NCBI RefSeq assembly: GCF_028372415.1
Contig: NC_092872.1
Span: 517,762,224-517,826,223, forward strand
DNA length: 64,000 bases
DNA from: Notamacropus eugenii
Taxonomy: Eukaryota; Chordata; Mammalia; Diprotodontia; Macropodidae
Reading direction: 5' to 3'
In this document: positions 1 to 64,000 of the stretch, piece after piece
How positions within the stretch are numbered: the stretch's first letter is position 1
Layout: each line of letters opens with the position of its first letter
Notes under the pieces: generated by a model
Database searches by the model: none
The model's input: the letters and a program-made list of their open reading frames with translations, nothing else
Told to the model about the DNA's origin: nothing
Program-made: the position numbers and the translations under genes

Positions 1-1465
1 AAAATAGAATGAAGAGAGATAATTTAAGAATTATTGGACTACCTGAAAACCACAATCAAAAAAAGACCCTAGGCATAACATTTCAAGAAATTATCAAAGA
101 AAACTACCGTGAACCACTGGGTAAAATAGAAATTGAAAAAATTCATTAGTCACCTCCTGAAAGAGATCCCAAAATGAAAACTCTTAGGAATATTATACCC
201 CAATTCTAAAGCTCTCAAATTAAGGAAAAAATATTGCAAGTAGTCAGAAATAAACAATTCAAATATCACTGAGTGAAAGTCAGGTTAATACAAGATTTAG
301 CAGCTTCTACATTAAAGGATCAGAGGGCTTGGGATATGATATTCTGGAGAGCAAAGGAGCTAGGATTACAACTAAGACTCACTTACCTAGTAAAGCTGAG
401 TATAATCCTTCAGCAGGAAAAATAGACATTTGATGAAATAAAGGACTTCTAAGAATTTCTGATAAAAAAACACCTGAGCTGAATAGAAAATTTGACTTTC
501 AAATACAAGACTCAAGATATGCATTAAAAAGTAAACAGGAAAGAGAAATCACAAGGGATTCAATAAAGTTAAATTGTATACATTCCTTCATGGGAAAATG
601 ATACTTATAACTCCTAAGAATTTTATCATTATCAGGGGAATTAGAAGGAGTATCCATAGACAGAGGACTTGGCTGTGAATTGACTATGATGGGATATATA
701 AAAAATAATAAAATTAAGGAGTGAGAAAGGGATACATTGGGAGAAGGAAAAGGAGAGGTAGAATAGGATAAATCATCTCACATAAAAGAAGTGCAAAAGG
801 GCTATTACAGTGGATCAAAGATGAGAATGGGGATGGGTGACAGGAAATACTTGAACCTTACTCTCATTGGAATTGGCTCAAGGAGGGAATAACATACACA
901 CTCAGCTGGGTATAGAAATATAACTTACCCTACAGTGAAGTAGGAGGGGAAGTGAATAAGATGAGGGGAGGCTGAGAGATGGGACAGTAGATTGGGGCGG
1001 GGGGGGGGGCACTGATCAGAAGCAAAACACTTTTGAGGAAGGACAGGATAAAAGGAGAGAGAAAATGATAAACTGGGGGAGGGGAGTAGGATGGATGGAA
1101 ATATACAACTAGTAATCATAGCTGTAAATGTGAATGAGATGAACTCACCCATAAAATGGAAGCAGTAGAATGAATTAAAAACCAGAATTCTACAATATGT
1201 TGTTTACAAGAAACACTTGAAGCAGAGAGACACACACAGAATGAAGGTAAGGAGCTGGAGCAGACTATATCATGCTTCATCTGAAGTTAAAAAAAAAAAA
1301 AGCAGGGGTAGCAATTATGATCTCAGACAAAGCAAAAACAAAAATAGATCCAATTAAAAGAGATTATCAGAGAAACTACATTTTGCTAAAAGGTGCCATA
1401 GACAATGAAGTGATATCAGTACTAAATATATGTGCACCAAATGATATTGCAGCCAAATTACATTA
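1..1465 (+). mobile_element. L1 LINE: ORF1 3' part, inter-ORF spacer, start of ORF2
   Basis: A marsupial-type L1 fragment cut by the window edge. Bases 1-505 align by eye with the second half of L1 ORF1 (the RNA-binding protein) seen again at 26170-26662. Bases 505-1150 are the purine-rich spacer between ORF1 and ORF2, also shared with 26680-27240. Bases 1150-1465 encode the start of the ORF2 endonuclease: motifs like 'KAGVAIMISDKAK' and 'VLNICAPND' correspond to the usual 'AGVAILISDK' and 'LNIYAPN'. ORF1 is interrupted by stops and ORF2 has frame changes, so this is a dead copy. It joins directly at about 1465 to a much later part of ORF2, which points to an internal deletion. Confidence 0.85.
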
Positions 1466-1866
1466 AATTAAAAACGTGTTGCACAAACAAAACCAAGGCA
1501 GTTGAGATTAGAAGGAAAGCAGAAGACTGTGGGTTGAGGGGGAAGGATTTTACAGCAAGTTTCTCTGAACAAAGCCTCATTTCTTAAATATATAGAGAAC
1601 TGAGTCAAATTTATAAGAATACAAATCATTCCCCAACTGGTCAAAAATTGTCCAAAGGATATGATCAATAATTTTCAGATGGAGAAATCAAAGCTATCTC
1701 TAGTCAAATGAAGAAATGCTCTAAATCAGTGTTGATTAGAGAAATGTGCATTAAAACAACTCTGAGGTACCACCTCATACATGTCAGATTGGTTAATATG
1801 ACAGAAAAGAAAAAAGACAAATGTTGGGAGGGATATGGAAAAATAGGGACACTTATAGAACACACT
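1466..1866 (+). mobile_element. L1 LINE: ORF2 C-terminal piece after an internal deletion
   Basis: This continues the preceding L1 but corresponds to the late part of ORF2, as in 41391-41640 ('aatttataagaatacaaatc', 'ttgattagagaaatg', 'aaaacaactctgaggtacca'). The whole reverse transcriptase region is missing between 1465 and 1466. The copy stops at about 1866, where a SINE scrap begins. Confidence 0.8.
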
Positions 1867-1867
1867 A

Positions 1868-1985
1868 GAGTCCTCTTGACTTCAGGCCCAGTGCTCTATC
1901 TACTGTGCCACATAGCTATCTGAAGTTAGAAGACCTGAGTTCAAATCCAAATTTAGACACTTACTAGCTGTGTGACAAGTCAATG
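1868..1985. mobile_element. Two SINE scraps in opposite orientation
   Basis: Bases 1868-1920 are the head of a marsupial tRNA-derived SINE in reverse ('ttcaggcccagtgctctatc'). Bases 1921-1985 are a forward SINE core ('gagttcaaatcc...tagctgtgtgac') that ends early. Confidence 0.6.
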
Positions 1986-2215
1986 AGGGGAGCTAGTGCA
2001 GTGGATAGAGTACTGCACTCATCCTTATGAGTTCAAGTCTGGACTCAAACACTTCCTAGGTGACCCTGAGCAAGTCATTTAACCCCATTTGCCTCAGTTT
2101 CCTCATCTGTAAAGTAGGGATGATATTAGCATTTACCTTCCTGGTTGTAGTGAGGATCAAATGAGATAATATTTACAAAGTGTTTTACAAGCCTTGAAGC
2201 ACTACGTAAATGCTA
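1986..2215 (+). mobile_element. Marsupial tRNA-derived SINE (Ther-1/MIR-like tail)
   Basis: Head 'tgcagtggatagagtact', core 'tgaccctgagcaagtcattt', then 'cctcagtttcctcatctgta' and a tail ending 'gtgaggatcaaatgagataa...gtaaatgctaac', followed by a short ATT run. Confidence 0.85.
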
Positions 2216-2711
2216 ACTATTATGATTATTATTATTATTTTAAGGTCTTTAATAACAAGGAACCCACTTAAGGCAGCGTAATATAGTGAGATATAGAAAT
2301 GATGGGGGTAAATTGAATGTTTCATGTTTTCCTTGAGCCTTCTCCTCCCCAGAGTAGACTCCACCATTTTCTTCAGCCATTCCTAATGACATGGTTTTCA
2401 TTAGTCAAGCTCTAGTTCATAAGACCCATTCTGAACATGAAAGGTGGGAAGGGATTTTAGAGATCAATTAGGTCAATAGTGATCTCCCTTTCCCCTCTCA
2501 ATACATTCTACAGATAGGGAACCTCAGACCCATCAGAGGGGGAAGTGCCCCAGGTCAAGTGAGTGAGTGGTCAAGGTGAGTCTCTGAGTCAGACTCAGTT
2601 CTCCTAGATATTCATTCAGTGCTATTTCCCGAGAGCTTTCATCTATACGTCATGGATATTGCTAAAACTATATAGTATGAGTATAACATGGTACATACTT
2701 GTATTAGATGT
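2216..2711. other. No gene seen; MIR-like scrap
   Basis: Contains a short ATT run at about 2218-2238 and a MIR-like reverse scrap at about 2440-2620 ('acagatagggaacctcagac'). Nothing else was recognised. Confidence 0.5.
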
Positions 2712-2934
2712 TTGTTGTTGTTCAGTCAGGTCCAACTCTTTGTGATGCCATTTGCTGTTTTCTTGACAAAGATACTGGAGTGGTTTGCTATTTCCTTCTC
2801 CAGTGGATTAAGGCAAATAGAAGCTAAGTGACTTGCCTAGGGTCACACAGCAATAAGTCTGAGGCCAGATTTGAACTCAGGTCTTTCAGACTCCAGGCCC
2901 AATGCTCTGACCACTAAGCCATATAGCTGTCTCC
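2712..2934 (-). mobile_element. Marsupial SINE, near full length, reverse
   Basis: Starts with 'ttgttgttcagtcaggtcca', passes through 'gtgacttgcctagggtcaca' and ends with 'aatgctctgaccactaagcc'. This is the reverse complement of the same SINE seen forward at 24286-24525. Confidence 0.85.
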
Positions 2935-3185
2935 TATATTAGACATCTAATATAAGCATTAATATATAAAATTATAAGTAAATCAGTTTCAAAAATCATA
3001 TTGATAGAGCATCATCATCTAGTTTCATCCAAATGACCTCAGTCAGGGCCCTCTCCCATGTGCCTCTTTCTTCCTTTGTCTCTCCCTTACAAAACAGGAA
3101 CTATATCATCCTTAGAGCATCAAAGTTGCAGAAATAAATCACAGGGTAAAATGAAACTTGCCTTGGTGAGCACCCTTACTGCCTC

Positions 3186-3440
3186 AAGGAGGTCATTAGA
3201 CTGCACAATGGATAGAATACTAGTCCTTAAGTCAGAAAGATGTGAGTTCAAATCCAGCCTCAGCCACTAGATGTATAATCCTGGGCAAGTCACTTAACCA
3301 CTATCTGCCTCAGTTTCCTCCTCTGTAAAATGGGGGTAATAACAGCACCGATCTCCCAGGGTTATTGTGAGGTATTTGTAAAATGCTAAGCAGAGTGCCT
3401 GATATATAGTAGGTACTTAATAAGTGCTATATACTTCCTT
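3186..3440 (+). mobile_element. Marsupial SINE, forward
   Basis: Runs from 'ggtcattagactgcacaatg' through 'cctgggcaagtcacttaacc' to 'tagtaggtacttaataagtg'. It is close to full length. Confidence 0.8.
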
Positions 3441-3689
3441 CCAAAGGAAATGCTCTAAGAGAAATATTTGCAAATGCTAGGTCCTAATAAATAATAATAA
3501 ATAATAAATTCATAACAGTCTTCAGGCCCTAAACTTTTCAGCCCTGGTGCTGCAGTAAGATTTCTAGACCCTAGACCAAATATGCATTTGCCTTCTTGCA
3601 GCTTCCAAATAAGAAGATGCTTTGGTGCTGGGGTTAGTGAGGAAATCCTTTGTTTCCTCTTCCACAAGATAAGAATCACAAACAAATCA

Positions 3690-3915
3690 CCATCATCATT
3701 ACTGTATTCATATAGTGTTTTACAAACAACTTTCCTCACAACTCTGTGAGGCAGGTAGCTTCACAAAGTTCTATTCTTACTCTCATTTTACAGATAAGAA
3801 AATGAAGACTCAGAGAGGAGAAGTGTTTACCTAAAGTGACTTGACTGGCAAGTGGCACAGCCAGAATCCCAACTCGGGTCTCCTGAGTCTAGGTCCAGCA
3901 TTCATTCCACGGTGC
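3690..3915 (-). mobile_element. MIR-type SINE, reverse
   Basis: Shows 'cattttacagataagaaaat', a diverged 'gtgacttgactggcaagtgg' and the closing 'gtccagcattcattccacgg' of a MIR-family element in reverse. Confidence 0.7.
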
Positions 3916-4009
3916 TAAATCAGAATGCCAGAGCTGGACAGAGACTGCTATCTAAAAGGGTTATAGAAATGCAAATCATCATTATCATCATTATTACTGG
4001 TAAAAGTAT

Positions 4010-4165
4010 CTTAGAGATAATCTACTCCAACTTCCTCATTTTACAAATATAAAAACTGAGGCCAAGTGACTTGCCAAAGGTCACACAGGCATTAGTGAAA
4101 GAGCAGGGATTAAAACTCATACCTTCAGACTCTTGGTCCAAATATTTTACCCCTCACATCAAAAC
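4010..4165 (-). mobile_element. MIR-type SINE, reverse
   Basis: Carries 'ctcattttacaaatataaaa' and 'gtgacttgccaaaggtcaca', the usual MIR core on the reverse strand. Confidence 0.75.
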
Positions 4166-4404
4166 CCAACTTTTAATTTTATTTCCTAAATAAAAATCCA
4201 CAAGGGACGTACATACTTTGATTATCCGTGTAATGGTCAGCTCAGTGACCATTAATCAACATGAAGACACACATGTCTGAGGTGCTGCTATTTCTCAGCA
4301 TTTATTCATTTGCTGAGGTTCCAAAATTAGGGCAATTCTCAAAGATTTCCATAGGAGCGGCTTTATTGCTTAGTGGGCTGCAATTATCAGCAAAGTAAAT
4401 GGCA

Positions 4405-4545
4405 TCATCCCAGTGCAGCAGAAGGAGCTCTAGACTGGAAGTCACAAGATCTGGGTTCTAGTCTTGGCTGTGCCTACTCTGTGACCTTGAATAAATCCCT
4501 TCCCCCTTCTGGGCCTCAGTTTCTCCATTTACATACTTAGTGAAA
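4405..4545 (+). mobile_element. MIR-type SINE, forward
   Basis: Carries 'gaaggagctctagactggaa', 'agatctgggttctagtcttg' and 'gggcctcagtttctccattt'. Confidence 0.7.
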
Positions 4546-4599
4546 TTAGGAAAAAGAACTCGATAACCTCTAACATACCTTCTAGATATAAACAATAGT

Positions 4600-4815
4600 C
4601 CTAGTCCTATAGCATTTAAGGTTTATAAACTATTTTCCCCAGAATAGTTCTAACGGAAAAGTTATGCAAGTCATTTGAGAGGAAAAAGCTGAGGTTCAGA
4701 AAGCAGTGAAGTGATTTCTCCAAGGTAACAGCTATTGAGTGGTGGAGGCAGGAGGCAAACCCAGATTTCCAGGTGGTAGGTGCAATGTTCTTTCCACTGC
4801 ACCATGCTGTCTGTC
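4600..4815 (-). mobile_element. MIR-type SINE, reverse
   Basis: A diverged reverse MIR ending in 'tgttctttccactgcaccat'. Confidence 0.65.
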
Positions 4816-4930
4816 TTAGAGTCAATGATTATGAAACAAGCTTAAGTTCACATACAGACACACAGTTTTTGGGCTGAAAGTTACTTTGAAGATCACCTAG
4901 TCCAAGTCCTTCACTTAAAAAACAAGGAAA

Positions 4931-5370
4931 TTGGGAGCAGGTAGGATGGAGGGAAATATAGTTAGTCTTTCACAATATGACTATCATAGAGGTGCTTTGC
5001 ATGATTACACATGTATAACCTATATCAAATTGCTTGCCTTCTCAATAAGGGTAGGTGTGGAGGGAGGAAGGGAGAGAATTTGGAACTCAAAGTTTTAAAA
5101 ACAAATGTTAAAAACTGCTTTTACATGCAACTGGGAAATAAGATGTAAGGCAATGGGGTATAGAAATCTATCTGTCCCTACAGGAAAATAGTAGGGAAAA
5201 GGATAAGAGAAGAGAAGGGGAGTGATAGAAGGGATGGCAGATTGGGGGAAGGGGATAATCAGAATGTATGCCATCTTGGGGGGGAGGGGAAGAATGGGGA
5301 GAAAAGCTGGAACTCAAAATCTTGTGGAAGTGAATGTTGAAAACCAAAAAGAAATTAATTAATAAAAAGA
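4931..5370 (+). mobile_element. HAL1 (half-L1) 3' end, 5'-truncated insertion with target-site duplication
   Basis: The insertion begins in the purine-rich segment ('ggatggagggaaatatag'), goes straight into an L1-type 3' tail ('tgtataacctatatcaaatt', 'ggaactcaaagtttta'), then into a second purine-rich segment (about 5155-5300) and a second tail ('ggaactcaaaatcttgtgga...aatgttgaaaac'). There is no ORF2 between spacer and tail. The same join and the same doubled tail occur in the full-length copy at 25087-27664. It sits inside an older MIR and is bracketed by a 15-bp direct repeat with one mismatch (4916-4930 and 5371-5385, 'aaaaaaacaagRaaa'), the expected mark of L1-driven insertion. Confidence 0.8.
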
Positions 5371-5404
5371 AAAAAAACAAGAAAACTGAGGCTTCAGCAG
5401 AATA

Positions 5405-5590
5405 GGAATTGTATAGTATGGTGGAAAGAACATGGATTTGGAGCCATGGAACCTGAGCTAAACTCTTGATTCTTCCACGTACTGGCTGAGTGACCTTGAG
5501 AAAGTTTGTTTAAATCTTTGAACCTCAGTAAAATGAAGGGACAACACTAGCTGATCTCTAAGGGTCCTTCCCACTAGAAATCTATGGACT
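5405..5590 (+). mobile_element. MIR-type SINE, forward
   Basis: Shows 'atggtggaaagaacatggat', 'ctggctgagtgaccttgaga' and 'gggtccttcccactag'. Confidence 0.7.
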
Positions 5591-5614
5591 TTTGATCCTC
5601 TGTCTTGTCTGCTA

Positions 5615-6770
5615 GCATCTATGGGAATTAGGAAGGGCCTCTTGAATGAGATGGCACTGAAATTGAGCTTTGAAAGGTAGCCAAGGATCCCAAGAGACAG
5701 AGGTGAGGAGAAAGAGCTTTCTAGGCATAAATAGAAAAGGAATCAGGAGATAGAGAAAAGGAAGTAGGCCAGTTTGCCTGATGCAAAGAGTGTGAAGCAG
5801 AATAATATGTAATCTGCCTGGGAAAATAGACTGAAGTCAGAATGTGATGGGCTTTATATGGCAAACAAAAAATTTGCATTTTATCTCATAGGCAATAGAA
5901 AACCACTGAAATTCTTGAGTAGGAGAATGACATGATCAAAACTGTGTTTTAAGAATATCAGTTTGATAACTGTGTGGAGAATGGAGTAGAGAAGAGAGAA
6001 CTAGGGAGATCCATTAGGAAGCTATTGATAACCCAAGTAAGAGGCAATGAGCACCTGAACTAGGGTTGTGGTCTGTGAGAAAAAGGAAGGAAGGAAGGAA
6101 GAAAAAATTAAGAAAGGAAGGAAGGAAGAAATAAAAAAGGAAAGAAGGAAGAAAAGAAGAGAAAGAAAGAAGGAAAGAAAGAAAGAAGGAAGGAAGGAAA
6201 GAAAGAAAGAAAGACATTTGAGAGCTGTTAAGGAGATGGAATCAAGACTTTAAAACTGATTAGATACGGAGGCGTGAGTGAGAGTAGAGAGTTGAGGATG
6301 GTTCCTAGATTTCATACCTGGGTAATTGGAAGAATGGTATGTCCTTGACAGAAACAGGAAAATGAGGATGGCTGGGCTTAGGGAACAATAGAATGGGTTC
6401 TGCTTTGGATTTAATGTCGATGGAACATCCAGATGGAAATGTCCAGCAAGTATTTAGAAAGTCAGAAATGGAGCTCAGGGAGAGGTATGAACTGACTATG
6501 GAGATGTGAGAGCCAACATAAAGAGTTAAATTCATGTAAGTTAAGGAGATCACTGAGAAAGAGTAGAGAGAGAAAAAAAAAGAAAATAATCCAGGCTAGA
6601 ACCCTGAGGCACACCCACAAACACGAAGAAGGACACGGATGATAAATCTACAAAGTGCACTGAGAAATACAAACCTGCTGGATAAGATGAAAGCCGCAAC
6701 CAGGCAGTATCATGACAACCTCGGTGAGGCAGAAGGAGAGGATTTTCCTAATATCTATTATTATAGAGAG
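5615..6770 (-). mobile_element. L2-clade LINE, C-terminal part of the polymerase ORF, reverse
   Basis: The reverse strand encodes the degenerate end of the L2/CR1-type reverse transcriptase: at 6305-6553 the pieces 'CWTFPSGCSIDIKSKAEPI' and 'FPVSVKDIP' fit the family pattern 'SWMSxxxLKLNxxKTELL...FPISVNG'. On the plus strand the typical block 'ggaagctattgataacccaa...gcacctgaactagggt' is present. A GGAA/GAAA microsatellite (6078-6216) interrupts it. Frame breaks and divergence are heavy, as expected for a family of this age. Confidence 0.7.
6078..6216. repeat. GGAA/GAAA purine microsatellite
   Basis: About 140 bp of imperfect ggaa and gaaa units on the plus strand. It opens long frames on both strands that are not genes. 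Confidence 0.95.
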
Positions 6771-6895
6771 GTCACTCCCTAACAGAATCTATCTAATATA
6801 ACTTTCCTCTTATAACAAGAGGTAATTATTATTGAGGGAAAGAAACCTGATTTCAAAATGAAAATTCACCCCAAATTTATCTTATCAATCTATCT

Positions 6896-7027
6896 TGTAT
6901 GTGAGGCAATTTTTATAGAGTTAATAGCTTCATTTCCCAGTTTTTATAAAGTTAACAGTTTCATTTCCCCTTAGCGGTGGAAAGGGGAAATGAAACCATT
7001 AACTCTATAAAAATTGCCTCACATACA
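6896..7027. repeat. Inverted repeat with a small loop and a tandem inner half-unit
   Basis: The left arm starting at about 6896 ('ttgtatgtgaggcaattttt') is mirrored by the right arm ending at about 7027 ('aaaaattgcctcacatacaa'). About 44 of 46 bases pair by eye. The left side also holds a second tandem copy of the 'tttttataragttaayag...tttcatttccc' segment, so a shorter stem ('tttcatttcccctt' with 'aaggggaaatgaaa') around the loop 'agcggtgg' is possible as well. It may be a small foldback transposon or a local inverted duplication. No transposon family was recognised. Confidence 0.8.
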
Positions 7028-7067
7028 AAGTGCTCAGGAAATGGAACTCGTCATAGCAAAATCTACA

Positions 7068-7080
7068 CCACTAGGTGGCA
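7068..7080. promoter_or_regulatory. CTCF-core-like motif
   Basis: The bases 'ccactaggtggca' match the published CTCF core consensus CCASYAGRKGGCR. Chance matches are common and occupancy cannot be judged from sequence. Confidence 0.35.
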
Positions 7081-7289
7081 ATATTTCAGAAAATTCTAGT
7101 GTATCTATATATAATTTATTTATAATATTCCTTTACACTGTATATATCCTATGTATATAATGTATATTACTACAATGTTTTCCTAGTAGAAAGCACTAAC
7201 TTAAACTTAACAGCAATAGCACCTGAACAACCCGAGTTAAAGCGAGTCAGCCTGTCCAAGTTACCCAGGTAACATCATGCCACCTGCAT

Positions 7290-7480
7290 TAGTTGGAGCC
7301 CAGGGGAGCTTAGTCCCACCTCTGCCACTATGTAGTTTTGGGCATGTCTCTGGGCCTCAGTTTGCTCACCTGCAAAATGATTGAGTTGGACTATATGATT
7401 AGAAAGACTCATGCCAGCTTCTCCATTCCTTGTTTTAAAGGTAAGATCTCTCCTGGTTCTGACTTTCTCTGATCTAAGGT
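7290..7480 (+). mobile_element. MIR-type SINE, forward
   Basis: Shows 'tctctgggcctcagtttgct' and 'tgcaaaatgattgagttgga'. The body is diverged. Confidence 0.7.
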
Positions 7481-7892
7481 CCCTCCCAGATCTCACAATC
7501 AGTGATTTGACCTCTACAATTTTATCTTCCACAAGTCTTTACTTTTAACCTTCTTCTCTGATCAGATGAGTGTAGCACAAAGGGAAGTTCGTGCCTCACA
7601 ACCTATATGATGTTGAAGGATAAAAGGAAGCTGAAGGGGATGGCACCTTCAGTGCTTATGGGAGATGTTTATGACAATTTCTACTCCCCCAAAACAATTC
7701 TTCTCCCCCTAGATTTAGAGTAATTTTTACAGAGAGACTTGACTAGAATACCCTGGATTCTCAGCATTCCAGTCATTCAAATGATAGAGTAGGGAAGGAG
7801 GGAAAGGAAAGGAGAAAACCCAACTTTGTAAGCTGTGGATAGATCACTGGAATTTGGAGTCAAAAAGACATTGTCACTTAACATCTCAGTTA
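7481..7892. other. No feature recognised
   Basis: Mixed-composition sequence with no long frame, splice-like exon or repeat that I recognise. Confidence 0.4.
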
Positions 7893-8035
7893 AATTTCTT
7901 TTTAATTTTTAATTAATAAAATTTATTTAATTAATTTAATAAATTAAATATTTAATATTAAATAAAAATTCAATAAATTAAATAATTAATTAAACTTAAT
8001 TAATTTATTTTAGGTAATTATATAGACAAAATAAT
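7893..8035. repeat. AT-rich low-complexity tract
   Basis: Almost pure A/T built from taatt and aatta words ('aattaattaaacttaatt'). Confidence 0.9.
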
Positions 8036-8049
8036 TTATTCACTCATAC

Positions 8050-8300
8050 TGTTACTATATACTAGGTTTCAAGAATTATTCCAAGTGCTTTACAAATATC
8101 ATCTCATTTGATCCTCACAACCTTAGGAGATAGGTGCTATTATTATCTCACTTTACAGATGAGGAAACTAAGGCAAATAGAAGCTAGGTGTCTTGTCCAT
8201 AGTTCACACAGCCTGTAAGTGTATGAGGCCAAATTTGAACTCAGTTCTTCTTGACTCCAGTTCTAGAACTCTATCCACTGAACCTATTAGCTGCCTCTGT
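8050..8300 (-). mobile_element. MIR/Ther-type SINE, reverse
   Basis: Begins with the tail 'ccaagtgctttacaaatatc' and 'tttgatcctcacaacctta', then 'ctttacagatgaggaaacta' and ends 'actctatccactgaacctat'. Confidence 0.8.
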
Positions 8301-8329
8301 GTGAATGAGATACATTTTTTTTGGACTTG

Positions 8330-8480
8330 GCCAAAGTGGGGATTTATTTTGCATGACTATGCATAGTTGTTACATAAGTATTGCTTCTCACCTTTTTTTT
8401 TTCCAGTCGCTAGGAGGGGAGGTAAGAAGAGAAAAAAATAAATACTTGTTAATTGAAAAAACAAAAATCAAAGTAAAAAA
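8330..8480 (+). mobile_element. Probable decayed L1 3' end
   Basis: Faint match to the L1 tail ('gcatgactatgcatagttg', then 'ggaggggaggtaagaag' and an A-rich end). Confidence 0.4.
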
Positions 8481-8488
8481 GAAAAAAG

Positions 8489-8884
8489 TTGTGTATCCTA
8501 GTGGCAGTGGAACTCCATCAAGCACTGTTAGTTTCAGGATTAGCCACTGAATACTGTGATAAAGCTATTCTGGAACGATGTCTGTTTTCTTGCCAATTAC
8601 CTGATACAACAGAACACTCCAATGTCCCCAAAGAGATAAAAGTTGAAGAGGATGTCTGGAAATTAGTTGCTAGATCCCCTATGGAGGACAAGAGCTTGGC
8701 AAGAAATTTTAAAATCTTCCTGGAGAGAGGGAGATGGATGGAACATGAAATGAGGTATCTACTGAAAAAGATAATAAGCTTGCCAGTGCAAAGACAAAGT
8801 ACTCACTATACAAAGATAAGAGCCTTTTTTTTCCATCCCTCCTCCAAACTTTTCAGGTTCTATCTGGGGCACAACCATCCTCTG
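8489..8884 (+). other. Unrecognised 136-codon open frame
   Basis: One frame is open from 8489 to 8899, and its last codons run into the L2 fragment that starts at about 8885. The predicted peptide has no domain I know, no signal peptide and no run of hydrophobic residues. It lies just upstream of an L2 fragment and a Ty3/gypsy-like remnant, so an old element is more likely than a host exon. Confidence 0.25.
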
Positions 8885-9370
8885 AATCACTCAGCTTAAC
8901 AGTCTAGGAATCATCTTCAACTCTTCTCTCTCCCTCATCCCCCATATCAACACTTGTTGATTCTACCTCCACGACATCCGTTGGTACCCATCCCTTTCTC
9001 TTTATTCATTTAGCCACCTCATCACTTCTTACGTGGACTGTTGCAACAGTCTCCTCATTGGACCTCCAGCTGCTAAGCTTGCCCTCTCTAATCCATCTTC
9101 CACATAACTACCAAAATTTTCTTCCTAAAGCACAATGTAAGCTTGATGACCCCCCTGCTCCAAAACTTTGGGAGCTTCCTTTTGTCTTTAGGATAAAAAA
9201 CAAACTCAGTTTGGCATATAAAGTCCTTCACAATCTAACTTGAGACTATTTTATTGCAAATTTATTACACGTTATTCACCCTCATGCAGAACATGGAGTA
9301 CATGTTTGGTTCCCTGAACTCAAAACACTGCTTCCATGTTTTTGTGCAGGCTTTTCCCTATACCTAGAAT
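8885..9370 (+). mobile_element. L2-clade LINE, 3' part, forward
   Basis: Encodes degenerate pieces of the L2 C-terminal region: 'LGIIFNSSLSL', then the 'SWTVATVSSLDLQLL' type stretch, then 'FRIKNKLSLAYKVLHNLT', close to the family pattern 'RIxFKxLxLxYKALHNLAP'. Confidence 0.7.
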
Positions 9371-9374
9371 CTTC

Positions 9375-10440
9375 AAGAGCTAAGACATGTTCTAGGATTT
9401 GTTGGCAACTGTCAGAAAAGCACCACCATCGCTAAGTCTCTCAATGAGCTCACTTGCAGGTGTATGGTTGAGAAGTACTGGACACAGAAGGGCAAAAAAG
9501 GGAACAATCTCACCCCTTTGGCACCATTTGGAAGTCATTATGACAAAAAATTAAATGTTTTAAGGGACTGGTTCACATGTGCACTGGTCCTGGCTTCTCA
9601 AATTCGAGTAAGCATATTGTGTTACACACTGATGCTAGCCTGGAAGGCTTGTGAGAAATCTTACCCCAGAAAAACAATGGGGTTATAGGAACATCTACCA
9701 GCATTTCCCCACAACATGGGTTTGGACCACTCCTCTTTCTTCCCTCCTGCAACATGAATTAGCTTTTCCTAAAAGAACATAAAGCTGTCCCCTGGCTTCC
9801 CTGATGCAGCTCCCTAGTCATCTAAGGGCATAAAAAGTGCCAGCCAAAAAGAGCGGTTTCCTTGGACTTGATGCATTTCTGAAGGCCACAAAAGGCATGA
9901 TGTCCTCCTTCAACGTATCCTACCCTGATGACCAGGAATTTTCTCATATGGAGACAAGGGAAGTCATGTCCAGAGAAGCTAAAATCATTGTATCTCTGTT
10001 GCATATCCTTGCCATGTTAGAGCAAAGTAAACCTCCTCTTGTTAACATTTCAATGCCTTGAGTGTGCTGTGTTTCATCCTAATATCCAACCGAAACTAAG
10101 AGAGTGTTGATGCTGGGGCCTCCTCCAACAAATTGGCATCAAAAGCTGATTACATTTTCTAGTTAGGAACTTACTGAGAGGGAGACTCATTATCCCATAC
10201 ACATTTTGGCATTCTTGGCTTTGAAGTAGGTTTTCGCTAATAAGTTCTAAGAATATGTATATTGTGACCAGTGCCAAATTGGATGCTATCTGCCAGGGAT
10301 GGGCAGAAGCACTAGCCAACTCTGAGTTCATGGTGTACTATCAGCCAGGAAATAAGATCATAAATGCAGATGAAGCCTGGTGTCCTGTAGAGCACATGAG
10401 TCTGAAGCTAAAATAATTCCAGAATGGGGTAAAGATAATC
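9375..10440 (+). mobile_element. Ty3/gypsy-like LTR-retrotransposon fossil: reverse transcriptase/RNase H part of pol
   Basis: Several short stretches, spread over more than one frame, resemble the end of the reverse transcriptase and the RNase H of Ty3/gypsy elements: a 'WTQKGK' near 9480, an 'ALVLAS' near 9590, and near 10265-10360 an RNase H-like 'TSAKLDA' followed by 'ALANSEF' and 'YYQPGNK', comparable with the family's 'TSAKLDA..W.AALANYxF...YRPGK'. No LTRs were found at either end. It is an old, multiply broken fragment without gag or integrase that I can see. Confidence 0.6.
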
Positions 10441-10593
10441 TGAGAGAGTAAGAGAAACTGCTATCACAGACATGAGAGTAAGGCTGAGAATCTGGGATAC
10501 TGACCATCAACCAAACCAGAGGAAAATTTTCCTGCTCTTTTTGTGTCATGGACTCCTTGGGCAATCTTAATTTAAAGCTGTTCAAGGTATAAC

Positions 10594-10832
10594 AGGCACC
10601 TAGGTGGCACAGGGGGTAGAACACTGGGCCTACAGTCAAGAAGACTCATCTTCCTGAGTCCAAATCCTGTCCCAGATATTTAGTAGCTGTGTGACCCTGG
10701 GCAAGTCACTTAACCATGTTTGCCTCAGTTTGTTCATCTGTAAAATGATCTGGAGATGGGAAATCACCAGTATCTTTGTCAAGAAAACCCCAAATAAAGT
10801 TACAAAGAGTCAGACATGACTGCACAACAACA
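10594..10832 (+). mobile_element. Marsupial SINE, full length, forward
   Basis: Runs from 'ggcacctaggtggcacaggg' through 'tgtgaccctgggcaagtcac' and 'tatctttgtcaagaaaaccc' to 'gagtcagacatgactgcaca'. Confidence 0.9.
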
Positions 10833-10944
10833 ACATATACTTATTTATGTGTGTTTGTAATGTGTGGCACAAACATCAGGGTGTACCTCCCAAGAATTTT
10901 CAGAGTCTGAAAATTTTACTACAGAAAGTAGTAGTGTAGTAGCT

Positions 10945-11150
10945 AGTGGTTATATAGCATTTTAAGATTTCCAAGTCATCTTATATATGTCATCTCATTT
11001 GATCTTCACAACAACCCAATGAAATAGGTGCTATTATTATCCGCATTTTATAGATGAGGAAACAAAGGCTAAGTGACTTGCCCAGGATCATACAGCTAGC
11101 CTTCCTAACCCCAAGTCTAGCTCTCTTAGCCACTGAGTCATCTACCTATC
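10945..11150 (-). mobile_element. MIR/Ther-type SINE, reverse
   Basis: Tail 'tcatttgatcttcacaacaa' first, then 'tttatagatgaggaaacaaa' and 'gtgacttgcccaggatcata'. Confidence 0.75.
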
Positions 11151-11990
11151 CCCAGAGACATAAAGAAAGGATATCACCCCAAGAAATTTTGGGGAAAGAC
11201 TTAAATCAGGGCAGACAAAGGACACGTTCTGCCCAGAGAAGGCTTTGGAGAGAAAAGAGTATTCAATGGAAGAAGGTTCTAAAAGTGACATCCCAGGGAG
11301 CCAGATATGAGGCATCGACCCACATTCCTACTTGTGAAGGCAGAAAGCAAAAAGGATGGAGAATGTCACGTTGAGAAGAAAAAATGACTGTGATCATATG
11401 CCAGTGTGAATCTTCCATATCCCACCCTGAGCTGGGTAGGGTATGATGGTCATCTCTCCTATTCCTGGAATAGATCAGAGCAATCTAATTCAAGAGTCCA
11501 CCTATTCCAGGCAATGGAGACATTGATGGTACCAAGATCTAGTCCATTTGAGCAAAATTAAGTGACTACTGCATCTGCTTGTGTACAGAGGTGGCCTTAA
11601 TTCCCAAGCTACTCCCTCTTATCTTTTGGGAGCAAAAGGAGGAAGAGTAAGGGGATCCAGGGAGGTGGAAGGAACAGTTGCCATGACAAGTGTATGAGGA
11701 GTCACCAATACCCAAAGAGACATTACTGAACCAGAGCAGTATAAATGAACTATGCACATGTTATGTTCAGGATAGGACCTACATCACTAAAAATCTGTTC
11801 AGGCCAAGGTAGCAATTCTCATTTCCTCCTCCACTTTCCTTCTCTCTCCTAAAAGCACAAGTAGACTCCTTTTAAGATCAATACGGACCTCAGGGCTTGT
11901 GAAACATTAATCCTTTTATATTAAAATTTTATTTTGTGTCTTGTGCATCAAAAGATTAAGTTATTAGTCAATGCATTTTTTAAAAAAATA
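11151..11990. other. No feature recognised
   Basis: Apparently single-copy sequence. The 106-codon open frame over 11054-11374 starts inside the preceding SINE and has no known domain, so I do not call it a gene. Confidence 0.4.
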
Positions 11991-11994
11991 AGGT

Positions 11995-12290
11995 GGCTAC
12001 AAAACCATCTAGATTGTTGTGTTTGTCCTTTGTTGCTGAAGAAAACCATGCCATCAGAGAAATGATGACATGACTTGCACTTGACTTTGCTTTGAGTGAG
12101 GGAGGGCTGTGCAGGTCACTAGCCTCACTTCCCCTCCAGACCCATCTGAATCCAGTGACCAGATATTCATCAGGATGACTGAACATGACCCAGGATGCAC
12201 AGGGGGACCGTGGGCCCTTTAGGCCAAGGTCTTTGCAGGCACTTTAGGATGAGGCAACGTCCATTCACTGAATAGGCCTGTTTAGGAAGT
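11995..12290 (-). mobile_element. RTE-tailed SINE, reverse
   Basis: Carries the block 'accatgccatcagagaaatg', 'gagtgagggagggctgtgca', 'ccagtgaccagatattcatc', then 'ggccaaggtctttgcaggca'. The same block recurs at 18700-18950, 48590-48820 and, more diverged, 60228-60495. It matches the 3' end of RTE-clade LINEs of marsupials. Confidence 0.75.
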
Positions 12291-13029
12291 AGCCAGGGCA
12301 TGGCCCCTTTAATGAGGTCAAGAAAAGAAAGACATCAGGCTGGGACGGAAACAGCAACAGTTACTATTGATAATCACTCTCAAGTTAGGAGGGTCCAGAG
12401 GAGCCCTCAGGCAGAGCCCCAATGGAATCCCAGTTTCAGAGTGCAGTAGGTTTAAGACAAAACAAAACCATCTAGAACTTCAATCACGAAACAACATCTG
12501 AAAGTAGTGTTTTTGGCAGGTCCTGTCCCTTTCCCCTTTTCCTCTAGATTAAGAACCTCTTTGAGTAGCTCAGCTAAGGAAACTTAGATACATAGAACCC
12601 CAAATTTGAGTGCTAGAGTCATGGAAGGAAAGGAGGAAATGACATTTTCAGTTGATGGTACCTGCTGTGATTTTAGGTTATCTCAGGTCTTTTGAGTTAT
12701 CTACTTGCTGCTACTTGATATTAACATGATTTTCCCAACAAAACTTTTGATTACTACAATATACAGTTCAAGTGATTTGTTAACAACAGCAAAATTAAAC
12801 AAGAAAAGGAAATTGCCAGTGGATGGAGGCAGAGACACAAGGGACAAGTAACCTTAGAACTCGAGAAGAGCTGGAAGAAGTTGGGACTGAGAAGTCTTCA
12901 TCTGCCTACCCAGACAGGGCATGTGGCACAGGTGGGAGCCTGGCACATTAGGGAGGGCAGCTAGATCCCTGTGTCACTTTCATTTTCACTTCACACTTAA
13001 CACAGTGCCTGGTAAGGGTAATTGATTCA
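12291..13029. other. No feature recognised
   Basis: Non-repetitive to my eye, without a convincing exon. Confidence 0.4.
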
Positions 13030-13360
13030 TAAAGATGTATATGGTGGAAGGAGCTCTGGAGTCATAATCAAACCACCTAGCTTTTAGTTCCAGCTCTTTT
13101 ACTTACTCTTTCTGTGGCCTTCCTCACTCTGAGTCCCAGCTTTTTCTTTGTAAAACAAGGGAAGGGGTTAGATTAGGTGATCTCAAAAGTCACTTCCAGA
13201 TCTAACATTCGGTATTCTAAGATCCCTTTCAGTTCCAATATTCTTTGTTCTCAGGTTATTTCTAGCTCTCACATTCTCTTCTTTTCAAGCTTCTTCTAAT
13301 TCTAATATTCTATCTTCTAAGCTCCCATCTAGCACTAATGCTCTGATTCTATAAATTGAA
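13030..13360 (+). repeat. MIR with a tandemly expanded 3' unit
   Basis: A MIR-like front part (13040-13170: 'ggaaggagctctggagtcat', 'ctctttctgtggccttcctc') runs into about four or five degenerate units of roughly 35 bp, each of the form 'YcYYttYcagYtctaaYatt...tctaag'. The same unit is expanded at several other places in this window. Confidence 0.65.
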
Positions 13361-14530
13361 TAGAATTCCCTAATACTGTAAATAGGAAATTTTGGATCAT
13401 AGTTTCCTTGATTCCTGAACTCACAAAATTTTCAGTTCCTTGGCCTTGAGCCCCTAAAATAATTTCTGCTGAATCTGGGATTGTTTATAAGCAGATGGAG
13501 ATGTGCCAACCCATAATCAGAAAGTTGGTTTCTGGTCCCACAGTCCTTTCGTACTTACTGTATAAATCAGGACCTAAAACAGGGCAAACAAAGGGAACAG
13601 AAGCTTTGATGAACACAAGGAATTGTCTTTATCATCCCCCTCTCACCCACCCTCTTGCACACCTCTTGCCACCCTGGTCAGAGCTCTTTATATTCTGGAG
13701 AATGATGAGGTGTTGATAACATCAACTGGTTTGTGGGCTCTGGGTCAGGAATGTGGGAACATTTCCCTTCAAACAATGTAACCACTGGTCTTTTCTGCCC
13801 ATCTCCCCCTCCTAGGGCCCCACAGCACTCCCTTTCCACCAGTGAATAGCAACTCATACAAGTATGTTCCACTGGAAGGAGCCTTAGACTGTAGAATGTC
13901 AAAGCTACATAACATGGATATTAGTGTTGGAAGTGACTACAGGACATAGAAAATGAACAATTAGAAGTGGAAACAACTTGAAACTATAGAAAGGCTTCTC
14001 TCTGGGACTGCAATGAAATCCCTGGCCCCTGTTTAGAACCCCACAGGCCACAGGCATGTCCCTGAAACTGTGCCTCAGTTCTCTTACTGGGAAATGTATA
14101 TAAGAATGCCAGGCAGAAGGAATTGTGATGTTTCTGAGTCCCTGAGGATCCACCCTTGCAAGTATGTGTGGAATGATTGCAGGCATGTGCAAGTACCAGA
14201 TGTGTAGAGGTAGAAAACAATCTTGTTGTTCTAGGCAGATGATTTTCCAAGCTTAGAATAGGCCAGTCTGGTGGCTTCATAATATTCAGAGAAGATATGG
14301 ATATACCAGTACACATCTGGTACCTTTAGTGTGATTTAACATGGAATGAACTTCCCTCCCACCCCCTCTGCCTCACCCATCAAAAACAACACTTTCCCCC
14401 ACAAATGACTAAAAGTCTAACCACTGGTAATTCCCTCAGTTCTTTAATTAAGAACTTGTGCCCTCTTTTAAAATGAAAGTGTTTCCAGAAAAGGTAACCT
14501 TATTATGTTAATACCTTAGAATTATGTTAT
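13361..14530. other. No feature recognised
   Basis: Largest clean-looking stretch left of the SBSPON-like exon. Frames of 74-110 codons occur on the reverse strand but lack domains, signal peptides or a thrombospondin-type WSxWS pattern. Confidence 0.4.
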
Positions 14531-14539
14531 GTCAGTGCT

Positions 14540-14880
14540 CTAGGGAATCCTAGAAATCATTTAGTTCAACCCCCTCATCTTACAGGAAATAAACCTGATA
14601 TTCACCAAGGGGAAGTGACACCTAAGGTTATACAGTGAGGTGGGGACAATGCCAGGCCTAGAATTTGGGTCTTCTGACTTTTATCTCAAGGCTAGAATGT
14701 CAAAGCTAGATCTTAGTGCTCATCTGATCCAATCCCCTCATTTTACAGATGGGGAAATTGAGGCTCAGAATCGGGAAGGATGCTGACTCCTAATATCACA
14801 CAGGGAATCAGAGGCAGAATCAGAGCCAGAATCTGGTCTCTGACTCCTCACCTAGGATTCTTCCTACCACACAAGGCATG
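14540..14880 (-). mobile_element. Two MIR-type SINEs, reverse, head to tail
   Basis: 14540-14690 contains 'catttagttcaaccccctca' and a decayed core. 14690-14880 contains 'ctcattttacagatggggaa' and ends 'cttcctaccacacaaggc'. Confidence 0.75.
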
Positions 14881-14884
14881 ATAA

Positions 14885-15640
14885 ATAGTCAGCATTAAAG
14901 GTAAAGAAAAGCCATCACCATTCCAGGTCCAGCCAAACCCTGATCAGGTAAAGATGAAAATTCTCACGTTGGAAAGAAACTGAAAAATAACATAGCCAAG
15001 AATGAAAGCATCTCCTCAGTGCCTCAACTTTCTGTGAGTCTGCGGAATTTTTTTAAGGGGAGGGAGGTAAAATAACCTCTTATCTTAAGGAAGTTCTACA
15101 TCTCCAAGAAGCAGAATAAGCATTCACTTAAATCATACTCCATGAATACTCATTATTAATGCAGATAATGATTATTGTTGGTTATGATAGTAATGGTTTT
15201 AATCAAGATGATACAGGGATGGTGATAGTCTGAGTCCTATTACTCTAATTCACTTAGGAAGTTATACTGTCACTGACCAGTCAGTAACTTCAGACACCAT
15301 CATAAAAGCCCTCGGAGTAAGGGGAGAGCTAGACCAGTGGTGGTGTGGGGGTCCCATCCCTTATGGCCCTCTCCTATCAGCTCCTCAAGAATTCCTTTAC
15401 AAATCCCTGAGTTTCTTTTGCCTTTCCATGCCCCTGCCTGAGGTCCCTAACTCCATGCCAGGCCCAGAGTCCCTCTTCCCCACAGTCCTAATTTCTACCC
15501 TAACCCTAATCTAACATAGTCCTATTCCTAACTAGGACCCCTCTACCCCAGGCCTGGTCCCAGCCCCCTCTTCATCCCACTGACCACTTTATAGCCTCAC
15601 CCCACCCTATGACTTTGGGGAAGTAGGTTCACTTTCTTGG
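14885..15640. other. No feature recognised (downstream intron side of the SBSPON-like exon)
   Basis: Would lie in intron 1 of the reverse-strand gene whose exon starts at 16102. C-rich from 15300 on. A forward 288-codon frame starting at 15637 is a shadow of the CpG-rich exon on the other strand. Confidence 0.4.
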
Positions 15641-15689
15641 GTCTCAGTTCCCTCATCTGCCAAATGAGTGGGGTTGAATTAGATCACCT

Positions 15690-16135
15690 GTCGATCTGGG
15701 CTCCTGCTTTCCTTCCTCTCCTCACTGCCGAGCCCCTCTTCCCACTCTCAGACCTCCTTCTCGGTGCCGGTGCCCCTATCCCAGGCTCGGTCACCCTCGT
15801 CCCGCGCCTCTCCGAGTCCCTGTGGACCGCCCACGCCCACGCTCCCTGCTCATCCTCGCCCGGCTCCCACCTGGACAGGCACTCCCATAATCCTGGCAGC
15901 AGTCCCCGGCTGCGCTGCATGCCTGGTCGCAATAACAGGGCTGGGAGCCCAGCGAGAGACCCGCCGCTGTCCAGCCCCGGGAGACGCACGTCAGGTCCCG
16001 GCCGGGACAGCAGCGACCGAGCTCCGCACAGCCCGCTTGGGTCCGTGGGATCGCTCCCAGAGCCAGAGCCCAGGCCCAGGTCAGTACCGCACCATGGGCC
16101 ATGTCCGGTGGACTCCCACGCCTGCCGAGTCCTAG
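15690..16135. promoter_or_regulatory. CpG-rich patch over the first exon
   Basis: CpG dinucleotides and G+C are clearly denser here than in the surrounding sequence ('cctcgtcccgcgcctctccg', 'ctgcgctgcat', 'ctccgcacagcccgcttggg'). It covers exon 1 and the start of intron 1 of the SBSPON-like gene, so it probably marks a promoter. No TATA box was seen upstream of the start codon. Confidence 0.65.
15871..16102 (-). CDS. SBSPON-like gene, first coding exon (signal peptide and somatomedin-B domain)
   Basis: Predicted secreted extracellular-matrix-type protein; only its first coding exon is visible. The ATG at 16102 has a fair start context (ccggacATGg) and opens a hydrophobic signal sequence ('AVLTWAWALALGAI') with a likely cut after 'RTQA' (residue 23). 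Residues 24-77 form a somatomedin-B domain with ten cysteines in the order C, CC, C, CxC, C, CC, C ('GCAELGRCCPGRDLTC', 'CYCDQAC', 'GDCCQDY'). These pieces closely resemble human SBSPON as I remember it. The exon closes after residue 77 plus one base with donor CAG/GTGGGA, so the intron is phase 1. The frame stays open upstream of the ATG, but this is the first Met followed by a signal peptide. The thrombospondin type-1 exon was not found between 1 and 15870. It could be SBSPON itself or its paralogue; its place near a ZFAS1-like locus favours the paralogue. Confidence 0.75.
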
Positions 16136-16273
16136 GGAAGGATGGGAGGGGGAAGGGAGGGGAGAGTCAGTCAGGCGGAGCCACAGGTTTCCTCCCTGGG
16201 CTGGATCCCAACTCAAACTACCCCCCACGTTACTCGCCCCTCCCCGGGTCCAGATCCATAGAGGCACCCCTGT

Positions 16274-16281
16274 ATGCAAAT
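16274..16281 (+). promoter_or_regulatory. Octamer motif upstream of the SBSPON-like start
   Basis: A perfect 'atgcaaat' octamer (POU-factor site) lies about 170 bp upstream of the start codon of the reverse-strand gene, just outside the CpG-rich patch. Function is inference only. Confidence 0.3.
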
Positions 16282-16394
16282 ACCCCCATGCTTCCCCTCA
16301 CTCTCCCTCCCCTCCACATCTTCTGCTCTCCAAAAGGAATAACCTGCAAGGAATTGGGACGGGGTGGGTGGGCACCTCGTCTGCCAGGAGCCCC

Positions 16395-16810
16395 AGAATC
16401 GCAGGGGTTGGCAGACGCTTTTTTAGAGGTCATCTATTCCTACCCTCTCACTTTACTGAAGCCCAGAGTGGGGAAAGGTATTTGTCTAAGGACACAGAGC
16501 TAGAAGGTGGCACGGACTTCTCCTAGGTTCATGCACTTAAAAAAAATCAGCACCTGCGATTTCATTGGCTTAAACTATAAAACTCCTCATGAGGAGTCTT
16601 CCTAAAGCGATGTAGCAAGCACCTGACCGAGAACTTCTAGGCTTAGACAGTTGCCTGAGGCACAGTTAGAAACATAGGTAGTATGAGTCAGAAGCAGGAC
16701 TTGACCAGCTCTAACCCAGTCCCAAAACAGCTCTCCCTCCACTAGACCATTCAGCCTGTCCCGTGAAGAGTCATAAAATGTTAGGATTGAAAGAGGCCTT
16801 GGGGATCCTC
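16395..16810. mobile_element. MIR-type scraps
   Basis: Reverse MIR pieces at about 16395-16520 ('ggtatttgtctaaggacaca') and 16590-16810 ('cttgaccagctctaaccc', 'ccactagaccattcagcctg'). A CCAAT-like 'attgg' also lies at about 16565. Confidence 0.5.
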
Positions 16811-16814
16811 TAGT

Positions 16815-17033
16815 CCAGGGGTTCCAAAGTCAGGGGCCACTTTGGCAGTCTGGAGAAGCCTGTAGACCCCTTATCAAAATAATACATAAAATAAGATGAG
16901 ATTACAAAGGAAACTAACTCTAATGAAATACCTTTATCAAAATGTTGTGGGGTTTGGGGTTGTTTGTATTTGGTTTTGTTTGGGGTTTTTTTAAGCTAGT
17001 TCATGGGGCAGAAATTAAGAACCCTTGATTTAG
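16815..17033. mobile_element. Short TIR DNA element (hAT-like), decayed
   Basis: Ends 'ccaggggttcc' and 'aagaacccttg' are inverted copies of each other, and the inside carries 'cagtctggagaagcctgtag' and 'aaaataatacataaaat'. The same family occurs at 54209-54341 and 58771-58958 in the other orientation. It has no coding capacity. Confidence 0.65.
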
Positions 17034-17350
17034 CCTAACCTGGACAAGTGTGGAAACAGACTACAACCCACCACACTTTTCCCAGCTCTAGCAGACACTC
17101 CATTTTGGATTCCTATTCCCTCCTTTCTCTCAGCTCCAAAACCCTACCCTACCACAGACACCCAAACCAAATCTGTCACCTAAAACTCTCCTGCTCTAAT
17201 GTCCTTCCCACACACATACAGGAACACCTGCTATCCCGTCCACTTCGGTCCACATATTTTCCCAGGTCAATATTCTGTTCCCTTCCCACTCCTATTCAGT
17301 GCCTGAACTGTCCCACTCTAAACATCTTTCCCCAGCTTTGGCTGCATGGG
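17034..17350. other. No feature recognised
   Basis: C-rich single-copy-looking sequence. The forward 126-codon frame here has no domain and ends in the CA repeat. Confidence 0.4.
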
Positions 17351-17391
17351 CGCGCGCACACACACACACACACACATACACACACACATAA
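17351..17391. repeat. CA dinucleotide microsatellite
   Basis: cgcgcg followed by about 18 ca units with one or two t interruptions. Confidence 0.95.
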
Positions 17392-18225
17392 TTCAAGAAG
17401 TCCCAGTCACTCACCAGCACTTTTCTAGCCTAGGATATCTTGGAGACTTGGCATAGAAAGTAGGACTAGTTAGTAATCTGAGCTTTCTTATTCCCTGAGG
17501 TTTAGGCAGGAAGGACTTAATCAATCCAGGCCAAATTCAGGGAGATAAACTCTAGCAGCCCTGGGGAGGGAAATGAAGCTGTAGAGGAGGTTTCTGATAG
17601 GTTACAGATAGGGCTTTGCTGAACTGTATTTTTTTGTTGTTGTTCCTGCTCATCCAGGAAACAAGAGGGTAATGAGAGTTTCTGTGGTAGGTTGCCAATG
17701 AGACAGCCTTGGATTCTAAGGACAACTCTCCCTCCCATGCCTCGTTTTTTCATACCTAACAGACTCAGAGCTCCAATCTGGCCAGATGATGGGGGGAGAG
17801 GGGAGAATAAGAAGGGCAGGATGGCTTAACTAAAACAGTAATTTTAGCTGAAGCAAACATTTAAAAAAAAACAAAACTGTGTTCCCTGAAAAATAAATAG
17901 ATCTCAAGGAGAGAAAAGAAGCATCCTTTCATGGCACCTGAGTTTTCTTTACATCTATGAATGGGGAAAAACTTCCTCCATCCTAATCAGTCAGTATTTA
18001 CCAAGCATCAGTATAACCCCAATTCACAACAATCCTCCACAGAGTGAAATATCCAGCCAACATGCAGGTGAAGGTATTTTGTATGAGAAGGCTCTTTGGG
18101 GACTTCAGAAGCTAATGACCCAGGAAGAGGGTACAAGGCAAACCAGCTTCTTATTGAATTCCACTCTGTAGTAAGTAGTGTAAGCCAGGAAAGAATCTCC
18201 TGAGATCTCTCATCCTCAGTTTCCT
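17392..18225. other. No feature recognised
   Basis: No convincing exon or repeat. Confidence 0.4.
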
Positions 18226-18229
18226 CATC

Positions 18230-18595
18230 TGTATTTTTTAGAATGGCATAAATATCATTGTATCACAGATATGGAACTGGAAGGCCCAAATTTCTCATTA
18301 TATAGATAAGGAAACTGAGGCCTGGGATAAGTGAAGTAACTTACTCAAGGTCACATAGCTACAGGTAGGACTAAAGGTGGCAAAAGTAGCACTTGATTGT
18401 AAGACTTTGATCCCATTGTTTTTCCATGATGCCACACTATACTTAGCAGCTGTGTGACCATGAGCAAGTCATAAACTTTCTGAACCTCAGTGTCCTCATG
18501 ACTAAAATGCTATCTGCTTCACAGGGTTGTTGTGAGGAAAGAGCTTTGTAACTTTAAAATGCTAGTAAATGTGAGTTATAAAGTGGCTAAAGGGA
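18230..18595. mobile_element. MIR (reverse) followed by a SINE (forward)
   Basis: 18230-18430 carries 'gataaggaaactgaggcctg' and 'caaggtcacatagctacagg' (reverse MIR). 18440-18595 carries 'agctgtgtgaccatgagcaa' and 'agggttgttgtgaggaaaga' (forward SINE tail). Confidence 0.7.
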
Positions 18596-18699
18596 AAGCA
18601 GGCCTTTGAATCCACTTGAAAAGATGACTCATTTGGCATCTTTAAAAATCTTCTAGGTTTCCTTATCTTGCTTCCATCCTCATCACCTCAGCAGATTTT

Positions 18700-18950
18700 T
18701 GATAGAGGAGCATCTGCTAACCTCAGACACTTGACACTCATTAGCTGTGTGACCTTGGGCAAGTCACCTAACCCCAATTGCCTTATCCTGGGTCATCTCC
18801 AGTCATCCTGATGAATATCTGGTCACTGGATTCAGATGGCTCTGGAGGAGAAGTGAGGCTGGTGACCTGCACAGCCCTGCCTCACTCAAAACAAAGTCAA
18901 GTGCAAGTCATGTCATTACTTCTCTGATGGCATGGTCTTTGGACAAACAC
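18700..18950 (+). mobile_element. Composite SINE: tRNA-type core with RTE-type 3' tail
   Basis: The front half is the SINE core ('agctgtgtgaccttgggcaa', 'taaccccaattgcctta'). It runs without a gap into the RTE-type tail ('catcctgatgaatatctggt', 'ttcagatggctctggaggag', 'caagtgcaagtcatgtcatt'). The reverse copy at 48590-48820 has the same join ('acccaggatgaggcaattgg'), so this is a real family, not a chance neighbour pair. Confidence 0.75.
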
Positions 18951-19194
18951 CCACATCTGGTGACCCAATTCTCAGCTGATCTCCCTCATCGGTCTCCTTT
19001 GTGAAGGCCTTGGAGTTAGGGGGGCATTTGCTAGTCAACTTTTTCATAGGCACAAAGACCTGCCTATTCTCCCTTTCATTCCTTCCAGCTGGCAAAGAGG
19101 GACGGCACCACCCCTCCTTCTTGTCTGGCCTAGTTTGGGTGGGGTTCCCTGTCACCTGAACACATGAGAAATATGTACCAAAGGGAAGGCAGAA

Positions 19195-19850
19195 TCATAG
19201 AATTTCAGAAGTAGAGGCTACACTAGAGGCTGCCTACTAACAAGTAGTCAGTCAGCCTCTGCTTTAACACCTCATTGGAGAGGGAACCCACTCCTTCTGA
19301 AGCAGCTCATTCCACTTTTGGACAAAGTTTTCCCTACGTGGAGCCTAAGTCTACCTCCTTGCAACTTCTTACCATTCATGAAAATTCTGCTGTCTGAGAC
19401 CAGGCAACATAAGAACAATAACTTATCCAAGTAAGAGCTCTTCAGACATTGGAAGGCAGTTATATTTCCCCTTAAGTCTCTCCTTCTCCAAGCTGAAGAT
19501 CCACAGTTTCTTCAAACAACCACATATTACATGGTTTACTGCTCACCCTCCTCTAGACCTACTGAGGTTGTCTGTGCCCTTCCCAAGATATGGTGACTGT
19601 GTCTGACCATAAGAAGAATACAGTGATACTATCCTCTCCTGCGTTCTAAACATTATGCCTCTATTAGTGCAATCTGCATAGCGCAAGCTTTCCTTTACCT
19701 GCCTGTCACACTAGAGGCAGGTCCACTGCTCACCTATTACCAACAACACTCTTTAACCCTCACTAAGATATACTGAGACTCTTGGATCCTAATTCCACTT
19801 AACTCATTATGTACGATACAAAAAATCTTTCCACAGGATTCCCTGCCTTA
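19195..19850 (-). mobile_element. CR1/L3-type LINE 3' region, reverse
   Basis: Shows the long-lived CR1/L3 3' pattern in reverse: 'gagagggaacccactccttc', 'agctcattccacttttggac', 'tctccttctccaagctgaag', 'ctcaccctcctctagaccta'. Diverged and without an open frame. Confidence 0.65.
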
Positions 19851-19911
19851 CTTGGACACAGAGTGTGGAAAAGAAAATGGGTGGATAGATAGAATGCATT
19901 CTCTGTATAAG

Positions 19912-19924
19912 CCACCAGGTGGTG
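19912..19924. promoter_or_regulatory. CTCF-core-like motif
   Basis: 'ccaccaggtggtg' matches the CTCF core except at the penultimate C. It is also a near-perfect palindrome containing the E-box CAGGTG, so a bHLH site is equally possible. Confidence 0.25.
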
Positions 19925-19929
19925 ATTGG

Positions 19930-20740
19930 AGTTCAGACTGCTCCAGCTCTCCTCAGTCCCTCTCCAAGCATGCAAATATGGACTGACTGCCTGGTACCTC
20001 TGTTCAAATGCAGGACCTCAATTAGGCTGCCAGAGTTTCCAGTCTGGTCCCCTGTCTATTACTCTGGGTTGGTGGGAACAGAACAGCCTAGATTTCCTGA
20101 GGCTTTCAGTGTTCTAGTGCCTTGACTCAGGTTTTATCTCAGCTTGCTTAGCCTAAGATTGAAAATATAAAGATTGCCATAAGTCATTTGGCTCAGACCC
20201 CCAATGCACGTTAAGATTTTTGTCTCCTTCCCAACTTTGAGTGGCTCAAAAAAGTCTATGTATTCACATTATAGATTAGGATATACTTACTGAATGTAAC
20301 TGAAAATAAAAGAATATAATATTAAAACTCCCATGGGACTGAGTACAACCATTACAATAAAGATCTAAAATTTACATTCCTTAGCAGTAGTCGTTCTGGT
20401 AAAAGTCTTAGTTCTCATATTCCACTTTCATCCAGGGAACAGAGACTCAGAAGCTGTATGCTAATGATTATCAGGTATTGCCCTAATATCAGTCACAAAG
20501 AGAAAACGAGATACAGTGAATCCCAACCCAACCCAATTCTATAGAGATAGTAGGCACATTCTAGCCCATTTGCCAAGCAGATCCAGATGTCCAATGGTCA
20601 TCGATCATTCTTTTTGTGCTGCCTTTATGTACAGTCTAGGACCCCATGAACTACTGCTGTATACTCACCATCTGTGCTATGTCTTGGGCATCTTTTCTAC
20701 ATCCTCTTCTGAACCTCTTCTGGTGTGATTCCCATGAAGC
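19930..20740. other. No feature recognised
   Basis: Two overlapping forward frames of 63-68 codons at 19919-20125 and one at 20516-20728 lack any known domain. Confidence 0.4.
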
Positions 20741-20744
20741 AGAT

Positions 20745-20935
20745 AACAGTCTTTGTTATAAAATTTTTATTGTCACATGACTAATGTGAAAATGTGTTTA
20801 ATAAGAATGCATGTGTAGAATCCATATAAGATTGCATGCTGTTGTGGGGAGGGAGGGGGATAAAAATTTAAAACTTAAGGAAGTAATTGTTGAAATGTAA
20901 AAACAAATAAATTATTTTTTTTTAAATTCCATTGT
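20745..20935 (+). mobile_element. L1 3' end, forward
   Basis: Shows 'acatgactaatgtgaaaatg', 'agattgcatgctgttgtggg', and the closing 'attgttgaaatgtaaaaa' of the marsupial L1 tail. Confidence 0.7.
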
Positions 20936-21184
20936 GTAACTGGGGGAAAATAAAATACCAAATAAATTTTTTTTAATTTCATTGTTGAATAATATTAATG
21001 ACCTCATACAGCTCCCTTTATTGTAAAAGACCCAAGAAATTAATCCTTGTCCCCCTGTACTTCTACATCTCTCTGTTACCTAGAAATAGCAGGAAATTGT
21101 TGAGGAAGTAAGCCAAGTTGTTTCAAGCATGAGTTTGAATATTTATTTCCTAATTATTCCCAACACACATCCTCTATTTTAGAA

Positions 21185-21590
21185 GATCAGTCATTCAGTA
21201 TCCCACAAACATTCCAGCCAAATTCTTACATCTGTGTCTTTGTTCATGCTATGTATGCCTCATGCCTGGAAAATCTTCTCCCCTTCTCTTTGCCTCTCCG
21301 AATTCTACTCATTCTTTAAAACCCAGTTCAAGTCCCAACTTCTTCTAGCCATTTCTCAACTACTCCAATCCTCACTGATCTTCTCCTGCTCTGAAAGCCC
21401 ACAGCTCTTACCATATCCCTTAGAACTTAAAGATACACTTTTTTGAGACTGTTTCTTATGTCTGAATCTTAGTTCCCTAAGTTATGAGTTCCTGAAGAGT
21501 GCGGACTATGTCTCCTAACTGTATCTGCACAGTACCTAAAATGCCCTTGAGCATACAGTAAGTGCTCAATGCATATTAATTGATTAAAGC
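21185..21590 (+). mobile_element. L2 LINE 3' end, forward
   Basis: Typical end of L2: 'cctggaaaatcttctcccct', 'attctttaaaacccagttca', 'gagttcctgaagagtgcgga' and 'agtaagtgctcaatgcatat'. Confidence 0.85.
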
Positions 21591-21852
21591 TAAAATCTAA
21601 CATTTACCCTCACCAGGAGCTAGTGAGAGACCTATGATTTCATCAATTTGAAAGCAACATAGGGACTTTCAGGCCTTGGATGAAAGCAGATGACAACACA
21701 CAGATATTTTCTGCGACTGGACAAAAGACTCAGACATACCTTTGGGCCTATGTATAACATGCCCAGTCAGTTCAGAATCATTCCTTCCAGTAGCAGTCCC
21801 ACCAAGAAGTGACTGGAAAATCAAGTGGTGAAGGATTCCTGAGAGGGAATTG

Positions 21853-21855
<3 letters not shown>

Positions 21856-21910
<55 letters not shown>
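21856..21910. repeat. TC dinucleotide microsatellite
   Basis: About 27 perfect tc units followed by a cct-rich run. Confidence 0.97.
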
Positions 21911-21912
<2 letters not shown>

Positions 21913-22362
21913 TTCCTCTCCTCTCCTCCCTCACCCACCACTGACCAGGTGATGACCTTGTGAACTTTGAAAAGTCCAAAGAGCTGGAGTTGCATCAGCA
22001 TCAGTAGCAGTGTCAGTCAGAGCCAGCAGTTCAGTTCTCAGAGCACTAGTACCGATGGCAGCCTCAGCTTCAGAAAACAAGGAAAGGCAGCTTCAGAACC
22101 ACTCGCCCTTAGAGTCCAAAAAAGAGTGACACCAGTGAGAATTTCATGAGTCCTCTACAAAGCAGGAGGGGAAAGGGTTTCTAGTCCTTCAAGGTCTCAG
22201 AGACCTTGTGTGTGTTGAAAGGGGAAAATGCACACCTGGTTTTGGGGAAAATGTTTCTGTACCAAATGTTGTTGCTTTACCTTCTTAGTAAATGGAGAAT
22301 ATACTGGCATGGTCTTGTGAACAATACTCAAAAACCCAAACCCCTCAGGGTCACCCTGAGGA

Positions 22363-22462
22363 TAGTAGTAGTAGTTAGTAGTGATAGTAGTAGAAGTGGT
22401 GGTGGTGGTGGTGGTGGTAGTAGTAATAGCAGTAGTGGTAGTAGTAATAGTAGTAGTAGGCA
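22363..22462. repeat. AGT/GGT trinucleotide microsatellite
   Basis: Mixed agt, gat and ggt triplets for about 100 bp. It opens a Ser/Gly frame forward and a Thr frame in reverse, neither of which is a gene. Confidence 0.95.
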
Positions 22463-22574
22463 CCCTCTAGGGACCTAACTTATCAGTGACAGGAGGAACT
22501 GGGGAGGTTAGAGAAGACAGAGGAAGGGAATATATACTTGATTTTCTCATCACTTCTTATGAAGCAACATATTT

Positions 22575-22815
22575 AAGAGTGACTGATAAATAGTGGAAAG
22601 AATGTAAAACTTAACGTGCCTGAGAAGTGGGTTTGAATCTCAGCTCTGACTTCATATAGTACCTATGTCATTTTCAGCAAGTTATTTTATTTCTCTGGGC
22701 CTCAGTTTCCTCATCTGTAAAATGGGAATAATATTTATACTACCTACCTCACCAGGAAGTAGAGAAAAAAGATTTTTTGAACAACGTTAAGTGTTATATA
22801 AATATGAGCTGTTTG
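22575..22815 (+). mobile_element. MIR/Ther-type SINE, forward
   Basis: Carries 'gggtttgaatctcagctctg', 'ctctgggcctcagtttcctc' and the tail 'cctacctcaccaggaag...taaatatgagc'. Confidence 0.85.
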
Positions 22816-23564
22816 GGGGATGGAGTAAGAAAAATAAAAACCATATCTAGGAATATTGCACCTGGGGAAAGCAAGAGGGTAAGGATAGGCTAGGGAGAAA
22901 CTCACCTTGGGATCCCACTGTCCTTCACTTTCATTGTTCTCTAGGCGGCTTTTACTGAAGCCCTCCATGGCTGAGTAAAATCTCTCCAGGGGAGGGGGCA
23001 GCCCCTCCCTCAGGGAGTCTAATCTATTCCTCTTCTACTCTGTATAGACCAATCCCACTGCCACAGATCCTACCATCTCCGCTAGAAAAGGCATCATGGG
23101 CATCTCCCTTAACCAAAGAAGATGCAGCAGGCAGAACAGGAGGCAGGGATAGAAGGGACTAGGTAAGGGAGCAGAGACAGCTGTTTCTGATACAGGCCAA
23201 TGGTACAAGATGAGCATAGCTGGGAAGACAAATCCCTCATTTGTGCCCCAAGTCACCAGCTTCTCATCCCAGGGCTTTAGACTCTTTTGACCCTCCTCCA
23301 AGGTGCCATGGTAATTCCCTGTTGCTGAAGTGGCTTGGACAGTTCATTATGAATCTGTTCTTAAACTCTTCCCTTCCTCTGGCCTTGGCTGTTGAATGCT
23401 GAAAGGAACAGTCTCAGCAATAGAAGCCATTGCCTGGCCCAGAGATTGCTAAAACAAAGATTGTTTTCTTAAGATGCTAGTTTTTGCTTCTGTCCCACAC
23501 ATTTAATAGTCACTAGGGTTGTAAGCTTTGGAACAGAATCTTCAGATACATTACCTACCATGTA
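22816..23564. other. No feature recognised
   Basis: Reverse frames of 74 and 88 codons occur, without domains. Confidence 0.4.
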
Positions 23565-24285
23565 TATGTGAACAACTATTTCTTAAATTGTTTTTGAATT
23601 TTCAACCATTTATGTTTTCTCCTTCCTACCTCTCCCCTCCAGCATTGGGATAAAGAGGAAAGAAAAACAACATGTTTGTAACAAATGACAATAGTCAAGG
23701 AAAACAAATTTCCACATTGGCTACATCCAAAAATGTTTGCCTCATTCTGTGTATTATTAGTCTATCATCTTTCTGTCAAGAAGCAGGTAGCTCTCCTCCT
23801 CCTTGGTCTTCTAGAATAATGACTGATCACTGAATTGATCTGAGTTCTTAATCCTTTCAAAATTGTTCATTTTTACAATGTTGATGTTCTTATATAAGTT
23901 GTTCTACTATCGTTCACTTCACTCTACGTCAGTTCATACAAGTCTTTCCAGGCTTTTCTGAAACTGTCTCTTTAATCAGTTGTTACAGTAACATAGAATT
24001 CCATTATTTTTGTGTGCCATAATTTGTTTGGTCAGTCTTGAAGTGAGAGGAAAACTCACCCTACCTTAGTTTCCAGTACTTAACCACTACAAAGAAAACC
24101 GCTGCTATAACTATTTTGTACATACAGGCCATTTTCCTATTCCTCTGATCTCTTTGGAGTATAAGCATAATCATGGTATCCTTGAGTCAAAGGATGTGCA
24201 CAGTTCAGAAACTTTGTAGGCATAGTTCCAAATTGCTTTCCAGAATAGCTGGACTAATCTATGGTTCCACTAAGTGAATTTTTAG
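23565..24285 (-). mobile_element. L1 ORF2 end and 3' region, reverse
   Basis: Matches, in reverse, the late ORF2 region ('agttcatacaagtctttcca', 'catagaattccattattttt', 'agttccaaattgctttccag'). A SINE (24286-24525) sits at its end. Confidence 0.8.
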
Positions 24286-24525
24286 AGCAGCTATGTGGTG
24301 CAGTGGATAGAGTGCCAGATCTGGAGTCAGGAAGACTCATCTTCCTGAATTCAAATCTGGCCTCAGACATTTACTAGTTGTATGACCCTGGGCAAGTCAC
24401 TTAACCCTGTTTGCCTCAGTTTCTTCATCTGTAAAGTGAGCTGGAGAAGGAAATAGTAAACCACCTTAGTATCTTTGCCAAGAAAACTCTAAATGATGTC
24501 ATAAAGAGTTGGACACAATTGAACA
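24286..24525 (+). mobile_element. Marsupial SINE, full length, forward
   Basis: Reference-quality copy: 'gcagctatgtggtgcagtgg', 'gaccctgggcaagtcactta', 'aaagtgagctggagaaggaa', 'agagttggacacaattgaac'. Confidence 0.92.
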
Positions 24526-24539
24526 AGAGTTCAATTCAG

Positions 24540-24905
24540 TTGGATGACTTAGCTCTTCTTAGCAATATAATGATCCAAGGCAATTCCAAAAGACTAATGA
24601 CAGAAAATGTTATCCACATCCAGAGAAAGAGCTGTGGAGTCTGAATGCAGACTGAAGCATATTATTTTCACTAATTTTAGTTTCTTGTTTTTCATGGGCT
24701 TCTTTTGTTCTGTTTCTTCTTTCACAACGTGACTAATGTGGAAATATATGTAACATGATTGTACATGTATAACCTATATCAGATTGCTTGCTGTCTTGAA
24801 GAGGAGAAATGGGAGAGAGAAAGGAAAATTTGGAACTCAAAATCTTATTTTAAAAAAGAATGTTGAAAACTATATTTAAATGTAATTGGAAGAAAAATAC
24901 TAAAA
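24540..24905 (+). mobile_element. L1 3' end, forward
   Basis: Begins with 'gatgacttagctcttcttag', passes 'atccacatccagagaaagag' and ends 'ggaactcaaaatcttatttt', 'gttgaaaactatatttaaat'. Confidence 0.9.
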
Positions 24906-25086
24906 AAGTTTCTATGGAGACAGATAAGCTCAAGACACAAACTCAGAAGGACAATGACTTGAAAACATCTATAAGCAAAGCCTCAAAAGGAAAAAAAACA
25001 GATTGACACAAGCTCAACAAGAATTCCTAGAAAAAGAATTAACAGCTTGATAAAAGAGGTACAAAACCTCAATGAAGAAAATCATT
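24906..25086 (+). mobile_element. L1 ORF1 N-terminal coiled-coil piece, left half of an interrupted copy
   Basis: Encodes the Lys/Glu-rich start of L1 ORF1. It is split by the full-length HAL1 at 25087 and resumes at 27677. The last 12 bases, 'aagaaaatcatt' (25075-25086), are the target-site duplication. Confidence 0.75.
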
Positions 25087-27664
25087 GGGAGAGCAGCCCA
25101 GCATGGGCCACACAATGTAGCAGGGACAGGACCAGAGCAGGCCTCTGGGGGCAGAATCTCAGGTAGCAGCTGTGGTTCTCAGATTGCTCAACCCACAAAC
25201 GCCAAAGACAGCTTCAAATGTCAGTGAGAAAGCTCTTTCACCTGGGTGAGAAGGGAACACTGTCTGGATGTGACAACAGCAGCCACTCTATTTTTGGAGC
25301 CCTCGTCTTAATTGAGGAAATTGAGGTGCTGATCTGAGTCTCAGCCCTGAGTGGCAGCTCTGGGGTGAGAAGGATCACTGGCTGGTATGGTGGAGCTGGA
25401 GGCAGTTGTGGAGAGGGAACCCTACTCACAGATCCTGGGCAGAAGAGTGCTTGTGGTTGCTCCCAGACCAGAGTGTAGGCAAGGAGAGGAGTAAACTCCT
25501 TTCCCTTGATTGTGCTACCTTGAAGGAATGGAGAATTTACAAGTCCCTAGAGTATACCCTCCTCTTGACAAAGGACTCAAAATTCAAATAACTGGCTGGG
25601 AAAATGCCCAAAAAAGGGGGAAAAAGTAAGACTATAGAAGGCTACTTTTTTGGTGAACAGGTATTTTCTTCCATCCTTTCGGATAAGGAAGAACAATGCA
25701 TATCATCAGAGGAAGACCTAAAAGTCAAGACTTCTGCATCCAAAACTTCCAAAATAAATATGCAATGATCTCAGGCCATGGAAGAGCTCAAAAGGTAAGA
25801 GAGGTGGAGGAAAAATTGGGAAGAGAAATGAGAGAGATGCAAGAAAATCATGAAAAGTAAGTCAACAGCTTGCTAAAGGAGACCCAAAAATATGCTGAAG
25901 AAAATAACACCTTTAAAAATAGGCTAACTCAATTGGCAAAAGAGGTCCAAAAAAATCAATGAGGAGAAGAATGCTTTAAAAAGCAGAATTAGCCAAATGG
26001 AAAAGGAGGTCCAAAAGCTCACTGAAGAAAATAGTTCTTTAAAAATTAGAATGGAACAGATGGAAGCTAATGACTTTATGAGAAACCAAAAAATCACAAA
26101 ACAAAACCAAAAGAATGAAAAAATAGAAGATAATGTGAAATATCTCATTGGAAAAACAACTGACCTGGAAAATAGATTCAAGAGAAACAATTTAAAAACT
26201 ATGGGACTACCTGAAAGACATGATCAAAAAAAGAACCTAGACATCATCTTTCATTAAATTATCAAGGAAAATTGCCCTGATATTCTAGAACCAGAGGGCA
26301 AAATAAATATTGAAAGAATCCACAGATCACCTCCTGAAAAAGACCCAAAAAGAAAAACTCCTAGGAATATTGTAGCCAAATTCCAGAGTTGCCAAGTCAA
26401 GGAGAAAATATTGCAAGCAGTTAGAAAGAAAGAATTCGAGTATTGTGGCAATACAATCAGGATAACACAAGACCTAGCAGTTTCTACATTAAGGTATCAA
26501 AGGAAGTCAAAGGAACTAGGATTAAAACTAAGAATCACCTACCCAGCAAAACTGAGCATAATATTTCAGAGGAAAAAATGGTCATTCAATGAAATAGAGG
26601 ACTTTCAAGCATTCTTGATGAAAAGACCAGAGCTGAATAGAAAATTTGACTTTCAAACATGAGTCAAGAGAAGCATGATAAGGTAAATAGTAAAGAGAAA
26701 TCATAAGGGACTTATTAAAGTTGAACTATTTACATTTCTACATGGAAAGATAATATTTGTAACTCTTGTAACTTCCCTCAGTATTTGGGTAGCTGGAGGA
26801 ATTATACACATATATATAGGCAAAGAGCACAAGGTGAGTTGAATAGGAAGGGATGATATCTAAAAAAATAAAATTAAGGGATAAGAGAGGAATATATTGG
26901 GAGGAGAAAGGGAGAAATGGAATGGAGCAAATTATCTCTCATAAAAGAGACAAGAAAAAGTTTTTTCAATGGAAGGGAAAAGGGGGGAGGTGACAGGGAA
27001 AAAGCAAATCTTACTCTCATCACATTTGGCTTAAGGAGAGAATAACATGCACAGTCAATTTGGTATGAAAATCTATCTTACATTACAGGAAAGTAGGGGA
27101 GAAGGGAATAAGTGGAATGGGGGGATGATAGAAGGGAGGAAAAATGGGAGGAGGGAGTAATTAGAAGTACACACTTTTGGGGAGGAACAAGGTCAAAAGA
27201 GAGAATAAAATAAATGGGGGGCAGGACAGAATGGAGGGAAATATAGTTAGTCTTACACAATATGACTATTATGGAAGTCTTTTGCAAAACTACACATATA
27301 TAGCCTATTTTGAATTGCTTGCCTTCTCAGTGGGGTTAGGTGGGGAGGGAGGAAGGGAGAGAAGTTGGAACTGAAAGTTTTAGGAACAAATATTGAGAAT
27401 TGTTTTTGCATGCAACTGGAAAATAAGGAGTATAGAAATCTATCTTGCTCTACAAGAAAAGAGAGAAGATGGGGATCAGGGAAGGGAGGGATGTAAGAAG
27501 GGAGGGCAGATTGGGGAAAGGGGTAATCAGAATGCATGACATTTTGGGGTGGGGGAGGGGAGAGATGGGGAGAAAATTTGAAACTCAAAATTTTGTGTAA
27601 ATGAATATTGAAAACTAAAAATAAAAAAACATTAAAAAATAAATAACTAAATAAAATGCTAAGA
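25087..27664 (+). mobile_element. Full-length HAL1 (half-L1): 5' UTR, ORF1, no ORF2, doubled 3' tail
   Basis: A non-autonomous L1 relative. Order seen: G/C-richer 5' UTR (25087-25603), ORF1 (25604-26662), purine-rich spacer A (26680-27240), L1-type tail 1 (27241-27427, 'cacaatatgac', 'ggaactgaaagttttagg'), purine-rich spacer B (27428-27560, a diverged copy of the end of spacer A starting 'tatagaaatctatctt'), and tail 2 (27561-27640, 'gaaactcaaaattttgtg', 'attgaaaactaaaaataaa'). No endonuclease or reverse transcriptase sequence lies between spacer and tail. A perfect 12-bp target-site duplication 'aagaaaatcatt' brackets it (25075-25086 and 27665-27676), so it inserted as one unit into an older L1 ORF1 with its 5' end intact. 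It needed another L1's ORF2 protein to move. Confidence 0.85.
25604..26662 (+). pseudogene. HAL1 ORF1 (L1 ORF1p-like RNA-binding protein), interrupted
   Basis: L1 ORF1 proteins form trimers through a coiled coil and bind element RNA. The start 'MPKKGGKSK' at 25604 is basic, as in other L1 ORF1s. A heptad-rich coiled coil follows (25997-26180: 'MEKEVQKLTEENSSLKIRM', 'QNQKNEKIEDN'). Then come the RRM-like part ('NLKTMGLPERHDQKKNLD') and the C-terminal domain (26411-26662: 'RKKEFEYCGNTIRITQDL', 'LRITYPAKLSIIF'), ending at TGA 26660-26662. Start and end are in one frame with about 352 codons, but at least two stops interrupt it (after codon 54, and just after 26254), so no full protein can be made. 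Confidence 0.8.
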
Positions 27665-27676
27665 AAGAAAATCATT

Positions 27677-27840
27677 ATAATTATTATTATTTATCATAAT
27701 TATTTTAAAAATAATTGGTCAAGTGGAAGGTAATGACTCCATAATAAAACATGAAGAAACAATTAAAGTAAATAGACTGAAAAAATAGAAGAAAATGCAA
27801 ACTATCTTATTGGAAAAACAAATAACCTGGACCTAGGGTT
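27677..27840 (+). mobile_element. L1 ORF1 piece, right half of the copy split by HAL1
   Basis: After a short AT-rich stretch the L1 ORF1 sequence resumes ('caagtggaaggtaatgactc', 'aatgcaaactatcttattgg') in register with the left half ending at 25086. Confidence 0.7.
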
Positions 27841-27897
27841 ATGCTGACCAGAAACCAAATCAGATCCAAAAATAAATTCAAGGAGTTTTCTCACAAT

Positions 27898-28299
27898 TGT
27901 ACTTCTCAAGTAATATATATGTCTTATCTGAAAATTGACTGTACTACTGATCAATCCGTTATTGTTCACCTTTTCCTTTGAATATTCACAGACACTTTGG
28001 GGAGTGAGACATGTCCTTTTCTGACTTCAGGGAATTGTACCTGTTCAATCTCTTTCTCCCAACTTGGAAAGTCCCTAATCTTTCATCCAATTAGAAATCA
28101 GATTACCTAATGTTGTATTGTTTTCTTTTAACTTATTGGTCTTATTTAATTGTTTTTAATGTATAAAAGAGTCTCCCCCTATATTGAGGAGGTCCAGTAT
28201 CACTTTGTCAGGCAACTGGCACGCATTGCTTAATAAATTGATATGCTCAGAAGATGGAACCTTTGTTTTCCTCAGTCATTTCATCTTTTACCTGCCACA
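27898..28299 (+). mobile_element. Probable solo LTR of an endogenous retrovirus
   Basis: About 400 bp starting tgtactt and ending tgccaca (TG...CA). It holds a TATA-like 'gtataaaaga' (28161-28170) and a polyadenylation signal aataaa (28232-28237) in the right order and spacing for U3-R-U5. No second LTR or internal region is present. The family was not identified and no clear target-site duplication was seen. A decayed L1 piece lies to its left and a GTG repeat to its right. Confidence 0.55.
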
Positions 28300-28327
28300 G
28301 TGGTGGTGGTGGTGGTGGTGGTGGTGA
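28300..28327. repeat. GTG trinucleotide microsatellite
   Basis: About nine perfect gtg units. Confidence 0.95.
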
Positions 28328-28784
28328 AGGAATATGTTCTAGGAGGCTGGAAATCCTGTTGGAAAAGAAGGTAAAAAGGAACTAAGAATACCAGATATTA
28401 TTAAATGCATTGAAATTTTGAAGGCTCTTGTCTTAAATAAATGTTTCCTGTGAGAAACTGGCTCACATTTAGTAAAACAATAGGTTATGCAGCCAACAAG
28501 TCACTCTCCTCTGCTAATGTAAATTCTGCCTCAGGATCTTTTAGCTTCTAGGAAATATTGTCTGGACCCTAAGAAATGAACCTATTTCCTTTAACCTCAA
28601 ATTCATTTTTCAGCCAATCCCTCTGGTTCCGCTAAAGAGCATTTGTCTTTGCTCATCTCTTTGCGTAGTTCACAGCTTCACTGCTGCCTTTCTCCTCATC
28701 CTTGGCAAAAAAAAAAAAAATCAATGCCTAATTAATTTCTTCCAATTCTTTCCAGAGAAGTCTCAAGAACTACTAAAATGCTGG
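28328..28784. other. No feature recognised
   Basis: Includes a 14-A run near 28710. No exon seen. Confidence 0.4.
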
Positions 28785-28995
28785 AGCTGGAAGGAGTCTA
28801 AAATCATAGAATGTCAAAGCATAAGAGAACTTAGAAAATGGAATGTGAGAGCAGAGAGACCTTAGACCCCAAAAATGCCAGAATTGGAAAGGACCTTTCA
28901 AAATAGTGCCTACCACAGTTCCTTGAATATAGTAGTCATTTAATCAACATTTGCCAAATTTAATCAAATTGAATGTTAGAGCTGGATGGAGTATT
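28785..28995 (-). repeat. MIR-derived tandem unit array (reverse orientation)
   Basis: About four or five degenerate units of the form 'tagaatgtcaaagcataaga...acttag' with a period of about 35 bp. See also 36070-36325. Confidence 0.6.
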
Positions 28996-29039
28996 AGAAT
29001 ATGAAATGCAAGAATTTTTTTAAAAATCTTAGACGTCAC

Positions 29040-29360
29040 AAATCATAGATATAAAACTGTAGGAGACTGAAGTGGCCATCTAGTACAACTCCCATCCCAT
29101 TTTTACAGATGAGACAATTGAGGCCCAAGTAGGTTAAGTGAATAACTTGCCCAAGTTCCCAAAGGTAGTGTCAGAGGTGAAATTTGAACCCATGTCTTCT
29201 GACTGCAGATCTAGCGTTCCTTCTTTGATACCACGTAGCCTCTCTCCTGTCCATCCAAAACATCCCTCTCACCTTCCAGTGAAAGAACCTGAGCCCCAGA
29301 GAAGAAGAGTGACTTTCCTAAGATCACACCACAACTGTCAGAACCAGTGAATTAAACCCA
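29040..29360 (-). mobile_element. Two MIR-type SINEs, reverse
   Basis: 29040-29215 ('tttttacagatgagacaatt', 'gaacccatgtcttctgactg') and a shorter one at 29275-29350 ('aagatcacaccacaactgtc'). Confidence 0.75.
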
Positions 29361-29394
29361 AAACTTGTGACCTCCCTTCCTCTTCCCTTCAAGT

Positions 29395-29500
29395 CTAGGT
29401 GGCCCAGTGTATAGAGAGCCCTGTGCCTCAAGTCAGGAAAACCTGAGTTCAACTGGCTTCAAACACTTAGCAGCTACAAGACCCTAGGAAAGTCGCTTCA
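29395..29500 (+). mobile_element. SINE fragment, forward
   Basis: Head 'taggtggcccagtgtataga' and 'agtcaggaaaacctgagttc', stopping after 'ccctaggaaagtcgcttca'. Confidence 0.75.
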
Positions 29501-29689
29501 TTTTCATCACTGTTTTCAGAAACTCCCCTTGAAAGATCACATTAGCTCTTGGACTCCTCCCTCTCTCTGATTGGAAAGGACAGGGGGAGGACACTGGCAT
29601 TTTAGATCCTCTATTCAAGGAAGAAGCCCAGGAAGTCATACCATCAATTCCCACCTCCTTCTCTCCCACTACTCCACCCTTCTCAGTTT

Positions 29690-29812
29690 CTTTTAATATT
29701 AGATTGTGTGCTCCTTGAGGGCAGGTACTATCTTTTGTCTTGCTTTTATCCCCAGCACTTAGCACTGTGCCTGGAACCTAGTGGGTGCTTAATAAAAGCT
29801 TGTTTTCTTTCT
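29690..29812 (+). mobile_element. L2 LINE 3' terminus, forward
   Basis: Typical last 120 bp of L2: 'tgtgctccttgagggcaggt', 'ccagcacttagcactgtgcc', 'gtgggtgcttaataaa'. Confidence 0.85.
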
Positions 29813-29814
29813 TC

Positions 29815-30812
29815 TCTTCTATTCTACTATTACCACCACAGTCTAAAATCACTTGCTAAAGGTTTCTAAGACCTGGTCAACCATGCAAATTCCCTGACCT
29901 GGTGAAAACCCCATAGTGACAAAATTTAGCTTAAAAGAAACCAAAAGCCAAGTCCTTTCTGCAAAATCAGAATGACTCCTAAATTTATGTCAGATTTTCC
30001 TGAGATTCTTGGGAAAGGAGGGGAAGGGTGGAAATGAATTTCCTTTGTGAGACAATAAAGAATGTTCTCCCTACCCTCCGGGAATACAAAACTCTATTTC
30101 CAATTTATATCTACATTCCTAAGTTTGTTCTGAAACAAATGACTCTCCATGAAGATAATGCAGTCATTAATCCTGTCAGAGATGGGTTTGTCACAGCCAG
30201 CTTCCCATCTGGATAATTAAAGCAGCTGGCAATTCCCTATTAGAGTCGCCACTGTCTGGAAACAAACAGAGCCCTGAGACTCCCATATACCAATGATGGA
30301 GTTCTGAGGTAAGGATCCGATATGAGGTGACTTGAGGACATCACTGGGCAGGTTTTCAAGGGTCCTGGAAAGGCAGGGGAGAGGATTTCGGTTATTGATT
30401 GCTCCATCGTCTCCCCTCTAAACAATATCCTCCTTGACACTTAAAGCTATGCATAGATTTTTTTTTAATAATAATAAGTGTGTCTTCTTGTGTGTTTGCA
30501 ATTTGTACTTGCCCCGTCTCCACCTCATTGGCCTCCTTAAAGGCAGTGTTTGTATTCTCAACTTTCCTACTAATTCTTCATAGTCTACTTTAGGATCTGT
30601 GTAGGGCTGTCCCTAAGAGTCCCAGCAAATCATGTTGTGGGTTCCTTTCCCCTCTTCCCCTTCTCCTCCCCTGCCCCATTATGATCAATATGATATCTGG
30701 CTAAAATGATTTCACATCCAAAAGCAGTTTAGGAAAAGGCAGGATTGAAGAGTTTATGAAAAGATACAAGCCGATGCTTTTCCTATTTCTCAGAGAAGGG
30801 GGTAATGATTTG
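29815..30812. other. No gene seen; possible conserved non-coding block near 30110-30240
   Basis: Mostly unrecognised. The part around 30110-30240 is balanced in composition and rich in homeodomain-type cores ('cagtcattaatcctgtc', 'ggataattaaagcagctgg'), with no repeat signature. That is compatible with, but does not prove, an enhancer. Confidence 0.3.
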
Positions 30813-30814
30813 AA

Positions 30815-31000
30815 TTACAGACTATCGGAGCTAGGAGGGGCCTTAGAACACAGAATGCCAAAGCCAAAAGGGCCTCCACCATTTTACTAAGAAAACTGAG
30901 ACTCAACCAAGTAAAACAACTTTTCCAAGGGCACACAGAAAGTTAGTGGAGAGTCGGAAAAAAACTAGGTCTCATGACCACTGAGTGGTCCAATCCTCTT
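30815..31000 (-). mobile_element. MIR-type SINE, reverse
   Basis: Carries 'accattttactaagaaaact' and 'ttttccaagggcacacagaa'. Confidence 0.7.
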
Positions 31001-31450
31001 TTTACTGGGAATCAACTGTACGCATGTGAGTCCCTCATCTTTTTTCTTATCCACCAGAAAAACCTTCCTGAGTCCCTTGCCTACCACCAAAGTGCTGCTT
31101 CACTCCAAAGACAACCCAAATCATAGGGCCCTAAGGGTCAAATTCTGTTTTCCGGCACCCACTCTCTGGAAGCCCATCTTGATTTTCCTTCTTTAATTCT
31201 CTATCTAATCTATCCACCACCTACATCTCGCCCACAACAATAAACCTCTGTAAGATCAAGACTCCCAAAGCTAAGGTCCTCAGAACACAGAATAGTGAAT
31301 ATTGAATGTTAATATGAGAAGGGGCCCTTAAGACTTAGAAGCTGCCTGCTCTACACACTGGAGTAGAGGGAACTCCCAATCAAGAAACTCCTTCTGCCCA
31401 TTGAAATCACCTGCTGCTCTGCAATTCATTTGCACAGAAAGTTTCCTAAA
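31001..31450. other. No feature recognised
   Basis: No exon or clear repeat beyond a MIR-like scrap near 31260-31330. Confidence 0.4.
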
Positions 31451-31454
31451 GCAA

Positions 31455-31580
31455 CAAGAAATTGTGACTTGCCCAAGGTCACACAGCCAGTATGTATCAG
31501 AGGCAAGAATTGAACCCAGGTCTTCCTGACTCCAAGGCCAAACTATCTATTACTCCAAGCGACCATCTAGCTCTGCATAT
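31455..31580 (-). mobile_element. SINE fragment, reverse
   Basis: 'gtgacttgcccaaggtcaca' and 'gaacccaggtcttcctgact' mark the reverse SINE core. Confidence 0.8.
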
Positions 31581-31799
31581 ACTGGGAGCTTAAAATATAA
31601 TGTTGACTGACTAGGTTAGATGTTAAGAAGCAGAGGATGAGAGGCATTCTTGTTGCCCCTAGCAGGCAGAGCTGGGGTAGTGGGTAAAAGTTATGATGCA
31701 CATATTTTGGCTCATTATCACAAGGAATGTCTAAGAAACAAGACTGTCCAGCAATGGAATAGGAAGTGTAATCATTTCCTTCTCACTGGATGAAACAAG

Positions 31800-32010
31800 T
31801 AGGTGGCAAAGTAAATAAGGCATTGGATTTAGAGTTAGGAAGACCAAAGTGAAATGTGTAACTCTGGGCACTTAGCCCCTCTCAGCCTCTGTTTCCTCAT
31901 CTATAAAATGGGGGTGATTATAGCACCTACATCCCAAGGTTCTTGTGAAAATCAAGTGAGACAACTTGTATAAAGCACTAGAAAATCGTAAATGCTAGCT
32001 TATGATTATC
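31800..32010 (+). mobile_element. MIR/Ther-type SINE, forward
   Basis: 'taggtggcaaagtaaataag', 'gcctctgtttcctcatctat' and 'gtataaagcactagaaaatc'. Confidence 0.8.
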
Positions 32011-32575
32011 TATCATTTATTAAGTAGCACAAAGACCTGTGAAGGGTGTTGTTGTAGGAGGAGATTAATACACTATGGGAAAGGGGTATGGAGAGTTGGA
32101 CTAGTTGTTCTTTAAGATCCCCTCTAACTAATTTAATGACCCCATCCCTCTCTCTCCATTTCTTTCCCTTGCCACCTCCATCCCCCACAACCATTTCTTC
32201 AATTTCAAGGACTGTGTTCAATCTTTGCTTTAAGTGAGGTCTGAGGCTGGCCTTCTCTCTGATCAGGTTTTCATTACCAAACATTAATAATGAATGTGAA
32301 AATGATTAACCAAGTAACTGGAGCTTAGAATTATTGGACATGCTTTTCTGTCCATCCACAGAACTAACTAATGGCCAGACCAGGGATCTGGCAGTCAGGA
32401 CTCCTGGGTCCAATTCTCTGCTTTGCCTTTTATCCATCTGACATGGAGCCAGTTGCTTCCCTTCCCTGTGCCTCAATTTTCTCCTTAGGTTAAGTCAGGA
32501 CAAGTCAAAGTTTCTGGTAGAGCATCATTTGCAGTTCTGATAGACAAAATCTAGCAGAACTGAGATAACACATTT
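32011..32575. other. No gene seen; MIR scrap
   Basis: Contains a MIR-like forward scrap at 32370-32490 ('caggactcctgggtccaatt', 'tgtgcctcaattttctcctt'). The remainder was not recognised. Confidence 0.4.
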
Positions 32576-32577
32576 TA

Positions 32578-32865
32578 AAATGCCAAGTGAGATTGAAGCA
32601 TACTATTTTTATTTTTTTTGGTTTTTCTTTCATAGTTTTTTCCTTTTGTTCTGTTTCTTCTTTCACAATATGACTAATGTAGAAATGTGTTTTACATGAT
32701 TGCACATGTATAACCTATATCAGATTGCTTGCCATCTTGCGGGGGAGGGTGTAGGAAAGAAGGGAGAAAAATTTGGAACTCAAAATCTTTCAAAAACTGA
32801 ATGTTGAAAATTTTCTTTACATGTAATTAGGAAAAAATTAAATACTATTAAAAAAAAGAAAAATG
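32578..32865 (+). mobile_element. L1 3' end, forward
   Basis: 'gattgaagcatactattttt', 'acaatatgactaatgtagaa', 'tgtataacctatatcagatt', 'ggaactcaaaatctttcaaa'. Confidence 0.9.
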
Positions 32866-32869
32866 CAGC

Positions 32870-33235
32870 CTAAAGGTTTGCAACAAACATTTATTTCTTA
32901 AAAAGACCATATTCTGAGGACCCCCATACCTGAACTACAGAGTTGCTAGAATCACCGTTGCTCCGTAATACCCCCTGAACATTTAATAAAGTAAACCTTA
33001 AACTTCACCCAGCAAGTATTCCAATACCCATGCTTCTTTATGTACTAAACTGTGCAGAAAGAAATCTCTTCCGTCTCTACCTTGGCATCCAGGGTTTCCT
33101 TAGTTTACAGTGACCTCAACTCCTGTTTAATGCTTCGAAGCAGGTAATTAAGCAGATGCTATTGCTAAGCTCTCCTAGAGAGCAATCATGTGCCTGTTGT
33201 GAAGCATACCTCAAAGAGGATGTGAATGTGTGCGC
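32870..33235. other. No feature recognised
   Basis: Single-copy-looking sequence directly left of the LTR element. Confidence 0.4.
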
Positions 33236-33240
33236 CTATG

Positions 33241-33766
33241 TGTAATGGTAATTTAAATGAGGAGATTTTTCCCATTCATTAACAGGCCCTTGTGACCTGT
33301 CTGGGTCACATGGAAGTCTGAGTCACAAAGAAGTCACTTGGAGCCTGTGGTGGGAGGAGTTTGCTGAACAGTTAGAACAGGAAGGGTGGAGCAGGAAGAG
33401 ATGGAGCTAGAGCAGAGCTGAGAGGAAATTGGTCAGAGCAGTCAGAGCTTGGAAAGACGCTGGCTACTGGCTAGCATGAGTAAAAGAGCTTGTTTGAGAT
33501 TTTGTTTAAGAGAGCCTGCTTGTGATTTGTTTAAGTGAACTGGTTTGTGGGAAGCCTAGCAAAGGAAAGGCTTAGGGCTAGTGTTATTTTCTGCATTGTT
33601 ATTGTATATAGATTTTTGTTACTATGATGGATTTGGCTCTCTAGTGTCTGAATAAACGTTTTGGTTCTGTCTTCCATGTGGAGAGTCTGTTGCATTTTGC
33701 AATTCAGAATTGTACCAGGATATTCATGGCCACCACAGGCACTGTGAACATTGCATTGGCACTACA
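33241..33766 (+). repeat. 5' LTR
   Basis: About 526 bp, tgtaatggta...cactaca, with aataaa ('tctgaataaacg') about 115 bp before the end. Matches the repeat at 35341-35810 over its full length apart from small gaps. Confidence 0.85.
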
Positions 33767-35340
33767 AATGACGACAAGGATGGGATCGTGAAATATCAGA
33801 CCACTATTTGGAGACAGGAAAGCAGAGGAGACAGAAGAAGAAATGAATGTCCCAGGGTGGGACATAGCAAGAGAATGGGTTGGCACAGGGCTCTGTGAAA
33901 ACTGAGAACCAAGTCTACAGAAGGGAGAACTTGGAGACTTAGAAAGATATTTGCAGAGAATACTAATAGAACCAGGGAAAGAAATGACAGGGGTGTGTAG
34001 CAGAGGCTGGGGCTTGCTAACAAGTTATCAAATTATATGTAAAAGCAGAGACAAGCTGCTGGAGGAGAAGGATGAGATGGAAAAAGACTTGGCTGGTTTG
34101 TATGAGAAGCTTTTTTATGGTGCACCATTCAAATTCTCCTTTAGTAGAGCAAGCCAGAGGGTCTCAGATGGTAGGAAAAGCTGTTGGTAGTTCAACTCAT
34201 AAAAAGAAGCAAAAAAGTAACAAGAAAAACGATGTGTGGGTGGCTTCTCAGGTAGAAGCGCAACGGGAGAATCAAGGGGACCCCACAGTGATTGGGGAGG
34301 TAATTCAGGATTTTACTCAACAGGAGGTCACAGATATTTTGAGTCAGTTCAACAAAGGATGGGAGAATTATTGGTGTCTTGGATGGTGAAAATCAGTGAA
34401 AAAAAATAAATTTCCTCAAGAGAGAAGAATAAATAGCCAGTGGATTCAAAGTCAGAATAGATTGACAAGGAAAGATTTGTTTACTGCTCTATTGAAGGCA
34501 GGGGTAGATTTTGAAAGAATAGATGACATTCCAACTAATGAACTATATAAAATGTACTGAGGAAAGAGGCTTGATTTTAGACTGAGCAGACAGATGAGAA
34601 CTGCCCCTGCAGATCCTCCTGAAACATTTTAACCAAGTTCTTCACACCTTCAGGGAGAACAGGAGGTTGGCTAGGCCCCAGCCCAGATTTTAAAAAGTAT
34701 ACCTCTAACCAGAATGATGACCCCAAAACTTCAAATTAGAAAACAGTAAACAACAGTGAAAAAAATAATGGATTCATGGACTCCAGAAGCATGGCTGACC
34801 CTATATCTACCCAGTTTTGGTTGTTGTCTCCTTGTTTCTTTTTGGCTTTTTGTCTGGTCACCTTGTTGGTCAGATTTATTTTCTGCAGGCTTATTACCCT
34901 CCATCTGCAGATGCCTGATCGATTAAGCTGGATGTCACCCCCTATCCACGATTGTGATGTGTCATCTTTGGACCTGGCATCTACCAAGCTCCAAATTCCA
35001 GCTGAGGAACTGACCCCTCGAATGGGACCTCTTGGGGCAGGGACAGCTCCATATCCAATTTCAGCAGGAAGTAGCTATGGAAGAAAAAACCTTTGCCCCT
35101 TACCCCAAGATTCTGGGCCCCATTTGTTTGAGGGAGAACGATGGGGGACTTGTGCTCAAGCCCTGCTCTGAGATACTGTTTTATGCGCTTATTTTGAGTG
35201 ATCCCTGTTATTGTGGTGCACCAGTTGCCTGAACTATTGTTTTATATGCTTATTTTTTGTTATCCCTGTTAAAGTTCTGTTGATTGATACCCGTTGCCCC
35301 AGTGACCTATGTAATGAATACAAAAGATCTTGGGGATGAA

Positions 35341-35810
35341 TGTAATGGTAATCTACATGGGGAGATCTTTCCCATTCATTAATAGGCCCATGTGACCTGC
35401 CATTGAAGTCTGAGTCACATGGAGCCTGTGAGAGGAGTTTGCTGACCAGGTGGAACAGGAAGGGTGGAACAGGAAGAGTCAGAGCTGAGAGGAAATTGGT
35501 CAAAGAGCCGTGAGAGTTAGGAAGGATGCAGGCTGCTGGTTAGCATGAGTGAAAAAGCTTGTTTGTGATTTTGTTTAAGGGAGCTGGTTTGTAGGAAGCC
35601 TAACAAAGGGAAGGCTTGGAACTGGTGTTGTTCTCTGCATTGTTATTTTGTATTTATTTTTGTTACTATGATGAATTTGGCTTTCTGGTTTCTGAATAGA
35701 TGTTTTGGTTCTGTCTTCCATGTGGAGAGTCTGTCGTATTTTGTGATTCCAAATTGTGCCAGAATATACATGGCCACCGTAGGCACTGTGAATCTCATGT
35801 TGGTGCTACA
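35341..35810 (+). repeat. 3' LTR
   Basis: About 470 bp, tgtaatggta...gtgctaca. Shares long blocks with the 5' LTR such as 'cattcattaataggccc' and 'ggttctgtcttccatgtgga'. Confidence 0.85.
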
Positions 35811-35815
35811 CTATG

Positions 35816-36069
35816 CATGCCAAAGTGTATGTTGTAGGGACACAACACAAAGTATTTTATTGAGCTTCCAGTAACAAATGCAACATGAGGTGCACCTAGA
35901 AAGGTCAGAGAATTGGCAAAGAATGAAGATGAAGATGAAGGAAATTAAATAAAACTTTACCCTTTGGCAGATGGTCTGCACTGGGTAAAGGGATGGGAAG
36001 TCATTGTTTTAAAACCATAGCACTGAAAAGGAACTTGGCACAGGGGATATCAGATCAGGCGGAAGTCTT
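35816..36069. other. No feature recognised
   Basis: Includes a short gaagat run near 35925. Confidence 0.4.
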
Positions 36070-36325
36070 AAAACAAAAATCTCTGAACCAGAAAGAACCT
36101 CAGAATAGAGAACATAAAATATCAAAGCAGAAAGGGCCCTTAGAATATAAAATTTCATACCAAGGAGGGGCCTTACACTTAGAGCATCAAATGTCCAAGC
36201 TCAGAGGGGCCCTAGAACACAGAATGTTAGAGCTTCTAAGGACCTTATAACAAAGAATGTCAGTCGGAAGGGAGCTTAGAATGTATAATTTCAAATAAGG
36301 GAGGGGCCCTTAGAAGACAGAATTC
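36070..36325 (-). repeat. MIR-derived tandem array, about seven units
   Basis: Best example of the unit in this window. Successive units of about 31-39 bp each contain a form of 'ggggcccttagaa...agaat...tcagagct' (for example 'ggggccctagaacacagaat' and 'gaggggcccttagaagacag'). It reads as the reverse complement of the arrays at 13190, 44725 and 52640. Confidence 0.7.
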
Positions 36326-36639
36326 TAGAGCTGGGAGTTGCTTGTATAACAGGGGTCTGGCATATGTGCAGAGTGCCTTGGTTAGCATATCTGCATGTGA
36401 AAAGGCTGGGGAACCTGCTTCCAGGAGAGTTGTGATGATGTGAAGTGGAAGTGTTTTACAAAGACTCTGGGAAGCATGAGTACACATTCTATTAACTGAT
36501 TCCAATAGGCTATAACCATGGAAACCAAATGGGGGGCTCTTTTTAACTGGCTGCAGAGGCATTCAAAAGCTCTGAGTCACCTTTGGCCTGCTCTCTTGCC
36601 TCAGTCCTTTCCAACACTTTCTAATACTCTGTGGTTAGA

Positions 36640-36744
36640 CTACTTCGGGATTTGTTCTATAAAGTTTGGATTCAATCAAAGGACTGAACCCAAGGACCTA
36701 GAAGGCCACATGTGATCTCGAGGCCACAAGTTCCCCACCCCTGA
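36640..36744. mobile_element. Right half of a palindromic hAT-type DNA element
   Basis: Matches the right half of the full copy at 52299-52501 ('ttgttctataaagtttgga', 'cccaaggacctagaaggcca') and ends in the same terminal repeat 'gttccccacccctg'. Confidence 0.8.
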
Positions 36745-36879
36745 ATTAGAACCTCAGATCTTATGATTTTCCAAAGGTCAGAAGAAAGTCTCAGCATGCT
36801 GGAATTCTAGAATCTGGTTCCAAAGCCATCACAGCATCAAGGAGCAAGGAATGACCTTTAGAATCCAACCCAATGGTAA

Positions 36880-36912
36880 AATAGATGTTTTGGTTCTGTC
36901 TTCCATGTGGAG
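36880..36912 (+). mobile_element. Short LTR fragment of the 33-36 kb family
   Basis: About 30 bp ('tagatgttttggttctgtct' and on) identical to the late part of the 3' LTR at 35697-35728. The rest of the LTR is absent. Confidence 0.6.
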
Positions 36913-37124
36913 GCAAAAACTCATCTGGAAGCTGTGCTACCTTTAGATATGAACTTAGTGGAACAAGTGTCATGTAAAAAATCAGGCTACACTTGTGGTC
37001 CCAAGTATTGGGGGGAAAGGTTTATACTTTCTTCTTATAATACCTTCAAAGCAAGTATCTCTTTGTTAAAGTTAATTGATGTTTAATGTTAAAATAGAAC
37101 CAAGGAGCTAGTCACTGGAATCTG

Positions 37125-38745
37125 ATTAACTTCCTTTGTTCCCAAAGAGGACCAAAATGACATAACTGTGTTGGGGTCAAGATACAGTGTGTCCAACAGT
37201 GGCTGATCAGACCAATATAAGCTCAGACGACTCTACCACAGATCAGCCACATGTAGTCCATATGAACATTTGAAATGGAGATGTCTCTAAATGTACGCAC
37301 CTCACATTTCCTTTGAGCCATTTCCTTTGAGCCAATTCTGCTTTGCTCATAGATGAGAGTGTCTTTTTTGATGAGGGCATGCCGTTCTGGGTGGTCCTGT
37401 GCCAGGGTATCCCGTGTCTCACAGTCAATTCCAAAGTTCTTCAGAGAGACCTTGAGAGTATCTTTATATCACTTCTTCTGACTTCCATGTAAGCACCGTG
37501 TAAGTCTTCTGCAAGTTCTCTGTAAAATAGTCTTATAGGCTATTATAGTATACTTGGCACTTGAACAACATGACCAGCCCATTAGAGTTGTGCTCTCTGC
37601 AGTAGAGTTTGAATGCTTGTCAGTTCAGCTTAAGAAAGGATCTCAGTGTCTAGCACTTTATCTTTCCAGGTGATCTTCAGAATCTTCCTAAGATAAATCA
37701 AATGGAAGTGATTCAGTTTTCTGGCATAGCACCAGTATACTGTCCAAGTTTCAAAGGCATACCACAATGAGGTCAGCATAACAGCTCTGTAGGCCTTCAG
37801 TTTGGTAGGCAATGTAATACCTCTTCTCTCCCACACTTTCCTTCAGAGTCTCCTAAACACTGGCATTGCATGTGTCAACCTCATCATCTATGTGGACATC
37901 CCTGGAAAGTATACTGCCAAGATAAGTGAACTTACTGACAGCATTCATCACTTCCTATGGTTCCTTGTGGTGCTGGCTGACAGACAACCTCTGTTTTCTT
38001 AGTGCTAATTGTTATACTAAAATTAGCGAAAGCAGCAAAGAATCAATCCATATTTTCTTGCACCTCAGCCTCAGAGTCTGCACTGAGTGCACAATCATCA
38101 ATAAACAAAAAATCATGCACCAACTTTCCCCCTACTTTAGTCTTGGCTTGTAGCCTTTTCAAGTTAAATAATTTACCATCATTACAGAAGCTGACTTTGA
38201 TACTGTTTTTGTCCTCCCTGAAAGCATCCAACAACATTCTTGAAAACATCATGCTAAAAGGCATGGGAGTAAGCACACAGCTCTGCTTCATTTCATTGAT
38301 GACCAGGAAAGCTCAAGAAGATTGCCCATTATCCAGAACCCATGCAAGCATACCATCATGAAACTGATATGCAATACTAATGAACTTCTCCGGGCAACCA
38401 AATTTTGCCGTAATTTTCCACAAGCCCTCATGACTGACACTATCAAAGGCCTTTATTAGATCAAGGAATGTTGTGTACAATCCTCTGTTCTGCTTCTGGC
38501 ATTTCTTCTGGAGTTGTCAAGTAGCAAACACCATATCAACCATTCCTCAGCCCTTTCTGAAGCCACAATGGCTCTCACGTAGATGACAATCTTCCAGGTG
38601 AAGGATCAGCCTATTAAGAAAGACTCTGGTAAGAATCTTGCCAGCAATGACTAAGAGAGAAATGCCTCTGTGACTGCCACAAGACAACTTATTTCCCTTT
38701 CCTTTTTGTAGAGATGGACAGCAGAAGCAGTAAATATAACCCACA
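37125..38745 (-). mobile_element. RTE-clade LINE: reverse transcriptase to 3' end, reverse
   Basis: The longest single LINE piece here. Reading the reverse strand from 38745 down: the 'KGKGNKLSCGSHRGISLL' and 'AGKILTRVFLNRLILHLED' block (38547-38744), the polymerase core around 38043-38291 with 'LVHDFLFIDDCALSADSE' where the catalytic FADD has become FIDD, then the C-terminal block 'RGITLPTKLKAYRAVML', 'RKLNHFHLIYLRKILKI' (37630-37836), and a 3' region down to 37125. The order matches endonuclease/reverse-transcriptase LINEs of the RTE clade. The 5' endonuclease part is missing and stops and frame changes interrupt it, so it is inactive. Confidence 0.75.
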
Positions 38746-38894
38746 TAAAAATTTCATAGGGGCCCCTCAATAATTTTTAAGAATGTAAATTTCAAGAGGA
38801 AAAGTACTCATTTTTATGTAAAAATATTATAATAGAATTTTTTGTTGTACCAAAAAACTGGAAACAAAGTGGGTGCTCAAAAAGTTTGAAAACT

Positions 38895-39012
38895 ACCAGA
38901 GTGGTAGAAAGGGCTCTGGACTTGTTATCAGGCTATCTGAGTTCAAATCCTGGCTCGAACAGTTATTAACTATGGGACTGAGGACAAATCACTTAACCTC
39001 TCTGGGCTTCAG
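38895..39012 (+). mobile_element. MIR/SINE fragment, forward
   Basis: 'agagtggtagaaagggctct', 'gagttcaaatcctggctcga', 'tctgggcttcagttgcatat'. Confidence 0.7.
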
Positions 39013-39014
39013 TT

Positions 39015-39360
39015 GCATATCAGATGGCTGTTGTTATTACTATTGTTTATCCTTCATGCAGAAGATGATCAGGGACATCACAGGATGATGATTTGACTCG
39101 GCCATGCATTGAATTTACGTGAGTCAGAGTTGCTCCAAGTTGTCAGCCTCATTCTCTCTCCCTGAGTCATCAAAGTTCAGTGTCAAGACAAAAGTCATGC
39201 AGTGGACAACCTTGGCATCTTCGATGTCTAACCAAGCACCAAGTGCTCCACAGGACCTGCTTCAGCATCCTTCATGGCCTTGGGAACAAATTGTTCTTAT
39301 CTGCCCACTCTGCCAGGAGAAGGTCTTCACATGCTTGGGGATACACACCATGCACCCCAT
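39015..39360 (-). mobile_element. RTE-type 3' tail / SINE, reverse
   Basis: Reverse copy of the tail seen forward at 39970-40480: 'atccttcatgcagaagatga', 'aaagtcatgcagtggacaac', 'gggaacaaattgttcttatc', 'cttcacatgcttggggat'. Confidence 0.65.
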
Positions 39361-39965
39361 ATCAGATGACAAAGGGTATATATTATAAATTATTGCAACA
39401 TTATAAAATATTGCATGTTATAAACCTTGAAGCATCATCTCAATATTAAATGTTAATGTTATTTGCTGTGTTTGGGGGGCTCTTTGTAAAACTAAAAGAA
39501 CTACAAAAATCAATTATTTGTCTAATTCTGACATTCTCTAGTCAATAAGTAAATTCACAGATAACAGCATAAGAAATAAATGCACAAAAAATTAGCTGAC
39601 CTATACAGGAAAAGGTGGGCTCTCCAACTTTCCACATCAAAGTACTTGTTACCAGTGCCTAATTTTCACAGGGCTTAATACAGGGCTTCAAGACAGCCAA
39701 TATCACTTAACCAAGCATCTGACTCTGATGCTCTATCTTGCCTTTCCCGTGACCAGGCTAAAAAATTCTATCTTTTTCAGGTGCTGACACACTGCCTAAA
39801 CTCAACTGACCTTCTAACTTTCTGATTCCTTGGCTTTTAGTCATCTGGCTGGTTTTAAATATCTCTACCAGCTCCCTAGTCAAATGAGTGTGACCACTAA
39901 TACCTAGGTATTTCACTACTAGGCTTATACCCTAGGGTATATGAGTGTATGGGGTGTTCAAGCAG
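39361..39965. other. No feature recognised
   Basis: A/T-leaning sequence without exon or known repeat. Confidence 0.4.
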
Positions 39966-39969
39966 GATT

Positions 39970-40480
39970 TGCTCCTCTGGTATGAGGGCTTTCTGAGCCT
40001 TTCACAGAGCTATTCATCTACGTTTGGTATCCACTTTTCACTCAACTCTCTCCTGTGGCTCCAAGAAGCTGTAGCATGTGCAGTGGTCACACTCTGGTAA
40101 ACCATCTCAGCAGATGGGTTAAACCAGGCTGAGGGTAACCAACAGGCCTCAAACTTGTTGATGAGTTGGGTAATGTCTAACCCAAATATGTGAAGATGTC
40201 CTTCAGTGGAATGGGTGGGTGAGAACAATTTGTTCCAAAGGCTATGAAGGTAGTTGAAGCAGATTTTATGGAGCCATTAGACCTTGGTCAGACTTGGAAG
40301 ATGTGGAAGATGCCAAGGTCATCCACTATATTCCAGGCCATCCTCAGTTGTCCTGACTTTTATCTTGCCATTGGACTTTGATGATTCTGGAAAAGAGAGT
40401 AAGGCTTACAACTTTGTGCAACTTGACTCTTTAAGCATCTCTTTCTGACTTGGTACATAATGACAGGCAAGTCACTTTAC
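39970..40480 (+). mobile_element. RTE-type LINE 3' tail, forward
   Basis: Contains the long RTE tail: 'cacactctggtaaaccatct', 'taatgtctaacccaaatatg', 'gatgccaaggtcatccacta', 'ttatcttgccattggacttt', 'actttgtgcaacttgactct'. The end is shared with the RTE-tailed SINEs. Confidence 0.7.
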
Positions 40481-40484
40481 CAAT

Positions 40485-40740
40485 CAAAATCTGAGTTTTG
40501 TCCTCTGTAGAATGAGTGGATTGTACTTGATTATCCCTGAGAGCCCTTCTACCAGCTCAAAGATCTAGAACTAGAACAGACCTTAGTGTTCATCTAATCC
40601 ACCATCCCCCTCAGAAGCCCAAAAGGGTTAAGTGACTTGCTAAATGTCACACTGGTATCAAGGGGTAGGGCTGAGATTCAATCCCAGAGCCTCTGACTCT
40701 AAACTTAGTTCTCTGTACACTACCTGGTATGGCCTCTTAG
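40485..40740. mobile_element. MIR-type pieces
   Basis: Forward core 'aggcaagtcactttaccaat', then a reverse MIR 'gttaagtgacttgctaaatg' and 'agagcctctgactctaaact'. Confidence 0.6.
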
Positions 40741-40784
40741 TTCTGATGAACCCTATGAATACTACCAGGCTCTCAAAAAACGGG

Positions 40785-41275
40785 AAGGTTTTTCTGAGGC
40801 ACCACCTCACACCCAACAGATTGGCTAATATGACAAAAATGGAAAATGATAAATGTTGGAAGGCCTGTGGGAAAACTGGGAGTCTAGTACATTGTTGGTA
40901 GAGTTGTGAACTGATCCAACCATTCTATAAAGTAATTTGGAACTATTCTCAAAGAGCTGCAAAATCATGCATAAACCCTTTGACCCAGTAGTATGACTAC
41001 AAGGGCTGTATCCCAAAAAAGATTTAAAAAAAAGAGAAAAGGACCTATTTGTACAAAAAAATATTTATAACAGCTTTTTTTGTGGTATCTAAGAATAAGA
41101 AATTGAGAAGATGTCCATCAACTGGGGAATAGTTGAACAAATTGTGGTATGTGAGTGTAATAAAATATTGTTGTGCTATAAGATGATTTTAGGGGGAAGA
41201 AAAGGAGGTAGAGAAAATGTAAAACTCAAAATCTTATTAAAGTGAATGTTGAAAACTAAAAATAAATTATTTAAA
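40785..41275 (+). mobile_element. L1 ORF2 end and 3' tail, copy 1 of 3
   Basis: 'accacctcacacccaacaga', 'acattgttggtagagttgtg', 'tgtccatcaactggggaata', then, after a deletion, 'aatgttgaaaactaaaaata'. Three L1 3' ends follow each other in the same orientation up to 42825. Confidence 0.85.
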
Positions 41276-41304
41276 AAGATAAAGGAAGAGGAGGCTTGGA
41301 AAGT

Positions 41305-41321
41305 TGAATATATATATATAC

Positions 41322-41370
<49 letters not shown>

Positions 41371-41385
41371 CATACACACACAGAG
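41305..41385. repeat. TA/CATA microsatellite
   Basis: About 80 bp of ta units with cata interruptions, ending in cacacaca and gagaga. Confidence 0.95.
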
Positions 41386-41390
41386 AGAGA

Positions 41391-42395
41391 ACTGATTCAA
41401 ATTTATAAGAATACAAATCATTCCCCAACTGATAAACTATCAAAGCATATGAATAGGCATCTTTTAGACTATTTATAGGCATATGAAGAAGTGCTGTAAA
41501 TCACTTTTGATTAGAGAAATGCAAATTAAAACAACTCCGTAATACCACCTCGTACCTATCAGTTTGGCTAATCTGACAAAAAAAGAATATGACAAATGTT
41601 GGAGAGGCTGTGGGAAAATTGGGGCCCTAAGGCACCGTTGGTGGAGTTGTGAACTGATCTAAGTACTCAGGAGAGCAATTTAGAACTATATCCAAAGGGC
41701 AACCAAACGGTGAATACCCTTTGATCCAGCAATACCTCTGCTAGGTCTGTGTCCCAAAGAGATCATTAAAAAGGGAAAAGAGACTACATGTGTGTAAATA
41801 TTAATAATTCTTTTCATGGTAACAAAACATTGGAAATTGAGGGGATGCCCATCAACTGAGGAATGGCTGAACAAGTTGTGGCATATGAATAAAATAGAAT
41901 AATTATGCAATAAAAATGATGAAAAAAGGCAGACCAGAAAATTCTGGAAAGATTTGTACAGGCAAAGTCAAATGAGCAGAAGCAGAAAAATATTGTACTC
42001 AGTACCAGCAACATTGTATGGTAATCAGCTATGGATGGCTCAGCTCTTCTCAGCAACGCAATGATCCAAGACAAGTATAAAGGATGGAAAATGCTATCCA
42101 CATCCAGATAAAGAACTGATGAATTCTGAATACAGATTGAAGCATATTTTTTCACTTACTTTATTATTTCTTGTGTTTTTTACCTGTTTCTTCTTTCACT
42201 GCTGTGATTGATATGGAAATACTTTACATGATAGCACATGTATGAACTATATCAAACGTTCTACCATATTCAGAAAAGAGAAGGTAAGGCAAGGAGAGAG
42301 TGAGAAAAATTTGGAACTCAAAATCTTGTAAAAATGCTAAAGATTTTTCTGGACATGTAATTGAAGAGAAAATAAAATACTACATACTATTAAAA
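41391..42395 (+). mobile_element. L1 ORF2 end and 3' tail, copy 2 of 3
   Basis: The most complete L1 3' end here (about 1 kb): 'caaatttataagaatacaaa', 'gagaaatgcaaattaaaaca', 'ttgatccagcaatacctctg', 'caactgaggaatggctgaac', the 3' UTR 'acatccagataaagaactga', and 'ggaactcaaaatcttgtaaa' with an A-rich end. Confidence 0.9.
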
Positions 42396-42825
42396 AAAGA
42401 TGATTTCAGAAAAACCTGGAAAGATTTACATGAACTGATATGAAGCAAAATGAACAAAACCAGGAGAACATTGTGCCCAGTAACAGCATCATCGTACAAT
42501 GAACGACTGTGAATGACTTAGCTCTTCTCAGCAATACAATGCTCATCATGAAAAATGCTATCCACCTCCAGAGAAAGAACTCATGTCGTCTGAATACAGA
42601 CCAAAGGATACTATTTTTCACTTTCTTTTTTTGTTCTAGTTTTCTCGCACAAAATGACAAATATGGAAATGTTTTACATGAGTGCACATGTATAACCTAG
42701 ATCAGATTGCTTACTGTCTCAAGGAAGAAGAGGACGGATAGAATTTGAAATTCAAAACTAAAAGAAAGGATGTTCAAATTGCTTTTACATGTAATTGGTG
42801 GGAAATAAAATATTATTTTTAAATG
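42396..42825 (+). mobile_element. L1 3' end, copy 3 of 3
   Basis: Starts later in ORF2 ('tcagaaaaacctggaaagat') and ends 'tacatgtaattggtgggaaa' plus aataaaat. Confidence 0.88.
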
Positions 42826-42829
42826 AGGA

Positions 42830-44335
42830 AGGTTTTGTTTTTGTTTTGTCCTCCTCCCCTTTGCTGGCTGCCTCTCTAACTCTGGGCAGTCATGGGATTC
42901 TCCTACTTCCTGCCCCTTTGCTCACTTGCCGACCTGTGTGATGTGCTACCACGCTTCTTAAATGACAATACTACTCTGAACCCAGTAACAGGACTGGAGC
43001 AAAGGAGGCATCCTAGAAAAGTTTAGAGTTTTGTGTAGGGGTCAGCCAATTGTTCATAGGATATCACATACTTATTAAGTGTCTACCATGTGCCCAGAAT
43101 TGTGCTAGGTACTATAGAGGCCTCAGTAAAAGCAGAAGATATAAGCTTTAAGAAGCTGAGTTCATTTTGAACTCAGGAAATGTCATACACAGGAAATTAT
43201 TAGAGGACATAAGTAAATGACTATGCATATATAACGGATGGCTAGTAGCCAGAATAAGAGGGCAGGACAATCCTAGCCTCTTCTGCCCTTGCCATACACC
43301 GTCTATATTATGTCTCATTCTGGATGATGCATTTCCCGGAAAGTTACCATGTGGGTGAGGGTACAGAAGAGGGAGCCAAGGAAAAGGAAGAGAACTCAAA
43401 ATCATAACCCACAAGGAACTAAAGACATTAGCCTAAAGAATAAAAGGCTTGGGAGGAGGAGTTGGGGGAGGGGGAGACACGATGGCTGTATTGGAATATC
43501 TGCTTAGAAAAGAAATTAAGCTGTTCTGCTTGCCCTAGGGGGTAGAAATGGAAACAATAGGTGATAGAATTTATTATGTTTGCGTGTATGACTGTTTATA
43601 CTTGTGTGGACACGTGTGTAAATGTGTCTATATCAATAGTATGTGTTTATGTGCACGAGTATACATTGTGTTTGAATTTGTTTGTGTATGAGCCTGTATA
43701 TGCATTTCTATTTGTATGCAATTGTGATTATGGCTCTGCCTATGTGTACATGCATATAATCCTCTCTGTGTGTCTGGTCAAAAGTCTCTGAGTTATAACT
43801 ACAGTTCTGATGCAAAAAATCTTTGTTCAATTACCTGTCAGGGCCTGGCAAAAAGGAAGCCTGCCCTTAATGAGCACAAGGCACTTCAGATGTGGACAGG
43901 GTAATACAGGATTGGGGAGAAGGGGCAAGATAGAGCCATTGACACCAAAAGTCCAAAACCCAAGTGAGTGTTCTCCTGGGGCCCTTGGAAATACCATCAT
44001 CCTGCTGCAGGTCAGAGATTACAGTCCTCACCCTCACCAGGCTCACCCTTCCAATAAAAGTCAAAAGGAAAGGGAAAAGGGCGGGAGTTCAAATGTTTCT
44101 CTACCCAGATTTGAGGTGTGGATCCCATCCAGTCACTGCAAGTGAGTCACATCCTAGAGTTACTTTTCTTCTGTTCCTTCCAGTCTGGTCACTTCCCTCA
44201 ATGACAAACTATCTGGTCAACTAAAAAAAAAAAAATGTCCCTTTGTTTGACTGGTTCCCCTTGGAAAATCATTAATAAGGAAGTTAATAAAATCTTCTTC
44301 ACTAGAAATCTCTAAGAATTATAATAGGACACATT
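42830..44335. other. No gene seen
   Basis: About 1.5 kb of mostly single-copy-looking sequence. It holds an L2/MIR-like scrap at 43050-43130 ('gtgtctaccatgtgcccaga') and a TGT-rich stretch at 43575-43780. Frames up to 111 codons (43810-44145) lack domains. Confidence 0.4.
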
Positions 44336-44339
44336 TATA

Positions 44340-44720
44340 TAATACAATACGTAGTTAATCTACTTTCTCTGGGTCTCAGTTTCCCTATCTGTAAAATGAG
44401 GGGGTTGGTTTAACGATTCTACAGTTTCCTATGGCTGTAATGTCACATGTTTCACTTTGAGAGGCAGGGTAGCATGGTGAATAGAGTACTATACATGGGG
44501 TCAGGAAAACCTGGGTTCTAAACTTGCTTCAGATACTTAGTAGTTCTATGACCTAGGCAAGTCACTTAACCTCTCTCCCCTCAGTTTTCCCATGTGTAAA
44601 ATGGGGATAATAATAGTGCCTACCTCATAGGGTTGTTGTAAGGATCAAATGAGTTAACTTCTGTAAGGTACTTTGAAAACCTTAAAGCACTGTAAAAATG
44701 GAAACTATTATTATTACATA
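44340..44720 (+). mobile_element. MIR fragment followed by a marsupial SINE, forward
   Basis: 44345-44440 'ctctgggtctcagtttccct'; 44458-44720 'gaggcagggtagcatggtga', 'gttgttgtaaggatcaaatg', 'aaagcactgtaaaaatgga'. Confidence 0.8.
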
Positions 44721-44724
44721 TAAG

Positions 44725-44905
44725 GTCCCTTCTAGCTCTGATATTCATTCCATGTCTGTCTTCTAAAGTCCTTTCTGGAGTCAGCATTTTTTATGTTCTA
44801 AGTTCTCTTCCAGATTCAATATTTCATATTTTAAGATCTCTTCCAGATTTAACCATCTATATTCTAAGGGCCCTTCCAACTTTCTATGTTCTAGTATTCT
44901 AGACC
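44725..44905 (+). repeat. MIR-derived tandem array, about five units
   Basis: Units of about 34-40 bp: 'ggtcccttctagctctgata', 'agtcctttctggagtcagca', 'agttctcttccagattcaat', 'agatctcttccagatttaac', 'agggcccttccaactttcta'. Confidence 0.7.
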
Positions 44906-45029
44906 TGCAGGAGGTTTCTGACTCTCAGAATCCTCTTCTTAACAGTAGCTTACAGCAATAACATTGATATAAGCTAAGAATGCAATTTCTAGCATTCATT
45001 ACACAAGCAAAGAAAAATGAAAAATAGTC

Positions 45030-45425
45030 TAGGGTGGTGAATGGTTACATAGCACTTTAAGGTTTGCAGAGTACTATATATACATAATCTCATTTCTTCC
45101 TCACAACAGTTCTGGGAGGCAGGTGCTAATAATAATATTATTATTATATATCATATATTATTATATAAATCATATATAATAATATTATTTTATTACTTGT
45201 ATATACTATATAATAATAATATTATTCCCATTTTACAGATGAGATATGTAAAAGAACTTTTTTTTGCATGTTGCACTTCATATTTTTCCCAGCTTGTTCT
45301 GTTCACGTTTACTCTCTTACTTGATTGCTACATCAACTCTGTGAGACTAGGCAGAGCAGAGATGATAATCTCCATTTTCCAGGTGGAGAAAACAAACATA
45401 GAAATGTTAAGTCATTTCCCCAAGT
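45030..45425 (-). mobile_element. MIR-type SINEs, reverse, with an ATT/ATA-rich insert
   Basis: 'gtggtgaatggttacatagc', 'cattttacagatgagatatg', with a roughly 95-bp AT-rich repeat (45126-45225). A second decayed MIR lies at 45320-45430. Confidence 0.65.
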
Positions 45426-45429
45426 CACT

Positions 45430-45645
45430 CAGGGAGGGAGAGTATACAGGCGTAGACCAAGGTCACCCCTTGCATCCTGGACCATCACCAGTCCTCTTGA
45501 CTTTTGTCTTGCTACTGGACTCTGATGACTCTGGAGGATAGAGTGAGGCTGACCACTCTGCACTGTTCTGCCCCACTTATATCTTCTACCCCACACCCTT
45601 GTGATGTCATTGGTCCTCTTTGAGAACAAAGGATAACCAATAATG
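45430..45645 (+). mobile_element. RTE-tailed SINE end, forward
   Basis: 'ggaccatcaccagtcctctt', 'ttgtcttgctactggactct', 'gtgatgtcattggtcctctt'. Confidence 0.8.
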
Positions 45646-45654
45646 AGCTAGAAT

Positions 45655-46075
45655 GAACCATGTCAGAGGTATAGAAAATATAGAATGGCAGAGCTGGATG
45701 TGACTGAGGTCAAGAAAAGTTCAATGATTTTCCCTAGGGGACACAGCGAGTTACTGAGGGAGCAAAGTCTAGAAGGGAGGTCAAAATTCCAGTCATGCAC
45801 CTCCTGTTGTAACGACTGCCTCCTATTATTTATGTACATGGCAAGGGAGGAAGGAGAAAGGGTGGTCCAGACTTGTGATTTGATGGGTAAAGTAAGAAAA
45901 CCCTCTCCACAAGTGTAGATCAACAACTATTTTGCAACTTGTAGTCTTAGCAAATTGCCTAGGGGAACTGAGTGGCTAAATGACTTGCCCAGGTCACATA
46001 GCCTGTCTGCTTCAGAAGCAGGATTTGAGCCTAGGTCTTCCTTACTCCTAGTCAGGTTCTCTATTCACTATCCCA
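45655..46075 (-). mobile_element. MIR-type SINE pieces, reverse
   Basis: 45660-45800 (decayed) and 45955-46075 ('aaatgacttgcccaggtcac', 'gagcctaggtcttccttact'). Confidence 0.65.
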
Positions 46076-46534
46076 AGGCGTTCTATATATCCTATATAGT
46101 GTGACACAAACAATCCTGAGAAGTAAGTTGGTTCCCCCCACCCCAACTGCCTAGGGGAAGAAAATCTACCTTTGGATAAAGGTCTGCGGTCCTTGGAGTT
46201 CTGCCAGGGGGTTGGTACTGATGGAAATTTCCTAGCCTGCTAAATAGAGGTAGATTGCTCAGCCCCAAATACTGGCATAAATATGTGGAATATAATTACC
46301 CATAGAGGAAACCATGGTCAAATGCCTTATCTGTGTCACAAGGATTTTAAAATTTTCCTATAAATGTATAATTAAATTCACTGGTAAAATACTGAAATAT
46401 AAAGCTGGAAATCATCTCTTATCTCCTCTCTTTTCCAGTCTATTTCACTAACAGAGGAAAAGGAGCAAAAGCCCCATAAATCTTAGAATCCTAGCTAAAG
46501 CTAGAAAAAAAACCACCTTGGTACAATAGAGTTT
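46076..46534. other. No feature recognised
   Basis: No exon or clear repeat. Confidence 0.4.
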
Positions 46535-46720
46535 AAAGAGACCACTGAATATAGAACATAGAATATTACAGCTAAAAGGAACGTTAGAACATACAACAGT
46601 GATTGTCAGGGGTTGGAGGGGGCAGTCTTTAGAATATAGAATGCTTGAATATAGAGTGTTTGAAATGCATTATAGAAATCCTTAGAATATAGAATGCTAT
46701 ACTGATCAGTGTTTGAAAGG
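46535..46720 (-). repeat. MIR-derived tandem array, decayed
   Basis: Repeated 'agaatatagaatgcttgaat' and 'gaacatagaatattacagct' type units with irregular spacing. Confidence 0.55.
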
Positions 46721-46724
46721 TTGT

Positions 46725-47277
46725 TAGAGTTGGGGACACACAAAACTGCAGAGCCTCTATCTAAAACAATCTCCCTGCTGTCCCTTAGTCTGAAAAAAAA
46801 TCAGCAGATGTTAATTCAATTTAGTAATAAGAAGGAAAGAAAGAGAGCTAAGGGAAAAATTGAATTATGGTACTAGAATAAGAGACTTATGTAGGCCTGA
46901 AGGAAAGGGGACTGAAACCCAGCTCAAGTTAATACTGCCCTCCCATATATTATTCAGGGCAGGAACCCAAACCAGAAACCCCTATATCTCCCAAAGCAAA
47001 GAGACTGAGACAACCTTGAAACCTAGTCTGGAGTGGAGGGAGGAGGGGAGGCTGTTGTACCCACTAGAAAAAGAAGTCCATAAAGTAACAAGACAATGGG
47101 AGAGAGAGACAGAGACAGAAAAGAGATTTCAAGAAAAAGCCTCAATAAAAGCCCAAACACTAGCAGAGAAGTCAATAGAGAAAATCCTAAAACCAGAATG
47201 TTGAGTAGGAAATTATTATGGATAAAAGATTATAAAGGATAAAGTAAAAATTGTTAAAGATATAAAGAATGCCCATA
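46725..47277 (+). other. Unrecognised charged open frame (114 codons, 46860-47204)
   Basis: The predicted peptide is very rich in Glu, Lys, Arg and Gln, with a helix-prone second half ('LEKEVHKVTRQWERETET', 'KASIKAQTLAEKSIEKIL'). No domain is recognised. A decayed element or chance frame in purine-rich sequence is more likely than a host gene, because no splice sites or partner exons are evident. Confidence 0.25.
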
Positions 47278-48585
47278 GCCTAGAGACGGAGGGTCTTGTT
47301 CCTGGAATAGCCAGATGACCAGTGTCTATCACTGGATTGAAGAGTACGTGTCTGAGAGTGAAGACTGGAAATGCAGGAGGGGGCTAGGTTATGAAGGTCT
47401 CTGAATGCCAAACAGAGCATTTTGTATTTGATCCTGGAGGCAATAGGGAGGCACTGGAGTTTATTGAACAGGTGGGTAATAAGGTCAGACCTGTGCTTTA
47501 GGAAAATCACTTTAGTGGTTGAATGGAGGATGGATTAGAATGGGGAGAGACTTAAGGCAGGCAGATCAATCAGAAGGCTATTTTAATAATCCAGGTATGA
47601 GGTGACCAGGGCCTACCCTAGAGTCATGGCAGTGTCCTAGAAGAGAAGGGAGCATGTTTGAGAGATGATGCAAAGGTAAAATTGACAGGCCTTGAGGGGT
47701 GAACTTAGACGTGGGGGGTGGGGAGTGGTAAGAGATCATAAGGAATCCAAGATGATTCCTAGGCTGTGAGCCTAAGGGCCTGGGACGTTGGTGTTGCCTT
47801 CTACAGTAATACAGAAGGATGGGGGTAAGGTTCAGGGGAAAAGATAAGGAGTTTTATTTTGGACATATTGAGTTTAAGACATCTGAAAGGCAGCTGGAGA
47901 TATGAGATTGGAGGTCAGCAGAGAGGTTGCCCCAGGATAAGTAGATTTGAAAATCCTCAGCATAGAGATGATAACCAAATCCATGGGGACTGAGGGTTTC
48001 CCTAAGAGAAGTAGTAGAGATAGAGAAGAGAAAAGGCCCCAGGACAAAGCCTTGAAGGACACCATTGTTATAGGGCATGATCTTGAAGAGGATCCAGCAG
48101 AGGAAGAAGGGAAGGAGCAAGCAGATAGGTAGGAAGAGAACTAGGAAAGAGTAGTATCCCAAAAACCTAGAAAAGTAGAGAAGAGAATATCAAGTGCTAT
48201 AGCTAGGACAGAAAGAATGAGGATTGAGAAAAGGCCATTGGTTCTGGCATCTAAGAGATCAAGAATATCTTTGGAGAAAGCCATTTCAATGGAATGATAA
48301 CAAGCTGGATTGTAAAGGGTTAAGAAAAGAGTGAGAGGAAAGAAAGTGGAGGCACCTTATTGTAGTTAGCCTTTCAAGGAGTCTGGCTGCAAAGGGCAAA
48401 AGAGATATAGAATGATGGTTAGCAGGGATGGAATGATCAAGAGAGGGTTTTTTTTCAGGATGAGGGAGACATAGGCAGCAGGAAATGAGTCAGTATTATA
48501 GGGAGAGATTGAAAATGAGTGAAAGAGTAGAAATAATGGGTCAGTCTGTTGGAAGAGTTTGAATGGAATGAGATCACTTGAACAA
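47278..48585 (-). mobile_element. L2-clade LINE, reverse transcriptase to C-terminus, reverse
   Basis: About 1.3 kb. The reverse strand shows, in order, the polymerase motif B '[14 protein letters not shown]', the catalytic box '[14 protein letters not shown]' (YADD changed to YAED) within 47854-48162, and the C-terminal 'LQCLPIASRIKYKMLCLAF' and 'LHNLAP' (47280-47510). This order is that of L2/CR1 LINEs. Frame shifts separate the pieces. Confidence 0.85.
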
Positions 48586-48589
48586 GTAG

Positions 48590-48820
48590 AGGGGTTCCTG
48601 TGTTCGTCCTTTGTTGCCAAAAAAAATCATGCCATCAGAGAAATGATGACATGACTTGCCCTTGACTTTGTTTTGAGTGAGGAAGGGCTGTGCAGGTCAC
48701 CAGCCTCACTTCCCCTCCAGAGCTATCTGAATCCAGTGACCAGATATTCATCAGGATGACTGGACATGACCCAGGATGAGGCAATTGGGGTTAAGTGACT
48801 TGCCCAAGGTCACTTTTATA
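48590..48820 (-). mobile_element. Composite RTE-tailed SINE, reverse
   Basis: 'ttcgtcctttgttgccaaaa', 'atcatgccatcagagaaatg', 'gatattcatcaggatgactg', then directly 'gaggcaattggggttaagtg' and 'acttgcccaaggtcac'. Same join as 18700-18950. Confidence 0.85.
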
Positions 48821-48827
48821 GAGGGGT

Positions 48828-48950
48828 TAGCTTTAGTACAGAGTATGCTACCTATAGTACCTACCTCACAGAGTTCTTATGAAGCTCAAATGTTTATAGA
48901 GGGTTTTATAAACTTTAAGATACTATATAAATGCTAATTATTACTAATAT
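48828..48950 (+). mobile_element. SINE tail fragment, forward
   Basis: 'tacctacctcacagagttct' and 'tactatataaatgctaatta'. Confidence 0.6.
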
Positions 48951-48954
48951 TATT

Positions 48955-49805
48955 AGGAACTCTCTCCTCATAGTTAATAGCCTTCCTTCAGTAAGGAACT
49001 GGAGTTCACACTGCTTATGCAATTCAAAATATACATTATATATTAACTCTACATTACATTTATTCCTAGCATTTATTCCTAGGCACAGTGTCCATTCCCA
49101 TAACAAGCTAGCTCCCACAGCCATTGTCTTAGTGAAAAGCCTCAGCTTATGACTTATCTAAATATTGGAGAACCATTCCAATCACAGGAACTGTTTTAGA
49201 ACACCATTCTGTTTTGATGTTTTTCTTTCTTTTCCCCTTAAAACAAGGAAACCTCTAAGTTTTTTAAGAACTGAATAAGATATAGGAACTGCTATTGGAC
49301 AAAATTCTTGATTCTGAAAAAAATAACAGAGCAATCACCACTTACAACTGTCTCAGCTCACAGCCATACTCTGGTGAGCTTCCACCAACAGAAACAAAGT
49401 AAATAGATTTTGCCTTGAATGACACTTCTCAACCTAGAGCTATGTTTGTTAAATTAGGTATTCTTGGCATGTTAAAGAGTTGATTTTTAAAAAATTTCCT
49501 AGGGGACAAAAACAATTAATTACCTTTCCAGTCTCAATAAACATCATTGAAATGAACAAATAGTAGCTATTAGTAAATAAGCAAACATCCACGCCAACAA
49601 AATTCTACAATGGATTAAGTTTGTGAAAGAAGTGATCAACCCAGCATGAGTTCAGGAAGAACATATTGTTCCAAACTACCCTTCATTCTTTTTTTGATAG
49701 GGACATTAGACTGTTAGGTCAGAGAAATTGAGCAGATATAGCATATTGTGATGTATAAAAAGTTCAAGAGACATAGCTTCTCAGTAATTAATAATTTTAT
49801 TAATC
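48955..49805. other. No feature recognised
   Basis: A/T-leaning sequence without exon or identifiable repeat. Confidence 0.4.
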
Positions 49806-49809
49806 ATAT

Positions 49810-50460
49810 GGAGGGTTAATGGAATATAATACCTTCCCCATCCATTAATAGGCCTTTGTAACCACATGTATTCCTTTTTCCCTTGGAACATGAGCGTTGT
49901 TCCCAGGTCTACATCGTGAATCACTTAGAGCCCTGATGCAGAGCCAATTAAGCTCTGGACCACGTGGATCCAATTAAGTGCTGAGGCACATAGGTTTTCA
50001 ACTTTTCTGTTTGCAAACTATGTATATTGAGAGGTTGGTATTTTGTTTTGAGGCTCACTCATGGGAAAAATGTTTCTTTGTGATTTGTCCAGATGAGATT
50101 CTGAGTAGTCATTGTTTTGAACCCAGATGTTGGTGCTCTCTGGTCTGGTGATGTAAATTGTTCTGTTACTTTGCTTAGACAGTTGGAGCCTTCTCTATTG
50201 AATTCTTTCTTAGATACTCACTCCTTTCTGCTTCTCTGTCTGCATTGTTTAATTCAAGTACAATTGTTGACCCCTTTGAAGTAGTCTTTCCTTTAGAAAA
50301 GCAGATCAAAGAGCCTGTGCCAGCAGCCTACCCTGTATGCTAGCATGGTTGCTAATACATCATGCTAGCATATAATTAATAAAAGGGATCAGTGGTGCTC
50401 TAGAATGTCAAAGACTCCCACGTGGAACCCACTCAACATTTATATGTCCTTGGAAGAGTG
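49810..50460 (+). mobile_element. Possible LTR-type fossil
   Basis: The start ('ccatccattaataggccttt') resembles the start of the LTRs at 33241 and 35341 ('ccattcattaataggccc'). A late aataaa ('attaataaaagggatc') is followed by 'tcccacgtggaaccc', faintly like the end of those LTRs. Boundaries are uncertain and the copy is old and broken. Confidence 0.35.
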
Positions 50461-50880
50461 GGTGTTCCTGTGGGTAGCAATCAACTCTGATTGGTTAACA
50501 ATTAATGAGGAGAATGAATATTATAATGAGGGGTGAGCCTATTCAAATGAGGGAATGGGGATGTAACTGATCACTCTTGCTCCCAGACCACCTCCAATCT
50601 AGGTAATCTAGACAAAGGACCTACCTCTACTCAGACCTGACTGAGTGGAACACAATGGGTCAGAATTCACCTTAGATTACACTCTTTTGAGTGGGGTAAC
50701 AATTCTAAGATTTCATCTCATCATCTGCTCTGCCCTTCAGAGAACTAAGCTTTGACCTAATCTCCAAATGAGGAAGGGAAAACAATCCTAGACAACCCCA
50801 ATATTAACAATTGGTTATTCAATAATCATTTCTTTCAATATCTTGGTTTTATCAAGGAAGAATCATGGACAAAGTAGGAA
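50461..50880. other. No feature recognised
   Basis: No exon or clear repeat. Confidence 0.35.
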
Positions 50881-50884
50881 AAGC

Positions 50885-51065
50885 ACTGGTGCTAAAATCA
50901 GATGATTTTATCATCAGATGAGATGATTTGCCCCCAACTCTTACTACCTGAATGACCTTGGACAAAGACTTTAACCTTCCTAGGCTCAGTTTCATCATCT
51001 GTAAAGGAAAGGATTAGACCAGATGACCTCAGGGGCCCCTTCTAACCCAAATTATGATTTAAAGG
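50885..51065 (+). mobile_element. MIR-type SINE, forward
   Basis: 'actacctgaatgaccttgga', 'cctaggctcagtttcatcat', 'gatgacctcaggggcccctt'. Confidence 0.75.
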
Positions 51066-51985
51066 ACTCTAGAAATAACCTTGTAGGACAAGAAGGAGTA
51101 CTGTGGGCTACCTGAGTAGAATGCAGGCAATGTATTTAGAGGATACAATGTAAAGCTTTCACTATGACAACTATGATTTTGACAATATTGAAGAAGTAGG
51201 CTTCACTAAGCAGACCATGGAAGCCTTTAAATTAAAAGGTGGAGAGCTGAAGGGAGCACACCCAGTATAGATATATTAAACTTTCATCAATGTGTAGTTA
51301 ATGCATCCCCTAAAAGACCAATATGTGGGTAGCTGGGGAAGATTACTAGGCTCCAAAGAACATATATATTCAATTTTGCATTGGGAAAAAAAATGCTGTG
51401 ACAACCCCTCCAGACCCAAAAAGCAACACAGAGCAGCAGACCTATTTTAGCAAAATGAGCATTTGTTTAAATGAAGCTGCCAAGTCAAAGAATCCAGATT
51501 TCTCTTTTTCTCCTTCTCTGAAAAGCCACAGATATAAATAAGCCCAAAATGATCTGTTTCTGCCACAACTGATAAGATGAGGCAGACGCCTGCCAAAGGG
51601 ATCTGAGTTTATTTCAAGTTCAAAAAACAATGGAAAGAGACTAGCCTCTGGACCAGCCTGTTTGAACCTGGATAACAACTTTAGAATTCCTGATTCTCCT
51701 TCACCAGGACTGTCTTGGCAGAAGGAACCAAACTGGCTAAGTAGGATGGTGGGAAGGTAGGAGAGCAGCGACAGAGAACACACTCCTCCATACCCATGAA
51801 ATTCCAGCTTCCTGGAACTAAATCTCTATAAGCTAAAGCAAAGACACTCACAGGATAAGCACTAGGCTTACATAAGAGACCGCCCAGACTTTCATCCTTA
51901 TATGCCTTCCACCTGTTTTCCTTCAAGTTTCATGGCCTATAGTATCCAGTAATATATACTTAGTATCAGTCTGTATTTTGAAGAC
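51066..51985. other. No feature recognised
   Basis: Reverse frames of 81 and 113 codons (51442-51926) have no domain or splice context that I can defend. Confidence 0.4.
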
Positions 51986-51989
51986 ATAG

Positions 51990-52250
51990 TAAGTTTACTT
52001 ATAGCTAGGTGGAGCAATGGAGCACTGGATTTGGAGTCAGGAAGACAAGTTCAAATTCAGCATCAGACATTTAGTAATTTTGTTACCCTGGGCAAGTCAC
52101 TTAACTTTGTCTGCCTCACTTTCCTCAACTGTAAAATGGGGATAATAATGGCACCTACCTCCCAGGGTTATTGTAAGGATCAAATGAGATAATATTTCTA
52201 AAGCACTTAGCACAGTGCCTGACACATAGTAAGTGCCTAATAAATGCTTG
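51990..52250 (+). mobile_element. Marsupial SINE (Ther/MIR tail), full length, forward
   Basis: 'agctaggtggagcaatggag', 'accctgggcaagtcacttaa', 'gataataatggcacctacct', 'agtaagtgcctaataaatgc'. Confidence 0.9.
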
Positions 52251-52261
52251 TTCCCTTCCCC

Positions 52262-52640
52262 TTCTTTCCCTTGGAGGAGGCAGCATGGCATAACCATGCA
52301 GGGGTGGGGAATCTGCATCCTTGAGGCCACATGTGCCCTTCTAGGTCCTCAAGGGCAGCCCTTTGACTGAATCCAAACTTCCCAGAACAAATCACTTTAA
52401 TAAAAGAATTTGTTCTGTAAAACTTGGATGCAGTCAAAAAGCCGCACCCAAGGACCTAAAAGGTCACATGTGGCCTCAAGGACGCAGGTTCCCCACCCCT
52501 GAAAGAGCAGTGGACCTAGAATTCCAACACTGAGGTTTGAGTTCAGACTCTACCACTAACTTGACCTGTAACTACGGACAATTCACTTCCCTCCCCTGGA
52601 CCTCCATTTCCTTATCTGTAAAATAGGACAATTACACTAA
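52262..52640 (+). mobile_element. MIR-type SINE, forward, split by a DNA element
   Basis: The head 'ggaggcagcatggcataa' lies at 52275-52292. The body continues after the inserted element with 'gagcagtggacctagaattc' and 'tggacctccatttccttatc'. Confidence 0.7.
52299..52501. mobile_element. Palindromic hAT-type non-autonomous DNA element, complete
   Basis: Terminal inverted repeats 'caggggtggggaatctgc' and 'gcaggttccccacccctg', and most of the 203 bp is self-complementary ('gaggccacatgtgcccttct' against 'aggtcacatgtggcctcaag'). The core 'tttaataaaag' forms the loop. No transposase. The end sequence CAGGGGTGGGG fits hAT-type elements; an 8-bp target duplication could not be seen. Confidence 0.85.
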
Positions 52641-52805
52641 ATGATCTCTAAAATCCCTTCCATCTCTGATATTCTTTACCCTGAAGTCCCTTCTAGGTTT
52701 CATAGCCTAAGTTTCTAATGCCCCTTCCAATTCTGACATTGCATATTTTAGGATCTACATTGTAACGCCCCTCCCAGTTCTGACATTCTAGCTCTCCATG
52801 ATTCT
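52641..52805 (+). repeat. MIR-derived tandem array, about four units
   Basis: Continues straight out of the MIR body: 'atcccttccatctctgatat', 'agtcccttctaggtttcata', 'tgccccttccaattctgaca', 'cgcccctcccagttctgaca'. This junction shows the unit comes from the MIR itself. Confidence 0.75.
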
Positions 52806-53379
52806 ATGCTAAGATGAATAAGCCCAGGAAAAGACTGGAGAGATGACAGTAATATATAATATGATACAAGATCGGTAGTGTGATGAATGATGTGGAAAAC
52901 ACTACGCAAGATGGATATTTTCTCCTTTGGTTGATATCATACCCACAGACACAGAACTTCACAGACCATTGAACGAGATAAGGGCAACTCCTAGTTATAC
53001 CTATGAGGAAGGTGAGACCCCTAGAGAAGGAAGTGAACTTGCTCAAGGTTACACAGCAAATTAGTGAGAGATAGTCCCTGAGCAGAGATTTTCTCTTTTT
53101 TCCTGTTCTCTGTAAAGAACAGATCCTCATCATGTTAGTCATTCTGCCCAGATAGGAATTTGGTCTTTCTTGGGCTAATACAACTCAACAGAAAAAGGGC
53201 TTGCTTTCTCTAGATTGAGAATTTATTATTCCAGTTTCATGTTGGCAAGTTGTGTTTCTCTTGCAACTTAGGAAAGCCACTAAAAGTACTCATGCCTTCA
53301 GCCTATCCTATTACACTTGATGAATGAGGAAGGAGACATTCCTGATTTAAGTAGAAATGGCCAAACTACACAGGTTCTG
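52806..53379. other. No gene seen; MIR scrap
   Basis: A reverse MIR scrap lies at 52990-53080 ('aggttacacagcaaattagt'). The rest was not recognised. Confidence 0.4.
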
Positions 53380-53545
53380 CCTTCAGGATCTTAGACTATT
53401 AGGCCTGGAAAGGCCTTCAGAGAAAGAGGAAACTGAGGCCCAAGGAGTGGAAGTGACTTGCCCAAAGGCATGCAACAAGTTAATGGCAGAGATAGGAGTG
53501 GAACCTGGGTTCCTGGCTGTTAGCCCACTGTTCTTTCTACTACAC
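53380..53545 (-). mobile_element. MIR-type SINE, reverse
   Basis: 'agaggaaactgaggcccaag', 'gtggaacctgggttcctggc'. Confidence 0.8.
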
Positions 53546-53629
53546 TAATTATGAGATATTGGCAATATGTCAGAAATTATCTACCTCAACTTGCCCCTTT
53601 GGGAATTTTCTCAGAGAGATGTCAGTCAA

Positions 53630-53960
53630 TTAATGAGCCAACAAGCATTTATTATGCACTTACTTTCATCAGACACTGTGCTAAACACTGGAGATACCCA
53701 AAAAGCAGAAATACAGTCCCTACCCTCAAGGAGTTTTTATTATAATGGTGAAGACAACGTACAAAGAATAACACAGGCAAGATATATTCAGCATTAACAG
53801 AATTTGTCTCTGATGTCACTTGAAAAAAAATAGTAGTCATCCACAAAGATTTATTAAGCCCAATTATGTGACAGATATTATGCTGAGTTCTAGGGATAGA
53901 AAGAAAGGCAAAAAACAGTCCCTGTTCTCAGGGAGCATCTCATATAGTAATAGCAATACT
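53630..53960. repeat. Two copies of an old SINE/LINE-tail repeat
   Basis: Both carry 'aagcatttattatgcactta'-like starts, 'tgtgctaaacactggagata' and 'cagtccctaccctcaaggag' (53630-53780), and again 'aaagatttattaagccc', 'ctgagttctagggatagaaa', 'cagtccctgttctcagggag' (53835-53945). Confidence 0.65.
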
Positions 53961-53964
53961 TATT

Positions 53965-54180
53965 ACTTTAAAGTTAACAAGGTGCTTTGCAATCAAGTGC
54001 CATGTAAAGTAGGTGAGGCAAGTACTACTGTTCCCATTTTACAGATGAGAAAACTGAGGCTTAAAAAGAGTAAACAATTTTCTGAGGGTCAAACTTCAAA
54101 CTCAGGTGTCCTAACACAAGGTCTAAAAAGTTCTTTGCAGGACACCAAATATTTTATGGTCATCTAACTTACATTATCTT
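53965..54180 (-). mobile_element. MIR-type SINE, reverse
   Basis: 'caaggtgctttgcaatcaag', 'cattttacagatgagaaaac'. Confidence 0.75.
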
Positions 54181-54208
54181 ATTTTGTCATACAAAAACCC
54201 TCTAAGGA

Positions 54209-54341
54209 AGGGGTTCTTAATCTGGGGTACATGAACTTGTCTTTTTTTATATTTTGACAACTTTATTTCTGTAATCCTAGGTATTTTATTTTATGTATTT
54301 GAAAACATTATTCTGAGAGGAATCCACAGGTTTGAACAGTC
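54209..54341. mobile_element. hAT-like TIR element fragment
   Basis: 'ggggttcttaatctggggta', 'ttgaaaacattattctgaga', 'tccacaggttt'. Same family as 58771-58958. Confidence 0.7.
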
Positions 54342-54344
54342 TTC

Positions 54345-54904
54345 TCTAATGTAAGTTTCATATAAGTATGTGTGTGTGTTTTATGCATATACCATTATCA
54401 TCATTATCATCCTTTTTTACCGATGAGTAAACAGATTCACCAGTATCAAGGTCACCTTTGGCAAACGAAGGAACCAGTACTTGATCCTGGGTCTCACTAG
54501 ACTTATTCTTTCCTCTGATCTGGAATGGAGAGGGGGACAAATGGGAAATAATATTGTTTGACTGCTTGGACTGGTGTGTCCCAGACTCGGAAAACAAGAG
54601 ACAATGCATTGATTGTGAATCTCTCCAAACTATTTGAAGTATGTGCACACAGTGCCGCCTGCAGGCAGGATGAGGCTGATTCAGGCAGCCTGTCTCCGAG
54701 CATGCATGGACTTTGTACCCTGAGGGAATTCAGTGGCCTGGCCACATAAAAGTCACAAGCTTAGAATCCACAGGGAGGGAATAGGGAAGCAGGGAAATGA
54801 GAGTCATTTAAATTAATGTCAACAACCAGTACCTATTGTGTACCGTATTTAGCATCAGAGTTTAGTAGCAAAAGTCAAAATTCTTCCAGATATGCTTATG
54901 GATT
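54345..54904. other. No gene seen
   Basis: 54500-54760 is balanced in composition and free of recognised repeats; a conserved non-coding block is possible but unproven. Confidence 0.35.
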
Positions 54905-55190
54905 CCTAAAGCATCAAAGCTGAAAACGACCTTGGAACATATAATGCCAGAGCTAGAAGGGACTTTAGGACCCAGAACTTGAGATATTAGATCTGGAAGG
55001 AAACTTAAGATATATAATATAACAAGACATTATTTACCATAATCTTCTTTTAGATTAAAAAAAAAAACAGATCTAGAGAGGAGAGGTGATTTGTTCAGGG
55101 TCATCCAATGGAAATTAAGCAATACAATAGTAACTAAGAACCCAGGTTTCCCAGTTCCCAGTCCAGTCCTCTTCCCAACATACTTCCCTC
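54905..55190 (-). repeat. MIR-derived tandem array plus reverse MIR
   Basis: Three or four units ('aaagctgaaaacgaccttgg', 'ccagagctagaagggacttt', 'agatctggaaggaaacttaa') run into a reverse MIR body (55035-55190). Confidence 0.6.
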
Positions 55191-55194
55191 TCTT

Positions 55195-56535
55195 TGATAA
55201 ATGTTTGTTACCTAATCAACCTGAGAGGAATTTATTTACTAAGAACTAGAAAGGTGACCCTCCCACTAAGGGAGTTGGGATGGGAGAGGCAAGATAGGTA
55301 AGGGGGCTTCAATAATGAATGGATCAGACATTTCAAATGCTTGGCTGGGCTATTCCACCAGCCTCTGGTTGCAGTTCATAGCTGCACTCTCCTCCAGAGA
55401 GAAGGGTATTTCCTGGTTACTACTGTCACTATTTGCTTCATGGAGAATTTCATTGTCCTTTCTTCTGTCAGACTATCTGAGAGAACTTGTTCTTGCCTTC
55501 CTACAGTCAGAGTGATATTAAAGACAGAGACCAAAGTAAAAGAATAACCTCAATGACTTTTTCCTTAGGAAAAGTATCTAAGAGGCACAAAGAGCCACTA
55601 TTCTCAAGAAGCAAAGTTAGAGTCTTACCCTGCCAGCAGAAGCAATGGTTCAGCTCTCTTACTTTCCCAGAATGCATTACCCCCACATGGGTACCACCCA
55701 GTCCCTGCTCCCAGGCTGCGGAAAATGCTACCTATTAGCCTTCCTCACTAAATTATTAAGTCCCTCCTTAGAAGCAAAACTTTAAGTACTCTTGTCAATA
55801 AGAATAGACCTGGCTCATATTTAAAGGAACCCTTGGAATTATGATTCCTCCAAATGAGCAGGTTCACTTTGGGGTTTTGAGAAATTGCTTTTCCCACCAA
55901 TGGGACTCTTTCCTTCTCTTGTTGGTCTGAAATGAGTCAAAAGACATTCATTTAGGCTGTGGGCCACCTGCCTGTTAAAGCTTCTAAGGAGCCGGTGCTT
56001 TTAGGCTCCAACCTAACTTCCCATAAACAATTATCCAAGCATTTTATTAATTGAGCTCTTGCTATCAGGGAGAGGATTGATGATAGCCAAGGAACTACCG
56101 CAAAGATCTGAGGAAGAGATTGATAGGGGAGGGGAAGGGGAGCATAGCACATAATTCTCTCTCTAGCCTTTCACTTTTCCTGATGCCAGCTTGGGGAACA
56201 TTAGCAGTAACTGATCTGCCTGTGCCTCCTGCTCCCACCAAAGATCAAAAGCAGCCTTTATTATGGTGCTGACTCGGTGAAAAAGAACCTCACCCCATTG
56301 GCTTAATGAGGCTAAAGACAAAGGGCTGCCAGGAGTCCATCTTGGGAAAGCAGTTTCAGCACAACATTAGCAAATATTCAGGCACTACCTTTCTCATCTC
56401 AAAAGTACATATATGCTCCCTTTCCCCCATAGACCGATGCAACAAAAGGTCATTGCCATGTGTGCCAATAATTTATGTTGTCTTAATTCAACTCAAACAT
56501 TTGTTCCTGTGTACAGAGAACTTTGTGAAGACACA
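55195..56535. other. No gene seen; longest repeat-poor stretch of the right half
   Basis: About 1.3 kb without a recognised repeat. Overlapping forward frames of 66-83 codons (55315-55738) have no known domain and no defended splice sites. Confidence 0.4.
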
Positions 56536-56539
56536 GCCG

Positions 56540-56730
56540 TAGAATTAAAAGATTAAGAGCAGGAAGGGGACTTAGAGAAGGTTTAATTCAATCCTCTTAT
56601 TTTACAGGAGGAACCTAAGGCCCATACCACTTGTGTCACCTGAGGCAAGGTCACTTATTCTCTCTGGCCTCAGTTTTCCTCATCTCTACCAGACCTGAAC
56701 AACTTGGCACTAGGTAATAGCCAAAATTAA
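56540..56730. mobile_element. MIR-type pieces
   Basis: 'aagagcaggaaggggactta', 'ttattttacaggaggaacct', then a forward scrap 'ctggcctcagttttcctcat'. Confidence 0.6.
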
Positions 56731-56999
56731 AATAGCTAAACTTCTTTGGGCTGCAAATAGGTTTCTAGTGGCTCATTTTCCAAGTAAAAGGTATAATTAA
56801 TATTAAACTATTTCTCGAAAACACTTTTTTTACCAGGATATAATCCAGATATTGCAATCAGCAAACACTTCTTTATGAAGTCTCCTTCAGTAAAAGACTT
56901 CCCAGCAGCATCAATTTCTTTAGAAATCTGAAAACTAACCTTAGTAGCCACCTCATTTTCTGGTTACTTTCTTTTTTTTAATCTTAAATTCTTTTATTA
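56731..56999. other. No feature recognised
   Basis: A/T-leaning, no exon. Confidence 0.35.
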
Positions 57000-57990
57000 T
57001 TATTATTTTATTTGTTTTCAGTACGTATCTTAGAATTTTTTCCCCTCCTTCCCCCCTTCCCTCCTATCTCCCTACTTCCTCCCTGAGATGGCATACAGTT
57101 TTATATTGATTCTACACCTACATTCCTATTAAATACATTTTCACCTTAGTCATGTTGCATAGAATTAAAATGAATGTGAGAAATCATAAAACAAATCAAA
57201 ACATAATACAAAAGAAAATGATCTGTTTCATTCTGCAATTGAATCCCATAGTTCTTTCTCTGGATGTGGAAGGCATTTTGCCATAAGAGACCATTGGGAA
57301 TTATTTAAGTCCTTGCATTGCAATGAAGTACTAAGTCTACCAGAAAAATTCCTCACACACTGTGGTTATTGCTGTGTACAAAGTTCTCCTGGTTCTGCTC
57401 CTTTCACTCAGCATCAGTTCATATAAGTCTTTCCAGGCCTCTCTGAAGTCTTCCTGCTCATCATTTCTTATAGCACAATGGTATTCCATTACATTCATAT
57501 ACCACAATTTATTCAGCCATTCCTCAATGGATGGGCATCCCCTTGATTTCCAGTTCTTGGTCACCACAAAGAGAGCTGTTATAAATACTTTTTGCACATG
57601 TGGGACCCTTTCCCATTTTTATGATGTCTTGGGGGTACAGTCCTAGAAGCAGTATTGCTGGGTCAAAGGATATGCACATTTTTGTAGCCCTTTGGGCATA
57701 GTTCCAAATTGCTTTCCAGAATGACTGGATCAGCTCACAGCTCCACCAACAATGAATTAATGTTCCAACTCTCTCACATCTTCTCCAACATTTATCATCT
57801 TCCTATTTTGTCATGTTAGCCAATCTGATAGGTGTTATGTTATCTCAGAGTTGTTTTGATTTGCATCTCTCTAAACAATAGTGATTTAGAGCATTTTTTC
57901 ATATGACTATAGATAACTTTAATTTCTTCCTCTGAAAACTGCCCGCTCATATCCTTTGATCATTTATCAATTGGGGAATCTGAGTTTACT
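57000..57990 (-). mobile_element. L1 ORF2 end and 3' UTR, reverse
   Basis: About 1 kb in reverse. 57337-57597 encodes a well-preserved ORF2 C-terminus ('NWKSRGCPSIEEWLNKLWY', 'EYHCAIRNDEQEDFREAW', 'LSERSRTRRTLYTAITTVC'). 57640-57990 covers the preceding ORF2 region ('tgctgggtcaaaggatatgc', 'ttgcatctctctaaacaata'). Confidence 0.92.
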
Positions 57991-57999
57991 TTCTTGAAA

Positions 58000-58765
58000 A
58001 GCTGTGGTTCCCCTCTGAGATTTTTCAACAATTTGGACACTTTAATTTGGCTTTCATTGGAGTCCAATTTGCTTAAGTCAGGATATTTTTATCGAAATGG
58101 CAACAAAAATTGTATTCCTTTGGAACAGCTATTACTTCTCAACAAACAAGGCACAATATTTTGTCACTCGTATAAGTAAACTAGTATCTATCTGTCCACT
58201 CCAGATTTAATACTATATGTTCTAATTCGATCTTCTGTTTCTTTTTATTTACAGTCACCCCAAAAACTTTAATGTTAGAACCAAAAACACAGCGATTGCT
58301 CACATACAAAGAAATACTGATCTTAGTGTCCAACCTTGGAGAGAGCACCAGACCCTCATGTAACTTGGAGGGCAACCATGAAGCTAGAGAGAAGAAGCCC
58401 TTGAACTGTTGTTAATCATCACATAGTCAGCTGTGTTGGCGTGTAGCTGGCTGCACTCACTTTGCCCCTGTTCAACACCAGTAATGACCAAAAACACAGC
58501 TAAAGGATACGATTCTCACTCTTCTCAGACTAGAGACAGACTGATGATGGTTGGCTTCTGTGGGTCGTATGACAGAAGAGAGTGCGTAGTGGCAACCCAC
58601 CCACCAAGTTTCATGACAGGCACAATAGTGACTCATGGAAGGCAGTTTAAGGGAGTCGCAGACAAAGCACTAGTTACATCTTCTACATCTTCTACACCTG
58701 AAATCTTTCACTTTGCCAAGCGACCCATCATGCAGGCATGGTGTCTTCAGTGAAGGGGTTGGACT
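58000..58765. other. Unrecognised block with a 106-codon open frame
   Basis: A forward frame at 58433-58753 codes for a peptide without known domain, signal or coiled coil. The block lies directly left of a hAT-like element and right of an L1, has balanced base composition, and matches nothing else in the window. It could be a decayed processed copy of a host transcript, a piece of an element I do not recognise, or single-copy DNA. Confidence 0.3.
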
Positions 58766-58770
58766 AGATT

Positions 58771-58958
58771 GGTTCTTAACTTGGGGTCTGTAAACTTTTA
58801 AAATATATTTTTAAATCATATTTTAATATAATTGGCTCCCTTCGTGATCCTATGTAGCTGACATATTTAAAAACATTATTCTAAGGGGTCATTATTCTAA
58901 GAAGGAGGCCTTCACCAGACCTCCAAAGGGGTCCATCACAAAGAAAAGATTAAGACCA
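58771..58958. mobile_element. hAT-like TIR element, near complete
   Basis: Left end 'ggttcttaacttggggtctg' and right end 'aagaaaagattaagacc' are inverted copies of each other. Inside are 'cctatgtagctgacatattt' and 'aaaaacattattctaagggg'. Confidence 0.75.
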
Positions 58959-59444
58959 CTATGACTAGATTTCTAAACTCCTTTTACCTGACTTGGGATA
59001 GTCCTTGTAAGAAAAGAAAACCATGTTTTCAGCTTAGGGAAAAACCCTTCTTTAGCAAACTGCTACCACTACCATCCCCCCTTTCTCATCTTCCTTCTAC
59101 CTATGTACTCTCTCCATTTAAAAAAAAAAAACCCTCCTTGCTAATAGCTCTCCTTTTCTCAGCTAAACCCTGAAATTACACTAGATGCTTTCTCTCAGTC
59201 TTTTCTAAACGATCTACAATCTGACTTCTGGCTTCACCACTCAATTGAAACATTTCCCTCAAAAAAAAAATTTTTTTTTTTAATTAACAGGTATTTACCT
59301 ACCTTGCATTTACTCCTTTCTCCACAGGCAGCCTTTTTAACAATCCTTTTTACCAAATATAGTCAAGCAAATTTCTGAATCCAAAATTATTTTGCATCTT
59401 AAAACCATCATCTCTCTGCCATGAGATGGATAATAAGGTTCATC
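58959..59444. other. No feature recognised
   Basis: C-rich then A-rich, with poly-A/T runs at 59119-59131 and 59260-59281. Confidence 0.4.
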
Positions 59445-59800
59445 ATTAGTCTCCTAGAATTGTGGTTGATTATTGCATTGATCAGTTCTCATCATTCAAA
59501 ATTGTTTTTTCTTAACAATGTTATTGTATAAAGTGGTCCTTCTGTTCCTATTCACTTCACTCTGCATCAGTTTATGTGAGTTTTCCCAGGTTTCTCTGAA
59601 GCCATACTTTCATCTTCTCCGATGATACAATATTACATCACTTTATCTACCATAATTTGTTCAGCCATTTGCCAATTGATGGGCACCCTTTAGTTTCCAG
59701 TTCATTGCAATAACAAAAGGAATTGCTGTAAGCATTTTCCTACTTAGAAATCTTTTTTATCTCTTTGAAGTTGAAATTATTTTACTATTATGTTAGCAAC
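59445..59800 (-). mobile_element. L1 3' region, reverse
   Basis: 'ctgcatcagtttatgtgagt', 'ccataatttgttcagccatt', 'gccaattgatgggcaccctt'. Confidence 0.8.
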
Positions 59801-59804
59801 CAAT

Positions 59805-60225
59805 TATTAATTTGAAATCCATTCTTTTCTCCTTATTTCCTCCTTTAAGGTTCAGCTCCTGTAAAAACTCAGTCTCTGAAGGACATGACTTATTGATGGC
59901 ATTGTCCTAGCCTTCAAGGTACATGCGCTTCTATTTAGTGTAAAATGAATCCCATCTGTATTCACTCTCACTCGGAGGAAATGAGCCCCTGTCCTTGTAC
60001 TCCTCCATTAGAGTTTAGGAGGAAAACCAGAGTGGTCTGGATGTCGATGGATTGCCCGGTCCAGATTGCTGGAGGTAACTGAGTCTCATTGTTTAACGCT
60101 TTCGGGCTCTCCATGACTTGTCTTTGGTTGTCAAGAGAAACCATTCTCAACTTATTATTGGCTGACCTAATTATTAATTATCCAGAAGCTCTGTCTCTAG
60201 GGTTTTTTCATTTGTTACAAAGTGT
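59805..60225. other. No feature recognised
   Basis: No exon or clear repeat. Confidence 0.4.
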
Positions 60226-60227
60226 AA

Positions 60228-60495
60228 GACTAATCGTGGTTGTGGTTTGCACTTCATTCTTGGAGAGAACTGTGATATCAGGAAAGTGATGCCATGACAT
60301 GCAAGTGAATTGGATTTAAGTGAGGGAGGCCTGTGCAGTCACCAGCCTACTTCCTCTGGAGTCATCTGGGTAGAGTGGCAAGATATAAATCAGGACAACT
60401 GGATACGGCCCCAGATGCAATGTGAGATCTTGGCCTTTTTATGCTTAAGGTCTTTCCCAGGTCTCCGTCTCACTGAGACAACACTCATTCAGTGA
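60228..60495 (-). mobile_element. RTE-tailed SINE, reverse
   Basis: 'gtgatgccatgacatgcaag', 'aattggatttaagtgaggga', 'agatcttggcctttttatgc', 'caacactcattcagtgatta'. Confidence 0.8.
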
Positions 60496-60729
60496 TTAAG
60501 GCTAGGTAAAAAATGAGGCAAAGAATGGCCTCTTTTACCGACTTAAAAAAAATCAGTCTGGAAGGAGAAGACCCTCCGGGTTTCTGGCCAAAACAGAAAC
60601 TATTGCTGTAAATAGCAACTAGTTGTGGTATCACTGGGTCAAAAGGTATGCATAGTTCCAAACTGTTCCTTCTCCAGTTTCCCAATTGCCAAATCTAGTG
60701 AGTTTCTTACTGCTTTTCCTTCTTGATTT

Positions 60730-61370
60730 CTCTGCATCTGGCACCATTTATAACCAACATTACCTAGGTTTTTGTGATAATGCTTTCTCTTGGTTCTTCT
60801 CTTATTGCCTGACTACTTTGTCTTCTTTGCTGGATATTTATCCGTATTACAATTAACTACAGGTGTCCCAAGTCTGTTCTATCCCTTCTATGTAGATGAT
60901 TCAGATCTACATATAGTCAGTCGTTCACTCTTGAGCTTCAGACCCACTGACTATCCTTTAATACATCCTCCAATTACAAGAGAATTATCTCTTCACTCAA
61001 TATTGGCATTATTGCCTCTAGGACAAAATACAAATGTATTAAGTTTAGCACTGAAAGGCCTCTAAGGCAAAATACAAACGTATTGAGTTTAGCATTGAAA
61101 GCCCCTCACATTCTAACCCCAAGCTTTTTCATGCTCCAAATTCCTCTTTGCACATTGTATTTCATACTGGTCTACTAGATGTTTCTTCCATAGCACGCTG
61201 TTTTGCTTCATTCACAGAATTTACTAGCTCTACTCTAAAGACACTTTCAAGTCTCAGCTCAAATATCTCCCTTATGACGTATTCAGATATCCCCAACAAA
61301 GGGTCCCCCCCCCATAAACAATGTACTTTACTGTATTCATTTCCTCCAACATAAGGAATCAATCATCTTA
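60730..61370 (+). mobile_element. L2-clade LINE, 3' part, forward
   Basis: Decayed polymerase region ('tctatgtagatgattcagat', corresponding to the YADD box) followed by the L2 3' end ('cattctaaccccaagctttt', 'tcaagtctcagctcaaatat', 'cagatatccccaacaaaggg'). Confidence 0.65.
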
Positions 61371-61384
61371 GAATTGTCATTTTT

Positions 61385-61590
61385 GACTATTCAAAGTCAT
61401 GGCCGACTATTCACAAGCCCATTTGGGGTTTTCTTGGCAAAGACATTGGAATGGCTTGCCATTTATTTTCCCAACTTATTTGCAGATGAGGAAACAGGCA
61501 CACAATGTTGACTTGTCCAGACACCAGATTTGAATTCAGGAAGATGGCTCTTCCATACTCCAGGCCCAGAACTCTATTCACCTGTCTTGG
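61385..61590 (-). mobile_element. Marsupial SINE, reverse
   Basis: 'caagcccatttggggttttc', 'tggcaaagacattggaatgg', 'cagatttgaattcaggaaga'. Confidence 0.8.
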
Positions 61591-62370
61591 TATCACTAAC
61601 ATTAAAAAATGGCCTATGAGTAAACCACTGTGCCAGATGCTAGAATTACAAAGACAGTCCCAGCTGAGAACATTTCAGAACATTACATTCTAGGGAAGAG
61701 GTAGAGATTCAATCACATACAAAGATTAAGAACTACTATGAGCCCATTTTGGTTAGAAATAATCAAGCAGGCCAAGTATGGTTATTTTTAAAAGCTGAGT
61801 TAAAGCAGCTATTGGGGGAGAATACCGTTAAGACTTGACAACTGGACTGAACATAGAATGGGTTGACAGGAAAAAAAATAGTCAAAGATGACTGATTGCA
61901 TGACTGGATGAAAGGACAAAGTTTAGAGAAAAGATAGGAAAATGAGCTTTTTGGTAATCTAGTAGACAGAGTCCAAGAAAGGGCTGAATAGATGTCTGAA
62001 GTAGTAATTTTAACCCCTGGAAGAAGGGAACAAGTGTAAAGACAGTCTAGCACAGAAACCTAGGGAACACCCTAATTAAAAATGACCAGTGAAGAACCAG
62101 AATTAAAAGGAAAATATGTCACGGAATGAGGGACTGGCAGGGCCCCGAAGTCAGAAGACTGAGGACTGAGATTACCTGTAAAGGATCTCAAGGTAGAAGT
62201 GGAAACGGAATGGGGATAGTGGAAAGGGGAGAGAATTAGTAAAGTAACATGAGGGCAAGGTTAGTACCAAGTCACCAATATGTCTAAATTCCCAAAACAC
62301 AGGTCTCCCTTAAATCCAGGCTACCCATATTTTTAAATATTTCTTCTATAAACATCTTGAAATGAAGGCA
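61591..62370. other. No gene seen; possible L2-like remnant
   Basis: Parts of 61700-62220 read like the non-coding strand of an old LINE ('aaacctagggaacaccc', 'ggatctcaaggtagaagtgg'), but the match is weak. Nothing else was recognised up to the 3' end of the snoRNA host transcript. Confidence 0.35.
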
Positions 62371-62379
62371 CAGGTGGCT

Positions 62380-62570
62380 CAGTTAGCAAATTTTTTATTT
62401 ATTTGCAAAATGTAAAATAAGATGATTTATTCTAATAACAGCTGTAACAGTCAAGTCCATGTTTCATATTCATAAGCAAAGGCTGCCTCTCTAAAGACAC
62501 ACCTCAAACTTTTCAAGTCTCCACATTTCACTTACTTCACTCCACTTAGTCATCCACCAATTTTACATAC
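62380..62570 (-). ncRNA. ZFAS1: Last exon of the snoRNA host transcript
   Basis: Begins after the acceptor at 62571-62572. On the reverse strand it reads into two polyadenylation signals: aataaa at 62426-62431 and an overlapping pair, aataaataaa, at 62394-62403. Cleavage would therefore fall near 62410 or 62375. The exon is inferred from signals only. Confidence 0.5.
62394..62431 (-). terminator. Polyadenylation signals of the host transcript
   Basis: Reverse-strand aataaa at 62426-62431 and aataaataaa at 62394-62403. Confidence 0.55.
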
Positions 62571-62815
62571 CTATGAAAGAAAAAACAGAAGCAATCCTTT
62601 ATTAAAAGTGCTTCATCATACAAACAATTTTACCTTTCTTTGGTTACATGCTCACTTTTATTATGCTGTCTTATTAATGTAAAGCTCTTGTTAATGTAAA
62701 GTGGGCTCTTGTATGAGGGCTATCAATCCTACACACTTTACACATAAATATACTGGGGGAAGAGGTCAATAGTGATTAGATAACCAGAATCTATATAACC
62801 AACTCCAGGATCTAA

Positions 62816-62901
62816 TGGAAATCAGACAAGTTTTGGCTTAAAATGTTCCTGATCAGCATTGTCGATCAGTTGGGGAAAAAAGTTTTAGTCATCATGTACC
62901 A
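62816..62901 (-). ncRNA. Box C/D snoRNA, SNORD12 family, copy 1 (3'-most)
   Basis: Guides 2'-O-methylation of 28S rRNA if the family assignment holds. Read on the reverse strand: C box ATGATGA, guide CTTTTTTCCCC shared by all three copies, a canonical D' box CTGA, a C' box ATGCTGA, and D box CTGA near the 3' end. The terminal stem is weak (TGG with CCA plus one inner pair). The guide can pair with the conserved 28S tract GGGGAAAGAAG with one G-U pair, and the fifth base upstream of D' falls on a G. The second half (before box D) differs from copies 2 and 3, so this copy is the most diverged. It sits 246 bp upstream of the last-exon acceptor. Confidence 0.75.
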
Positions 62902-62953
62902 CAGACCTGGAGATTTTAACAAAGAATCTTGAAATGTGCAAAGGTAGTCATAC

Positions 62954-63023
62954 CTTAGCCCACGACTTTAGGTCTTAAACACTAACGCTACCCTTCATAT
63001 ATTCCAAATATCAACAAGTTCTT
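62954..63023 (-). ncRNA. ZFAS1: Internal exon of the snoRNA host transcript
   Basis: About 70 nt between acceptor GCTGCAG and donor CTAAG/GTATGA on the reverse strand, placed between snoRNA copies 2 and 1. Predicted from splice signals only. Confidence 0.5.
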
Positions 63024-63239
63024 CTGCAGCAATAACATGAATTTCAGGAAATTCACCTACCTTTAATAAAAGCTGAGTACTTATGAACACCATTCTTCTG
63101 GTCTGTATGGTATTAGACTGACATCACTCCAACCCTAAGCTTCTGCTCATTTTAAGAGCTAGCCTATAAAATATATATCCCAAAGAAAGAGTGAGAATGC
63201 CATTTAACAAACTAAAAGATAAAACTATCTTGAAGCTGC

Positions 63240-63322
63240 TGGTGTGTCAGAAAAAACTGGCAAAAATAGTTAGGATCAACATGGTCGATCTGATGGGGAA
63301 AAAAGTTCAATCATGCACACCA
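63240..63322 (-). ncRNA. Box C/D snoRNA, SNORD12 family, copy 2
   Basis: Reverse strand: seven-pair terminal stem TGGTGTG with CACACCA, C box ATGATTG (one change from RUGAUGA), guide CTTTTTTCCCC, D'-like CAGA, C' box ATGTTGA and D box CTGA ('TTTTTTCTGAC'). The stretch before box D, 'TTTTTGCCAGTTTTTT', is nearly the same as in copy 3, so these two are the closest pair. The weakened C box could lower its accumulation. Confidence 0.75.
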
Positions 63323-63505
63323 TTCTTAAAACCTTTAGCTTATAGCAAATACTTATTCCATGATTGTTGATTATCTTGGGAATCTTAGCAAGATGACTTT
63401 TTAAAGTTGCCTATACCTCTGGTACACTCCTTTCCTGACAGCCCAATGTCTAACTTTAATGAGGCAACACCAATAAACTATTATAGATGAGTAAGTGTAA
63501 CTTAC

Positions 63506-63573
63506 CAATCCTCCCAGGAGTTAGGAAAATCCAACAATCTAATCCAAACCAAGTCACTGGAATAGTATCAAGT
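63506..63573 (-). ncRNA. ZFAS1: Internal exon of the snoRNA host transcript
   Basis: About 68 nt on the reverse strand between acceptor TTTCTCAG and the strong donor ATTG/GTAAGTT, between snoRNA copies 3 and 2. Predicted from splice signals only. Confidence 0.55.
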
Positions 63574-63645
63574 CTGAGAAATTACAAATAGAAAAATCAG
63601 CACAAAAATTAGAGAACCAAATGACATGGATCATTTTTTTTTAAA

Positions 63646-63735
63646 GCTGGTATATCAGAAAAAACTGGCAAGGAATAGTAGGATCAACATAGTCGATCTG
63701 ATGGGGAAAAAAGTTTAGTCATCATATATACCAGC
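63646..63735 (-). ncRNA. Box C/D snoRNA, SNORD12 family, copy 3 (5'-most)
   Basis: The best-formed of the three. Reverse strand: ten-pair terminal stem GCTGGTATAT with ATATACCAGC, C box ATGATGA, guide CTTTTTTCCCC followed by CAT and a D'-like CAGA, C' box ATGTTGA, and D box CTGA directly before the closing stem. Length 90 nt is normal for the class. The guide matches the 28S tract GGGGAAAGAAG as I remember it, and the family is reported to guide human 28S G3878. Assignment to SNORD12C versus 12B or 12 by order is inference. Confidence 0.85.
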
Positions 63736-64000
63736 AGCCAGAAGGGCCTACAGCTCTAGAAATAAAGTGATGATCCATGAACCTCTAAAACTACCTGCAG
63801 ACATTTGTAGAGTGCTACTACTAGGGAAATCTGGTAGGCTACTATTGGGTGAATACATTGTTCTGGGCAAATCTCTTAAGCTTTATGATAAAATCACCTG
63901 GCATGCTAGGAACTCCTAGTTAAACCAGATTTAAAAAGCTAATAACTTCCCAAACACTCTCACATGAATTCAAGACAGCACAGGTCTCAGGGGTCCTGAT

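Follow-up and report, generated by a model that had tools for sequence, protein, structure and literature searches.

A second SBSPON-family gene near ZFAS1 in Notamacropus eugenii, with a probable origin in the early-vertebrate genome duplications

The 64,000-nucleotide stretch of Notamacropus eugenii DNA analysed here (the window) contains what is very probably coding exon 1, near ZFAS1, of the marsupial gene SBSPON-like, which would be the duplicate of SBSPON (RPE-spondin) from the genome duplications of early vertebrates. We put the probability of this reading at about 0.88. Duplication of the early-vertebrate genome would have given rise to both SBSPON and SBSPON-like, and the SBSPON-like product would be secreted and rich in disulfides, some 266 residues long, with a somatomedin-B (SMB) domain, one thrombospondin type-1 (TSP1) repeat and an SBSPON_C domain. 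The gene is not new, since databases already contain SBSPON-like from several marsupials and from many birds, reptiles and placentals, mostly under an automatic label.

The first coding exon and its surroundings

Read on the minus strand from 16102 to 15871, the exon translates into 77 residues that end in GSACP, with one spare base. The start codon is an ATG in a favourable context, with G at both -3 and +4, and the reading frame, although open from 16297, has no methionine before it. A hydrophobic leader of 23 residues, called as a signal peptide by eye, precedes a cysteine-rich domain of 54 residues; this is the ten-cysteine SMB domain behind a signal-peptide-like leader by which the SBSPON family is recognised. 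The GTGGGA that abuts the coding sequence, together with the spare base, indicates that the exon ends in phase 1 and has an intact splice donor (Table 1). Pfam detects Somatomedin_B on residues 53-76 (8.8e-7; 29.6 bits against a cut-off of 23.1), and human SBSPON, as an approximate query sequence, aligns to the exon with 54% identity over 70 residues (tblastn, E 6e-20), the runner-up among the matches listed for this query having an E of 0.52. A regular expression for the ten cysteines, modelled on exon 1 itself, finds the exon as its sole match across the six frames of the window. Across 35 rows, nine of these cysteines are invariant, and the tenth is present in at least 90% of them.

Table 1. 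Coordinates of the features discussed in the text, in positions of the 64,000-nucleotide window
Feature	Position	Strand	Remarks
Coding exon 1 of SBSPON-like	15871..16102	minus	leader, residues 1-23; ten-cysteine somatomedin-B domain, residues 24-77; phase-1 end
Splice donor GTGGGA	15865..15870	minus	abuts CCAG of exon 1
CpG-rich patch	15601..16300	.	GC 0.64-0.70, CpG o/e 0.56-0.69; likely promoter region
Intron-1 stretch matching an optional exon predicted for isoform X2 of Antechinus SBSPON-like	14091..14249	minus	64%, with a five-residue gap
SNORD12-family snoRNA (ZFAS1 marker)	62811..62905	minus	Rfam, 53.7 bits
SNORD12-family snoRNA (ZFAS1 marker)	63238..63324	minus	Rfam, 80.4 bits
SNORD12-family snoRNA (ZFAS1 marker)	63646..63735	minus	Rfam, 100.9 bits

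The exon lies within the only part of the window that exceeds both of our CpG thresholds (GC > 0.55 and CpG o/e > 0.5; four 400-base windows), the means of the window being 0.40 for GC and 0.11 for CpG o/e, and this patch likely corresponds to a promoter. Thus a leader plus ten-cysteine SMB exon with a good donor in a CpG-rich patch, as the original prediction described it, is confirmed, and the three-snoRNA, ZFAS1-like locus that it had placed about 46 kb away is also borne out. At the gathering threshold, Rfam yields exactly three matches in the window, all of them to the SNORD12 family and on the minus strand. ZFAS1 is known as the host of SNORD12, SNORD12B and SNORD12C, and there are papers that mention ZFAS1 and SNORD12 together; the trio thus marks ZFAS1, which places it on one strand with exon 1 at a distance of 46.7 kb. 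By human gene order, the locus would lie in the KCNB1-ZFAS1 interval, and KCNB1 would be the other neighbour of the exon. Neither KCNB1 nor ZNFX1, nor anything resembling KCNB2, TERF1 or RPL7, appears in a Pfam scan of 20 of the 27 open reading frames of at least 110 residues in the window, the remaining seven overlapping scanned frames or exon 1.

The same 20 frames give no sign of other host genes, a statement that applies to long frames, as ordinary short exons would escape it. Their Pfam matches are limited to an L1 ORF1 domain and two hits below threshold, one to reverse transcriptase and one of low complexity. The L1 ORF1-like frame (26258-26662; Transposase_22, 4.8e-9), which resembles marsupial L1, lies beside a 63-base tandem repeat at 25930-26052 on the plus strand, and the weak reverse transcriptase match lies at 47854-48189 on the minus strand.

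Exons 2 onwards of SBSPON-like are not found in the window by tblastn of nine relatives at E values up to 1. The lack of a later exon in the 15.87 kb to the left of exon 1 implies either that intron 1 is longer than this or that the gene is broken in Notamacropus eugenii. The second alternative, in which SBSPON-like is decaying in this species and exon 1 alone is left, also draws on the damaged appearance of some placental entries (see below); we consider it unlikely, since the start, the ten cysteines, the donor and the CpG patch of exon 1 are all undamaged, the domain is more conserved than the leader, and close relatives such as the Dromiciops protein P0003 carry the full exon set. The gene is probably intact, with a first intron longer than 15.87 kb. 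The only other strong match of the nine relatives is the stretch that aligns with an optional Antechinus exon (Table 1). It is probably not coding here because a stop lies just upstream in that frame, and the alignment itself supports the orthology of intron 1.

Marsupial relatives and the plan of the full gene

A search with exon 1 returns nine proteins: seven marsupial SBSPON-like entries, together with an SBSPON-like from a turtle and an SBSPON from an alligator. The seven marsupial entries are 74-87% identical to the exon, with Dromiciops P0003 and P0002, which we read as koala, at 86-87%; these two database SBSPON-like proteins are direct orthologues of the window exon and differ from it in nothing essential. 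Differences are denser in the leader than in the domain. Compared with koala, the exon differs at 4 of 54 positions in residues 24-77 and at 7 of 23 in the leader; the corresponding values are 3 of 54 and 7 of 23 for Dromiciops, and 7 of 54 and 8 of 23 for each of two dasyurids.

In Dromiciops P0003, exon 1 continues into a TSP1 domain (PF19028) and an SBSPON_C domain (PF25031), while the SMB domain scores 23.0, just below the Pfam cut-off of 23.1. PF19028 is found in the marsupial orthologues P0003 and P0004, and PF25031 in P0003 and P0002, falling below the cut-off in P0004. Some entries depart from this plan: in P0002 (isoform X2) and Monodelphis P0008, exon 1 is joined straight to the C-terminal part without the TSP1 exon, and in Gracilinanus P0006 the frame runs on beyond the exon-1 donor. 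The residue that follows the final CP of exon 1 is alanine, valine or glycine in all seven marsupial entries, as expected because a phase-1 junction begins with G.

By analogy of domain plan with SBSPON, SBSPON-like would most likely serve as a small secreted adaptor of the matrix or the cell surface. AlphaFold yields a weak model (mean pLDDT 65, pTM 0.46) that is confident mainly in the TSP1 part; its best matches in the PDB contain TSP1 repeats, at E values no better than 2e-3. Searching the PDB by sequence gives only a spurious match (0.046) and the SMB domain of ENPP1 (0.7). In a bladder-cancer study (PMC12320502), SBSPON is reported to bind HSPA5 via its TSP1 domain and to be glycosylated at Asn227. 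An NQT sequon occurs at this site in five of five mammalian SBSPON rows, in none of seven non-mammalian SBSPON rows and in none of 13 SBSPON-like rows, a distribution that makes the sequon a feature of mammalian SBSPON, not one common to both genes.

Separation from SBSPON and age of the split

Marsupial members of both kinds share the leader, the ten-cysteine SMB domain, one spondin-type TSP1 repeat and SBSPON_C, yet SBSPON and SBSPON-like form distinct clades, and the two Dromiciops proteins are only 51% identical. The trees draw on the exon-1 search and on a search with P0003 that gave 197 proteins at 1e-10, the rows being picked for length and wide sampling and, for the P0003 search, from the best 120 of these 197. 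A quick tree comprised 70 rows (69 relatives and the window exon), and a careful tree 54 rows (53 relatives, drawn also from the galago query described below, and the window exon); the latter is unrooted, its rows including neither an invertebrate nor a lamprey outgroup. In the 54-row tree, the window exon groups with four marsupial SBSPON-like rows (support 100/99), separate from an SBSPON clade of 18 rows (100/100) that contains mammalian SBSPON (including Dromiciops and Petaurus), squamates, a tinamou, Bombina, lungfish, the shark Hemiscyllium, gar, tarpon and Scleropages. The remaining 36 rows comprise, among tetrapods, marsupial and placental SBSPON-like, reptiles, birds and the window exon and, among fish, coelacanth, sturgeon, bowfin, teleosts and four cartilaginous fish.

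The degree of identity to human SBSPON, a gene of chromosome 8, and the identical ten-cysteine pattern would also suit a true SBSPON orthologue that had moved, or been misassembled, beside ZFAS1. This is extremely improbable: approximately unbiased (AU) tests of two groupings, which follow from a condition set by the original prediction, reject the exon inside the SBSPON clade (p 9e-46) and with marsupial SBSPON (p 1e-79), and Dromiciops owns both genes, with P0003 on a 701.6 Mb contig and SBSPON (P0076) on a 764.0 Mb contig. On these trees and tests, the exon is that of an SBSPON paralogue and not of SBSPON itself, in line with the original prediction of a separate paralogue. That prediction had also counted on a separate SBSPON in the same species; two genes on different contigs are seen in another marsupial, Dromiciops, where the check was made. 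Both kinds also occur together in Ailuropoda (P0119, P0123), Pogona (P0070, P0106), Nothoprocta (P0050, P0117) and Naja (P0025, P0144).

A later, lineage-specific duplication of SBSPON is the remaining alternative to a whole-genome-duplication pair, and the unrooted tree leaves some room for it. We regard it as very unlikely. The AU test rejects a tree in which the mammals of the two kinds all fall in a single clade (p 4.5e-4), as well as one in which all the tetrapods of the two kinds do so (p 2.7e-4). A recent duplication would produce either pattern; both groupings were chosen post hoc with the tree already known. If the root is set between the clades, each side includes tetrapods along with cartilaginous, ray-finned and lobe-finned fish, as expected for a genome-duplication pair. 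The comparisons support a split that would predate tetrapods and, most simply, with the root assumed between the clades, one that would predate living jawed vertebrates. Placing the root on the SBSPON branch lets the four cartilaginous fish diverge first on the SBSPON-like side (99/97), in agreement with the species tree, which suggests that one duplication before living jawed vertebrates suffices. Against this simple picture, Hemiscyllium is nested in the SBSPON clade with rows of tetrapods and lungfish, at modest support (80/72 and 83/74), and is not basal; the long tinamou row P0141 is a further weak point beside the assumed root. Of the original proposal of a genome-duplication origin, then, the age fits, the split being older than tetrapods, but the duplication itself is probable on an assumed root.

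Database names, gene neighbourhood in birds and decay in placentals

Names and clades disagree in the databases. The 'SBSPON' of chicken and alligator and several fish records of that name fall outside the SBSPON clade, whereas those of spotted gar and Bombina fall inside. The chicken protein P0018 is encoded on a contig of 14,265,659 bases, which we take to be chromosome 20, the KCNB1 chromosome, and several further bird rows are on contigs of 14-18 Mb; others, for example those of Apteryx (20.1 Mb), Falco (40.3 Mb) and Prinia (37.1 Mb), differ. As a sign of the KCNB1 chromosome, the bird contigs are suggestive only. A chicken gene called SBSPONL has its name in common with SBSPON-like, but its locus, on chromosome 15, differs from the P0018 contig, so that it is probably another gene and a name clash. 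Genome-wide association gene lists place SBSPONL at 8-9 Mb, sharing a 1-Mb window with SUSD2 and others (PMC10976558, PMC7402339). Passages of a songbird potassium-channel paper (PMC3711925) give no chromosome for KCNB1. In passages of a broiler study (PMC13371210), SBSPON is reported as down in a table and up in the discussion, and which of the two genes is meant is ambiguous. Among the matches listed in searches of open-licence PMC texts, no title or abstract opening deals with the paralogue or with the SBSPON/SBSPON-like pair.

The SBSPON-like side of the 70-row and 54-row trees includes 15 placental rows. A query with the galago protein P0069 returns 71 proteins at 1e-20, cluster representatives that name, by our own count, 28 placental species. 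Entries of at least 260 residues include those of whales, bats, badger, walrus, elephant, manatee, elephant shrews, galago and treeshrew. The named rows of these 71 matches, all but three of the total, include no human, rodent or lagomorph. Other entries are damaged to various degrees. The bonobo (Pan paniscus) entry P0137, a one-sequence cluster, is missing two of the ten SMB cysteines, has a TSP1 start that cannot be aligned as TSP1 and is devoid of the C-terminal domain; judged from the protein, it looks like a remnant. Lynx SBSPON-like has lost three SMB cysteines and is otherwise long; the entries of capuchin, marmoset, lion and sheep (P0145, P0146, P0142 and P0149) are truncated or scrambled; and those of mouse lemur, tarsier and colugo are without exon 1. 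The idea that the gene was lost on the human lineage is too narrow, given the damage in bonobo and other placentals; the absence in human seems to belong to a wider decay. We treat repeated loss in placentals as a hypothesis, because faults of annotation or assembly could explain some of the damaged entries.

Our analysis separates two genes that are partly held under one database name. Since chicken, alligator and several fish 'SBSPON' lie outside the SBSPON clade, transferring function to them by name from human SBSPON may mislead. We think it somewhat probable that SBSPON has an unnamed ohnologue from the two rounds of early-vertebrate genome duplication, which persists undamaged in sauropsids, fish, marsupials and a number of placental orders and has been eroding repeatedly in other placentals (apes, New World monkeys, cats and sheep), and that the 'SBSPON' of chicken and many fish is this other gene. 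Studies of human, and perhaps of rodents, would then see one of two ancestral extracellular proteins, and the pair may be a case in which one duplicate has decayed several times among placental mammals and the other has been retained.
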